NCBI GenBank assembly: GCA_028707535.1
Contig: JAQWAU010000011.1
Coordinates: forward strand, 1-46,413
Origin: Heliobacteriaceae bacterium
GTDB taxonomy: Bacteria > Bacillota > Desulfitobacteriia > Heliobacteriales > Heliobacteriaceae
Direction: 5' to 3'
DNA: 46,413 nucleotides
Shown: positions 1-46,413 of the stretch, piece by piece
Position numbering within the stretch: the stretch's first letter is position 1
Layout of the letters: each line of letters opens with the position of its first letter
The notes under the pieces: generated by a model
What the model was told of the DNA's origin: nothing
The model's database searches: none
Seen by the model: the letters and a program-made list of their open reading frames with translations, nothing else
Made by a program: the position numbers and the translations under genes

Positions 1-128
1 GCCGTCTCCACTTCCGCTATGGAAGTGAAGCCCGCAATATACTCGCTTGACCATAGAGAAGCTCGGCGTTTCGCTCTGATCAAGGATCAATGAACCTGCC
101 GGGTTATAGAGCATCATACGCTAATACG

Positions 129-155
129 AAAAAGCCCAGTACTACTGGACTTTTT
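129..155. terminator. hairpin with A/T flanks (bidirectional terminator-like)
   Basis: AAAAAGCCCAGTA pairs with TACTGGACTTTTT around a one-base centre, with an A run before and a T run after. On the minus strand it lies downstream of arsA. A near-identical hairpin sits at 9973-9998, at the other edge of the island. Confidence 0.55.
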
Positions 156-201
156 CATCAATCAACATTGTATCAATATTGACGTTCTTTTATGGCAAAG
201 G

Positions 202-221
202 TACTATCTATTGATAAAATG
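202..221 (-). repeat. 20-bp inverted repeat, left copy
   Basis: The minus strand reads CATTTTATCAATAGATAGTA. The same word with one mismatch occurs on the plus strand at 10031-10050, so the two copies are inverted and bracket the arsenic/recombinase region. Chance is an unlikely explanation for 19 of 20 matches within 10 kb. Confidence 0.65.
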
Positions 222-241
222 CACCGCTCCCGATTTTGGGG

Positions 242-261
242 CGGTGCATCTTTTAACGATT
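242..261 (+). repeat. 20-bp direct repeat, left copy
   Basis: CGGTGCATCTTTTAACGATT here matches 9828-9847 in the same orientation with one mismatch. Further TTTTAACGAT words occur at 9804-9813 (inverted) and about 9854. Both island edges therefore carry related sequence. Confidence 0.6.
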
Positions 262-349
262 TCAATTCTTGCACACCCCAACAAAACAAGGCTGTACATC
301 GTGCATATCAAGCGTTCTGAACTTGAATAAATTAATATTTTATCCGTAA

Positions 350-2086
350 TTAGATCTCTAATAATTTGCTTCCAGTAATATCCTCTGCGCTCCACTTGAT
401 AACAGCAAAGTTACCCTTTGTATGAGTATCGACCTTGTTAATCCACTCGATTTCGTGGCTGGCCTTTGCTTTGAGCAAACGGTTTGTGGTTTCGGTAGCG
501 TACATTGATGAATTGATGACCCACCACTTTGTGGTAATCTCTGCACGCTCTAAATCCTCTTCTAAACGCATGGCTTCATATACAGGAGTTGTTTCTGCAA
601 GGGTTACGATGATAACCTCAGTCTCTTTTTCATTACGCAGGCGGGGTAACAGCTTCTTGACATTCTCGGGAATATCACCCTGTGTGCGCTTGACCTCACG
701 GTGATAGCTCTGTGTGGAATCAAGCAATAAAAGCGTATGACCTGTGGGCGCAGTGTCGATGACAACAATCTCATGATCGGCTTTGTCTACAACCTCCGCA
801 AATGCACGGAAGACTGCGATTTCCTGTGTACAGGGGGAGCGTAAGTCCTCTTCGATGTATGCGACATCATCCTCCGACATGGTTTCCCTTGCTTTGCTAA
901 GAACCTCTTCCTGATAGCGCTTGAGTTCCGCTTCTTCGTCGATGTGGCTCATGGTAATGCTCTCTGTTTCTTTGGCAACATATTTCAGGTGTGCTGCCGG
1001 ATCGGTGGTGGTAAGATGCACCTTTTTACCTTTGGAAGCCAATGCAAATGCAATCGCTGCAGCAACAGAGGTTTTACCGACTCCGCCTTTTCCCATTGTG
1101 AAAATGACCTTTTTATCATTCTGATACAAATCATCAATAACATTTTCCAAGGATGGAACGATGGTTGCGTTGAGCAGTTCATCGGTTATTTCAAAACTAT
1201 CCCTAGACAAAAGTGCGCGTACATTATCCATACCTGTGATGTTATACGCCCGCAGCGGAACAGAGAACTGGTCAAGCTTTTTGATATTATCAGGGATATC
1301 CGTAAGTGCTGCCTGTTGCTTGTTGTAAAGGCTTTCGGACACGCTGTCATCAAAAGAGGGCATAACGCCGTTTATGACAAGGATTTGATTGTTCACACCC
1401 AAATCTGCAAGTTCGCCGGAGGCGCGCCCCGCCTCCTTGAGTGGAGTTTTATCGGGGCGGGATACCAACACAAGGGTTGTAGCTTTCCCGTCTGCAAGTG
1501 TGTCAACTGCCTGTTTGTAGACATCTTTTCGTTCATCAAGCCCTGAAAGCTGACCTAAGCAGGATGCTCCGTGGGTGCTTTCACTGATAAAGTTCGTCCA
1601 CGCGGAGGGAAGTTGCAACATCCGAAGCGTATGTCCTGTGGGCGCCGTATCAAATATGATATGGTCATATTCTTTCTCGGCTGTTTGATCTGTAATAAAA
1701 TTAGAAAACTCATTGAATGCCGCAATCTCCACCGTGCAGGAGCCGGAGAGCTGCTCCGCCATATTGTCAAGAACCGCGTCAGGCAGCTTACCCCGATAGG
1801 GGGAGATTACGCTTTCTTTATATTCCGCTGCGGCTTGAATTGGATCAAGATTTGCAACAACAAGGCGGGGGACTTCTTCAATCGGAACTCCCTTGCTTGT
1901 TAGATCGGTCGAAAATACATCCTGTAAGTTGGATGCCGGATCGGTGCTAACGAGCAGCACCTTTTTCCCACTATCCGCAAGGGTAACCGCAGTAGCACAG
2001 GCGATTGACGTTTTCCCAACGCCGCCTTTACCGGTGAAAAACATATATTTTGTTAAGGGGATATTCATCACATCGAAAGTTTTCAT
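350..2086 (-). CDS. arsA: ArsA arsenite/antimonite efflux ATPase
   Basis: Soluble ATPase that energises arsenite efflux. The 578-residue chain has the two tandem halves typical of ArsA. Each half has a deviant Walker A (FTGKGGVGKTS near residue 16 and TMGKGGVGKTS near 330) and a DTAPTGHT switch. The metal-site cysteines are visible as SGSCTVEIA and HGASCLGQL in half 1 and SPCTQEIA in half 2. I chose the ATG at 2086 over an upstream start at 2113: GGAGG lies 9 nt before it and the start overlaps the arsD stop by one base (TAATG), implying translational coupling. It is the last gene of the arsR-acr3-arsD-arsA operon. ArsA usually partners ArsB, so pairing with Acr3 is the Firmicute/archaeal style arrangement. 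Confidence 0.95.
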   Translation of the reverse strand: MKTFDVMNIPLTKYMFFTGKGGVGKTSIACATAVTLADSGKKVLLVSTDPASNLQDVFSTDLTSKGVPIEEVPRLVVANLDPIQAAAEYKESVISPYRGKLPDAVLDNMAEQLSGSCTVEIAAFNEFSNFITDQTAEKEYDHIIFDTAPTGHTLRMLQLPSAWTNFISESTHGASCLGQLSGLDERKDVYKQAVDTLADGKATTLVLVSRPDKTPLKEAGRASGELADLGVNNQILVINGVMPSFDDSVSESLYNKQQAALTDIPDNIKKLDQFSVPLRAYNITGMDNVRALLSRDSFEITDELLNATIVPSLENVIDDLYQNDKKVIFTMGKGGVGKTSVAAAIAFALASKGKKVHLTTTDPAAHLKYVAKETESITMSHIDEEAELKRYQEEVLSKARETMSEDDVAYIEEDLRSPCTQEIAVFRAFAEVVDKADHEIVVIDTAPTGHTLLLLDSTQSYHREVKRTQGDIPENVKKLLPRLRNEKETEVIIVTLAETTPVYEAMRLEEDLERAEITTKWWVINSSMYATETTNRLLKAKASHEIEWINKVDTHTKGNFAVIKWSAEDITGSKLLEI

Positions 2087-2949
2087 TAACAACATCCTCC
2101 ATTTCCGCAGCAAGAGTTTCCGCTGTTAACGCGGCTGGGCTTCTTTTCTTCGCCAAGATAGGACTTCGGAACACCCAGAAGCTCTGCAATTTCAGCATTG
2201 GTCGGGTATCTTTTTGTCATGACGATTTTACCGTCTACAATCGTTGCAGGCAGCGACTCCACACCGTCACCCATGATGAGTTTGTTGATTTCCTCGTTCT
2301 TTATAAATTCCTGTGGAAAGGTATTAAGATTGTATCTTTTTACTTCCACGCCGCTTTTCTTTAGATTACTGAGTGCGGTAGAAATTCGCAGTAGTTCGGG
2401 ATCAACGCCGACTCCGCAAACACCGGTGTCGCAACACATAGCAGGCTCATAGATAGACATTTTTTTCATAGTAAATTCTCCATTCGCATTAATATCTTTA
2501 TTTGCAAAAAACTCTTTTAGGTTTTCCGGCATAATGTATTCTGTGTTGGAAATATCAGTGCTGTCGGAAAACAAGGTTGTCAAAATTGCATTTGCCAGCA
2601 TTTCTTTCGGGGGGATTTCATAGATTTCATCCTCGTATCGGAAAACACGGCATTCAACATCGCATCCGGCAATATCGCTACAACAGCCACAATCGTTTTC
2701 CTCGACCGTAAGGCAGATATCCTTGCCGTTTACCCGAATCGTCGGGGAGGATAAAAATTGATGCTCAGCCGCAATCTCCGATGTAAACATTTCAATTTTA
2801 CGTTGAATCACTTCATATCCTGCTAACTGTAATGTCGGCTTTAAAACAGCTATCACTTCATCTAAGATCACATCTGTTCCAACACAGCGGTCGCAGGTAT
2901 TTAAGTCCAAATATAGGTACTCGATAATTGCTTTTCGATTGTTATTCAT
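2086..2949 (-). CDS. arsD: DUF2703-ArsD fusion, arsenic metallochaperone
   Basis: The last about 130 residues are ArsD: a YEPAMCCDTGVCG start with the Cys-Cys/Cys arsenite-binding trio, and a C-terminal CCGNGGCC cysteine cluster. ArsD hands arsenite to ArsA and can be a weak repressor. The first about 150 residues match what I recall as the DUF2703 family: a thioredoxin-like fold with a CDRC pair near residue 20 and a CGCC/CDVEC cysteine-rich patch. The ATG at 2949 is preferred to one at 2976 because AAAGGAGG lies 7 nt upstream and the acr3 stop is 2 nt away. Within the ORF, a GGAG sits 8 nt before the ATG beginning MKKMSIYEP (near 2470), so a free ArsD may also be made. The fusion may result from loss of a stop codon between two genes. 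Confidence 0.85.
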   Translation of the reverse strand: MNNNRKAIIEYLYLDLNTCDRCVGTDVILDEVIAVLKPTLQLAGYEVIQRKIEMFTSEIAAEHQFLSSPTIRVNGKDICLTVEENDCGCCSDIAGCDVECRVFRYEDEIYEIPPKEMLANAILTTLFSDSTDISNTEYIMPENLKEFFANKDINANGEFTMKKMSIYEPAMCCDTGVCGVGVDPELLRISTALSNLKKSGVEVKRYNLNTFPQEFIKNEEINKLIMGDGVESLPATIVDGKIVMTKRYPTNAEIAELLGVPKSYLGEEKKPSRVNSGNSCCGNGGCC

Positions 2950-2951
2950 TC

Positions 2952-4007
2952 TTATGCCTCCTTTGCCGGGAACCAATGTTTCGTTTTATTGGCAATTTTG
3001 ACGAGCATCAGCATAACCGGCACTTCTGTTAGCACACCTACAATAGTCGCCAACGTAGCAGGGGATTTTGCACCAAATAGTGAAATAGCCACAGCTACTG
3101 ACAATTCAAAGAAATTTGAAGCGCCAATCATACCGGCAGGTGCTGCAATCTCATGCGGCAGCTTTAGCCATTTAGATGCAAGGTATGCGATAAAGAATAT
3201 AAGGAATGTCTGAATAACGAGCGGTACGGCAATCATCAGAATATCCAGTGGTTGAGACAGAATAATCTCGCCTTGAAAGCTGAAAATGATGATGAGAGTC
3301 AGCAGCAATCCGATAGTTGTCACGCCGTTCCATTTAGGTAGGAACTGTTTTGTGAAGTATTCCTCGCCCTTTTTCTTTATCATCGTTAAGCGGGTAACAA
3401 CGCCCAAGGCCAGCGGAACAGCAACAAAGAGTACAACGGAAAGGATCAGAGTATCCCAAGGTACCTGTATATCGGATACACCTAGTAATAAAGCGACAAT
3501 CGGCACGAAGGCTACTAGGATAATTAAATCGTTGGTTGCAACCTGTACCACCGTATATGCCGGATTTCCTTTGGTTAGATGGCTCCATACAAAAACCATC
3601 GCTGTACAGGGTGCCGCCCCAAGTATGACTGCACCAGCTAGATATTGTTTTGCAATGTCAGCGGGCATTACGTTTTTGAATACGACATAGAAGAAAAAAC
3701 TTGCAATCGCAAACATCGTAAAGGGCTTGATCAGCCAGTTTGTCACCCAGGTAACGTATAGACCTTTTGGGTTTTTACCAACGTTTTTAATACTCGTAAA
3801 ATCCACCTTCATCATCATGGGGTAGATCATCAGCCATATCAGTATGGCTATGGGTATAGACACTTCTGCGTATTCAAACCTACCTAAAAAATCCGGTATC
3901 CCTGGCAGGAATTTTCCAATCAGTACACCGATGGCCATACACACAATCACCCATAATGTAAGATATTTCCCAAAAAAACCAATGCCCTGCTTTTTTTCAT
4001 TGCTCAT
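2952..4007 (-). CDS. acr3: Acr3-type arsenite efflux permease
   Basis: Inner-membrane arsenite antiporter of the bile-acid/arsenite/riboflavin transporter superfamily. The 351 residues form about ten hydrophobic segments. The family's essential cysteine is visible in GAAPCTAMVFVW and the conserved glutamate in GVLTEVPVML. AAAGGAG lies about 10 nt before the ATG. It sits 15 nt downstream of arsR and immediately upstream of arsD, so it belongs to the same transcript. Proteins of this family are often labelled arsB, but the sequence is Acr3, not the ArsB/NhaD-type permease. Confidence 0.95.
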   Translation of the reverse strand: MSNEKKQGIGFFGKYLTLWVIVCMAIGVLIGKFLPGIPDFLGRFEYAEVSIPIAILIWLMIYPMMMKVDFTSIKNVGKNPKGLYVTWVTNWLIKPFTMFAIASFFFYVVFKNVMPADIAKQYLAGAVILGAAPCTAMVFVWSHLTKGNPAYTVVQVATNDLIILVAFVPIVALLLGVSDIQVPWDTLILSVVLFVAVPLALGVVTRLTMIKKKGEEYFTKQFLPKWNGVTTIGLLLTLIIIFSFQGEIILSQPLDILMIAVPLVIQTFLIFFIAYLASKWLKLPHEIAAPAGMIGASNFFELSVAVAISLFGAKSPATLATIVGVLTEVPVMLMLVKIANKTKHWFPAKEA

Positions 4008-4022
4008 CTTGACAACACTCCT

Positions 4023-4370
4023 TTAATGTGGTTTTTTATTTTGCCTACACAATCCCTGTGCTTTGCATTTCCGATATTCTTCGCAGTCTAAGAGATAGGA
4101 CGGAAGCACCTTGAGCCTGTCTTTCAGATGTTCCCATAATCCTTTGTTTTGTTGAATGAAGGCGTCGTTCATTTTGTAATATGTCCATTGTGCATTTTTG
4201 TAGCTTTCGAGAATGCCGCACTTTTTCAAAGCCGCTAAATGTCGTGAAGCGTTGGATTGCGTCATTCTCAGGCAAGCCTCAATCTCACAAACACACAATT
4301 CGCCCTCTAACAGCAACGATAATATGCGCAGCCTACTTTCTTCTGCCAACGCCTTGAAAATATCCACCAT
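4023..4370 (-). CDS. arsR: ArsR-family arsenic-responsive repressor
   Basis: Winged-helix repressor of 115 residues. The metal-sensing motif ELCVCEIEA (residues about 24-32) lies in the recognition region, followed by helix-turn-helix residues MTQSNASRHLAALKKCGIL. Extra C-terminal cysteines (CEEYRKC and GLC) may help binding. It is the first gene of the arsR-acr3-arsD-arsA operon. A perfect 6-bp dyad just upstream (4395-4412) is a plausible operator. GGAGGA lies 11 nt before the ATG. Confidence 0.93.
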   Translation of the reverse strand: MVDIFKALAEESRLRILSLLLEGELCVCEIEACLRMTQSNASRHLAALKKCGILESYKNAQWTYYKMNDAFIQQNKGLWEHLKDRLKVLPSYLLDCEEYRKCKAQGLCRQNKKPH

Positions 4371-4394
4371 GTCATTTCATCTCCTCCATACGCT

Positions 4395-4412
4395 TATGAG
4401 CATTTACTCATA
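4395..4412 (-). promoter_or_regulatory. putative ArsR operator
   Basis: TATGAG-6-CTCATA is a perfect inverted repeat 25 bp upstream of the arsR start. ArsR-family proteins bind such dyads near the promoter. A TAGTAT box next to it could be the -10, but I see no well-spaced -35. Confidence 0.5.
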
Positions 4413-4427
4413 TACTATGCCCCTGAA

Positions 4428-4449
4428 AAGCCATTGGTTACAATGGCTT
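4428..4449 (-). terminator. intrinsic terminator of the CoA-disulfide reductase gene
   Basis: On the minus strand AAGCCATTG pairs with CAATGGCTT around TAAC, followed by a TTTT run. It separates the disulfide reductase gene from arsR. Confidence 0.6.
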
Positions 4450-4456
4450 GAGCGAT

Positions 4457-6098
4457 CTATTCTTTACCGTGCGTCTTACTATACTGCTTCTGCCCTCCCG
4501 AGAGGTTAAACACGCGCTTAAAACCACGGTTAATTAGGACATTCTGTGCAGCATTTCCTGTAGTCCCCTTATTGCAATAGGTGACCGTGACCGCATCTTT
4601 ATCAAGTGATTCGGCAGTATTTCTCAGATTTTCGTGGGGAATGCTTTGTGCCGTATCAACATGATCTTTTTCGTATTGGGCGGAAACTCTTGCGTCGATA
4701 AGCGTGTATTTTTCGCCCGACTGTATCAGCGCATCCAACCCCTGCGCCGTTATCAGCGGTCTGCCCCTATGGATGGCGTTGTCCAGTATCATGCCGGTAT
4801 ACATTACCGGGTCTTTGGTTGTTGAAAACGGCGGAGCATAAGCAAGGTCAAGATGAAACAAATCCTCCGCTTTCGCTTTAAAGGTAATTGCCGTTACAAA
4901 AACATCTATCCTCTTGTCAACACCCTCATATCCGACAATCTGCGCACCCAAGAGCCGCCCGGTTTTTTTGTCGGCGATACCTTTGATGACCATTTCCTTT
5001 CCATGCATATATTCCGGCTTGTTAGGCTTAATGTTATGGCATATAGCAACCTCATAGCCTTGTTCTAAGGCTTCACGTTCAGAAAGCCCTGTTTGTGCTA
5101 CCGTCATATCAAAAATCTTGAAGATTCCTGTGCCGAGAATACCTCTAAATTCCAAATCGCCTCCCGTCATGCTATCACCCGCGATCCTACCGGTTTTGTT
5201 GGCGGTAGAGCCGAGTGGTCGGTAGACTGGCTTTCTCGTTACCACATGGAATTGCTCGGTGCAATCGCCGCAGGCATAAATATTAGGCAGACTGGTTTGC
5301 ATCTTAGTGTTTACGCGGATGGCACCCGCAACGCCAAGCTCAATCCCCGCCGCTGCCGCCAACTCCGTGTTGGGACGGACGCCGGTGGACACAAGAACCA
5401 TATCCGCCTTTATCGCCTTGCCATCGGATAAGGCCACACTGTTTTCCGTAATCTCAATAATTGAAACACCCGTCAGCAAGTCAACGCCATTCTGTCTGAT
5501 ATAGTCCTGAACATATACCGATATATCGCTGTCCAGCCCCGGGGTGACCTGCGGCAGTTTCTCCAGCAGTGTGACTTCCATGCCCAACCCTTTGAGATTT
5601 TCGCACACCTCAAGACCAATGAACCCCGTACCGATAATGGCTGCCGACCGAGGGCGGTTCGTGTCGATAAAGTTTTTTATACGGTTCATATCATTGATAT
5701 TGCGCAAGGTGAAAACATGTTGACCATCCGCGCCCTTGATCGGAGGGATAGTTGCTCTAGCTCCGGTGGCGATTACAAGTTTATCGTAATGATCGGTGAA
5801 CACACCCCGTGATTAGGTTCTTGGCCGTTACGCTTTTCTCGTCGGAAGAAATGGCCAACACTTCATGCCGAGTGAAAATGTCTACATTGTATTTACTCTT
5901 AAAGAACGCAGGATCGCGCGGGGTCAGCTCATCTGCGCTTTCCACCTCGCCGCCGATATAATAAGGCATACCGCATCCTGAATAGGAGATATAATTGTCC
6001 TTCTCATAAATGACAATCCCTGCATCTTCATTGTTTCGTCTTGCCTTTGCCGCAGCAGAGGTTCCGGCAGCAACCGCTCCTATTATAACAATTCGCAT
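4457..6098 (-). pseudogene. CoA-disulfide reductase/rhodanese fusion, frameshifted
   Basis: FAD- and NAD(P)H-dependent pyridine nucleotide-disulfide oxidoreductase of the CoADR/NADH oxidase type with a C-terminal rhodanese domain. The first frame (6098-5781) holds the FAD fold (VIIGAVAAGTSAAAKARR) and the single redox cysteine in SGCGMPYYIGG. The second frame (about 5803-4457) resumes with VFTDHYDKLVIATGA, the NAD fold (IIGTGFIGLEV), the dimer domain and a rhodanese loop CNKGTTGN. The break is one extra base in a GGGG run (plus strand CCCC, 5805-5808); removing it restores a continuous protein of about 546 residues. It may be a true pseudogene, phase variation or a sequencing error. It lies downstream of an arsR gene and probably reduces thiol disulfides or persulfides during metalloid stress. 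Confidence 0.8.
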
Positions 6099-6119
6099 TT
6101 CACATTCTCCTTTATCAGT

Positions 6120-6437
6120 CTATTCACAGGCACATTTTTCATCTATACCATTCTGATTAGGTGATTCCATGATTTCTGTCAATAATCTATATGTTGTCTC
6201 ACATCCATTTTTATTGAGGGAATAGTACATCCATTTTCCATCACGGCGGCAATTCACCACGCCAGATCCGCATAAGGTCTTCATGTGATAAGACAAAGTC
6301 GATTGAACAATATGTAAATCGTCTAGTAGTTGACAAGCACACTTTTCCCCATTTTGAAGCATTTCAATAATCATTAAACGGTTGGGGTCAGCCAAGGCCT
6401 TAAAAACTTTTACACTTTCCTCATGATTGTTTTTCAA
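6120..6437 (-). CDS. ArsR-family regulator (second)
   Basis: Winged-helix metalloregulator of about 105 residues with EKCACQLLDDLHI as the likely metal-sensing helix and IVQSTLSYHMKTLCGSGVV as the recognition helix; the C-terminus adds CACE. I prefer the TTG at 6437 because GAGGTG lies 6 nt upstream. A GTG at 6446 in the same frame would give three more residues but has no ribosome binding site. It is transcribed from the strong promoter at 6475-6503 and is followed 21 bp later by the disulfide reductase gene. Confidence 0.88.
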   Translation of the reverse strand: MKNNHEESVKVFKALADPNRLMIIEMLQNGEKCACQLLDDLHIVQSTLSYHMKTLCGSGVVNCRRDGKWMYYSLNKNGCETTYRLLTEIMESPNQNGIDEKCACE

Positions 6438-6455
6438 CTTAATCACCTCACATCT

Positions 6456-6503
6456 ACAACCCTCGATATGAAAAAGTATATACTACATATCGAGGGTTGT
6501 CAA
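6456..6503 (-). promoter_or_regulatory. sigma-A promoter overlapping a perfect 15-bp dyad operator
   Basis: On the minus strand TTGACA (6498-6503) is followed after exactly 17 bp by TATACT (6475-6480). ACAACCCTCGATATG (6456-6470) and its exact complement (6486-6500) flank the -10 box. Binding of the adjacent ArsR-like protein to this dyad would block RNA polymerase. Confidence 0.85.
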
Positions 6504-6557
6504 TGTGTTTTGCGTGGATTTTAATTGAAATTTAGAAGACGCTTTCTTTTGAATAAA

Positions 6558-6597
6558 AGAAGCAGAGACAAGGGGTTTCATTGTAGTCTCTGCTTTC
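6558..6597 (-). terminator. terminator downstream of hsdR remnant
   Basis: AAGCAGAGAC (6560-6569) pairs with GTCTCTGCTT (6586-6595). On the minus strand the stem is followed by CTTTTATT, placing a terminator after the hsdR remnant. Confidence 0.55.
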
Positions 6598-6689
6598 AAG
6601 ATATGTCGTTTTTAATATCGATTTAATCCACCAACCACATAGCATTGGCATTAATCGTATTTATGACACCATGGTTTGCATTCATCGCC

Positions 6690-8905
6690 TTATATTTTTG
6701 AGAGCCGCGCGTGAACAAGCGGTAGCAGTATTTTATCGACTTCTTTTCTGAACTCTTCGTCTTCAAGATACCGTTCGCAGAACTTGGTGTTCTCTTCCAT
6801 ACGGGAAAGCACTACATCCATAATGTTATTGTCGTAGATGATTTTGAAAAGATCGAGCGGATTCTTGGCCCGCAGCACCATTTCTTCGTTGCTTGCCATG
6901 TCTTGCACAAACTGCTCAAGCACCTTATCCATCTCGGTAAAGTTCGTGCCAAGCCTCTCATTCAGTTTTTGAATAATTGCAGAGAGGTTTTCTTTCTCAT
7001 CCTCAAGCGGCAGCCCTGTACCGGAGGTCTTGCCGTATAATACGCCATCCTCTCTCAGGAGGGCGATAGTGCCTTCATACGACTTTGGAAGTATTGCAAC
7101 GACACATCGTTATCGAGATTTGGCGTCCGCTCACCGGTATCCTTCGGCAGTTTTCGGAGTAAGGCCTTGGCATAGGCGTAGAACTTGTGGAGCTTCTCGT
7201 CGCCAAGTTTGATTATGTGCGTGAGGAACGAGTACAAGCGGATGAACTTCGAGAGTGCACCCTTGAAGTCCATCTTGTCCTGTTCCTCAGTAAGAGCGTT
7301 ATAGCGGTCAACGGCAGGGTCTATGAATCCATTTAACTTCGCAAGGTCGATGTTGCCCTGATTTTTCGTCTCCTTAAAGAACACCTTCGCAAAGGCGTCG
7401 ATTTCACTGTCCAGATAGAGCATAAAACTGTCGAGGACATTCTTGATATCGTAAATAGTGTTCGGATCGGTCGTCTCGGAAACGCCAGTCTCCTGATAAT
7501 AGTCTTGGAATGCTTTTTCAATGTCTTCGCGGGAGTTTACGAAGTCCAAAATAAAGGTCTCGGTTTTGCCGGGGCAGGTGCGGTTGACTCGGGAGAGTGT
7601 CTGCACTGCCTTCACACCTGATAGTTTCTTGTCAACATACATCGTGTGCAGGAGCGGCTGGTCAAAGCCAGTCTGATACTTCTCGGCGACAAGCAAAAGC
7701 TGATATTCAACCGAATCAAACTTTTCCACCGTTTCAGTATCGGGGAAGTTATTCAGTTTAGATTCCGTATACTCCTTCATTTCTCCGGTAACATTGTCTT
7801 TGACCGTGCCTGAAAATGCCACCAACACGCCCAGATCCGTATAGCCCATCTTCTTTATATATTTTTGGAACTCGAAGTAGTAGCGCACGGCATGGAGACG
7901 CGAACCCGTCACAAGCATTGCTTTTGCCTTGCCGCCAATGCGGTGCTGAACCTGACTCCGGAAATGTTCTATGATGACCTCGGTCTTCTGGGCAAGGTTG
8001 TGCGGGTGAAGCCCCATATATTTGCCGAGAGCCTTATTTGCCTGACCTTTTGAGTAAATGGGATCGTCGGCTACTTTCTTCCCTATTTGAAAATAAGTCT
8101 CATAGGTTGTGTAATTTTCGAGGACATTGAAAATGAAACCTTCCTCGATAGCCTGCCGCATACTATAAACGTGGAACGGCTTCGGCTTTCGCTTCCTCAA
8201 CGGCATACTCGTGCAGTTTCTTTTCGATAGCGTCTTCGCCCTGTGCGGAGATGTCAGCCAGAACTTCTTTCAGGCGTTCGCTTGCCTTGCCGGTCTGGGA
8301 GGAGTGAGCCTCATCCACGATAATGGCGAACCGCTTACCCTCGGTCGCCACTTTCTGCACGTCGACAAACGGGAACTTCTGCAAAGTGCATACAATGATT
8401 TTGTCGCCCTTTTCGAGCGAGGTAGTCAGTTGCTTCGCATTCTTATCAACACGCACGACCACACCCGGCTTGTGTTCCATATTGTAAATGTCGCGCTGAA
8501 GCTGTTTGTCGAGGACGCGGCGGTCGGTGATAACGATAATGCTATGGAATACCGAATCGTCGTTTGCGTCGTGCAGGTTCGTCAGATGGTGGGCGAGCCA
8601 CGCTATGGAGTTCGATTTACCCGAACCAGCCGAATGCTGAATCAGATAGTTCTTGCCCGAACCGTTCTTGTAAACATCGCTGACGAGTTCGCGCACAACA
8701 TCCAACTGGTGATATCGCGGGAATATCAGCTTCTCTTTGCCTGTCTTCTCATCTTTCGCAAGCTGCACAAAGCGATGGAGAATGTCGAGGATGCTATCCC
8801 GTTGCAAAACTTCTTTCCAGAGATACGAGGTGCGGTAGTCGCCCGAAACAGGTGGGTTACCCGCGCCTTTGTTATATCCCTTGTTAAACGGCAGGAAAAC
8901 CGTAT
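6690..8905 (-). pseudogene. hsdR: type I restriction enzyme R subunit (hsdR), decayed
   Basis: Three reading frames add up to the motor and C-terminal parts of HsdR. About 8905-8163 has FLPFNKG, Walker A HSAGSGKS and a DEAH box (VDEAHSSQTG). 8206-7055 resumes at FHVYSMRQAIEEGFIF and includes the helicase motif QTLSRVNR. From about 7080 to 6690 a third frame carries YEGTIALLRED through KILLPLVHARLSKI. Between the first two frames the segment that normally holds the FTATPK motif is missing, so there is a deletion as well as a frameshift. The N-terminal nuclease domain is absent: homology stops at about 8905, where recombinase sequence begins on the other strand. No hsdM or hsdS is present, so the system cannot work. 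Confidence 0.85.
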
Positions 8906-9629
8906 CGATCCTGACGAATTCGACGCCGTTCAACTTGAGATTGAACGCCGCAAGAACCTCGGAAGACCCACAAGCAGCACGAGCATATTTGCATCAAGGC
9001 TTATCTGTGCGGATTGTGGCGGTCGCTTCGGCAAGAAGGTCTGGGGCAGTTATAAGGGCGATAAGACCTACCGCAAAGAGGTCTGGCAGTGCAATGATAA
9101 ATACAAACGGCTCGGTAACCCCGGAAAAGGATGCCAGACGCCACATATCACAGAAGAGGAGATTAAGGAAAGATTTTTAACGGCTTTCAACCAACTGATG
9201 AATGACCGCGATGGGCTAATTGAAGACTGCAGTCTTGCTCAAAACGTCCTTTGTGATACGACGGCGATTGATACGGAGCTTGCTGAATTATTCCGTGAGA
9301 TTGAGGTTGTCACCGAACTCTCCCGAAAGGCAATCTACGAGAATGCCCGTACAGCAGTAGACCAAACGGAATGGGCGGAGCGCAACAACGCCTACCTTGA
9401 ACGGCATCGCAAAGCTTCGGAGCGGGTCGATGAGTTGGAAGTTGCCAAGCGGGAGCGGCTCGGTAAGGGCAAAATCATCGAAGGCTTCATCAAAGACATC
9501 GAGAACCGCCCGCTTGCTATCGACGAGTTCGACGAAAAGCTGTGGCTTGCCGTAATCGACCAAGTGACGGTCGACCGAGATGGCAAAATGGCGTTCAGAT
9601 TCAAGAACGGCTCGGAAGTCACGGCTTAA
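8890..9629 (+). pseudogene. large serine recombinase, C-terminal half only
   Basis: From IDPDEFDAVQLEIERRK onward the protein matches the recombinase domain end and zinc beta-ribbon (CADCGG then CNDKYK and GKGC), followed by a coiled coil and a terminal segment ending FRFKNGSEVTA, as in site-specific recombinases of phages and conjugative elements. The catalytic resolvase domain (serine nucleophile) is missing; upstream the open frame runs antisense to hsdR. It is a remnant of the element that probably brought in the island. Confidence 0.8.
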
Positions 9630-9744
9630 CAATGCCAAATCAAGGTTTCCAATCAATCAAGGGTGTTGGCAATCTTAAATCATATAAAAACCCAGCAATC
9701 ATGCGGCTTTCTCGGTCAAGGTTGTAAGGTTGCCAAGGTATCCG

Positions 9745-9770
9745 GCTCGCCAATCGGCGAGCTGTTTTCT
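9745..9770 (+). terminator. terminator after the recombinase remnant
   Basis: GCTCGCC pairs perfectly with GGCGAGC around a four-base loop and is followed by TGTTTTCT. Confidence 0.55.
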
Positions 9771-9827
9771 TTGCCAAAATCTTTATTTTTAACGGGTCGG
9801 TGTATCGTTAAAAGATAGCCTGATTTT

Positions 9828-9847
9828 CGGTGCAACTTTTAACGATT
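9828..9847 (+). repeat. 20-bp direct repeat, right copy
   Basis: CGGTGCAACTTTTAACGATT differs from 242-261 at one base, in the same orientation. Similarity extends weakly upstream (GATTTT before each copy). Confidence 0.6.
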
Positions 9848-9972
9848 ACCTTTCTTTTAACGATTTGCCCCTGCGGCTGCCCCGAAAACCGTTATGGTTC
9901 GTGTCAAGTGTCCTCCGAAAATGGCTATTCAAAAACATCAACTATTGCTACAAGGCAAAGCCTATAAATGCA

Positions 9973-9998
9973 GAAAAGCCCAGTATTACTGGACTTTT
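9973..9998. terminator. hairpin matching the left-edge hairpin
   Basis: AAAAGCCCAGTA pairs with TACTGGACTTTT; the sequence is nearly the same as 129-155. It is terminator-like on either strand. Confidence 0.5.
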
Positions 9999-10030
9999 GG
10001 GCAAACAAAAAACCACCTGCTGACAAAATT

Positions 10031-10050
10031 CATTTTATCAATAGATGGTA
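10031..10050 (+). repeat. 20-bp inverted repeat, right copy
   Basis: CATTTTATCAATAGATGGTA here is the inverted partner of 202-221 (19 of 20). It ends 7 bp short of the tRNA-Ala 3' CCA, the usual integration side of tRNA-targeted elements. Confidence 0.65.
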
Positions 10051-10057
10051 TTTGATT

Positions 10058-10133
10058 TGGTGGAGATGAGGGGATTCGAACCCCTGACCTCCTGCATGCG
10101 AAGCAGGCGCTCTCCCAGCTGAGCCACACCCCC
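10058..10133 (-). tRNA. tRNA-Ala(CGC)
   Basis: Cloverleaf read on the minus strand: 5' acceptor GGGGGTG, D arm GCTCAGCTGGGAGAGC, anticodon loop TTCGCAT (anticodon CGC), T arm with GGTTCGAATCC, discriminator A and an encoded CCA. The 3' end faces the accessory island. A sigma-A promoter lies just upstream. Confidence 0.95.
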
Positions 10134-10152
10134 ACTTTAAACAACCGATTGC

Positions 10153-10181
10153 ATTATAACGAAAAATTCGCCGGGATGCAA
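10153..10181 (-). promoter_or_regulatory. sigma-A promoter of tRNA-Ala
   Basis: Minus-strand TTGCAT (10176-10181), 17-bp spacer, TATAAT (10153-10158), about 20 bp before the tRNA. Confidence 0.75.
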
Positions 10182-10192
10182 GGGCAGGGGGA

Positions 10193-10223
10193 AAAACAGG
10201 TGGAGGGGAATTCCCCCTCCACC
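10193..10223 (-). terminator. terminator of pyruvate:ferredoxin oxidoreductase
   Basis: GGTGGAGGGG pairs with CCCCTCCACC, followed on the minus strand by TGTTTTTC. It lies 28 bp after the gene's stop. Confidence 0.85.
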
Positions 10224-10251
10224 GCTGATTTTTTCCGGTTTTGCCGAAAAA

Positions 10252-13200
10252 CTAGCCTTGGGCCAGCCGCTTGTAGTTGCCGTACCGTTCCTTGGCATCC
10301 TCTTCGGTCTTGACGAAGAGCTCATCCGCCACTTCGGGGAAGAGTTGAGCCAGGGAAGCGTAACGGACTTCACCCGTGAGGAAATCACGGAACTTACCGA
10401 AATCGGGTTCCTTGGAATCCAGGCTGAACGGGTTTTTGCCTTGTTGCTTGAGATCCGGGTTGTACCGGAACAATTGCCAGTACCCGCTCTCCACAGCACG
10501 CTTGGCTTCGGTCATGCTCTTGCCCATGCCGGCTTTCAAGCCGTGGTTAATACACGGGCTGTAAGCAATGATCAGGGATGGTCCCTTATAGGCTTCGGCT
10601 TCACGGATGGCCTTGAGGGTCTGGGCATAGTCGGCGCCCATCGCGATCTGGGCAACATAGACATAGCCGTAGGACATGGCCATCATGCCGAGGTCTTTCT
10701 TCTTGGTCCGCTTACCGGCAGCCGCAAACTTGGCAATCGCCGCCGTCGGGGTTGACTTGGAGGACTGGCCACCGGTGTTGGAGTAAACTTCGGTGTCGTA
10801 ACACAGGATGTTTATATCCTCATTAGAGGCCAGAACGTGGTCCACCCCGCCGTAACCGATATCATAGGCCCAGCCGTCACCACCGAAGGCCCAGTTGGAA
10901 GTTTTCACCAGGAAGTCCTTCTTCGCCTGGATTTCACTAAGTACCGGGTTTCCGGCCGCCTGGGAGGGCAACAAAGCCATTACCTTGGCGGAAGCAATCT
11001 TGGAGGCAGGACCATCGAACATACCTTCGATCCACTCTTGGAAAGCGGCTTTCAGCTCGGCGGAAATATCCATCGCCAACGCTTCTTGCATTAAGGAAGC
11101 AAGCTTATTCCGGACTGCCCGGACCCCCAAGAACAGACCGAAACCGAATTCGGCACTATCCTCAAACAGGGAGTTCGACCAGGACGGACCCCGGCCTTCC
11201 TTGTTGACACAGAACGGCATTGCCGGTGCCGCGGCGCCCCAGATCGAGGAGCAACCCGTGGCGTTGGAGCAAAGCATCCGGTCACCAAAGAATTGGGTGA
11301 GAAGCTTGAGGTACGGGGTTTCACCGCAACCCGCACAGGCACCGGAGAATTCGAACAAGGGCTGCTGGAACTGACTGCCTTTGACGGTGTCGACATTCCA
11401 AAGATTGTCCTTGATGGAAACGGTAGTAAAGAAGTCCCAGTTGGGGATTTGAGCCTCGTTCTGGCTCTCGATCGGCTTCATCGCCAGGGCCTTGGTTTTG
11501 GCCGGGCAACAGGTCACACAACTGCCGCAACCGGCGCAGTCCAGGGCACTGACTTGCATCCGGTAGGACAGGCCGGCCAGTTGTTTGCCCACGGCAGGAA
11601 TAGCTTCAAAGGTCGCCGGTGCTTTGGCTGCTTCTTCCGCGTTGAGCAGGGCCGGCCGGATGGCGGCATGCGGGCAGACATAGGCGCACTGGTTACACTG
11701 AATGCAATTTTCCTTGATCCATTCGGGCACAAAAGCGGATACACCGCGTTTTTCGAATCGAGAGGTAGCGGTCGGGAAGGTGCCGTCTTCGCGTCCGGTA
11801 AACGCACTAACCGGCAGGTTGTCTCCTTCGCAACGGTTCATCGGCCGGAGAACATTCTTGACGAAATCAGGCTCGTCAATTTCCGCCGCAGCCTCGTCTA
11901 CCGCATTGGCCCAGGCAGCAGGAACATCAATCTTAACCACATCGGTCATGCCCTTATCGACCGAAGCGTTGTTCATGTTGACGATTTTTTCACCTTTTTT
12001 ACCGTAAGCCTTCTGAATGCTGTCTTTCAGGTAACCAATGGATTCGTCGACCGGAATAACCTTGGCCAGCTTGAAGAAGGCCGCCTGCATCACCATGTTG
12101 GTCCGGTTGCCCAGGCCAAGTTCAGCAGCGATATCCACGGCATTAATGGTGTAGAACTGGATGTTATGTTGGGCGATGAACCGCCTCATGCCCGCCGGCA
12201 GCTTTTCGTCCAGTTCTTCCGGTTTCCAGACGCAGTTAAGTAGGAAGGTACCACCGTCTTTAATCCCGGCCAGCAGGTCATAATTGTAAACATAAGACTG
12301 GTTGCTGCAGGAAATAAAGTCGGCCGTATTGATCAGGTAAGGCGCCTTGATGAGCTCTTTGCCGAACCGCAGGTGAGACATCGTCACCCCGCCGGATTTC
12401 TTAGAGTCATAAGCGAAGTAAGCCTGGGCGGACATATCGGTATTGTCGCCGATAATCTCGACAGCCTGCTTGTTCGCCCCTACCGTACCGTCGGAACCGA
12501 GACCCCAGAACTTGCACTGGATCGTCCCTTCCGGGGTGGTATCGATCGGGTCGCCAACCGGCAGGGAAGTAAAGGTCACATCATCAACAATGCTGATGGT
12601 GAAGTTGTTCTTCGGCGCATCGGCTTTCAGGTTTTCATAAACGGCCATGATGTCGGCCGGAGTGGTGTCTTTGGAACCAAGACCATAACGTCCACCCACG
12701 ATGAGCGGCCGGAAATCTTTGTCGTAGAAAATATTCCGGATATCCGCATACAAGGGCTCACCGGTTGCCCCAGGGGTCTTAATCCGGTCGAGTACGGCGA
12801 TCTTTTTCGCCGATTCCGGGAACACGTCGAAGAAATACTTGGCGGAGAAAGGCCGGTAGAGGTGGCACTTGATTACCCCAACTTTTTCCCCTTTGGCAGT
12901 CAGGAAGTCAATCACCTGGTCAATCGTGTCACAGACCGAACCCATAGCAACGATGATCCGTTCGGCATCAGGAGCGCCATAGTAATTAAAGGGCTTGTAC
13001 TCCCGGCCGGTTAGTTCGCTGATCTGCTTCATGTAGTCGGCAACAATGTCCGGTACCGCATCAAAGAAGGGGTTGCAAGCTTCACGGGCTTGGAAGAAAA
13101 TATCCGGGTTCTGGTTGGTGCCCCGAATTACCGGCCGGGCCGGATTCAAAGAGTTTTCCCGGAAAGCCTTGATGGCATCCCAGTCGACCAGCTTGGCAAA

Positions 13201-13770
13201 ATCCGCGTAGTCGATGACTTCGATCTTTTGTTGCTCGTGGGAGGTTCTAAACCCGTCAAAGAAATGCAGGAACGGAATGCGGGACTTAATCGCCGCCAGG
13301 TGAGCCACCCCACCCAGGTCCATTACTTCCTGCACACTGTTGGTTGCCAGCATGGCAAACCCGGTCTGGACAGTCGACATGACGTCAGAGTGGTCACCGA
13401 AAATATTCAGCGAATGGGTGGCCAGGGAACGAGCGGTAACGTGCAACACCCCGGGCAGAAACTCACCGGCAATCTTGTACATGTTCGGAATCATAAGTAA
13501 AAGGCCTTGTGAGGCGGTGTAAGAAGTTGTCAGCGCCCCGGCGCACAGGGAACCGTGTAATGCCCCGGCCGCCCCGGCTTCTGATTGCATTTCGACAACA
13601 TTGACCGTTTGTCCGAAAATGTTCTTTTGGCCTAATGCGCTCCACTCGTCTGCATATTCGGCCATCGGTGAAGATGGAGTGATCGGGAAAATCGCCGCCA
13701 CTTCGGTAAAAGCATAAGATACATATGCCGCGGCTTTGTTCCCATCCATTGTTTTCATATTCTTAGCCAA
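10252..13770 (-). CDS. nifJ: pyruvate:ferredoxin (flavodoxin) oxidoreductase, single chain
   Basis: Cytoplasmic enzyme: pyruvate + CoA + oxidised ferredoxin to acetyl-CoA + CO2 + reduced ferredoxin. At 1172 residues it has the usual length of the homodimeric type. Domains in order: N-terminal pyruvate-binding domain (FPITPSSPMAEYADEW), CoA/linker domains, a two-cluster ferredoxin insert near residues 690-755 (CIQCNQCAYVCP and CAGCGSCVTCCP), and the thiamine-diphosphate domain with CAGCGETPY near 813 and GDGWAYDIGYGG further on, including the extra cysteines of the proximal cluster. The start is TTG: GGGGGA lies 6-7 nt upstream. It is monocistronic, with its own terminator and a 370-bp upstream region. 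It is central to anaerobic pyruvate metabolism and a ferredoxin source for the formate system nearby. Confidence 0.97.
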   Translation of the reverse strand: MAKNMKTMDGNKAAAYVSYAFTEVAAIFPITPSSPMAEYADEWSALGQKNIFGQTVNVVEMQSEAGAAGALHGSLCAGALTTSYTASQGLLLMIPNMYKIAGEFLPGVLHVTARSLATHSLNIFGDHSDVMSTVQTGFAMLATNSVQEVMDLGGVAHLAAIKSRIPFLHFFDGFRTSHEQQKIEVIDYADFAKLVDWDAIKAFRENSLNPARPVIRGTNQNPDIFFQAREACNPFFDAVPDIVADYMKQISELTGREYKPFNYYGAPDAERIIVAMGSVCDTIDQVIDFLTAKGEKVGVIKCHLYRPFSAKYFFDVFPESAKKIAVLDRIKTPGATGEPLYADIRNIFYDKDFRPLIVGGRYGLGSKDTTPADIMAVYENLKADAPKNNFTISIVDDVTFTSLPVGDPIDTTPEGTIQCKFWGLGSDGTVGANKQAVEIIGDNTDMSAQAYFAYDSKKSGGVTMSHLRFGKELIKAPYLINTADFISCSNQSYVYNYDLLAGIKDGGTFLLNCVWKPEELDEKLPAGMRRFIAQHNIQFYTINAVDIAAELGLGNRTNMVMQAAFFKLAKVIPVDESIGYLKDSIQKAYGKKGEKIVNMNNASVDKGMTDVVKIDVPAAWANAVDEAAAEIDEPDFVKNVLRPMNRCEGDNLPVSAFTGREDGTFPTATSRFEKRGVSAFVPEWIKENCIQCNQCAYVCPHAAIRPALLNAEEAAKAPATFEAIPAVGKQLAGLSYRMQVSALDCAGCGSCVTCCPAKTKALAMKPIESQNEAQIPNWDFFTTVSIKDNLWNVDTVKGSQFQQPLFEFSGACAGCGETPYLKLLTQFFGDRMLCSNATGCSSIWGAAAPAMPFCVNKEGRGPSWSNSLFEDSAEFGFGLFLGVRAVRNKLASLMQEALAMDISAELKAAFQEWIEGMFDGPASKIASAKVMALLPSQAAGNPVLSEIQAKKDFLVKTSNWAFGGDGWAYDIGYGGVDHVLASNEDINILCYDTEVYSNTGGQSSKSTPTAAIAKFAAAGKRTKKKDLGMMAMSYGYVYVAQIAMGADYAQTLKAIREAEAYKGPSLIIAYSPCINHGLKAGMGKSMTEAKRAVESGYWQLFRYNPDLKQQGKNPFSLDSKEPDFGKFRDFLTGEVRYASLAQLFPEVADELFVKTEEDAKERYGNYKRLAQG

Positions 13771-14140
13771 TTTTATCCCCCTTTTTTTTGATTATCTTAA
13801 GTAGCTCAGAATTACTAAGTCATCCCCTCCCTCATTTACCAACTATAAGGGGACCGCTCAATTATTGTTGAATAATTGCGGCACAATTGAGACAAATCCC
13901 GCTACCGGCTTGCCTCTCAATGTTTAATGCACCCCTCCCAAAAAAATACTGTCCTGCCTGTTTACGATTGTCCCGGGATCCGGAGGTGTTGTTAGGAATT
14001 GCAAGCCCATTCAGAATTTAGCGAAAACTTTAAGGATTCGCATCCGATAGAATATCTTCAGGCGTAAAACCTGTTTTTTTAATTATACTACACAAACTCG
14101 CATTTTCCTTTTGACCAAGCACAAATTTATTGAAAAATGG
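13771..14140. promoter_or_regulatory. upstream region of nifJ with dyads
   Basis: No gene. On the minus strand a TATAAT box occurs around 14080 (GTAGTATAATT), without a well-placed -35. An imperfect dyad at 13854-13881 (CCGC and AATTATT arms) and a 7-bp dyad ATTGAGA/TCTCAAT at about 13887-13922 lie between it and the gene. Neither has a T tract, so they look like operators or mRNA structures rather than terminators. A short TTGACTTAG-like run is not convincing as a promoter. Confidence 0.4.
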
Positions 14141-14410
14141 TTAACTGAGCAAATATTGCAACATAATCACCAAAAGAAAACCCGGTAAACCAAGACACCC
14201 GACGAGTAAAGCGGTGAACAAGTTTACCGGCAGGGTAAAGCCGAAAGGCCCCCCGAGCAAATTGGTTCCAGCCAACATCAAAAGTCCAAGCAGCGAGTTG
14301 AAAGCCAGCTTAAACACCCAGCGTAGCGGCCGCAAAAAAACACTCCCGGCAGCCATTAAAAAAAGGGCCCCGAGGCCCGTTAAGGCCAACCCCTCAGCCG
14401 TTACATTCAT
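14141..14410 (-). CDS. bofA: BofA, pro-sigma-K processing inhibitor
   Basis: Small integral membrane protein of the forespore outer membrane that restrains the SpoIVFB protease until sigma-K is needed. Its 89 residues form hydrophobic segments, with the family signature LLGGPFGFTLPVNLFTALLV and a GLPGFLLV stretch near the end. GGAGGGGG lies about 8 nt before the ATG. The order dnaX-ybaB-recR-bofA matches the Bacillus dnaX-yaaK-recR-yaaL-bofA cluster, lacking yaaL. It is direct evidence for an endospore former. Confidence 0.9.
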   Translation of the reverse strand: MNVTAEGLALTGLGALFLMAAGSVFLRPLRWVFKLAFNSLLGLLMLAGTNLLGGPFGFTLPVNLFTALLVGCLGLPGFLLVIMLQYLLS

Positions 14411-14491
14411 TATTTCGCCCCCTCCCCTAGCCTGTCCTTTGCCATGTATACGCTTTAGGGAACGAAAACAGAACCGGCTCTCCGCTCCGGT

Positions 14492-15091
14492 TTAAATTTC
14501 CCGGCGTCCCTCCAGGGCCCGCAGAAGGGTGACTTGATCAGCATACTCGAGATCAGCACCAACCGGCAGCCCGTGGGCAATCCGGGTGACCTTAACCCCC
14601 AGTGGTTTAATTAACCTGGCCAAATGGGCGGCGGTTGCTTCTCCTTCGACCGTCGGACTGGTAGCAATAATTACTTCTTGCAGTTGCGGGTCGCCAAGTC
14701 GCGCAAGCAATTCTTTAATCCGCAATTCGCCAGGACCGATACCTTCCAACGGCGATAATACACCGTGGAGAACGTGATATAAACCGTGAAATTCACGGAT
14801 TTTTTCCACCGCCACCACATCCCGGGGTTCGGCGACAACACAAATTACCCGCCGGTCCCGCCGGGAGTCACCACATACCCGGCAAGGGTCGGCATCGGTC
14901 AAATTCGCGCAAATCGAACAAAACCGGATTTTGTCGTGGGCGTCGACAATCGCCCGCGCCAGGGCAACCGCCTCATTCCGGGGAACATGCAGCAAAAAAA
15001 ACGCCAGCCGTTGGGCCGTTTTCGGCCCCACCCCCGGTAATTTGGCCAGTTCCTCAATCAACAGGGCAATCGGCTCGGCATAGTAAAACAT
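14492..15091 (-). CDS. recR: recombination protein RecR
   Basis: Ring-forming DNA-binding protein of RecFOR recombinational gap repair. Its 199 residues show the N-terminal helix-hairpin-helix ([15 protein letters not shown]), a zinc finger with Cys58, Cys61, Cys70 and Cys73, and a Toprim domain from about residue 80 ([15 protein letters not shown]) ending in the Walker-B-like [16 protein letters not shown]. It begins 3 nt after ybaB, so the two are co-transcribed. Confidence 0.96.
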
Positions 15092-15094
15092 CAG

Positions 15095-15412
15095 TTAAAA
15101 CATTCCGGGAATTTTTAAGCCGCCGGTAATCTTGGCCATTTCCTGGGCAGTCATTTCCTGGGCTTTGCCCAAGGCTTCGTTTACTGCCGTCAATACCAGA
15201 TCCTGCAACATTTCGATATCCTCGGGATCAACCGCCTCCGGGGAAATGGTGACCGCCACCAGTTCATTTTTGCCGTTGGCCACCACTTTAACCGCCCCGC
15301 CGCCCACTGTTGCTTCAACGGTGCGTTCAGCCAATTCCTCTTGCAGTCGGGCCATATCCGCTTGCATTTTCTGCACTTGTTTCATCATCTTTTGCATATT
15401 GCCACCAAACAC
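15095..15412 (-). CDS. YbaB/EbfC nucleoid-associated protein
   Basis: DNA-binding dimer of 105 residues usually encoded between dnaX and recR. It shows the N-terminal helix MQKMMKQVQKMQADMARLQ and the core TVEATVGGGAVKVVANGKNE. I chose the GTG at 15412 (VFGGNMQKMM): AAGGGGG lies 8 nt upstream and the protein length fits the family. A longer in-frame start at 15490 would add an unrelated 26-residue extension. Confidence 0.93.
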   Translation of the reverse strand: MFGGNMQKMMKQVQKMQADMARLQEELAERTVEATVGGGAVKVVANGKNELVAVTISPEAVDPEDIEMLQDLVLTAVNEALGKAQEMTAQEMAKITGGLKIPGMF

Positions 15413-15550
15413 AAAAATCTCCCCCTTTCCTTGACGGGACAAGTTTATCACAATTCCCCGGCCGAATAAAGCCGGAAGGGAAAACACCAAGATCTCCCGG
15501 TATATTAATTTGGTTCCGGTTTCATGCTATCCGGTAGGGAGGTGATCTTT

Positions 15551-15682
15551 TTGGCAAAACGCGACAAGGCCAATCCTAAGGCCCGCAAACCCAAAGCCGA
15601 CACCGCCGACCGGATCGAAGCCGCCAGCGAGCTTTGTCCTAATGCCTGCGCCGGCGAACAAAACAGTTCGAAGGAACAATAA
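15551..15682 (+). CDS. small hypothetical protein, 43 aa
   Basis: TTG-started ORF with a very good Shine-Dalgarno (GGGAGGTGAT) upstream. The product is basic and Lys/Ala-rich at the N-terminus (MAKRDKANPKARKPKAD) with a CPNAC pair of cysteines near residue 33. It runs opposite to the ybaB and dnaX genes on either side and is followed 22 bp later by another small ORF. I do not recognise a family. Confidence 0.6.
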   Translation: MAKRDKANPKARKPKADTADRIEAASELCPNACAGEQNSSKEQ

Positions 15683-15704
15683 ACTACAAGAGGTGCACAG
15701 TTTA

Positions 15705-15845
15705 ATGATGAAAAAAAATGAGCCGGTAAAGCCCCAGAGGGATAACACCATCTTGCCGGAAATCACTGAAGGTCTCAATCCCGATGATTTCCCGGAAGCC
15801 GGCGTAGACGAAAACAATGTTCCTTTACGTCACTCCCCCAGTTAA
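15705..15845 (+). CDS. small hypothetical protein, 46 aa
   Basis: Starts at a double ATG with AGAGGTG 9 nt upstream. The product begins MMKKNEPVKPQRDN and is acidic in the second half (EITEGLNPDDFPEAGVDENN). It forms a two-gene plus-strand unit with the 43-aa ORF, ended by the hairpin at 15859. An upstream in-frame ATG at 15642 would overlap the first ORF and has no ribosome binding site. Family unknown. Confidence 0.55.
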   Translation: MMKKNEPVKPQRDNTILPEITEGLNPDDFPEAGVDENNVPLRHSPS

Positions 15846-15858
15846 TGCTGGGCTGTTT

Positions 15859-15885
15859 AAACCGGGTATTTATGCCCGGTTTTTC
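15859..15885. terminator. bidirectional terminator
   Basis: AAACCGGGTA pairs with TGCCCGGTTT (one wobble) and is followed by a T run on the plus strand. It lies between the convergent small ORFs and dnaX. Confidence 0.8.
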
Positions 15886-15889
15886 GTTA

Positions 15890-17518
15890 TTAAAATGAAG
15901 GTTTGGTAAAAAGTTCGTCCTCGGCAAACTCGACAGCCAAATCCGGCTGCCCGAAAACCTCGCGAATCAACCGGGGATCAGCCCAGGGAGCTGCCGGCCC
16001 CGGCCTACTGCCATCCTGTGGCTTGGTTAGGTTTTCGCCTTTTTGTTGTTCCCAGTGCTTTTCCGGCCAGAAAAAGACCCTCACCGGCACCCCCAAGCTT
16101 GCCGCGAATTCTGCTTGGGCGGCTGCCGCCACCGCTTCCAGCCGCGAATCGCCAACTTTAGGGAAACGGGGGTTGTTGTGTACTAAATAAACCCGGTCCT
16201 CCTGCGCAACCACCCGGGTCTGTTCCTCAAGGAGAACGCGCAGCCCGGGTAAACCGGTCACCCGGTTGATTACCCGCTCCACTACATCCGGCCATTGTTC
16301 TTGTACCAGGTCCAGGTCCAGGCCATCAGCCTGATTCGGCCCACCCGGCGCTTCCTTTTGCGAAACAGCAGCCGGTCGTTCCGCTTCCTTTAGGGAAGGG
16401 GCCGGTTTATTTGCCGGGTCTTTTGGCATTTCCCGCCGGGCAACCCGGACAAAGGCTACTTCCAGCAAAATCCGGGGATAAGAACTCCACTTCATTTGGT
16501 TTTCGGCTTCACCCAAGACAACCAGGCAGCTTTCCAATTCCGCTGGTGAATAAGCCGGATTTTGCTTAATCCGGTCAACAATCCCGGCCTCAATCGCCAC
16601 TAATTCTTCCCCACCGGGAACAGTTTGCAGGATCAACCGGTCCCGATAATGTTCCATTAGGTCCCGGGTTAGCAGCCGGATCTCCTTGCCGGCATTGAAT
16701 ATTTCGTTTAAGGAAACCAAGGCGCCGCCCAGGTCACCCTGACCCAGGTGCTGGGCCAAGGAATAAAGCTGCTCATCTTCGACAGTCCCCAAAACCACCG
16801 TTACATCCGCCAAGGTAAGCGGTGAACCGCCAAAGGCGATACACTGGTCCAAAATACTCAAGGCATCCCGCATCCCGCCGTCGGCTTTACGGGCGATATA
16901 ACGGAGAATTTCCGGGTCGGCCTGCACATCTTCGTGGCGGCAAACCCTGGTCAACTGATCCGTGATTTGCTCGATCCCCAACCGGCGAAAGTCAAACCTT
17001 TGACACCGGGAAAGCACGGTAGCCGGCACCTTGTGCGCCTCGGTCGTCGCCAAAACAAAAACTACGTTTGCCGGTGGCTCTTCCAAGGTTTTTAACAAAG
17101 CGTTAAAAGCCTCGGTGGTCAACATGTGCACCTCATCGATTATATAAACCTTGTATTTTCCTTCCTGCGGCGCGTACTTAACCTGTTCCCGGAGTTCCCG
17201 GATCTCATCCACCCCCCGGTTGGAGGCAGCATCGATCTCCAAGACATCCCGGGCCGTACCCAGATTGACCGCCTGACAATTCGGACACGCATTACACGGG
17301 CGGTCGGCTTCCGTCGCTCCACCGGTACAGTTAAGCGCTTTCGCCAGAATTTTGGCCGTCGTGGTTTTCCCCGTACCCCGCGGGCCGCAAAAAAGATAGG
17401 CATGCGCAACCCGTCCGTAAATCAACGCGTTTTGCAAGGTACGGCTCACGTGTTCCTGACCGATTAATTCCGGGAAAGTTTGGGGCCGCCATTCCCGGTA
17501 GAGTGCTGAATAGGCCAT
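15890..17518 (-). CDS. dnaX: DNA polymerase III subunit gamma/tau
   Basis: Clamp-loader ATPase of the replicative polymerase. The 542 residues start YSALYREWRPQTFPELIGQ. They show Walker A GPRGTGKT (about 45-52), a zinc module with four cysteines in CTGGATEADRPCNACPNC (about 64-81), Walker B IIDEVHML, and the SRC sensor in TVLSRCQRFDF. The C-terminal part is divergent and Pro-rich, as usual for tau. The ATG at 17518 is chosen because GGAGG lies 5 nt upstream; an in-frame ATG at 17536 sits upstream of that site. First of the dnaX-ybaB-recR-bofA genes. Confidence 0.96.
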   Translation of the reverse strand: MAYSALYREWRPQTFPELIGQEHVSRTLQNALIYGRVAHAYLFCGPRGTGKTTTAKILAKALNCTGGATEADRPCNACPNCQAVNLGTARDVLEIDAASNRGVDEIRELREQVKYAPQEGKYKVYIIDEVHMLTTEAFNALLKTLEEPPANVVFVLATTEAHKVPATVLSRCQRFDFRRLGIEQITDQLTRVCRHEDVQADPEILRYIARKADGGMRDALSILDQCIAFGGSPLTLADVTVVLGTVEDEQLYSLAQHLGQGDLGGALVSLNEIFNAGKEIRLLTRDLMEHYRDRLILQTVPGGEELVAIEAGIVDRIKQNPAYSPAELESCLVVLGEAENQMKWSSYPRILLEVAFVRVARREMPKDPANKPAPSLKEAERPAAVSQKEAPGGPNQADGLDLDLVQEQWPDVVERVINRVTGLPGLRVLLEEQTRVVAQEDRVYLVHNNPRFPKVGDSRLEAVAAAAQAEFAASLGVPVRVFFWPEKHWEQQKGENLTKPQDGSRPGPAAPWADPRLIREVFGQPDLAVEFAEDELFTKPSF

Positions 17519-17550
17519 ACCATCCTCCGGTCGCAAAGTATTGATACAGG

Positions 17551-17576
17551 AAAAAAGATGGTGAAAACCATCTTTT
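17551..17576 (-). terminator. terminator of SRP RNA
   Basis: AAAAGATGGT pairs perfectly with ACCATCTTTT around a four-base loop. The minus strand continues with a T run. It lies between the SRP RNA and dnaX. Confidence 0.85.
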
Positions 17577-17598
17577 CGCTGCGGAAAATAAAATTAAT

Positions 17599-17870
17599 GG
17601 CCGTGCACCCGGCTTCGAAAACTACCTTCCAGGCGTTACCCTTGCAGTTAGCTCGGACCAGGCACTCCCACGGCACACGCAAGTGCCTACTTACCGTTGC
17701 TTCCTTCCGGACCTGGCGGGGTTCATAGGGTTCCGTTGCGTAGGACCCAACCGTCAACACCACTTACAAGAGGCTGTCCCTACAAGGCAGACCCTCAAGC
17801 GCGGGAATTAAGCCCCGCTACAGCGGATTGCGGGTAACAAGGCACCGCTAACGCCCCGCCTAGCACGGCC
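17599..17870 (-). ncRNA. ffs: signal recognition particle RNA, large (Bacillus-type)
   Basis: The minus strand contains the SRP domain IV signature CAGGTCCGGAAGGAAGCA with the GTAAGTAGG sequence after it. The 5' GGCCGTGCTAGGCGGGG pairs with the 3' GTGCACGGCC to close a molecule of about 272 nt. The 5' part (GTTAGCGGTGCC, GCAATCCGC) is the Alu-like domain of Gram-positive spore formers. tRNA-Ser lies just upstream and may share its promoter. Confidence 0.93.
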
Positions 17871-17886
17871 AAAATTGACCCAAAGC

Positions 17887-17980
17887 TGGCGGAGAGAGTG
17901 GGATTCGAACCCACGAGGCAGGTCATCCCCGCCTACGCGATTTCCAGTCGCGCGCCTTCGACCAACTCAGCCATCTCTCC
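17887..17980 (-). tRNA. tRNA-Ser(GGA)
   Basis: Class II tRNA of about 94 nt with a long variable arm, acceptor GGAGAGA/TCTCTCC, anticodon loop CTGGAAA (anticodon GGA), discriminator G and encoded CCA. Confidence 0.95.
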
Positions 17981-18004
17981 AAATGGGTTGCTCTACAGAT
18001 ATTT

Positions 18005-18033
18005 AGTATACCGTCCAAAAGTAAATTTGTAAA
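18005..18033 (-). promoter_or_regulatory. sigma-A promoter of tRNA-Ser/SRP RNA
   Basis: Minus-strand TTTACA (18028-18033), 17-bp spacer, TATACT (18005-18010), about 25 bp before tRNA-Ser. Confidence 0.75.
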
Positions 18034-18068
18034 GCGCCACTCACCAGAGAGAAAGGGGCTCCTAGGCC

Positions 18069-21000
18069 TTATTTACCATATCCCCCACCCCCGGGGGTTT
18101 CAATCGTTAAGATATCCCCCGGGCCGGCCGTAAAAGTCGCCGCCCAATCCAGTTCAGCCGGCCGGCTGCCGGCCCTTTGCAATCGGTTCCGTCCTTTAGC
18201 CCCCGGCTGGCCGCCCGCCAGACCGTAAGGAGCGTAACGACGCCGGCCGGTCAGTAAAGAAACCTCGACCGGGGCCAAAAACTCCACTTCCCGGATTATC
18301 CCGTCACCACCCCGCCAACGGCCGGCCCCGCCGGAACCGGACCGGACGGTAAACCGGCGCAACCGCACGGGGTACCGGGCCTCCAAGATCTCCGGGTCAG
18401 TCAACCGGGTATTGGTCATATGGGTATGGACAGCGTTCGCGCCGGAAAAATCCGGACCGGCCCCCGCCCCACCGCCGATGGTTTCGTAATAACCAAACCC
18501 TGGCCGGCCGTTTGCCGGGGCCTGGCCGAAAAGGAAATTGTTCATCGTTCCCTGACTGGCCGCCACCACCTTGAGCGCCCCGAAAATCACGTCCACGACC
18601 CGTTGGGCGGTCTCGACATTACCCCCGGCAACAGCCGCACAACGGCTGGGATCCGGGTGGGGCACGGGGTTTAAAAAACAGCCCGGGGGCAACAAAATGG
18701 TCAAAGGCACAAGCATCCCGGCATTAAGCGGAATATCTTCCGTAATTAAGCAACGGAAACAATACAGTACCGCACTGGTAACGATCGCCCGGTTGGCGTT
18801 AAGGTTGCCCGCGACCACCGGACCGGTGCCTTGAAAATCCACCACCGCTTCTCCCCGCCCGCCGGCCCGGTGGTAAATGGTAATTTTTACCGCAAGTGGT
18901 GAGCCGTCATCCAGGTAATCTCTAAAAGCGTACTCCCCCGGTTTTATTTTTAGTAAAGCGGTTTCCATCATCCGCCGGGCCGCCTGCCGGATATAGTCCA
19001 TATACGCCTTAACCGTTGCCGGCCCGTAGCGGGCGACCAGGCCGTGCAGCAAGGCCGCCCCGGTCTGGTTCGCGGCTGCCTGGGCCCGGATATCAGCCAA
19101 GTTGTCCGCCACTGCCCGGGAAGGATAAGGCCCGGTGCTAAGCAGACGGCCTAATTCATCCTCACTGGCCTGGTCGGCGGCGATCAGCTTAAACGTCCGG
19201 ATCAGCACCCCTTCTTCCGCCAGGGTCCTGGCCCGGGGAGGCATTGATCCCGGGGTCATCCCGCCAATCTCGGCATGGTGGGCCCGGCTCGCCGTGAAAA
19301 AAAGCCGTTCCGCATCGTCACCGGACCCGCCGAAAACCGGTGTAACCACGGTAACATCCGGCAGATGGCTACCGCCGCCGAAAGGGTCATTGGTTACATA
19401 AGCCTCCCCTGGCCGCATCTTGGGGTAAACGGCAAGCACATTTTTGACCGTAGCCGCCATTGCCCCCAAGTGTACGGGAATATGGGGGGCATTAACCACC
19501 AATTCCCCATCCGCCGTAAAAACAGCACAACTAAAGTCCAGCCGCTCTTTGACATTGGTGGAAGAAGCCGTTTTTTGCAGTGTCACCCCCATCTGCTCCG
19601 CAACGGAAGCCAAGGTGTGATTAAACAGTTCTAAAGTAATCAAGTCCACTTCCCTATTGACCGGGCCGGCACCGGCAGCGGCCGGCAAACGGTCTGTGCG
19701 GACCAGCAGGTTTAAATCCCCGGTCAGCTCACCGGACCAGCCGGGTTCGATAACCACGGTGCCGGTCGGTTCGACGATGATCGCCGGTCCGGTCACCCGG
19801 GCCCCCGGCCGCAGGTCCTCCCGCCGGTAAACCGGGGTCTCCCGCCAACTACCGGCAAAATAAGCCCGGGCCTGGGTTACCGGCTCCGGTGCATAAGCCT
19901 GACCAGCCACCGGCAGCCGGGACGGTTTTTCGGTTACCCCGGTCACTTCGACCCGGGCAGCGTGGATTTCCACTTGGCGGCCGGGATAAGTAAACCCGTA
20001 ATGCAACCGGTGCTGTTCCGTAAAAGCGGTTAAGTAGTCCCCATCGGCCGGTTCCGGCACCTGGAGGGTCCAGTCCTGGCCGGTATACCGCAGTTCCAGC
20101 AGCCGGCGGGCCGGCCGGATTCGCTCCGGTGGTACTCCTTCCGCCCGGACAGCCTGGTAAAGGCCGGCGGCCATCCGGGCCAAAACTGGTTCTAATCTTT
20201 GTAATTCCCGGTGATTAAGCGGCCGGCCAACCGGGTGTTCGGCAAATTTAACCACATCCGCCAAGCCAATCCCGTAGGCACTTAAGATGCCGGCATATGG
20301 ATGTAACAATATTGTTTTAATGTCCAACTCCCGGGCCACCGCACAGACATGCTGGCCACCGGCGCCGCCAAAACCGGCCAGGGTGTGGTCACGCACATCA
20401 AAACCCCGGGCCAGCGATATTTTTTTAATCGCCGCGGCAATCCGGTTGTTGGCCAAAAGTAAAAACCCGGCAGCCAGTTCCTCCCGCGAATAGCTTTGCC
20501 CGGCCCCGGCCATCTGCTCACCCAGTTCGTCAAGCCTGGCCGCAACCGCCCCCAGGTGAAGCGGAAAGGGAAAAAGGGCTGCCTGAATCCGGCCTAAAAA
20601 CAAATTGACATCCGTGATCGTCAGGGGACCCCCCCGGCCGTAACAAGCCGGCCCGGGAACGGCGCCGGCGCTTTGGGGTCCCACCCGGGGCAACTGGCCG
20701 TCAAACCAGCAAACAGACCCCCCGCCGGCAGCCACCGTCTCCACGTGTAACATCGGGGCCACCACCCGCAGCTGTCCCCCTGTCTCCGGGTCACTGACCG
20801 CCATCGCAAACCGGTATTCAAATTCACCGCCAAACCGGCTTACATCCGTACTTGTCCCCCCCATGTCAAACCCGATCACCGGCAAACAACCCGCCTCCCG
20901 GGCCACCCGGGAATAAGCCACCACCCCCCCGGCCGGACCGGACAAAATGCACTCCTTGCCCGTAAAACCATTTGGGTCAACCAGACCGCCGGCACTGGTC

Positions 21001-21971
21001 ATCAGCTTTAAGGCGGCTTCCGGCAGTTGGGAACGGATCCGCGTAACATAATCCCGGATCACCGGAGTCAAATAGGCATCAACGACCGTTGTTTCCCCCC
21101 GGGCAATCAGGCCGGGCAAAGGTACCAACTCGGAAGACAGGGACACCTGGGGAAAACCCAGTTCCCCGGCCGCCTTTTTTACCACCTGTTCATGGGCAGG
21201 GTTTTTGTAGGCATTAAGTAAACAAACCGCCAAAGCCCGGATGCCCCGGGCAATCAAAGGGGCGAGCCGTTCCCGGACAATACCCGGATCAAGGGGCACT
21301 AAAACCTCCCCTTGACTGCCGGTTCGCTCCGGCAGTTCGACCACCAGCGTGTAAAGGTCCCGGGGTTTTTGGATGTTCAAATCAAAAAGCCGGGGCCGGT
21401 TTTGGTACCCGATCCGCAGCCCATCACCGAACCCGGCGGTGGTAACCAAAGCAGTCACCGCCCCCCGGCGTTCTAAAAGGGCATTCGTACCCAAGGTGGT
21501 TCCCAGGCGTACCTCCACCGCGCCAACCGGCTGGTCGAGCCGCCGGCCCAGCAGCCACCGGATCCCGGTTACCGGCGCCTCTTCACCCGAAAACAGTTCA
21601 TAAGTCATTCCGGCTGCCGGTTCCACCGCCAAAGGCCGGGCGAAAAAAAGCCGGCCGGTTTGCTGTTCAAAGGCCTTGACCGGCACCCCGCTATCTAAAC
21701 AGGTTACCGGCCCTTGCTCCCCGGAAGCCAGCAAATTTAACCTAAACCCGGCAAAAAAATCGTGGGGGTCCTGCCACCGGGCCGGATCCCGGACGACCGT
21801 CCGGGAAGAACCAGTCGCCACCTTACCCTTGATCACCCCGGAACTGAGCAGCTTGTAGGTAAGAATCGCCCCATCCGGACGGCGGGCCAGGCAATCCGTA
21901 AAGGTGCCGCCGGTATCGATCCAAAAAGCCCACCCTGACGGCTGTTGTCCTGCCCGTTGTTGTTGGTCCAT
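18069..21971 (-). CDS. 5-oxoprolinase-type hydantoinase, HyuA-HyuB fusion
   Basis: ATP-dependent amidohydrolase family (5-oxoproline + ATP to glutamate, or N-methylhydantoin/acetone-carboxylase-like relatives). The 1300-residue chain is close to the length of fused 5-oxoprolinases. The HyuA half starts [19 protein letters not shown] and has [17 protein letters not shown] and [15 protein letters not shown]. The HyuB half begins near [21 protein letters not shown] and ends with [19 protein letters not shown] and a [15 protein letters not shown] stretch. GGGGGG precedes the ATG at 21971 by about 7 nt; a start at 22022 would run into the upstream terminator. No partner gene or transporter adjoins it. 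The exact substrate cannot be read from sequence. Confidence 0.88.
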
Positions 21972-22009
21972 CAAAAACCCCCCAGGTTTTAGCCTTTCCC
22001 CGAAAGAGC

Positions 22010-22044
22010 AAAAGGAGTCCACCGAAGAAAAGGCGGACTCCTTT
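22010..22044 (-). terminator. terminator of carbonic anhydrase
   Basis: AAAGGAGTCC pairs with GGACTCCTTT; the minus strand continues TTTTGC. It lies 26 bp after the carbonic anhydrase stop. Confidence 0.8.
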
Positions 22045-22070
22045 ATTCTCCCCCGAATACTTCCAGTGGT

Positions 22071-22682
22071 CTACGCGAAAAACACGACTTCCCCAGACCC
22101 TAAATAATACTTGGCCCCGGTGAGGGTCACTTTTCCGCTGTGTACCAAATGGTTGATGACCGGGCTTTGGGCCAGCTCCCCTACCACCCGCCGGATGTTT
22201 TCGTCACAAACCTGCTCACACAATTCGGAACCGGATACCCCGCTAGCCTGCACTTTTTCCAGGGCCGGCTTAATCCGGTCCACCAAGGCCCCGATGCTGC
22301 CGGGAGCCTCCCCGCCTTCCACGGTCGCCTGTACCGCCCCACACTTTTCGTGTCCCATGACGACCACCAAAGGGGTTTCCAGGTGTTCTGCCGCATACTC
22401 GACACTGCCGACCACCACGGGATCCAGCACATTGCCGGCAACCCGGATCACAAACAGATCCCCCAAAGCCTGGTCAAAAATTAATTCCGGGGGTACCCGG
22501 GAATCCGAACAGGTAACAATGGCGGCAAAAGGATGTTGTCCTTTGGTCACCAATTCCTGGCGTCTGGCCGGACCGAGATCTTTTCCCGCCAATTTGCCCG
22601 CCACATACCGTTTGTTCCCTTCCACCAGCAGACTTTTGGCTTCACCGGCCGTAGTGATGATTTTCAGTTTCAACACCTCCAT
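22071..22682 (-). CDS. beta-class carbonic anhydrase
   Basis: Zinc enzyme interconverting CO2 and bicarbonate. Its 203 residues contain the beta-class zinc ligands Cys58 (in TCSDSR, with Asp60/Arg62), His111 and Cys114 (GHEKCG), and the motif LFVIRVAGN. It lies divergent to the formate channel gene, suggesting a role in CO2/bicarbonate balance with formate metabolism (inference). The start is uncertain: the ATG at 22682 precedes, rather than follows, the best Shine-Dalgarno-like GGAGG. Confidence 0.93.
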   Translation of the reverse strand: MEVLKLKIITTAGEAKSLLVEGNKRYVAGKLAGKDLGPARRQELVTKGQHPFAAIVTCSDSRVPPELIFDQALGDLFVIRVAGNVLDPVVVGSVEYAAEHLETPLVVVMGHEKCGAVQATVEGGEAPGSIGALVDRIKPALEKVQASGVSGSELCEQVCDENIRRVVGELAQSPVINHLVHSGKVTLTGAKYYLGSGEVVFFA

Positions 22683-23159
22683 GGAAATATTTACTGGCAG
22701 CTTATTTCGCTATATCCCCGCCAATTCCTTTTTCCTGCTGTTCAAGAGCGCATTCACCTGCCTTGCCGCTTTTATTCCGCCTTTAACAAAGGTTTGCGAA
22801 TTTTGGCACACCTTGCGAAAAAAAGATATGGATCCAGGCAGGAACTCGGCAATTAAATGAAGAAGAAACATATCTACTGTATCTGTGCATATGCAGTAAT
22901 GCCTTTTTGGGTATCAACAACCGGTTGCCCGCAACGGGTCGGCCGAAACACTTTCACATTGGCCGGACAGGCAACCCGAGGGGGGTGATTCCCGGCAGGG
23001 CTCACTACGGCAAAGAAAGGGGGCACAAGCGAAAAATAACCGAAGTTTTGACTTAAATTTCTGAATTATCCCGTAAGTCAGAATTGGCAAGAAACAGCAC
23101 CTTATTTTTTTCCTGCACCTTCTATTTACATTTTGTTTTTTAAAGGGGGGTAAAACTCT
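22683..23159. promoter_or_regulatory. long divergent intergenic region, focA leader
   Basis: 477 bp between the carbonic anhydrase and focA starts with no supportable gene. Near focA, GACTTA (23050-23055) pairs with TAAGTC (23074-23079), and TTCTGA (23059-23064) pairs with TCAGAA (23077-23082). These are mutually exclusive or nested dyads, as in an operator or attenuator. A GC-rich stretch at about 22950-23020 could fold, but I could not match it to a riboswitch class from memory. Confidence 0.35.
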
Positions 23160-24065
23160 ATGCCAAACCCACCAGCAGTAACTGTTTGCCTAGCTGGTAA
23201 TGCCGGGAGGTATAAGTCTAATCTGCCTATCCCGCAGCTATTATTGCGGGGCTTCATGGCTGGAGCTTACATTGCGGTTGGCGCCGCCCTCGCCACAGTT
23301 TGTAGCACTGAAGTGGCCAAGTTCCTCGGTGCCGGTGGCGCAAAACTTATCCTGGGTGCCGTCTTCCCGGTCGGCTTGATTTCCATCATCCTTACGGGCA
23401 TGGAACTTTTCACGGGGGATGCCATGTTGGGCCCCTTGGCGGCTTTGCAAGGCAAAGTCGGTTGGGGTAAGGTACTCAACAACTGGTTCTGGGTCTATAT
23501 CGGTAACTTAGTCGGTTCCTTGGCCTATGCCTATATAATGGTTTGGGGACCGTTTACCCAAGGCAACCTTACCGCAGCGGAGCCCAATACTTTCGGCATG
23601 ACCGCAGTTGGCATCGCCGTAGCCAAAACCTTAACTTATAAATCCGCCGGAAACATCGGATTGTGGTCATGTTTCCTGGCGGCCATCGGTTGTAACTTCC
23701 TGGTCAACGTCGCCGTCATGCTCGGCATCACTGCCAAGGATTTTATCGGTAAATTTTTTGGAATCTGGTTCCCGATCATGGCCTTCGTCGCCACCGGTTT
23801 TGAACACTGTGTTGCCAATATGTACTTCCTGCCTTCCGGTATGTGGTTAACCCAGATGTTCCCCGGACTCATTGACAAGACCGTAGCCGACGGCAAGTTC
23901 TGGAATCCGTTGCTTCATGCCAACGGCGGGTTGACCTGGAGCGATCTCTGGATGTGGAACCTGATTCCCGCAACCATCGGCAACATCGTCGGTGGGATGA
24001 TCTTCGTCGGTTTCGTATATTACTTCGCTTTCCGTAACGAGTTTCCGGAAGACCTGAAAAAATAA
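23160..24065 (+). CDS. focA: FocA/NirC-family formate channel
   Basis: Pentameric inner-membrane channel for formate (or related monovalent anions). Its 301 residues contain six hydrophobic segments. Family motifs visible are MELFTGD after TM2, GFEHCVANMYFLP in the fourth/fifth segment with the pore histidine, and NLIPATIGNIVGG near the end. AAAGGGGGG lies about 9 nt before the ATG. It opens the formate cluster: channel, OB-fold protein, NuoE, NuoF, short NuoG, FdhA, all on the plus strand. Confidence 0.93.
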   Translation: MPNPPAVTVCLAGNAGRYKSNLPIPQLLLRGFMAGAYIAVGAALATVCSTEVAKFLGAGGAKLILGAVFPVGLISIILTGMELFTGDAMLGPLAALQGKVGWGKVLNNWFWVYIGNLVGSLAYAYIMVWGPFTQGNLTAAEPNTFGMTAVGIAVAKTLTYKSAGNIGLWSCFLAAIGCNFLVNVAVMLGITAKDFIGKFFGIWFPIMAFVATGFEHCVANMYFLPSGMWLTQMFPGLIDKTVADGKFWNPLLHANGGLTWSDLWMWNLIPATIGNIVGGMIFVGFVYYFAFRNEFPEDLKK

Positions 24066-24260
24066 ACGGACTTTTACTTAACTACGGTACCTTTTGCGCT
24101 CCATCGGACAGTGGTGCTGCCGGTTTTTCCGGCCGGATTCGCTGAAACCTTTCGGATCAACCGATAATCATTGCCTGGTGGGGCGCGGTACCTTTTTTCC
24201 CTAAACTCACCGGTTTCAATTTAGCAAACATTTGGATGGTCAGAAGGGAGCTAACCTCAC

Positions 24261-24719
24261 ATGCGGATGTCCGTACCCGCTTACATCAGCCTCGGCATAG
24301 CGACTGCCCTGGTCGGGTTTACCTTCGCCCTAAATCCCGATCCTGGGTTTTTGTTAACTGCTCTACCGATGCTGGCGGTCCTAGTTGCGGTGCCCCTGCT
24401 GCTCAACACCATGAACCGGCGGCAGGCGGCCCGGGTCGATATGCAAAGCTATAAACTTTACAAGATCAGAGATTTGGCCCAACTGCAGGCCGGGGACCCG
24501 GTGCGACTCCGGGGAGCGGTAGAAAAAACCTCGCTCAAGTGGCTTAACCGGCCCCGTTTCCAGATCAGCGACGGGACCGGCGATGTGAGTGTTTTAATGT
24601 TTGCGGCGCCGCCGGAAGAGATTAAGCTGGGGGACAAGGTGGAAACCGCCGGTTCCCTGCGTTTCTTCGGATTTTCCAAAGAAAGAACTGTTTGGGGCGT
24701 CAAATTGCAAAAAATTTAG
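24261..24719 (+). CDS. membrane-anchored OB-fold protein, unknown function
   Basis: 152 residues: two hydrophobic segments (about 6-23 and 29-49) and then a soluble domain of about 95 residues. The soluble part (LQAGDPVRLRGAVEK, RFQISDGTGDVSVLMF, LGDKVETAGSLRFFG) reads as an OB-fold like those of nucleic-acid-binding or NfeD-type domains. GGGAG lies about 10 nt upstream. It sits between the formate channel and the dehydrogenase subunits with only 25 bp to the latter, so it is probably co-expressed. I cannot assign a function; a role in assembly or membrane attachment of the complex is a guess. Confidence 0.75.
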   Translation: MRMSVPAYISLGIATALVGFTFALNPDPGFLLTALPMLAVLVAVPLLLNTMNRRQAARVDMQSYKLYKIRDLAQLQAGDPVRLRGAVEKTSLKWLNRPRFQISDGTGDVSVLMFAAPPEEIKLGDKVETAGSLRFFGFSKERTVWGVKLQKI

Positions 24720-24744
24720 GGTTTAACGAGAGGAGGAACTAGCC

Positions 24745-25227
24745 TTGACAGCATGTAGCGCCAGTCCGGATCTAACTCAGGAAGAAGCAATGCAAGAGGT
24801 TTTTGACCATTACCGGGGCTTCGATGGGGCAATTATCCCCGTATTGCAGGAAGCGCAGAACATTTACGGCTACCTGCCGAAAGAAGTGCTGGACAAGATC
24901 GCTAAAGAATTGAAAATGCCTTTCAGTAAGGTGTTTGGCATCGTCACTTTCTACGCCCAATTTCACCTTAAGCCTCGTGGGCGCAACATTATTCGCGTTT
25001 GCTTGGGTACCGCCTGCCACGTGCGGGGCGGCTCGAAAATTTTTGCATCAATCAAGGACCAGCTCGGGGTTGGTGACGGTGAAACCACCGAAGACCTGCG
25101 GTTCACCCTGGAAACGGTGGCCTGCATCGGGGCATGCGGCTTATCCCCTTGCTTGATGGTCAATGAAGATACGCATGGCCGCCTGCAGGCCAAAGACCTA
25201 CCCGCCAAGTTGGCGCAGTATCAGTAG
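24745..25227 (+). CDS. NuoE-like [2Fe-2S] subunit of formate dehydrogenase
   Basis: Thioredoxin-fold electron carrier of 160 residues, homologous to the 24-kDa subunit of complex I and to HndA/HydA-type subunits. The four cluster cysteines are in VCLGTACHVRG and CIGACGLSPCLMVN. TTG start with GAGGAGG 8 nt before. It is followed 15 bp later by the NuoF-like gene. Together they form the NAD(P)H diaphorase module of the complex that ends in FdhA. Confidence 0.92.
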   Translation: MTACSASPDLTQEEAMQEVFDHYRGFDGAIIPVLQEAQNIYGYLPKEVLDKIAKELKMPFSKVFGIVTFYAQFHLKPRGRNIIRVCLGTACHVRGGSKIFASIKDQLGVGDGETTEDLRFTLETVACIGACGLSPCLMVNEDTHGRLQAKDLPAKLAQYQ

Positions 25228-25242
25228 AGGAGGTGGCAATGA

Positions 25243-27096
25243 ATGAATAACCTAAACGAAATTCGGGCGAAGTACACCGAACAATTCCAACAAAAATCTA
25301 AGCGGGCCAGAATCGTTGTCGGCCTGGGAACTTGCGGAATTGCCGCCGGTGGCGACAAAGTGATGGAAGCCATCAAGCAAGAAGTCGCCGCCCGCAACCT
25401 GGATATCGATATTGATTTCACCAGTTGTATCGGTATGTGTTACCGGGAACCCATTGTGGAAGTGGCCTTACCGGGGATGGCCAGCGTAATTTACGGGGAT
25501 ATTTTCCCGGATAAAGTCTCGCAACTGATTGAAAGCCATGTCGTGAACAAGCAGCCGGTCACCGAATGGGCCGCCATGCAAATTCCGGAAGGCCGCACCG
25601 AGTATGACGGGATCGTCACCATGGACAAGTCGGCTTATTATGAAAAACAAGTCCGGACCGTCACCTCCCGGCTCGGCCGGACCAACCCCGAAAGCATCGA
25701 AGACTATATCGCTACCGGTGGTTACGAAGCGATTGAAAAAGCGCTCTCGATGGATCGTCTGGCGGTCATTGACGAAGTGAAAAAATCCGGCCTGCGGGGC
25801 CGTGGTGGTGCCGGCTTCAGCACGGGCATGAAGTGGACGTTTGTTTATAACGCCCAAGGGGATAAAAAGTATGCCGTTTGTAACGCCGACGAAGGCGACC
25901 CCGGCGCATTTATGGACCGGAGTGTCCTGGAAGGCGACCCCCATGGCGTGATTGAAGGCATGATGATCGGTGGCTATGCCATCGGTGCCGACGAAGGCTA
26001 CATCTATTGCCGGGCAGAGTATCCCCTGGCCATTCGCCGGCTTAACCTGGCGATCGCCAAAGCGGAAAAACTCGGTCTGTTAGGGGAAAACATCTTAGGT
26101 TCCGGGTTTAACTTCCGGATCCGAATCAAAGCCGGCGCCGGCGCTTTTGTTTGCGGTGAGGAAACCGCTCTCTTAAATTCCATCGAAGGCCAGCGGGGGA
26201 TGCCGCGAGTACGGCCGCCCTTCCCAGCCAACAAAGGCCTTTGGCAAAAACCGACCACCCTTAACAACGTAGAAACTTATGCCAACGTCCCGTTCATCCT
26301 GCGCAAAGGCGCCGACTGGTATGCGGGAATGGGCACCGAAAAGAGCAAAGGCAGTAAAGTATTCTGCCTGACCGGCAAGATTAACAACACCGGTCTTGCC
26401 GAAGTACCGATGGGGATCACCTTGCGGGAAGTTATTTTCAATATCGCCGGTGGCATCCAAGACGGCAAGCAGTTTAAGGCCGTTCAGAGCGGTGGTCCAT
26501 CCGGTGGTTGTTTGCCCGCAGAAAAACTTGACCTGCCGATCGACTATGAATCCCTTGGGGCAGTCGGGGCGATCATGGGTTCCGGCGGCCTGGTCGTGAT
26601 GGACGAAAACACCTGTATGGTCGATGTCGCCCGTTTCTTCCTCAACTTTACGCAGAACGAGTCCTGCGGAAAATGTATCCCCTGCCGGGAAGGCACCAAG
26701 CGGATGCTGGAAATCCTCACCCGGATTTGTGACGGTGAAGGCAAGGTCGAAGACATGGACACCTTGGAACGCCTGGCCAATGTGATCAAAACCGCCTCCC
26801 TGTGCGGCCTCGGCCAGACCTGCCCGAACCCGATTCTGACCACCTTGCGCTATTTCCGCCACGAATACGAAGCCCATATCATCGACAAGCGTTGCCCGGC
26901 CGGTGTCTGCAACGCCCTTTTGGTCTACAAGATCATTGCCGAGAACTGCACCGGCTGTGGCGCCTGCCGGCGGGTATGTCCCGTAGGGGCAATCAGTGGT
27001 GAAAACAAGCAGCCACATACCCTTGATACCGCCGCTTGCATCAAGTGCGGTGGTTGTGTAAGCAAGTGTAAATTTGACGCGATCATCCGGGGCTAA
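25243..27096 (+). CDS. NuoF-like NADH-binding flavoprotein subunit
   Basis: 617 residues, longer than NuoF because of extra domains at both ends. N-terminal thioredoxin-like [2Fe-2S] domain (GTCGIAAGG and SCIGMC, about 30-85); FMN/NAD(H) domain from about 186 (GRGGAGFSTGMKW, NADEGDPGAFMDR); SLBB domain; [4Fe-4S] motif SCGKCIPCREG near 474; and a C-terminal two-cluster ferredoxin (CTGCGACRRVCP and CIKCGGCVSKC, about 568-610). This layout is that of HndC/HydB subunits in electron-bifurcating hydrogenases and formate dehydrogenases, so bifurcation with ferredoxin is possible but not shown. GGAGGTGG lies 6 nt before the ATG. Confidence 0.94.
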   Translation: MNNLNEIRAKYTEQFQQKSKRARIVVGLGTCGIAAGGDKVMEAIKQEVAARNLDIDIDFTSCIGMCYREPIVEVALPGMASVIYGDIFPDKVSQLIESHVVNKQPVTEWAAMQIPEGRTEYDGIVTMDKSAYYEKQVRTVTSRLGRTNPESIEDYIATGGYEAIEKALSMDRLAVIDEVKKSGLRGRGGAGFSTGMKWTFVYNAQGDKKYAVCNADEGDPGAFMDRSVLEGDPHGVIEGMMIGGYAIGADEGYIYCRAEYPLAIRRLNLAIAKAEKLGLLGENILGSGFNFRIRIKAGAGAFVCGEETALLNSIEGQRGMPRVRPPFPANKGLWQKPTTLNNVETYANVPFILRKGADWYAGMGTEKSKGSKVFCLTGKINNTGLAEVPMGITLREVIFNIAGGIQDGKQFKAVQSGGPSGGCLPAEKLDLPIDYESLGAVGAIMGSGGLVVMDENTCMVDVARFFLNFTQNESCGKCIPCREGTKRMLEILTRICDGEGKVEDMDTLERLANVIKTASLCGLGQTCPNPILTTLRYFRHEYEAHIIDKRCPAGVCNALLVYKIIAENCTGCGACRRVCPVGAISGENKQPHTLDTAACIKCGGCVSKCKFDAIIRG

Positions 27097-27109
27097 AGGA
27101 GGACTGGAC

Positions 27110-28045
27110 TTGTCTAAGGTTACATTGACAATCAATGGTAAACAGGTAACCGTACCGGCGGGCACCTCGGTTTTAGATGCCGCCCGTGAGGCCGGTTTCT
27201 TCATCCCCACCCTGTGTCATGACCCGGCCAACCCTGGTTTCGGCGCCTGCCGCCTGTGTGTGGTGGAAATTAAGGGAGCCCGGAACATGCCGGCCTCTTG
27301 CGTGACCGAAGCAACCAACGGCATGGTTGTTGAGACCGAATCGCCGGCCGTCATGCAAGCCCGCCGGACGATTATCGAACTACTGCTGGCCAACCACCCC
27401 ACCGAATGCCTCACGTGTGACAAAAACGGAGACTGCCGTTTGCAGGATTATGCCTACCGTTATGATGTCCGCCAGGCTTCCTTCGAAGGGGAAAAACATG
27501 ACTACCCGCTCGAGGATAGCAACCCGTACATCATCCGTAACATGAACAAGTGTGTTCTGTGCGGGAAGTGTGTGCGCACCTGTGCCCAAGTAGAAGACCG
27601 GCAGGTGATTGACTTTACCTTCCGGGGCTTCCAGACCAAAGTGGCGCCGGCAATGAATACCGACCTGGCCGGTTCCGACTGTGTCTATTGCGGGCGTTGT
27701 GTCGCCGTTTGCCCGGTAGGGGCCCTCTTGTATAAACCCATGGCTGGCAAGGCCAGAACCTGGGAATTGACTAAAAAACAAACTACCTGCACCTTCTGTG
27801 ATGCCGGCTGTCAATTCGACCTGAATTATAAAGACGGCAAGGTGATCGGCATCACCGCCAATACCCCTGGTGAAGGACGGCCCTTATGCCTGAAAGGCCG
27901 GCTCGGTCTCGAACTGCTCTACGTCGACAAGCCGTTGACCCCCATGCTCAAGAAAGACGGCGAATTCGTAGAAGTAACCTGGGCCGAAGTATTGGGTCTG
28001 GAAAGCGTATTCGAAAAACTAAAAGCCCAAGAAACCCAAAAATAA
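27110..28045 (+). CDS. short NuoG/FdhA N-terminal paralogue, Fe-S subunit
   Basis: 311 residues homologous along their whole length to the first about 310 of the next gene's product. It has a [2Fe-2S] ferredoxin domain (CHDPANPGFGACRLC), a His-Cys cluster (HPTECLTCDKNGDC), two [4Fe-4S] motifs (CVLCGKCVRTC and CVYCGRCVAVCP) and the first [4Fe-4S] segment of formate dehydrogenases (CTFCDAGC). It stops just where the molybdopterin domain should begin (LKAQETQK). All cluster cysteines are kept, so it is probably a working electron-transfer subunit and not a dead fragment. TTG at 27110 has AAGGAGG 7 nt upstream; the 27074 start overlaps nuoF and lacks a ribosome site. Confidence 0.85.
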   Translation: MSKVTLTINGKQVTVPAGTSVLDAAREAGFFIPTLCHDPANPGFGACRLCVVEIKGARNMPASCVTEATNGMVVETESPAVMQARRTIIELLLANHPTECLTCDKNGDCRLQDYAYRYDVRQASFEGEKHDYPLEDSNPYIIRNMNKCVLCGKCVRTCAQVEDRQVIDFTFRGFQTKVAPAMNTDLAGSDCVYCGRCVAVCPVGALLYKPMAGKARTWELTKKQTTCTFCDAGCQFDLNYKDGKVIGITANTPGEGRPLCLKGRLGLELLYVDKPLTPMLKKDGEFVEVTWAEVLGLESVFEKLKAQETQK

Positions 28046-28111
28046 GCTTAAATCCCCGCAGATCTCCGAGCCAACCGGCCTAAACCGGCACGGCATGGTA
28101 GTTGGCCATCG

Positions 28112-28135
28112 GGTGTAGCCGGAAACGGCTACACC
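28112..28135 (+). other. GAAA-tetraloop hairpin in the fdhA leader
   Basis: GGTGTAGCCG pairs perfectly with CGGCTACACC around GAAA. There is no T tract, so it is more likely an mRNA stability or processing element, or a signal setting fdhA expression apart from the upstream subunits, than a terminator. Confidence 0.6.
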
Positions 28136-28165
28136 TCCCATTATGGAAAGGAGCGAGGTTTTTCG

Positions 28166-28186
28166 ATGAAATTTGAAGGAGGTTAG
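28166..28186 (+). other. six-codon upstream ORF overlapping the fdhA ribosome site
   Basis: ATG AAA TTT GAA GGA GGT TAG encodes MKFEGG and has its own GGAGCGAGG 5-7 nt before. Its Glu-Gly-Gly codons form the Shine-Dalgarno (GAAGGAGG) of fdhA, whose GTG is 6 nt after the stop. Its translation would occlude or couple fdhA initiation. Confidence 0.4.
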
Positions 28187-28191
28187 TAGCG

Positions 28192-30903
28192 GTGGCGAAC
28201 ATTACGTTAACCATAGACGGTATTCAAGTCACCGTGCCCAAAGGTTCTACCGTACTTGAGGCGGCAAAAACGGCCGGGGTCTTTATCCCCACTTTTTGCC
28301 ACGATCCGGAACTAAGCAAGCCTGGCGCCTGCCGGATCTGTGTCGTGGAAATTCCCGGCATGCGGAATTTGCCGGCCTCATGCGTTACGGAAGCCCAAGA
28401 AGGCATGGTTGTCAATACTCAAACCCCGGCGATCCTGGCGGCTCGCAAAACTATTCTTGAGCTGTTGCTGGCCAACCACCCGGAAGACTGCCTGACCTGT
28501 CCAAAAAACGGGGAGTGTAAACTCCAAGAGTATGCCTATTTTTACGGCGTCAAGGCCGACACCCTAAAAGGGGCCAAGCACGATTACCCGGTTGAAGATG
28601 ACAACCCGTTCATTGTCCGGGATATGAACAAGTGTATTCTCTGTGGCCGTTGCATCCGGATGTGTGACGAAATCCAGGGAAAACACATTATTGACTTCGC
28701 CTACCGGGGCTTTAACTCTAAAGTTACGCCGGCCATGGACACCCCTTACAGCGAATCTGATTGTGCCTTTTGCGGCAACTGTGTAGCCGTTTGCCCGGTT
28801 GGCGCCTTGAGTGAAAAAGGGATGCTGCGCAAAGGCCGCCGCTGGGAAATCCAAAAGGTCAAAACAACTTGTCCGTATTGTGGGGCCGGTTGCAACTTTG
28901 ACCTTAACGTCAAAGATGGTAAGGTGATCGGGGTTACTTCGACCGATGGTGATGTCAACGGCCGGGCTTTATGCGTCAAAGGCCGGTTCGGCTACGGTTT
29001 CATCCATCACCCCGACCGGCTGACTACACCCCTAATCAAGAAGAACGGTAAGTTTGAGGAAGCATCCTGGGAGGAAGCAATCAACCTAGTCGCGGAAAAA
29101 CTAGGCGGCATCAAAGCAAAGTACGGGGCTGATGCCAACGCCATTCTCTCCTCCGCCCGGTGCACCAATGAAGAAAACTACTTGATGAATAAATTTTCCC
29201 GCGTAGTGCTCGGTACCAACAATATCGACCACTGCGCCCGACTATGACACGCCCCGACGGTCGCCGGTCTGGCGGCTGCGTTTGGCAGTGGGGCAATGAC
29301 CAACGGGATCAAAGAAATTGCGGATGCAGATTTTATCCTGGCCACCGGTACCAACACTACGGAGGGGCACCCGATCATCGGCCTGCAGGTGAAAAAGGCC
29401 TTACGTAACGGGGCCACCTTGGTTGTGGTTGACCCGCGGAAAACCGAAATGGCCGAAATGGCCCAATACCATCTGCAGATTAAATCCGGGACAGATATCG
29501 CTCTGTTAAACGGTTTTGCTCATGTGATTATCGCCGAGGACCTTTGGAACAAACAATTCGTTCAGGAACGCACGGAAGACTTCGAAGCCCTGAAGGAAAT
29601 TGTCGCCAAATACACCCCCGGGTATGTCGCCGAAATCACCGGTGTTCCGGCTGAAACCATCCGGGAAGTGGCCCGGGGCTATGCGAAGGCGATCAATGCC
29701 AGCATCCTCTATACAATGGGCTTAACCCAGCATATTTGCGGCACCCACAACGTCTTTGCCGTGGCCAACCTGACCATGCTCTGCGGCCAAATCGGCAAAG
29801 CATCAAGTGGCGTCAACCCGCTGCGGGGCCAAAACAACGTGCAAGGGGCCTGTGATATGGGGGCTTTGCCCGCCTTCTTCCCCGCTTACCAGCCGGTAGC
29901 TAACGAAGCCAACCGGGCCAAGTTTGCCGCTGCCTGGGGCGTACCGGAAATGCCGGCCGGTCCGGGACTCACCGTGCCCCAGATCATCAATGCGGCCGGG
30001 GAAGGCAAAATCAAAGGCCTGTATATTATGGGGGAAAACCCCGCTTTGTCCGATGCTGACGCTAACCACGCCGTGCACTCGTTAGAAAACCTGGAGTTCC
30101 TGGTCGTCCAGGATATTTTCCTAACCGAAACAGCCCTACTGGCTGATGTGGTTTTGCCGGCCGCCAGTTTCGCCGAAAAGGACGGCACCTTCAGCAACAC
30201 CGAACGGCGTGTACAGCTCATCCGCAAAGCGGTTGAGCCGGTAGGCAACGCCAAGCCCGACTGGGAAATCATTTGCCTGCTCAGCACCGCAATGGGCTAC
30301 CGGATGCAATACGACTCCCCTAAGGAGATCATGATCGAAATTACCCAGGTCACACCTTCTTACGGCGGGATCACCTATGACCGCCTCGAACAAGGAAGCT
30401 TACAGTGGCCTTGCCCGACAACCGACCATCCCGGCACCCCGTTCCTCCACACCGGCAAATTTGGCCGGGGACTAGGCAAATTTAACCCGGTGGAATACGT
30501 GGAACCGGACGAACTGCCGGATGAAGAGTACCCACTGGTGCTCAGCACCGGTCGCCGGCTTTACCATTACCATACCGGCACAATGACCCAGCGTACCGGC
30601 GCCCTCGAAATCGCCTACGCCGAGGAACACCTGGAAGTAAATCCGGTGGATGCCGCCAACCTGGGCATTAATGACGGTGATTTTGTTAAAGTAAGCTCCC
30701 GCCGTGGCGAGGTAACCGTGGCTGCCCGGATTACGGAAAAGGTTGCCCCTGGTTTGGTGTTTACCTCCTTCCACTATCCCGAGGTGGCAATCAACAAGCT
30801 GACCAATGCGGCTCTGGACCCGATTTCCAAAATTCCGGAGTACAAGGTCTGCGCGGTAAAAGTTGAGAAGCTACCAGCTACTGCGGCCGAAAAAGCTAGC
30901 TAA
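28192..30903 (+). CDS. fdhA: selenocysteine formate dehydrogenase catalytic subunit
   Basis: Molybdenum/tungsten bis-pyranopterin enzyme, formate to CO2 or the reverse, cytoplasmic. The 903 residues include Sec at 352: the in-frame TGA at 29245-29247 stands in the motif NNIDHCARL-Sec-HAPTVAG, the exact active-site context of FdhA proteins. The N-terminus (about 1-230) has [2Fe-2S] (CHDPELSKPGACRIC), His-Cys (HPEDCLTCPKNGEC) and two [4Fe-4S] motifs; then the FDH [4Fe-4S] CPYCGAGC; then the catalytic domain and molydopterin-binding C-terminus (TGRRLYHYHTGTMTQRTGALE region). GTG start, GAAGGAGG 9 nt before. A naive gene caller would split it at 29247. It is last in the formate cluster, followed by a terminator. 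Confidence 0.95.
29245..29276 (+). promoter_or_regulatory. selenocysteine UGA and bacterial SECIS hairpin
   Basis: TGA at 29245-29247 is followed 12 nt later by a stem GTCGCC/GGCGGC (29260-29265 with 29271-29276) closing a GGTCT loop. The spacing and the GGUCU apical loop resemble the E. coli fdhF SECIS bound by SelB. Confidence 0.88.
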
Positions 30904-30937
30904 CAGCTGGGGTTCTGCACAAACTCCTCCTCTGTTA

Positions 30938-30977
30938 AAACAGTTCCCGGATTAAACCGGGAGCTGTTTTTCTTTTT
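30938..30977 (+). terminator. terminator of the formate cluster
   Basis: AACAG-TTCCCGG pairs with CCGGGAGCTGTT, followed by TTTTTCTTTTTT. Confidence 0.9.
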
Positions 30978-31085
30978 TCCGGGTTTTCCTGGCCAGCTTG
31001 GTTTGCGGTGCCTCTTCTTTTCACGTGACATACAATAGTACCAAACAAATCCATCCCCAGGAAAACCTTAAGGAGGGAATTAACG

Positions 31086-31703
31086 GTGACCAGGCAAACC
31101 CGTTCGTGCCCCTATCGTCCCCGGGTAATCGCCCATAAAATCAAAAAACCCGGCCTTAACGCAACCTACCCGGTAGTCCGGATTACCAACTCCCGCCTGA
31201 GCCGGTTCGTCAACCGGGAAATTAAAGCCCTGTTCAACCAGTTACTCCGCAAGCAGGGTTACGGCAAGGATCCGAAAACAGAAATTACCGCAGTTTATCA
31301 TACCCGGCTCAACTCCCGCTGTCTTTTGAGCCTCAGCTTAGAGGTCTATGCCTATACCCCACCGGCTGCCCATGGTCTCACCTTGCTCAAATCGCTCAAT
31401 TTCGATCTGGCGCCCGGCAAACAATTGCACCTCAAAGACTTGTTCCTTCCCGGCTGTAATTACGTTCAACGCATCAACCAGGAGATCCGCCACCAGATTA
31501 GAAGCCGGGATGTTCCGCTGCTCAAGCCCTTTGTTGCCATCAGTAAAAACCCCGACTTTTACCTGACCCCCGAAAACCTGGTCATTTACTTTCAAGTTTA
31601 CGAGTATACCCCTTATGTCTATGGCTTTCCCCAGTTTCCGATTCCCTACCTGGTACTCGCCCCCTGCATCGGCCCGAAAAGTCCGTTACAGCGGCTGCTT
31701 TAA
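31086..31703 (+). CDS. DUF3298/RsiV-like domain protein
   Basis: 205 residues resembling the DUF4163/DUF3298 region of PdaC and RsiV. It has YPVVRITNSRLSRFVNREIKALFNQ, then an alternating beta segment (CLLSLSLEVYAYTPPAAHGLTLLKSLNFDLAPGKQ split across it), a FLPGCNYVQRINQEI helix and the ending NLVIYFQVYEYTPYVYGFPQFPIPY. I see no clear signal peptide, although the family usually acts outside the cell on peptidoglycan or lysozyme sensing. GTG start with AAGGAGGG 8 nt upstream. It stands alone and converges on the DUF362 gene with a 4-bp overlap of ends. Confidence 0.7.
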   Translation: MTRQTRSCPYRPRVIAHKIKKPGLNATYPVVRITNSRLSRFVNREIKALFNQLLRKQGYGKDPKTEITAVYHTRLNSRCLLSLSLEVYAYTPPAAHGLTLLKSLNFDLAPGKQLHLKDLFLPGCNYVQRINQEIRHQIRSRDVPLLKPFVAISKNPDFYLTPENLVIYFQVYEYTPYVYGFPQFPIPYLVLAPCIGPKSPLQRLL

Positions 31704-32860
31704 CGCCGAAACAACGCCGTGGCCAACCGGTTCAATAATGGAGTGTGGATCGCGATTGCCTTTTCCGGACAAACTTCCTGACAGCAAAAACACCGGATAC
31801 ACCGGGCATAGTTATATTGCGGCGGTATCACCCGGTTCCCGCCGGACCAGGCAACCGCCGCTGGTTTTACCGGGCACATTTTTACACAAACACCGCAACA
31901 CCGGCATTTCTCCGGACGGATGACGGGCCGGGAAGCCAATAGGTTACGGACCAAAACGCTTTCCATCCCGGTAAACAGGTACTTCCACCCCGTGGCAAAT
32001 CCAGTCACCCGCAACTCCTGCCAGGCATCCCCAACAAGCGCAATCTCTGCCTCCCGCCAAAACCCTAAACCCATGAGACCACCCTGTCGCACTGCCGGCA
32101 CATCCTCTGGAGGCAACCCAATCAGCCGGCAGGCAGTAGCATCTAAAGCCACCGGATCACTGCTAAGCAATAGGGCATTCACCCGCTTGGGCCGGCCGCC
32201 ACGCGGGCCATTGCCTTCCATCGCCCAAACAGCATCCATGATATACAGCCGGGGCCGCAATAAACGATTCAAGTCAACCAGCATCCGGGCAAAACCATCT
32301 ACTTGCTGCAGCTTCACGTGGAACTCACTCTTATGCAAACCCGGGACACAGCCGAACTGGTTCTTTACTGCCCCGGTCATCACCGTAAACCCATGGCTTT
32401 TTAGCTTGGGCAGACTGATCAGCCCATCACTGGCCAAAACCCCGTTCGCAATCAAAAACTGCTTATTCTGCCGGCCATCCGGAAAACTCACCATCCGGCC
32501 TTGGCGGAAATCGGCAAAAGGTAACCCCAGTTCTTCACCTACCGCCCAAAGACCCGCCTGTTTGGCCACCTTTTCCGGACTCCCAACAGCCGGGGAATCA
32601 CCATAGGTAAGCTTGGCCCCTGCCGCCATAAACATCTCCGCCGCCACCCGGAAAATTACCGGGTGGGTGGTCACACATTCCTCCGGTAGGGCTGCCGCGA
32701 GCAAATTCGGTTTCAGGAGCAAGTTTTCCCCGGGCCGGACATACCGGCTAATCCCGCCTAAAAGCGCCAATCCCCTGGTTAATGCTTGCTTTACTGTTTG
32801 GTATTCATAACTCGTACACCGGACGAGAGCCACTGTAGCCGGCTGGGTCAATCCCCTCAC
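31700..32860 (-). CDS. DUF362 domain protein with two [4Fe-4S] motifs
   Basis: 386 residues. The DUF362 region (LKPNLLAAALPEECVTTHP, KLKSHGFTVMTGAVKNQFG, SSDPVALDATACRL) precedes a C-terminal two-cluster ferredoxin (CRCCGVCVKMCP and CIRCFCCQEVCP). Related proteins are widespread in anaerobes and are thought to be redox enzymes, without a settled reaction. The start is unclear: the GTG at 32860 has only a crowded AAAGGGG before it, and a TTG four codons in is an alternative. Confidence 0.85.
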   Translation of the reverse strand: MRGLTQPATVALVRCTSYEYQTVKQALTRGLALLGGISRYVRPGENLLLKPNLLAAALPEECVTTHPVIFRVAAEMFMAAGAKLTYGDSPAVGSPEKVAKQAGLWAVGEELGLPFADFRQGRMVSFPDGRQNKQFLIANGVLASDGLISLPKLKSHGFTVMTGAVKNQFGCVPGLHKSEFHVKLQQVDGFARMLVDLNRLLRPRLYIMDAVWAMEGNGPRGGRPKRVNALLLSSDPVALDATACRLIGLPPEDVPAVRQGGLMGLGFWREAEIALVGDAWQELRVTGFATGWKYLFTGMESVLVRNLLASRPVIRPEKCRCCGVCVKMCPVKPAAVAWSGGNRVIPPQYNYARCIRCFCCQEVCPEKAIAIHTPLLNRLATALFRR

Positions 32861-32997
32861 CCCTTTAAACCATAAAATATCCTTTTGGAAAGTAATCTTT
32901 ACCGATATAATGAGTTGCCGGCTAACGCTGGATACTAATTGCTACAACCAAAAACAACCTTAAGGGGGAATTCCCGCTGGAAAAATACCTGAGGCCG

Positions 32998-34032
32998 ATG
33001 CTCTTGTTTCTGCCGGCCAGTCTCATCGCCACCATCGGCAACTGGGAAGCTATGTGGGTTTTCGGCTTCTCCTGTCTCGCCATCATCCCACTGGCCATGT
33101 ATATGGGCTTGGCCACAGAGGAAATCGCCCTTTATACCGGCCCAAAAACCGGTGGCTTCCTTAATGCCACCTTCGGCAACGCTACCGAAATGATTATCGC
33201 CTTTTTCGCCCTGAAAGAAGGCCTGTTCGATGTAGTCAAGGCTTCCATTGCCGGGTCGGTAGTCGGCAACATTCTCCTGGTCCTGGGCCTTAGCATGTTT
33301 TTCGGCGGCATTAAACACAAAACCCAGATTTTCAACCGGCAGACCGCCGAAATTTCCGCCAGCATGCTTACCTTTGCCGTCATCGGCCTTTGCGTACCTG
33401 CCGTTTTTCTGCACACCGTCCGTCCTGAGCTGTTGGACACCTGGCAATATGAACCCTTAAGCCTAACCCTGGCCTTAATTATGCTCGTTATTTACTGCCT
33501 CGGCCTTTATTTCTCCTTTATCACTCACAAAGATCTCTTGGGCACGGAACATCATGATGCCGCCTCCCCCCGGTGGAGCCGCCGCAAAGCGGTCAGTGTG
33601 CTGCTTTTAGCCACCGTAGCGATAGCCTTGATGAGTGACCTCCTAGTCAAAGCGATTGAACCGGTAACCCACAGCCTTGGCATCAGCCAATTTTTTGTGG
33701 GCATCATCCTCATTCCCATCGTCGGCAATGCCGCCGAACACAGTACCGCCATCTGGATGGCCCTTAAAAACCGGATGGATGTAGCCTTGGAAATTGCGGT
33801 CGGCTCCTGTCTGCAAATTGTCCTTTTCGTTATGCCGGTCTTGATCCTGGTTGGGGCCACCATCAACCGGACGATGAGTCCTGTTTTTAACGAATTCGAA
33901 CTGATCTCGCTGATCGTGGCGGTGTTTATCGCCAACCGGGTTGCCGGTGATGGTGAATCCAACTGGTTGGAGGGTATTCAGCTGGTTGCCGTCTATTTAA
34001 TTATTGCCGTCTGTTTCCTTTGGGTAAAATAA
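32998..34032 (+). CDS. CaCA-family Ca2+/H+ antiporter
   Basis: Integral membrane cation exchanger of the CAX/ChaA type, about 344 residues and 11 hydrophobic segments. The two alpha repeats carry the family's acidic signatures: GGFLNATFGNATEMIIAFFA in the first and IVGNAAEHSTAIWMALKN in the second. The ATG at 32998 has a poor ribosome site. An in-frame CTG at 32977 has AAGGGGG 8 nt before it and would add LEKYLRP, which resembles the usual N-terminus, so the real start may be CTG. It probably removes excess Ca2+ from the cytoplasm. Confidence 0.92.
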   Translation: MLLFLPASLIATIGNWEAMWVFGFSCLAIIPLAMYMGLATEEIALYTGPKTGGFLNATFGNATEMIIAFFALKEGLFDVVKASIAGSVVGNILLVLGLSMFFGGIKHKTQIFNRQTAEISASMLTFAVIGLCVPAVFLHTVRPELLDTWQYEPLSLTLALIMLVIYCLGLYFSFITHKDLLGTEHHDAASPRWSRRKAVSVLLLATVAIALMSDLLVKAIEPVTHSLGISQFFVGIILIPIVGNAAEHSTAIWMALKNRMDVALEIAVGSCLQIVLFVMPVLILVGATINRTMSPVFNEFELISLIVAVFIANRVAGDGESNWLEGIQLVAVYLIIAVCFLWVK

Positions 34033-34035
34033 CGG

Positions 34036-34257
34036 TTACCGGCCACCCCATTTTTCAAAAACCGGCAATGAACAGATAAACCGCCTCCCCTTGCCGCTGC
34101 CGGCCAGCACTTCATACAAGACATAATCCAGGTTGTCCCGCCGCCAGTAATTAAATTGTTTACCGATCCCCAAAACCTTCTTTTCTACCAAGAACCTTCC
34201 GTGCGCCCTATTTGTATATACCTGACCAACACGGATTTTCACTTTCCCCAACCCCAC
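34036..34257 (-). CDS. small hypothetical protein, 73 aa
   Basis: Basic protein (KVKIRVGQVYTNRAHGRFLV, YWRRDNLDYVLYEVLAG) that reads like a compact beta-barrel and has normal-looking composition, ending SLPVFEKWGGR. The start is a GTG with a weak ribosome site. It lies tail to tail with the antiporter gene, 3 bp apart. I cannot assign a family and it might be spurious. Confidence 0.45.
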   Translation of the reverse strand: MGLGKVKIRVGQVYTNRAHGRFLVEKKVLGIGKQFNYWRRDNLDYVLYEVLAGSGKGRRFICSLPVFEKWGGR

Positions 34258-34340
34258 AGTTGTTCACATATTCACACTATTATATTTCCGCTACCCCCTG
34301 TTATTTTCCAGTTTAACATATATCAGCAACATAAACATAA

Positions 34341-34376
34341 AGAAAGGAGGTTCCCTCCCTTTCTAGTTTTTTGTTC
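34341..34376. terminator. terminator overlapping the pheA stop
   Basis: AGAAAGGAGG pairs with CCTCCCTTTCT around a short loop. The plus strand continues to a T6 run and the minus strand to TTATG. The hairpin includes the pheA stop codon at 34363-34365. Confidence 0.65.
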
Positions 34377-34938
34377 GGATAACCTGCTTGGCTTGGGTCA
34401 CCACCCAGAAGCGCGTAATATTTTCCGGAAAATCGTTAGCCACCGGAATCAGCACCTGCAGGCCATACACTGCGGCCGCCCGGGCGGGACCTAAAGCAGC
34501 CCACGGCTCTTTGCCCCGCCCGATTAACTTTGCCGCTGCAGCGGTGCTGATCGTCGCGACCCAGGCAGCTTCCGGCAAATGCTCCTGCAAAAATCGCCGG
34601 CATTGGATAAACGCATGCTGGTGGGAAAAAATCTTAGTTATCTGGGCCAAATTTACCCCCGGCCGGACCAGCAAAGCCTGGTTCACCGGCACCAACACCT
34701 CACCACAGGCCGTTAAATCAACCGCACCGGTAAAAAGGTCAAGGACCGGTTTGATCGCCCCACTGATGGAGTTTTCCACGGGAACTACGCCCACATCCAG
34801 ACTCCCGGCGGCTACCTGGTTGAAAATTTCTTCCCAGGAGGAACAAGCCACTAAAGCCCCCGGGGTTTCCGCCCGGTACCGGGAAGCCGCCTCTTCCGAG
34901 AAGGTGCCCCGGGGGCCCAAATAGCCAATGCGCTTCAT
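34363..34938 (-). CDS. pheA: prephenate dehydratase, catalytic domain only
   Basis: Prephenate to phenylpyruvate + CO2 + H2O, the last committed step to phenylalanine. 191 residues starting MKRIGYLGPRGTFSEEAA, with VPVENSISGAI and the essential TRF in ENITRFWVV. It ends about 11 residues after that motif, so the C-terminal ACT domain that gives phenylalanine feedback in most homologues is absent. The true ATG is 34938, overlapping the aroF stop by 4 nt with GGAG 4 nt upstream; an upstream start at 35046 lies inside aroF. Control then probably rests with the T-box. Confidence 0.93.
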   Translation of the reverse strand: MKRIGYLGPRGTFSEEAASRYRAETPGALVACSSWEEIFNQVAAGSLDVGVVPVENSISGAIKPVLDLFTGAVDLTACGEVLVPVNQALLVRPGVNLAQITKIFSHQHAFIQCRRFLQEHLPEAAWVATISTAAAAKLIGRGKEPWAALGPARAAAVYGLQVLIPVANDFPENITRFWVVTQAKQVIRTKN

Positions 34939-35963
34939 AGCGCTCCACCCCCGCCGACAGCCCGCCCTACCGCGGCGGCTACCGGCTGTAATTCCTGCAT
35001 TAAAGCAACGAACGCTTCCGGGGTAAGCGACTGGGCCCCATCGCAAAGCGCCCGGCCTGGATCCGGGTGAACTTCAACGATTAAGCCATCTGCTCCGGCA
35101 GCTACCGCCGCCCGGGCCATCGGCCCGACCAAATCCCGGTCTCCGGTGGCGTGACTGGGGTCCACCATTACCGGCAGATGGCTGCGCTTTTTAACCAGGG
35201 CTACCGCACTTAAATCCAAGGTGTTGCGGGTAGCAATTTCAAAAGTGCGAATCCCCCGCTCACAAAGCACCACATTTTCGTTGCCGGACGCCACAATATA
35301 CTCAGCGGCCAGCAACCACTCTTCGACAGTGGCCGCAAACCCCCGTTTCAACAACACCGGTTTTCCGGAACGTCCTACCGCTTGCAACAACCGGAAATTC
35401 TGCATATTCCGGGAGCCGATCTGCACCAGATCAACATAGGTCAAGGCCAATTCCAAACTAGCCTCATCCACAACTTCCGTTATGGTAAGTAACCCCGTCA
35501 AGGCCCCAACCGCCGCCAGTAATTCCAGCCCCTTAACCTCCAGCCCCTGGAAGCTGTAAGGGGAACTCCGGGGTTTGAAGGCACCCCCCCGGAGTACCAC
35601 CGCCCCGGCCCGGCTTACCTGTTGCGCCGTATCCAGCAATTGCTCCCAGCTTTCCACCGCACACGGGCCGGCAATCACCGTCAGGTCCCGGCCCCCGATC
35701 ACCAGGTCTTTTACCTTGACCAAACTAGTTTCCCCACCTAAGTCCCGGCTGACCAATTTATATGGCTGCCGGACAGGTACAACCCGGTCTACTCCCGGCA
35801 TGGCCGCCAAGGCCTGGTGATCGATACCCCCTTTCCCCGCCGCCCCGATGATCAAGCCCCGGGCTCCTTTCACCGCCTGCATTACATAGCCTGCTTGCAC
35901 TAATTTCTGTTGGACCGCCCCGATCTGCTCCGCCCGGGCGGCTAATTCCATGACCACAATCAC
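34935..35963 (-). CDS. aroF: 3-deoxy-7-phosphoheptulonate synthase, type I-beta
   Basis: First step of the shikimate pathway: phosphoenolpyruvate + erythrose 4-phosphate to DAHP. 342 residues: an N-terminal ferredoxin-like regulatory domain (about 1-70) and the TIM barrel with VIAGPCAVES, GGAFKPRSSPYSFQG, KRGFAATVEEW and MVDPSHATG. GTG start with AAGGAGGA 6 nt before. It is the first gene behind the T-box leader and is translationally coupled to pheA. Confidence 0.96.
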   Translation of the reverse strand: MIVVMELAARAEQIGAVQQKLVQAGYVMQAVKGARGLIIGAAGKGGIDHQALAAMPGVDRVVPVRQPYKLVSRDLGGETSLVKVKDLVIGGRDLTVIAGPCAVESWEQLLDTAQQVSRAGAVVLRGGAFKPRSSPYSFQGLEVKGLELLAAVGALTGLLTITEVVDEASLELALTYVDLVQIGSRNMQNFRLLQAVGRSGKPVLLKRGFAATVEEWLLAAEYIVASGNENVVLCERGIRTFEIATRNTLDLSAVALVKKRSHLPVMVDPSHATGDRDLVGPMARAAVAAGADGLIVEVHPDPGRALCDGAQSLTPEAFVALMQELQPVAAAVGRAVGGGGAL

Positions 35964-35983
35964 CGCGATTCCTCCTTAACCGG

Positions 35984-36442
35984 AAAAATAAAAAACCTGC
36001 CGCTCCCCTAAAATAGGGACGAAAGCGGCAGGCTTCCGCGGTACCACCCTAATTGGCCTAACCAGGCCCACTCAAAAAAAGGTACGGGAAAACGCTCCCT
36101 TAATTTAAGGGGTTTTAGGGTAGCCGAAAAACAAAAAAAGCCTCCCGCCCATCAGGGACGGGAAACTTTCGCTTACCGCGTTACCACCCTGGTTGGTCCG
36201 CCTACAACAGGCAAAGACCCCCCTCAAAAAGAGTACGGGAAAAACCTTCCGATACCCCCTCCCAGATAACGTCGGGAGCTTACGGCCAAACCTACTTAAC
36301 GCCATCGCGTTTTCAGCCGGCATCTCCGGAGCGAACTTCAACCGGTCATGTCCTGGGTGTGCTTCCAGTCGGTGACACTCCCTCCCTGGCGAACTGGGTC
36401 CGGTCTACTTTTCTCCTTCATCAACTCTTTACAGATAATGTG
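35984..36442 (-). promoter_or_regulatory. T-box leader with one Stem I and two terminator modules
   Basis: Transcribed from the promoter at 36449-36477. Stem I spans about 36327-36416: GGAG pairs with CTCC, an AGTA-containing internal loop faces GAAGTTCG, and TTC at 36333-36335 is the likely specifier (Phe). T-box 1 (AGGGTGGTAACGCGG, 36176-36192) is followed by a terminator at 36132-36165 with a T7 run. T-box 2 (AGGGTGGTACCGCGG, 36036-36050) is followed by a second terminator (35984-36032) with a T6 run. Both carry TGGT, fitting a tRNA with discriminator A such as tRNA-Phe. The 80-odd bases between the modules leave no room for a second Stem I. Confidence 0.88.
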
Positions 36443-36448
36443 GGACGA

Positions 36449-36477
36449 ATTATACCACCATCTCTACGGAATGTCAA
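36449..36477 (-). promoter_or_regulatory. consensus sigma-A promoter of the aroF-pheA T-box operon
   Basis: Minus-strand TTGACA (36472-36477), exactly 17 bp, TATAAT (36449-36454). The -35 overlaps the rlmH stop codon. Confidence 0.92.
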
Positions 36478-36962
36478 CGGTGATAAATTTCTCCCCGGAT
36501 AATTTTATATGCCCGATAAACCTGTTCGGCTACCATTAACCGGGCCAATTGGTGGGGAAAAGTGAGCCGGGATAAGGACCAACGATATCGGGAGGTGGCC
36601 AGGACCTCGGGAGCCAACCCCAAGGTACCCCCAAGATAAAACACCACCGGACCTGACCCATAGACTTCCCATTCCGAAAGCCGTTTGGCCAGCTCCTCTG
36701 AAGACCACATTTCCCCGGCCGGATCCAGAGCGACAGCCAACGCATCACGGGTAACCCGGGCAGTCGCCGCCAGGAGCCGCTGCCCCTCCCGGCTTTTAAT
36801 CACCCGCGCTTCATTGGCCGATGGGTGATCCGGCACTTTTTCCTCATTTGCTTCCAAGATAGTTAAACGGACGTAAGCACCCAGGCGTTTTTCATATTCC
36901 CGGAGGCCGGCCTGCAGATACGGCGCTTTAATCCGGCCAACGGCAGCCACCACCACACGCAT
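36474..36962 (-). CDS. rlmH: 23S rRNA pseudouridine(1915) N3-methyltransferase RlmH
   Basis: SPOUT-class SAM methyltransferase acting on 70S ribosomes. 162 residues with VVAAVGRIKAPYLQAGLREYEKRL at the start (shown in part), the knot motif FYLGGTLGLAPEVL and the C-terminal LPHQLARLM-like TFPHQLARLMVAEQVYRAY and IRGEIYHR ending. ATG at 36962 overlaps the htrA stop by one base (TGATG). Confidence 0.95.
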   Translation of the reverse strand: MRVVVAAVGRIKAPYLQAGLREYEKRLGAYVRLTILEANEEKVPDHPSANEARVIKSREGQRLLAATARVTRDALAVALDPAGEMWSSEELAKRLSEWEVYGSGPVVFYLGGTLGLAPEVLATSRYRWSLSRLTFPHQLARLMVAEQVYRAYKIIRGEIYHR

Positions 36963-38116
36963 CAACCTTGCGGCAACTCCCCTAATACCACCGGTACAAC
37001 CAGCTTTTTGTCTTCCCTGACCACCGTGATCTCCACGCTATCCCCCACTTTGTGCTCAAACAATTCTTTTTGCAGATCGACACCCCGGCGGACCTCTTTG
37101 CCGTTAAAGGCGATCACAATGTCATTATTTTGGAGGCCGGCCCGCTGCGCCGGTCCGCCAGGCAAAGCCCTAATCACAACCCCATAATCGACAATCAGAT
37201 TATACTGTTTGGCCATCTCTTTATCGATGTCCAAACTTAAGGTTACCCCCAAGGCCGGCCGGGTGATTTTCCCTTTCGACCGGAGTTCATCGACAATCTG
37301 CACCACTTGATTAGACGGGATTGCAAAACCCATGCCTTCAAAACCGGAGATCGCGATCTTGATCGAGTTAATCCCGATCACCTCCCCGTTGGCATTGAGC
37401 AACGCCCCACCCGAATTCCCCGGGTTAATCGCGGCATCGGTCTGAATTAAATTAAAAGCGAAACCTTCCGGTGTGGTCAACTGGCGGTTCAACCCGGAAA
37501 CAATCCCTGCCGTCACCGAACCGGCAAACTCTTTACCCCCCGGGTTGCCGATGGCGATCGCCGGTTCCCCTACGTTCACCTGACCGGAATCACCGAACTT
37601 GGCCACCGGCAGGTTGTCCAGGTCCACCTTAATTACCGCCAGATCGGTCCGCGGATCAGAACCGACTAAAGTGGCCCGGGCGGTCCGGCCATCCGGTACG
37701 GACACCACCAGTTCGGCCGCATTAGCAACCACGTGATGGTTGGTAACGATATACCCGAGGCCGTCAAAAATCACCCCGGAACCGGTACCCACTTCTTCAA
37801 TCCTTTGGCGGGTAAAAAGGCCACCGGCCCGGGCCCGGTTGGATATCCCGACAACCGCCGGCCCAACGGCCGTGGCTACCTGGACAATCCGGCTGCTATT
37901 GACGATGCTCGCCGGGTCGGTCACCGGCGCCGGTAAAGCATAGCCGCCCGGAGCAAGTGGCGCCGGCGCCGGCGTCCCTTTTTGAACAAAATACTGCGAA
38001 AAATAGCCGCCTAAAAAGGCCGCAATCAAGGCCACGATAAAATAGGAAAAAAGGCCGCCGAACCGCCGCTTCGGGTTGCCGCCTGTTGACGAATAAGATT
38101 CGTTATAATAATCCAC
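36962..38116 (-). CDS. htrA: HtrA/DegP-like membrane-anchored serine protease
   Basis: Extracytoplasmic quality-control protease of 384 residues. A cytoplasmic Lys/Arg-rich N-terminus precedes one transmembrane helix (about 22-43), then a Pro/Ala linker, a trypsin domain with triad His128 (TNHHVVANA), Asp158 (DPRTDLAVIKVD) and Ser235 (NPGNSGGALLN), and one PDZ domain (about 285-380, YGVVIRALPGGPAQRAGLQ). GTG start with GGGGTGG 7 nt upstream. Cotranscribed with rlmH. Confidence 0.95.
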   Translation of the reverse strand: MDYYNESYSSTGGNPKRRFGGLFSYFIVALIAAFLGGYFSQYFVQKGTPAPAPLAPGGYALPAPVTDPASIVNSSRIVQVATAVGPAVVGISNRARAGGLFTRQRIEEVGTGSGVIFDGLGYIVTNHHVVANAAELVVSVPDGRTARATLVGSDPRTDLAVIKVDLDNLPVAKFGDSGQVNVGEPAIAIGNPGGKEFAGSVTAGIVSGLNRQLTTPEGFAFNLIQTDAAINPGNSGGALLNANGEVIGINSIKIAISGFEGMGFAIPSNQVVQIVDELRSKGKITRPALGVTLSLDIDKEMAKQYNLIVDYGVVIRALPGGPAQRAGLQNNDIVIAFNGKEVRRGVDLQKELFEHKVGDSVEITVVREDKKLVVPVVLGELPQG

Positions 38117-38175
38117 GCCAACACCACCCCAAACAAAAATTCAACTTCTCTTATCTTTTCTCAAGCCTGGCCGGA

Positions 38176-39450
38176 TCATCCGTTAGATTCTTCCCGCCTG
38201 ACTTTGGCCCCTAAAAGGGTCATTTTTTTTTCGATTCTTTCGTAACCCCGGTCGACATACCGCACACAAGCAACCTCAGTTTCCCCGGAAGCCATCAACC
38301 CGGCAATGATTAAAGCAGCGCCGGCCCGCAAATCTGTAGCCTTTACCTGGGCGCTGGACAGCGTTTCTACACCGTCAATTACGGCGGTCCGGCCTTCGAT
38401 TTTAATTTGCGCCCCCATCCGTTTGAGCTCGTCAACCACCCGCAACCGGTTTTCAAAGAGGTTCTCCACGATTAGGCTGGTGCCGCCCACTGTGGTCAAC
38501 AAAACAAGGATCTGGGATTGCAGATCGGTAGGAAAACCGGGATAGGGTAAGGTTTTAATATCAACCGGCCGGAACTCCCCCCGGCCATCCACATATACTT
38601 GATCATCCCGTTCTTCGATAATTACCCCGATTTCCCGCAGTTTGGCGGTAACTGCCTGCAGGTGGGTAGGAATAACATTTTCTACAACCACCCGGCCCCG
38701 GGTAGCCGCTGCGGCAATCATATAAGTGCCGGCTTCGATCCGGTCCGGAATAACCGAGTAACGTACCCCCCCCAATTCCCTAACGCCATCGATCCGGATG
38801 AGGTCTGTCCCGGCACCCCGGATCCGGGCCCCCATCGCGTTTAGAAAATTAGCCAGGTCAACGATTTCCGGCTCTTTGGCACAATTTTCAACAATCGTCC
38901 GTCCCCTAGCCATTGATGCCGCCATCATGATATTTTCCGTTGCCCCCACGGAAGGAAAGTCTAAGTAAATCTTCCCCCCGTGTAACCGCTTTGCGCCATT
39001 GACAATTCCACCACTGATATAGCCGTGCTCAACCTTTAAAGCAGCGCCCAAGCCCGACAAGCCTTTAATATGTAAGTCCATTGGCCGGTTGCCAATGTTA
39101 TCCCCCCCGGGCAAGGCTACCTCTGCCCACCCAAAACGGCCGATCAGCGGGCCCAACAACAAATTGGAGGCCCGCAGCTTTTTCGCCAGCTGGTATGGAG
39201 TCTTGCAACCAATCGTATCCGGTACCCGGAGCCACACCGTTCCCGGCTCCAACCAGACAGCTTCCCCACCAAGGTCCCGGCAAATTCCCATCATCACTTC
39301 AACATCGTTAATCTCAGGCAGGTTTTCCAAAATCGTCTCACCCTGACCCAAGATACACGCGGCCATAATTGCCAAAGTTGCATTCTTAGCGCCGCTGATC
39401 CGTACACGACCCTCCAGGGGTATCCCCCCCTGCACAAACAGTTTCCCCAA
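38176..39450 (-). CDS. murA: MurA, UDP-GlcNAc enolpyruvyl transferase, Asp-type
   Basis: First committed step of peptidoglycan synthesis: phosphoenolpyruvate + UDP-GlcNAc. The TTG at 39450 gives 424 residues and places the catalytic Lys22/Asn23 (SGAKN) at the standard numbers, so I prefer it to a 494-residue start at 39660 whose extra N-terminus reads through a terminator hairpin. AAAGGGG lies 12 nt before it. The mobile loop reads LPGGDNIGNRP: Asp117 replaces the usual catalytic cysteine (E. coli Cys115). The substrate motif FPTDLQSQ is intact. Cys-to-Asp MurA enzymes are active but resist fosfomycin. Confidence 0.93.
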   Translation of the reverse strand: MGKLFVQGGIPLEGRVRISGAKNATLAIMAACILGQGETILENLPEINDVEVMMGICRDLGGEAVWLEPGTVWLRVPDTIGCKTPYQLAKKLRASNLLLGPLIGRFGWAEVALPGGDNIGNRPMDLHIKGLSGLGAALKVEHGYISGGIVNGAKRLHGGKIYLDFPSVGATENIMMAASMARGRTIVENCAKEPEIVDLANFLNAMGARIRGAGTDLIRIDGVRELGGVRYSVIPDRIEAGTYMIAAAATRGRVVVENVIPTHLQAVTAKLREIGVIIEERDDQVYVDGRGEFRPVDIKTLPYPGFPTDLQSQILVLLTTVGGTSLIVENLFENRLRVVDELKRMGAQIKIEGRTAVIDGVETLSSAQVKATDLRAGAALIIAGLMASGETEVACVRYVDRGYERIEKKMTLLGAKVRREESNG

Positions 39451-39554
39451 TGAAAATCGTTTCCCCTTTCCGTCGGGTGTAAGGGCCGGACCCCAATCAA
39501 CAGTATCGTGGTCCCGTGTTATTATTCTCTCCTCCCGGGCAGATTCCTGCAAGC

Positions 39555-39600
39555 AAAAATCAAACGAGTCCGGGACCTGATCCCAAACTCGTTTTGATTT
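39555..39600 (-). terminator. terminator of the TPR gene
   Basis: AAATCAAAACGAGT pairs with ACTCGTTTGATTT (one bulge) and the minus strand continues in T residues. It lies 11 bp after the TPR stop, between it and the murA start. Confidence 0.75.
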
Positions 39601-39610
39601 ACTTTTAAGG

Positions 39611-40282
39611 CTATTCGGCTTTCCCGGTTGGTGGCTCCCCGGCGACTGTTGCCGACTCAATCATTTTTTTAATATACTTGACAGTATTAGAAGGTGGATT
39701 TAACGCCAATGCTTGCTCCCAGACCCCTTTGGCTGCAGCCGGATCTTGCCGTACCTCCAGCAAAAATAAACCGTAGTTCAAATACACGTTCAGGTTACCG
39801 GGATCCTGGGCCAAGGCCAGTTTGAAATGGTTCTCGGCCGTATCCGCCATCCCGGCATAGTAGGCTACCGTTGCCAGCATCACCCGTGTGTTTACATCTT
39901 CCGGCTGCAATTCCAAGACTTTTTCATAGGCAGTTACCGCCTGACGGAAATAATCAACCCCTAGGTCGGCTTTTCCGGTTTTCAGGTAAACCACACCTAA
40001 ATCATGGCGGGCATGGCCCAGGTTCAACCAAGCCTGAACGTTAGCCGGCTCCTCGACCGTAATGCCTTCATACAGCTTCACCGCATCTAGTTTTGATTGC
40101 TCTTCCGCTTGTTGACTATACTCCTGCCCACCGCCGGCCTGCTGGCTGCCACTAGGCACCGCCGTAAGCAACGGAATTAAAGTGGTGCCCAACAAACCGA
40201 CACTGACCAGCACCGCCAAAATGGTCACCATCAGGCGGCGGCGTTGAAAAAAGCTGGAACCTGCCGGCAAATTTTTCGCCAC
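39611..40282 (-). CDS. membrane-anchored tetratricopeptide repeat protein
   Basis: 223 residues: a basic start, one hydrophobic segment (about 17-41), a Gln/Ser/Gly-rich linker and about three TPR units (PANVQAWLNLGHARHDLGVVY, split here; PEDVNTRVMLATVAYYAGM; PGNLNVYLNYGLFLLEV). TPR arrays mediate protein contacts, here outside the membrane or at its face. GTG start with GAGAGGA 9 nt upstream. The partner is unknown. Confidence 0.85.
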   Translation of the reverse strand: MAKNLPAGSSFFQRRRLMVTILAVLVSVGLLGTTLIPLLTAVPSGSQQAGGGQEYSQQAEEQSKLDAVKLYEGITVEEPANVQAWLNLGHARHDLGVVYLKTGKADLGVDYFRQAVTAYEKVLELQPEDVNTRVMLATVAYYAGMADTAENHFKLALAQDPGNLNVYLNYGLFLLEVRQDPAAAKGVWEQALALNPPSNTVKYIKKMIESATVAGEPPTGKAE

Positions 40283-40391
40283 GCTTATTCATCCTCTCCT
40301 GGTCATGGGGCAATTTTTCTAATCATCATGATATACCATGCCCTGTTCCGATGCAACCTAGCCGACCGCCACCACCTGTAACCCTACTGTT

Positions 40392-41708
40392 TTATTGCCG
40401 GAAGACCAGATACTTGTCTACCGCGGCCGCCGCGATCGCCCCATCCCCGACCGCTGTTGCCACCTGCCGCAAAGGTGTATTCCGGATGTCCCCACAAGCG
40501 AAAACCCCCGGCACATTGGTTGCCATGGTCGCATCCACGGCGATATACCCTTCCGGTGTTTTCGCCACCTGGCCCGCCAAGTATTCCAAGGCCGGACTGT
40601 ACCCGATATACACAAAAACACCATCACAGGGAATCTCCGTGATCACCCCGGTTTTTACGTTCCTTACCCGCACCAGTTCCACTGCTTGGTTGCCCCCAAT
40701 TTCCTCCACCACCGTGTCCCACGAAAAACGCAACTTGGGTTCGGCAAAAGCCCGCTCCTGCAGCAATTTTACCGCCCGCAACTGGTCACGGCGGTGAATC
40801 AAGACCACTTCGGCCGCCAATCGGGTCAAATACAGGGCTTCCTCAACCGCGGCGTTACCCCCACCGACAACCACCACTTTTTTGTCCCGGAAAAGAGCCC
40901 CGTCACATGTTGCACAGTAGGATACCCCCCGGCCGGTGAAGCGCTCTTCCCCCGGGACCCCCAACCGCCTGGCTTTAGCCCCGCCGGCAATAATTACCGC
41001 CCGGGCATAGCGAACTTTTTCAGCCGTTTCCACCCGTTTAAGGTGACCGCGCAAACCAGTTTGGAGCACGTTTTCGGTAATCAAATCAACCCCGAAACGT
41101 TGGGCTTGGGCCAGAAACCTGAGCATTAACTCTGCCCCCGCAATCGGTTCGGCAAAGCCCGGATAGTTTTCAATCAAAGCCGTGGAAACAACCGCTCCCC
41201 CGGGGATTATCCCTTCAAACACTCCGGTCCGCAACCCGGAACGGGCGGCATACATCCCGGCGGTCAACCCGGCCGGGCCGGCGCCGATGATTAAAACGTC
41301 ATACACTTCCTTGTTTCCATCTGCCAACCAAGCCTTATAGGCTTTTTTCAGACACCGGTCCATAACCACCGTCAGTCCGGCTTTCCGGGCCAACGCCGCT
41401 GCCCTTTGGTCAACCACACCCTCCGGAAGCCACAAGACCCGGGCCCCCCGCTCCACGGCCTCCCGGGCAACCGGAAGCACTGCCGCCGACCGGCGGAACA
41501 CGGCGACAAGATCAATGGCCTTACCCTGGGGAACCGCTGCCAATTCCGGATAGCAAGGTTGACCCAATATTTCGGTGGCGGATGGATTAAGGGGAATTAT
41601 CTCAAAGCCTTGCCCCTGAAGATATCTGGCAACCTGATTACTGGGACGGTCACCCCGCATGGATAGCCCAACAATAGCCACGGTGGCCAATGACGCAAAA
41701 TCTAACAT
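40392..41708 (-). CDS. CoA-binding domain/thioredoxin reductase fusion
   Basis: 438 residues. The first about 125 are a CoA_binding (YccU-like, Rossmann) domain: TVAIVGLSMRGDRPSNQVARYL, IIPLNPSATEILGQPCYPEL, GARVLWLPEGVVDQRAAALA (each in part). The rest is a complete TrxB-like flavoprotein: FAD motif IIGAGPAGLTAGMYAAR, the redox pair CATC (about 265-268, in SYCATCDGALF), NADPH motif VVGGGNAAVEEALYL and C-terminal FACGDIRNTPLRQ. ATG at 41708 has GGGGGTGG 7 nt upstream; a longer start at 41810 lies in the terminator of the downstream-named M23 gene. Likely reduces thioredoxin or a similar partner, with CoA or nucleotide sensing inferred. Confidence 0.9.
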   Translation of the reverse strand: MLDFASLATVAIVGLSMRGDRPSNQVARYLQGQGFEIIPLNPSATEILGQPCYPELAAVPQGKAIDLVAVFRRSAAVLPVAREAVERGARVLWLPEGVVDQRAAALARKAGLTVVMDRCLKKAYKAWLADGNKEVYDVLIIGAGPAGLTAGMYAARSGLRTGVFEGIIPGGAVVSTALIENYPGFAEPIAGAELMLRFLAQAQRFGVDLITENVLQTGLRGHLKRVETAEKVRYARAVIIAGGAKARRLGVPGEERFTGRGVSYCATCDGALFRDKKVVVVGGGNAAVEEALYLTRLAAEVVLIHRRDQLRAVKLLQERAFAEPKLRFSWDTVVEEIGGNQAVELVRVRNVKTGVITEIPCDGVFVYIGYSPALEYLAGQVAKTPEGYIAVDATMATNVPGVFACGDIRNTPLRQVATAVGDGAIAAAAVDKYLVFRQ

Positions 41709-41783
41709 GTTCTTACCACCCCCATTCCTGTTAGGATTCATCACTATATTATTCCTTGGACATGGCTCCCCTACACTTAAAGA

Positions 41784-41807
41784 GGGCCTCCTGTTTCCAG
41801 AAGGCCC
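41784..41807 (-). terminator. terminator of the M23 peptidase gene
   Basis: GGGCCTCCTG pairs with CAGAAGGCCC (one mismatch) around TTTC; the minus strand continues TCTTT. Confidence 0.7.
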
Positions 41808-41814
41808 CACAATT

Positions 41815-43260
41815 CTACTTTAAATACCCCAACGGGTTCTTCGCCCCGCCATCGTATACTTCAAAATGTAGGTGGCTACCATATGCCCTTCCGGTCGCCC
41901 CGCCCGCTCCAATCTTAGCCCCCCGGCTAACCGTCTGGCCGTTACCGACATTAATCTGGGACAGGTGGGCATAACGGGTCTGGATCCCTCCGTGATTAAT
42001 AACCACCATCTTGCCGTAATTACCATTCCACCCGGCAGATACGACCACCCCGTCAGCGGCGGCATAAATCGGATCCCCGGTGTTTACATCTATATCGATC
42101 GCCGGATGATACTCCCGGCCCCGGTACCCAAACCCGGAGGTAATCCGCCGGCCATTGGTCGGCCAGGAAAGGGCCCCACTGCCACCACCGGAGTAGCTGC
42201 TACCGGTAGAACCCCGGGAAGCAACATAATAACGGTCATTACCCCGTACCTCAATCCGGGGTACCGGCTCCTTGAGCACCTTTTCCGTGGTCAAGGCTTC
42301 TTCGAACTGAATATTGTTTTCCTTACTTACCACATATGTAGCAATCTTCCGCCCCGGGGCGCCTTCCCGCTTTACCCGGACGGTCCCGGACCGGAGGTTG
42401 GTATCCTGCTCAATCTTGGTCGGGCAAGGGATGTCCTCTTCCGCCGTAATCCGGTAGGTACTAACCACGTTCAAATAATGTACCGGCCGGTTAAGAAACA
42501 ACTCCTGATCGATCTGCAACTTATTTTCATTCACCAGCTGGGAATTAGCCAACCGGAGTTCTTCCCAATTCATCCCCTGTTTAGCCGCAATCCCCCAAAG
42601 GGTATCACCCTGTTGGACGATATAACGAACCTTTTCCCCTTTGCCGTTAATTAATAAGTCTTTTACTGTGGCCGGCGCTTGAATTTGGTCCGGACTTACC
42701 TCGACATCATCGTAAGTAACCTGCTGTTTGGTCTCAATCGCCAGAACTTCCATTCCATCCCCAAGTTGGCCGTAAGAAAAAAAGTTTACCGCTTCTTTTA
42801 CCACCTGTTCGGCTTCTTCCCGGTTAGCCAAAACAAAAACCGGCTGCCCGTCGATTTTTACCTGGCAGGCTTGCCGCACTGCGGCTTCTCCCGGCAACCC
42901 CTGGCTGTTGGCCAGACCATCCGGTTGCCCTGCTTGGCCCCCTGGGGATAGTGCAAATACCGCCACCACCAACACCAGTGCGACCATCCCCACGAGGCCC
43001 CCGATAAACCCTTTATGCCGCCACCGATCGGCCCAGGCCGGCAACCGGCCTTGTGCCCAACGTTCTTGCAACCATGCCTTTTTATTCCGGATAAACGAAA
43101 AATCCGGCTTCGGCAAAAGATTATACCAACCGGCCAGGTTCTCGCGCCAAGTTCGTTTACGTCGCTGGCGCCGGCCACATTCAGCCTGTAGTTGCTCACC
43201 GGAGCCCTTTTTACTCTTTCGAGATAGCAGACTGTTAAAAATATCGTTTCCCCGAAACAT
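41815..43260 (-). CDS. LysM/G5 M23 peptidoglycan endopeptidase
   Basis: Cell-wall metallopeptidase of 481 residues. A long basic cytoplasmic N-terminus (about 1-82), one transmembrane helix (about 84-104), a linker, a LysM domain (YIVQQGDTLWGIAAKQGMNW, about 212-258), a G5-like domain (RSGTVRVKREGAPGRKI), then the M23 LytM core with zinc ligands in GREYHPAIDID and HLHFEVY. AGGGGGC lies 8 nt before the ATG. Such proteins cut peptide cross-links during growth or sporulation. Confidence 0.93.
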   Translation of the reverse strand: MFRGNDIFNSLLSRKSKKGSGEQLQAECGRRQRRKRTWRENLAGWYNLLPKPDFSFIRNKKAWLQERWAQGRLPAWADRWRHKGFIGGLVGMVALVLVVAVFALSPGGQAGQPDGLANSQGLPGEAAVRQACQVKIDGQPVFVLANREEAEQVVKEAVNFFSYGQLGDGMEVLAIETKQQVTYDDVEVSPDQIQAPATVKDLLINGKGEKVRYIVQQGDTLWGIAAKQGMNWEELRLANSQLVNENKLQIDQELFLNRPVHYLNVVSTYRITAEEDIPCPTKIEQDTNLRSGTVRVKREGAPGRKIATYVVSKENNIQFEEALTTEKVLKEPVPRIEVRGNDRYYVASRGSTGSSYSGGGSGALSWPTNGRRITSGFGYRGREYHPAIDIDVNTGDPIYAAADGVVVSAGWNGNYGKMVVINHGGIQTRYAHLSQINVGNGQTVSRGAKIGAGGATGRAYGSHLHFEVYDGGAKNPLGYLK

Positions 43261-43442
43261 TTGTGCCCCCTTTCAAACTGCGAAAAACGTCTGGTTAATC
43301 CGTTGTCAAAAGGTCATATGTTTATTGTTATCGATCCAAAAAGCCAAGATTTATTATAACATGACAATCCTCGTCGGGTAAACCCAGAAAATGCATATTT
43401 TACGCGATCCCTCGCTAAACCGGCAAGAATTGGTGAGTTAAG

Positions 43443-44879
43443 TTAGTCACCCTTTGTCTCGGCTAACACTTTAGCGTATAAAGCCCACTTTAACCGCAAC
43501 CTGGCTAAATCACAACCCAACCGGGCTGGCACAAGCAAATCCCCGGTAGCAGCCACATTATTGGCATGGCAACCACCGGAACAGAGAAATCTGGCCCAAC
43601 AGGCGGAACAACCCTGTTTATTGTAAATATGCGCCTGTTGAAACTGCCCGCTTGTATCCATTTTATGGAATCCGGTGGTTATGTGCCCCAACCGGAATTT
43701 TTCCCGGCCCACGAATTGGTGACAAGGGTAGAGATCCCCATTCGGTGCCACTGCGAGGTACTCAAACCCCGCCCCACAACCGGAAAGGCGTTTTGCCAGA
43801 CAAGGCCCTCCGGCCAAATCTAACTGAAAATGGAAAAAGTTAAACGGTCGACCGGCTTGGGCATACCGGCTGGAAGCCTCCGCCAATTCCCGGTATTGTT
43901 CGTCCAGCAAGGGCAAATCCTCCGGACATAAGGCATAATGGGCCTTAGGGCTGGCCACCACCGGTTCCACCGATAAGTTGTTAAAACCCAAATCGTGAAT
44001 ATGCAAGGCATCCCGGGCAAAATCCGGGTTAAACCGGGTAAAAGTGCCCCGAACATAATACTCCCCATCCGGCCGGGAACGGACAAAGGCCTGCAGATTG
44101 GCCACCACATCCTGGTAGGAACCTCGGCCTTGCCAATCAGGCCGCATCCGGTCATGCACCACCGGCCGGCCGTCCAAAGACAAGACGACCGCCAGTCCTT
44201 CGGCATTTAAAAACCGCCCGACATCCGCATCCAAAAGCACCCCATTGGTCGTCAAGGTCAGTTTCAAGCTCTTCCCCGCCCGGGCCGAGCGCTCTTTGGC
44301 ATACCTAACCAGTTCTTGTACTACCGTAAAATTAAGCAAAGGCTCGCCGCCAAAGAAGTCGATTTCGATCTGCTGCCGGCCTTGGGAATTCCGGAGTAAA
44401 AAATCGATGGCTTGCCGCCCGATATCCGGCGACATCAAACTCCGGTCCCCGCCAAACGGTCCGGTCCCGGCAAAACAATACCGGCAGCACAAATTACAAT
44501 CATGGGCCACATGGAGACATAGTGCCTTTACCGTAGGTTCCCCGACCGGGCGGCACCCTGCATATTGCCGGGCCAAAGCATCATCGGTAAACAACAAGCC
44601 CTTGGCCTCCAGATCCCCCAATTCGGCCAAGATCTCCTCAATCACTCCCTGGGTAAAAGAGCCGGCCAACCGGTCTTGCACCGCCTCCCCATCACCCCGA
44701 ACGGCGGCCAAAGTGTCCAACACCAGTTTCGCCGCCAGATCAAACCGGTGGAGGGAACCAGAATTTACATCGTAACAAAAAGCCGTTTCACCGTAACTAA
44801 AAGTGAACACATGGGCCGGAAAATCATAACCGTCCAGTTTATTCCACCAAGCTGTCAAGCTGCCAACCACCTTAAACAT
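43443..44879 (-). CDS. SCIFF peptide maturase, radical SAM SPASM enzyme
   Basis: Introduces thioether links into the SCIFF peptide encoded just upstream. 478 residues: an N-terminal peptide-recognition region, the radical SAM CxxxCxxC at Cys128, Cys132 and Cys135 (HDCNLCCRYCF), GGEPLLN, a SAM-binding TTNG, and a C-terminal SPASM domain with many cysteines (GPCLAKRLSGCGAG, LYPCHQF, GCSACWARFLCSGGCHANN). The gene is 80 bp after the peptide gene with an attenuator-like hairpin between. The ATG at 44879 has only a weak GGAAA upstream. Confidence 0.93.
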   Translation of the reverse strand: MFKVVGSLTAWWNKLDGYDFPAHVFTFSYGETAFCYDVNSGSLHRFDLAAKLVLDTLAAVRGDGEAVQDRLAGSFTQGVIEEILAELGDLEAKGLLFTDDALARQYAGCRPVGEPTVKALCLHVAHDCNLCCRYCFAGTGPFGGDRSLMSPDIGRQAIDFLLRNSQGRQQIEIDFFGGEPLLNFTVVQELVRYAKERSARAGKSLKLTLTTNGVLLDADVGRFLNAEGLAVVLSLDGRPVVHDRMRPDWQGRGSYQDVVANLQAFVRSRPDGEYYVRGTFTRFNPDFARDALHIHDLGFNNLSVEPVVASPKAHYALCPEDLPLLDEQYRELAEASSRYAQAGRPFNFFHFQLDLAGGPCLAKRLSGCGAGFEYLAVAPNGDLYPCHQFVGREKFRLGHITTGFHKMDTSGQFQQAHIYNKQGCSACWARFLCSGGCHANNVAATGDLLVPARLGCDLARLRLKWALYAKVLAETKGD

Positions 44880-44911
44880 TGAGTTTTTCCAATAGTTCTA
44901 CTCTGCAGATA

Positions 44912-44944
44912 AAAACCCTCTATTCCCTGAGGAACAGAGGGTTT
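44912..44944 (-). terminator. hairpin between SCIFF peptide and maturase genes
   Basis: On the minus strand AAACCCTC pairs with GAGGGTTT, with an inner CC/GG, followed by TTTTTATC. It would end most transcripts after the short peptide gene and let a minority reach the maturase gene. Confidence 0.75.
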
Positions 44945-44959
44945 GCCTACCCTTGGATC

Positions 44960-45115
44960 TTACCGCCGTTTTTCCGGCTTTTGACAAACTTGATTGCCGA
45001 CCGTACAAGAGGTTTTACAGGCCGATTGGCACGAGGTTTGGCATTCACCGCATCCACCGGTCTTAAGCGTTTGCTGTAGATTGCCTTTTTGCACCGTGAC
45101 GATATGTTTACCCAC
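44960..45115 (-). CDS. SCIFF peptide (six cysteines in forty-five residues)
   Basis: 51-residue ribosomal peptide precursor: starts MGKHIVTVQKGNLQQTLKTG and has six cysteines at 22, 25, 29, 33, 37 and 44 (GGCGECQTSCQSACKTSC core). This is the near-invariant SCIFF family of Clostridia, adjacent to its maturase as expected. GTG start with GGGGG about 9 nt upstream. It is too short for many gene callers. Its biological role is not established. Confidence 0.93.
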   Translation of the reverse strand: MGKHIVTVQKGNLQQTLKTGGCGECQTSCQSACKTSCTVGNQVCQKPEKRR

Positions 45116-45183
45116 GGAAGAAATCCCCCTTCACCGCTGGTATAAATAAACCATAGGTATTATAGCATTAACCGGCAGCCGGC

Positions 45184-45960
45184 TCAACCCTCGTAACCAG
45201 TTGCCGGGGGTGTTGCGGGCTCCTGAGCCAACCCCTTACGGCGCCGGTAATAAACCAGACCGGCGGCAACCAGGATCCACACCAGGCTCATCACCTGGGC
45301 CAAGCGGAAAGGTCCGAGCATCTCCGAGTCCATCCGTAAAGCCTCGATGCCGAAACGACCCAAGGAGTAATAGGCCAGGTAAGCAAGGAAGACTTCCCCC
45401 CGCCGCAACCAATTCCGCCGCCGCAACCACAACAAAAGGCAAAACCCGCTCAAGTCCCACAAAGATTCGTATAAAAAGGTGGGATGCCGCCACTCACCGG
45501 CGATAAACATCGCCCAAGGGCCGGCCGTCGGATAACCGTAGGCCTCTTGATTAAAAAAGTTACCCCAGCGACCAATCGCCTGGCCCAAAATAATCGCCGG
45601 TGCGGCCACATCCGCCATTTGCCAAAACGACACCCCGTGTTTACGGGTATAATACCAGCCGAACAAAAACGCGGTTAGTAAAGCCCCGTGAATCGCCAGG
45701 CCGCCATGCCAAATCGCCACGATTTCCCGGGGATCGTTGGCATAATACTGCCAGTTGAACACCACGTAATACACACGGGCCCCAAGAACGGCCAATGGTA
45801 CCACCCACAAGACCAGGTTGTAGAGAAAATCCAAATCCAGCCCTTGCCGGCGCGCCTCCCGGGCCGCCACCCAAGTAGCCACCAGAACGGCAAGGCTTAA
45901 CAAGATACCATACCAGTTAACCGTTATTGGGCCAAACTGAAAAGCAACCGGATCAGGCAA
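45184..45960 (-). CDS. lgt: prolipoprotein diacylglyceryl transferase
   Basis: Membrane enzyme that transfers diacylglycerol from phosphatidylglycerol to the lipobox cysteine of prelipoproteins. 258 residues and about seven hydrophobic segments, with PDPVAFQFGPITVNWYG at the start, HGGLAIHGALL and the signature GRWGNFFNQEAYG. The start is a TTG at 45960 with GGGGGG 5 nt upstream. The open frame continues to 46395 but that part reads antisense-free through three tRNA genes and is not protein. Confidence 0.94.
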   Translation of the reverse strand: MPDPVAFQFGPITVNWYGILLSLAVLVATWVAAREARRQGLDLDFLYNLVLWVVPLAVLGARVYYVVFNWQYYANDPREIVAIWHGGLAIHGALLTAFLFGWYYTRKHGVSFWQMADVAAPAIILGQAIGRWGNFFNQEAYGYPTAGPWAMFIAGEWRHPTFLYESLWDLSGFCLLLWLRRRNWLRRGEVFLAYLAYYSLGRFGIEALRMDSEMLGPFRLAQVMSLVWILVAAGLVYYRRRKGLAQEPATPPATGYEG

Positions 45961-46085
45961 AACAACCCCCCCAAACAACAAAAATCGCCTAGAAAAAATA
46001 AAGAACCCGCCCCCAGTTTCAACTGAGAACAAGCCCCTTATGCAAATAATTATATCCCATTGCTGCGGTTTTTGCAAGAAAAAAA

Positions 46086-46162
46086 TGGCGGAGCAGACGA
46101 GATTCGAACTCGCGATCTCCAGCGTGACAGGCTGGCATGTTAGGCCTCTACACCACTGCTCC
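46086..46162 (-). tRNA. tRNA-Asp(GTC)
   Basis: Acceptor GGAGCAG/CTGCTCC, anticodon loop CTGTCAC (anticodon GTC), discriminator G and encoded CCA. Third gene of the tRNA operon. Confidence 0.96.
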
Positions 46163-46165
46163 GTT

Positions 46166-46241
46166 TGGTGGGCGATGACAGGCTTGAACTGCCGACCCCC
46201 TGCTTGTAAGGCAGGTGCTCTCCCAACTGAGCTAATCGCCC
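46166..46241 (-). tRNA. tRNA-Val(TAC)
   Basis: Acceptor GGGCGAT/ATCGCCC, anticodon loop TTACAAG (anticodon TAC), discriminator A and encoded CCA. Confidence 0.95.
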
Positions 46242-46247
46242 AAAAAA

Positions 46248-46323
46248 TGGTGACCCGTAGGGGATTCGAACCCCTGTAACCGCCGTGAAAGGGCGGTGTC
46301 TTAGACCACTTGACCAACGGGCC
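46248..46323 (-). tRNA. tRNA-Glu(TTC)
   Basis: Acceptor GGCCCGT/ACGGGTC, anticodon loop CTTTCAC (anticodon TTC), discriminator A and encoded CCA. First gene of the operon. Confidence 0.95.
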
Positions 46324-46351
46324 GGTTCGGAAACAAAGTTTGACGGCAATT

Positions 46352-46380
46352 ATCATACAATATAGTTTCGTTCCTGTCAA
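46352..46380 (-). promoter_or_regulatory. sigma-A promoter of the Glu-Val-Asp tRNA operon
   Basis: Minus-strand TTGACA (46375-46380), 17-bp spacer, TATGAT (46352-46357), about 28 bp before tRNA-Glu. Confidence 0.88.
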
Positions 46381-46413
46381 CCCCCGACCGGCCACGTTTC
46401 TTCACCTTTGTTC

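Follow-up and report, generated by a model that had tools for sequence, protein, structure and literature searches.

How might a single tRNA sensor act on two terminators placed in series? The question is raised by a minus-strand leader of ~450 nt. With its promoter it lies in the ~0.5-kb region that separates rlmH (36474-36965) from a DAHP synthase gene (34935-35963), within the 46,413-nt stretch of DNA analyzed here, which we refer to as the window. Within the leader region (36477-35984, minus strand) one promoter and one Stem I are followed by two complete Stem III/T-box/terminator modules. The Stem I of a T-box holds the tRNA by its anticodon and elbow, supplying most of the tRNA affinity and all of the codon specificity, and the free 3′ end of an uncharged tRNA stabilizes the antiterminator. 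As there is a single Stem I, control of module 2 at equal specificity would require that module 2, too, reaches the tRNA bound there.

Architecture of the leader

The elements of the leader and the genes that follow it are listed in the order of transcription.

36449-36477, minus strand: promoter, with TTGACA at 36472-36477, a 17-nt spacer, TATAAT at 36449-36454 and an extended -10 (TG); 12 of 12 consensus positions
36319-36427, minus strand: the single Stem I, from the RF00230 alignment (82.5 bits together with module 1)
36285-36324, minus strand: Stem II, from the RF00230 alignment and the sequence
36258-36285, minus strand: Stem IIA/B region, with the F-box (CGTTA) and a CUCCC/GGGAG pairing, from the RF00230 alignment and the sequence
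36195-36225, minus strand: Stem III of module 1 (fold -10.6 kcal/mol; RF00230 alignment)
36153-36191, minus strand: antiterminator 1, with T-box AGGGUGGUAACGCGG at 36176-36190 (fold -13.4 kcal/mol), comprising A1, a 7-nt UGGU bulge and A2
36132-36166, minus strand: terminator 1 and its T-run, the hairpin at 36140-36166 and the T-run to 36132 (fold -21.2 kcal/mol)
36055-36073, minus strand: Stem III of module 2 (fold -6.8 kcal/mol)
36014-36051, minus strand: antiterminator 2, with T-box AGGGUGGUACCGCGG at 36036-36050 (fold -13.9 kcal/mol; RF00230 42.4 bits alone)
35984-36032, minus strand: terminator 2 and its T-run (fold -23.4 kcal/mol)
34935-35963, minus strand: regulated gene 1, DAHP synthase of the aroF type (NF006421 476 bits, TIGR01361 389 bits)
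34363-34938, minus strand: regulated gene 2, encoding only the catalytic domain of prephenate dehydratase (PF00800 189.5 bits, 180 of 181 positions)

The two T-box cores, AGGGTGGTAACGCGG (36176-36190) and AGGGTGGTACCGCGG (36036-36050), form a pattern that is expected 0.00 times in the shuffled window. Antiterminator 2, like antiterminator 1, has a 7-nt bulge with UGGU. Each module folds in two mutually exclusive ways, antiterminator and terminator sharing the CCGUCCC/CGUCCC strand, and in both modules folding gives the terminator as the more stable.

A scan of the entire window with RF00230 gave no T-box match at or above the gathering score. Aligned over the whole leader, RF00230 scores 85.9 bits (E 3.6e-19), and both this score and that of the split leader (82.5) lie below the gathering score of 93, which is a curation cut-off and not a biological property. 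In the whole-leader match the low score coincides with an insert of 190 nt, and in the split match with a long linker. The insert is module 1, and the score is lowered because the model bridges it in joining Stem I to the second T-box. All the T-box structural elements align, and the assignment therefore rests on the elements and not on the gathering score. Other leaders that fall below the threshold in this way may be under-annotated.

When the leader was divided in two, Stem I with module 1 scored 82.5 bits (model positions 1-219), and module 2 alone gave 42.4 bits (E 1.2e-8), carried by its Stem III/antiterminator part, with no Stem I. The 140 nt between the cores consist mostly of terminator 1, Stem III of module 2 and a short linker, so that a second Stem I could not be accommodated there. 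The leader is thus a partially tandem T-box and not a fully tandem one, which would have a second Stem I between the modules. The second modules of two relatives (G004 and G005) likewise align with RF00230 positions 146-216 only. A second Stem I was also looked for in two leaders with 240-nt spacing (L137 and L139) and rejected, as none was found. A promoter scan of 35900-36600 gave no other promoter-like match, and thus none between the modules that could serve as an internal promoter for module 2.

A preliminary description of this DNA had read it as a consensus promoter, one Stem I and two successive T-box/terminator modules. RF00230 alignment and folding confirm that reading, with coordinates correct to within a base or two, and a covariance-model check for a second Stem I between the modules found none. 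The further claim that the distal part of the leader was duplicated without its Stem I is borne out by module 2, which matches RF00230 by its 3′ part alone. The same description had suggested specificity for tRNA-Phe, and this too is supported. The specifier UUC (Phe) lies at 36333-36335, within GAAGUUCGC, and fits the pathway of the aroF-pheA genes downstream; the tRNA-Phe(GAA) of the organism ends in GGCACCA, and its ACCA can pair with the UGGU bulges of both modules. We conclude that the leader is a partially tandem, transcriptional T-box of the phenylalanine pathway, placed upstream of an aroF-pheA operon.

The Shine-Dalgarno sequence AAGGAGG of the DAHP synthase gene lies at 35971-35977. 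NF008865 covers the prephenate dehydratase (34363-34938, minus strand) by the first 189 of its 284 positions alone; no ACT regulatory domain was matched in this gene, and there is no obvious remnant of one downstream. Lost allosteric control might raise the need for tight control of transcription.

Two-module leaders are common

In 84,980 species genomes we searched for pairs of T-box cores spaced ~103-163 nt and enclosing a T-run. The pattern occurred in at least 119 DNA stretches, most of them belonging to Clostridia-type Bacillota, so that the arrangement of one Stem I and two modules is not unique but common; repeats in Nostoc and Akkermansia that matched the pattern are not T-boxes and were dropped. 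Among the matches listed, 63 of 126 extracted pairs precede DAHP synthase, and the other downstream genes, grouped and named by reading their sequences, include those for branched-chain-type binding proteins, sodium-solute symporters, phosphoserine-aminotransferase-like and phenylacetate-CoA-ligase-like proteins, and more. Two modules precede one of the DAHP synthase genes in seven of eight other genomes of the window's own family, with spacings of 158-240 nt, and one family member (G006) has a single module before DAHP synthase.

The variable base of UGGN agrees between the modules in 87 of 92 nonredundant pairs, where 70 are expected (0 of 20,000 permutations), and these include UGGC pairs before serC-like genes. 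UUC stands at the specifier place in 60 of the 61 readable partially tandem aroF leaders, the single exception being UAC. Together these two observations indicate that neither module is dispensed with and that the two are matched to one and the same tRNA. By an automatic test a terminator-like hairpin with a T-run is present in 91 of 92 first modules and in 77 of 92 second modules. Since both modules are kept over a wide group of bacteria, series control of the two terminators by one tRNA species is plausible.

The presence of a complete Stem III, T-box bulge and antiterminator in module 2 would be consistent with the binding there of a second uncharged tRNA, through the UGGN bulge and without Stem I, so that two tRNA molecules would be sensed. 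Lacking a Stem I, however, such a module could not tell tRNA-Phe from other tRNAs ending in ACCA, and we regard this explanation as very improbable. The reading that we prefer is that both modules are served by the one tRNA bound to Stem I, and the linker between sensor and modules suggests how this might be achieved.

A linker helix with a repeated 3′ strand

The preliminary description had noted that the same flank, TTTTCCCGTAC, precedes each module, and had taken it as a footprint of duplication. The repeat is real, but it is not a duplication footprint alone, as it is also the 3′ strand of a helix in the linker. We call this strand the eye. Its 5′ partner, the hook (GGUAUCGGA), has not been duplicated and is present once, after the IIA/B pseudoknot. 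In the window the three strands are as follows.

36247-36258, minus strand: hook, GGGGUAUCGGAA, the 5′ strand of the linker helix, present in one copy immediately after Stem IIA/B; conserved in relatives, where it covaries with eye 2
36231-36241, minus strand: eye 1, UUCCCGUACUC, forming a local hairpin with the hook (-8.2 kcal/mol); conserved in one-module leaders too
36081-36099, minus strand: eye 2, UUUUCCCGUACC at 36081-36092, with its 5′ flank; duplex with the hook -11.4 to -13.8 kcal/mol

Eye 2 can replace eye 1 as the partner of the hook and of the hook's loop. Almost all DAHP-synthase leaders have a GGGUAUCGGA-loop-UCCCGUACC hairpin after the IIA/B pseudoknot, and in these UCCCGUACC recurs before Stem III of module 2 while the hook GGUAUCGGA does not. 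Moreover, eye 2 is often flanked by the complement of the hook loop, as in L113 (loop AUGUUUAU, flank AUAAACAU) and in L013, L026, L093, L121 and L126. Eye 1 cannot pair with the loop bases that the flank of eye 2 pairs with. The two eyes lie at similar distances from their T-box cores, with medians of 34 nt for eye 1 and 31 nt for eye 2.

The window belongs to the group defined here by its hook/eye linker, in that the pairing is present in the window and the covariation in the group, the latter being weak for the window alone. Its cognate hook:eye-2 duplex has an energy of -13.8 against -12.6 with the eyes of other species, a small margin, and the fold of the whole leader without tRNA favors hook:eye-1 by 4.7 kcal/mol; the duplex energies take no account of loop closure over ~150 nt, of kinetics or of tRNA. 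With so small a signal of its own, and a fold that favors eye 1, the case for hook:eye-2 pairing rests on the relatives.

Covariation of the hook with eye 2

For 68 nonredundant leaders the duplex of hook plus loop with eye 2 has an energy of -13.5 for cognate pairs and -10.9 for permuted pairs (z = -10.3), a difference reached in 0 of 20,000 permutations; because the leaders are related by descent, such counts overstate independence and are not strict probabilities. Stricter removal of redundancy gave 0 of 20,000 at both 80% (44 leaders) and 72% (28 leaders), and 92 of 20,000 at 66% (19 leaders). As controls we used reversed strands, seven segments from elsewhere in the leader and further downstream stretches. 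The reversed sequences and most of the other segments gave z between -1.9 and +1.1, with two at -3.2 and -3.7. One of these two is a segment lying 70 nt ahead of the F-box; the other is the Stem III-2 stretch, part of which may coincide with eye 2 where the leader is short. A raw sliding duplex profile also peaked at the hook but was confused by G-rich segments, and the permutation tests were used in its place.

Counting the loop alone, contiguous pairing with eye 2 beyond the conserved core extends over 2.0 pairs against 0.8 on permutation (0 of 20,000). The flanks of eye 1 and eye 2 resemble each other at a level near background (3.7 of 11 positions against 3.3 permuted). Since the flanks are barely alike, the loop pairing is not a by-product of copying, and eye 2 is more than a duplicate of eye 1.

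These results bear on another explanation, in which the distal part of the leader was plainly duplicated, the two modules simply read the tRNA held by Stem I one after the other by way of a flexible linker, and eye 2 is a leftover of eye 1 whose pairing with the hook reflects descent alone. The cores of the eyes are indeed alike (UCCCGUACC), modules 1 and 2 are recognizably related, and there exist partially tandem leaders with no hook, showing that not every such leader requires it. Against this, the flank of eye 2 pairs specifically with the variable hook loop of its own leader, eye 1 does not have that flank, and the flanks of the two eyes are nearly unrelated. Nor is much leftover similarity seen. 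The two modules are ~61% identical in aroF leaders and 69% identical in the window, and similarity is hardly higher within a leader (0.613) than between leaders (0.591). We therefore think plain duplication unlikely, though it deserves to be taken seriously. A recent duplication in this lineage is likewise unsupported, as the family relatives share both modules and similarity within leaders is about that between them.

Individual changes agree with this pairing. Where the hook has G to A, both eyes always have C to U (7 of 7 and 6 of 6 nonredundant leaders, mostly from one lineage and so representing few events), and in L082 the strands are wholly changed (ACAGGA; UCCUGU; UUCUGU) and still pair.

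A second set of leaders was fetched by the hook and first T-box, disregarding module 2; its species partly overlap those of the first. Here 34 nonredundant two-module leaders gave a hook/eye-2 energy of -15.6 for cognate pairs and -13.0 for permuted pairs (z = -7.3), and in 41 one-module leaders there was no signal in the matching stretch (z = -0.6). Pairing with eye 2 was stronger than the hook:eye-1 hairpin in all 34 two-module leaders. This hairpin is weaker in two-module than in one-module leaders (-9.4 against -11.4 kcal/mol, p = 0.002) and its loop is shorter (8 against 11.5 nt, p = 0.0004). We conclude from these sequence comparisons that the hook covaries with eye 2 across the group, including variable bases with which eye 1 does not pair.

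The hook hairpin was considered as a mark of tandem leaders alone and rejected. It was present in 29 of 30 of a class sample, but in a phylum sample it accompanied a T-box in 78 of 399 genomes, many of them with one module. No specific partner strand was found in 21 nonredundant hookless partially tandem leaders, where composition effects were seen everywhere. One hookless leader, from Priestia endophytica (L059), is a partially tandem leader before DAHP synthase with what is apparently a UAC (Tyr) specifier; its arrangement is probably of independent origin.

A possible handover of the bound tRNA

On balance we think it probable that one sensor serves the two modules by exchange of the hook from eye 1 to eye 2, which would pass the tRNA held by Stem I from the first module on to the second. 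The hook would pair first with eye 1, placing module 1 beside the tRNA held by Stem I, and an uncharged tRNA-Phe would then favor antiterminator 1. Eye 2 would be made only once the polymerase had passed terminator 1. It would then pair with the hook, joined in many relatives by the loop of the hook in the manner of a toehold, and displace eye 1. Because eye 2 is generally the stronger partner of the hook, docking should move to module 2 once eye 2 has been made. With the hook attached to the sensor and the eyes at a like distance from their T-boxes, each module would be docked in the same position, module 2 taking the former place of module 1, and the same bound tRNA would be tested a second time. 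Both terminators would have to be passed, cutting the leak twice, and the response should be steeper. We infer that the exchange would take place during transcription, that one tRNA molecule could be handed over, and that the response would be affected in this way.

Covariation shows pairing and not purpose, and the hook:eye-2 helix could have some other role, such as folding module 1 out of the finished mRNA, protection from decay or a switch in translation. Some second modules are without a clear T-run (L014, L074, L127 and others), and in L074 and L127 the sequence is such that CGUCCCU of module 2 could pair with the ribosome-binding site GGAGGGAU. Yet the second module is a hairpin with a T-run in 77 of 92 leaders by the automatic test, and the agreement of the UGGN base between modules points to tRNA sensing at both. 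We consider such other roles improbable.

We would give even chances to the broader proposal that partially tandem T-boxes contain a strand-exchange relay, in which a strand linked to the sensor would pair in turn with a matching strand ahead of each module and one tRNA would be read serially. Such a riboswitch would have a single aptamer that addresses several expression platforms through programmed branch migration.

Comparison with known systems

The leader shares with partially tandem T-boxes its one Stem I and more than one antiterminator/terminator; these are reportedly covered by Vitreschak et al. 2008 as well. A review names them without details and says that their modes of action remain unknown (PMC7583486). 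The hook/eye helix would offer a concrete, mutable mechanism for the question left there. No description of hook/eye pairing was found in the literature searched; leaders of this form may be listed in older T-box surveys (Vitreschak 2008, Gutierrez-Preciado 2009). We regard the leader as a well-anchored member of a known form, and the helix described here, conserved and covarying, as one that could supply the mechanism this form has lacked.

Like the aromatic amino-acid class of RF00230 T-boxes, the leader has Stem I with a specifier loop, Stem II, IIA/B, Stem III, a T-box bulge and an antiterminator/terminator, and amino-acid synthesis is regulated. It differs from an ordinary RF00230 T-box in having two discriminator/terminator modules per Stem I and in the repetition of the 3′ strand of the linker hairpin. 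In fully tandem T-boxes (trp, ilv, thrS and others) there are two complete sensors, and two tRNAs are bound (PMC12452182); they too place two terminators in series that respond to tRNA, a response that for the present leader is predicted. The survey classes of that paper do not include an arrangement of one sensor and two platforms. Tandem riboswitch architectures also have more than one expression platform in series with a steeper response predicted, but in the portion of that account drawn on here each platform goes with its own aptamer (PMC9481103). If the proposed mechanism is correct, the known riboswitch architectures would gain a design with one aptamer and multiple platforms, whose simplicity would allow it to be borrowed for lowering leak in synthetic RNA switches.

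Additional observations

In one leader, from Desulfosporosinus sp. BRH_c37 (L126; LOEW01000246.1), a single hook is followed by three T-box modules at spacings of 121-122 nt, upstream of a peptidase-like open reading frame. Pairing is strong for its eye 2 (-15.3) and weak for its eye 3 (-7.6), and the third module lacks a clear terminator ahead of the gene. Here the same bound tRNA is possibly read out three times in series.

The second modules of L074 and L127 (Desulforamulus), and also those of L017 and L123, have no obvious T-run, and their CGUCCCU could pair with a GGAGGGA ribosome-binding site. In these leaders one sensor may possibly govern transcription through the first module and translation through the second.

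Elsewhere in the same genome there is a 387-nt low-scoring T-box match with a single clear core (L010; G000:C93:27257-27643). The window also contains a large bacterial SRP RNA at 17601-17868 (minus strand), with a tRNA just upstream at 17890-17980, and a molybdenum/tungsten cofactor riboswitch at 28052-28164 (plus strand; 66.9 bits).

Follow-up and report, generated by a model that had tools for sequence, protein, structure and literature searches.

A widely conserved hairpin between the SCIFF precursor and maturase genes is probably a partial terminator

Introduction

How can a cell make much of a peptide and little of the enzyme that modifies it, if the two genes follow each other on the same strand? 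Among modified peptides, several operons begin with the peptide gene and have a terminator behind it, as in the case of pqqA and several lantibiotics. The question is raised again by a 46,413-nucleotide stretch of DNA from a Heliobacteriaceae bacterium (contig JAQWAU010000011.1, assembly GCA_028707535.1), hereafter the window, where the SCIFF precursor gene scfA is followed by a hairpin and then by the maturase gene scfB. The window shares the gene order and the stoichiometric logic with the pqqA and lantibiotic type of operon, whereas the peptides and hairpins are unrelated.

Here, we analyse this hairpin in the window and across SCIFF loci. We think it likely, with a probability of about 0.75, that the window carries a known SCIFF ranthipeptide locus with an internal partial terminator, where read-through would supply the maturase and set the peptide above the enzyme. 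The locus itself is of an already known kind; what we add is a measure of how widely the intercistronic terminator is conserved. In the literature that we searched, which covered subscription journals thinly, we found no account of SCIFF operons that describes their transcripts or this hairpin.

Genes and signals of the SCIFF locus

The coordinates of the features are collected in Table 1. The scfA product exceeds the cut-offs of two curated models, with 82.6 bits for TIGR03973 of NCBIfam (cut-off 50) and 85.1 bits for PF13165 of Pfam (cut-off 27). Six cysteines stand at fixed spacing in its C-terminal region, and its core GCGECQTSCQSACKTSCTVGNQVC equals the consensus at each position when compared to 193 relatives. 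A first-pass annotation of this DNA had recognised the peptide by the spacing of the six cysteines, which the model scores support. It had also called the gene unannotatably small; this does not hold, since both curated models recognise the precursor, in agreement with the earlier remark that the SCIFF gene is overlooked easily, yet readily recognised after its discovery (PMC5300114). In some other loci, one or more of the fixed cysteines are missing (L145, L150, L169, L181, L205 and L210; e.g. KTSITV, KTSLTV, SASKTS), and these peptides are natural variants that are useful for asking which cysteines matter.

The maturase gene lies 80 nt downstream of scfA. As had been proposed, it encodes a radical SAM/SPASM protein: its product scores 543.7 bits for TIGR03974 (cut-off 425), contains the radical SAM and SPASM domains and has PDB 5wgg as its top solved homologue (452 bits). 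The in-frame TTG at 44858 is preceded, at good spacing, by AAGGTGG, a better ribosome site than that of the ATG at 44879, and may be the true scfB start.

Both proteins thus pass the curated models, as do those of scfA-scfB (Tte1186a/Tte1186 of Caldanaerobacter and CteA/CteB of Clostridium thermocellum). Furthermore, the acceptor/donor region CKTSCTVGNQ is intact and, with its match to 5wgg, the maturase also resembles that of the SCIFF/ranthipeptide system. The window differs from the known SCIFF systems in its GTG start and in its short C-terminal tail QKPEKRR. It is an ordinary SCIFF ranthipeptide locus, for whose mature peptide a non-alpha thioether cross-link is predicted.

Table 1. Features of the SCIFF locus and its surroundings in the window
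Feature	Position	Strand	Remarks
lgt (prolipoprotein diacylglyceryl transferase)	45184..46005, start putative	-	Upstream; TIGR00544, 231.6 bits
tRNA-Glu, tRNA-Val, tRNA-Asp cluster	46086..46323	-	Upstream
SCIFF promoter-like site, TTGAGC-17-TATAAT	45159..45187	-	Extended -10 (TGcTATAAT); 10/12 consensus matches
scfA ribosome-binding site AAGGGGGA	45124..45131	-	Putative, from sequence; 8 nt 5' of GTG
scfA, SCIFF precursor peptide	44960..45115	-	51 aa/51 codons, GTG start; matches to TIGR03973 and PF13165
Intercistronic hairpin	44913..44944	-	14 pairs, TCAG loop, then U-tail; probable partial intrinsic terminator, from folding and conservation
U-rich tail TTTTTATCTGC	44907..44917	-	First Ts also pair at stem base; tail score 3.65
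scfB, radical SAM/SPASM SCIFF maturase	43443..44879	-	TIGR03974; start ATG 44879 or TTG 44858
M23 peptidase with G5 and LysM domains	41815..43260	-	Downstream; probably a separate transcription unit

Between the two genes, the T-tailed hairpin noticed in the first-pass annotation is borne out. Its arms AAACCCTCTGTTCC-TCAG-GGAATAGAGGGTTT are followed by the U-tail TTTTTATCTG (44913-44944, minus strand), and its 14 pairs give a stability of -22.6 kcal/mol (z = -4.9), which none of 200 shuffled sequences equalled. The hairpin begins 15 nt past the SCIFF stop codon and ends 33 nt before the ATG, or 54 nt before the TTG, of scfB. A stable, G+C-containing hairpin with a U-rich tract immediately after it is thus present, as is required of an intrinsic terminator. 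A generic terminator scan reported the structure merely as a 5-bp match; folding and comparative evidence show that the hairpin is real. In strength and U-tail it is similar to the ordinary full terminators elsewhere in this genome. The sequence therefore does not reveal partial read-through.

Conservation of the hairpin

To describe the spacer across lineages, we used 219 SCIFF loci, a phylogenetically uneven sample, since 80 of them are the top matches of a single search. A co-directional maturase gene lies downstream in 203 of them, and in 171 of these the spacer measures 27 nt or more. The model TIGR03973 matched in 59 of 61 relatives, in 165 of 200 genomes sampled throughout the phylum and in none of 14 control genomes. 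Few modified peptides of Clostridia are as widespread as SCIFF, whose role is still disputed.

Hairpins with a folding energy of -12 kcal/mol or lower are found in 123 of the 171 spacers, compared to a mean of 6.9 in shuffled sequences. A terminator-like hairpin, defined by a dG of -10 or better and a tail score of 2.5 or more, is found in 102 (shuffled mean 1.6). For comparison, comparable thresholds are passed by 11 of 63 ordinary co-directional gaps (27-250 nt) in the window's genome, taken from 20 contig stretches and the window. When loci are grouped at the family level, strict criteria are passed by 45 of 74 groups (shuffled rate 2.7%) and failed by 29. Several of the failures have a clear hairpin and miss narrowly (L129, L141, L142, L179, L180); others fail because scfA and scfB overlap or abut and leave no room for one (L154, L159, L173, L178, L195). 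The hairpin between SCIFF and maturase is thus a widespread, but not a universal device.

All nine genomes of the window's family (f1) have the hairpin, as variants of AACCCTCTATTCG..CGGATAGAGGGTT. In an alignment of the eight distinct f1 sequences, 96.4% of cells pair and 5 of the 14 pairs have changed on both sides; the covariation score is 0.276 vs 0.170 and was reached by none of 500 shuffles. The stem has therefore undergone compensatory changes. Covariation gives no information in f2, a Desulfitobacteriaceae-like family, since its hairpins hardly vary. Between families the hairpin sequences are unlike, and therefore either the structure was kept during sequence turnover or it originated repeatedly. 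Either history would imply selection.

Lachnospiraceae have a conserved hairpin, AAGCAGCG..CGCTGCTT, whose U-tail is often poor. This would favour a different function, namely an element of mRNA processing or stability: the bicistronic RNA would be cut and the hairpin would shield the 3' end of scfA from exonucleases, with little termination. Differential stability based on stem-loops has been predicted for Clostridium operons (PMC8219983). For protection alone, however, a U-tail would not be needed, and it is present in the window and in many lineages. We consider this explanation distinctly unlikely.

The position of the hairpin relative to scfA bears on a second alternative. The first-pass annotation had spoken of an attenuator; in the regulated sense, an anti-terminator would compete with the hairpin or a translating ribosome would open it, and maturase synthesis would answer a signal. 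A ribosome paused at the SCIFF stop codon could indeed interfere with a hairpin that begins 15 nt further on, and in some relatives the hairpin extends into the stop codon itself (e.g. L064, L142, L155). The distance between stop codon and hairpin is variable, however, and ranges from about -3 to >70 nt across loci. Furthermore, the 5' arm has no excess of upstream pairing compared to shuffled arms (mean z -0.19, sd 1.1 in 117 loci; z 0.8 in the window), that is, no mutually exclusive anti-terminator structure was detected by 5'-arm pairing in the window and the 117 loci. An Rfam scan for a ligand-binding or T-box/leader element upstream returned tRNAs only. A regulated attenuator is thus very unlikely, and as no conserved anti-terminator was found, the term partial terminator fits better than attenuator.

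Promoters and expression of the maturase gene

If the hairpin is a partial terminator, the maturase should be transcribed from the scfA promoter. An extended -10 of the form TGnTATAAT lies at most 120 nt upstream of SCIFF in 9 of 9 f1 genomes and in 62 of 139 loci (shuffles 0.6%). In the window, a scan for the -10/-35 consensus, which could miss a promoter, found no minus-strand promoter-like site from 45159 to 44879, the interior of scfA included. The sole promoter-like site before the enzyme gene is that before SCIFF, and the enzyme therefore probably comes from read-through.

We propose the following mechanism. The promoter about 45 nt upstream of scfA would drive a short, peptide-only mRNA of about 245 nt, starting near 45152 and ending near 44908. 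Most RNA polymerases would halt at the hairpin, and a minority would read through and produce a bicistronic message that supplies the maturase. In vivo, termination would then probably be partial, and the hairpin would fix the peptide well above the enzyme, as befits a substrate and its catalyst. That the hairpin is suited to make much peptide and little enzyme had been suggested in the first-pass annotation, and its wide conservation and the compensatory changes in f1 are consistent with this.

Alternatively, the locus might consist of two transcription units, with the hairpin as the complete terminator of scfA and an scfB promoter that escapes the -10/-35 consensus. Such an arrangement does exist in a sister family (f3), where a TATAAT-type promoter lies between the hairpin and scfB (e.g. 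L016, L020, L024, L025, L200, L203). Even within f1, one locus (L007) has TATAAT sites after the hairpin, and a hairpin as strong as ordinary terminators would suit a complete stop. In the window, however, the short distance from the hairpin to either scfB start contains no promoter-like site, nor does scfA, and most of the window's family likewise have none after the hairpin. Across loci, a -10-like site between hairpin and maturase is found in 2 of 73 loci with a gap of at most 40 nt, vs 22 of 79 with a longer gap. We therefore regard two units as unlikely in the window, and read-through past a partial terminator is probably the most economical reading.

The arrangement in f3 also differs upstream. 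A TGnTATAAT promoter of its own precedes scfA in only 2 of 18 f3 loci, compared to 9 of 9 f1 loci and 20 of 21 f2 loci. In f3, scfA closely trails an upstream gene of an unassigned family. A conserved gene with a product of about 200 aa lies just upstream of scfA in f3 and in part of f2, stopping roughly 15 nt short of it (L016, L019-L021, L023-L025, L030, L200-L203, L210). For L210, the protein had no Pfam match and looks lipoprotein-like, with LGGCDS near the N-terminus. The gene is a possible functional partner of SCIFF in these loci.

Most SCIFF genes that lack a neighbouring maturase gene nevertheless end in a terminator-like hairpin, and in all ten genomes with a detached SCIFF gene that were tested, the maturase is encoded elsewhere. 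For instance, a detached SCIFF gene is directly followed by a terminator-like hairpin in L031, L035, L052 and L059 (Selenomonadaceae or Selenomonadales MAGs), and also in L127, L135, L160, L164 and L190, where the maturase gene lies elsewhere in each of the five genomes. The common theme across all these arrangements is that peptide and enzyme appear to be uncoupled.

Two further lines of argument were dropped. The U-tails are weaker in read-through loci than in own-promoter loci when compared by locus (p = 5e-4); this effect vanishes by family average (p = 0.43), and we do not use it as support for partial termination. The idea that a long fold sequesters the scfB ribosome site was rejected as well, since the pairing element sits elsewhere in relatives.

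Relation to known systems and function

Internal terminators that set operon ratios have been described in cellulolytic Clostridia, with 20.7-96.1% termination in a reporter operon (PMC9045158). The window resembles the stoichiometry terminators of ABC importers in that study: the abundant product comes first, followed by an intercistronic hairpin with a U-rich tail and then by the scarcer partner. It differs in the gene system and in its tail, which comes closer to the canonical terminator form than do most tails in that study.

The first-pass annotation had stated that the function of SCIFF is unknown. According to two reviews (PMC8326336, PMC8102284), Chen et al. 2020 ascribe to SCIFF a role in quorum sensing and sporulation in solventogenic clostridia; in a C. 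beijerinckii mutant, sporulation genes were down and agr was up. Molecular mechanism aside, the statement is thus outdated. The terminator is kept in many distant lineages, and in one family it is combined with a separate promoter, which suggests selection for unequal levels. Unequal levels of peptide and enzyme would favour a role that needs the peptide in quantity. For expression studies, pooled values for the operon will misjudge the expression of SCIFF, and the hairpin offers a simple testable handle in tractable strains. More speculatively, the SCIFF hairpin might be an under-described clostridial cis-element whose read-through is physiologically tuned, letting the maturase, and with it the modified signal peptide, track cell density or growth phase. 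Alternatively, the scfA mRNA released by termination might be an abundant small RNA with a second role. We regard such extensions as highly improbable.

Neighbouring genes and genome

Lastly, we analysed the surroundings of the locus. The genes named in the first-pass annotation, lgt and the tRNAs upstream and the M23 peptidase downstream, agree with domain and tRNA matches. Their use as a guide to the function of SCIFF was rejected. The lgt neighbour was detected only in the window's family, and in other lineages the neighbours include secD on the downstream side or DUF3792 and yajC on the upstream side, where secD and yajC are identifications from the sequence. The M23 gene is more conserved: all eight other f1 genomes have it behind scfB, and it also occurs at several more distant loci (L037, L046, L050, L072, L075, L098, L257). 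It has its own promoter-like site, however (43353-43382, minus strand), and the shared position is therefore weak evidence for a shared function. Two genes downstream of scfB, the window has a gene (40392-41810, minus strand) with a CoA_binding_2 domain fused to a thioredoxin-reductase-like flavoprotein; the family has kept this gene at that position.

The other genomes of the family look like heliobacteria, judging from their gene content: a type I reaction-centre gene (PF00223) is present in 8 of 8, and bchB (TIGR01278, over the cut-off) in 5 of 5 that were tested. In the window's genome (2.09 Mb, 87.6% complete), neither PF00223 nor bchB was found. The bacterium may be a family member that is not phototrophic, or the assembly may lack the phototrophy cluster.
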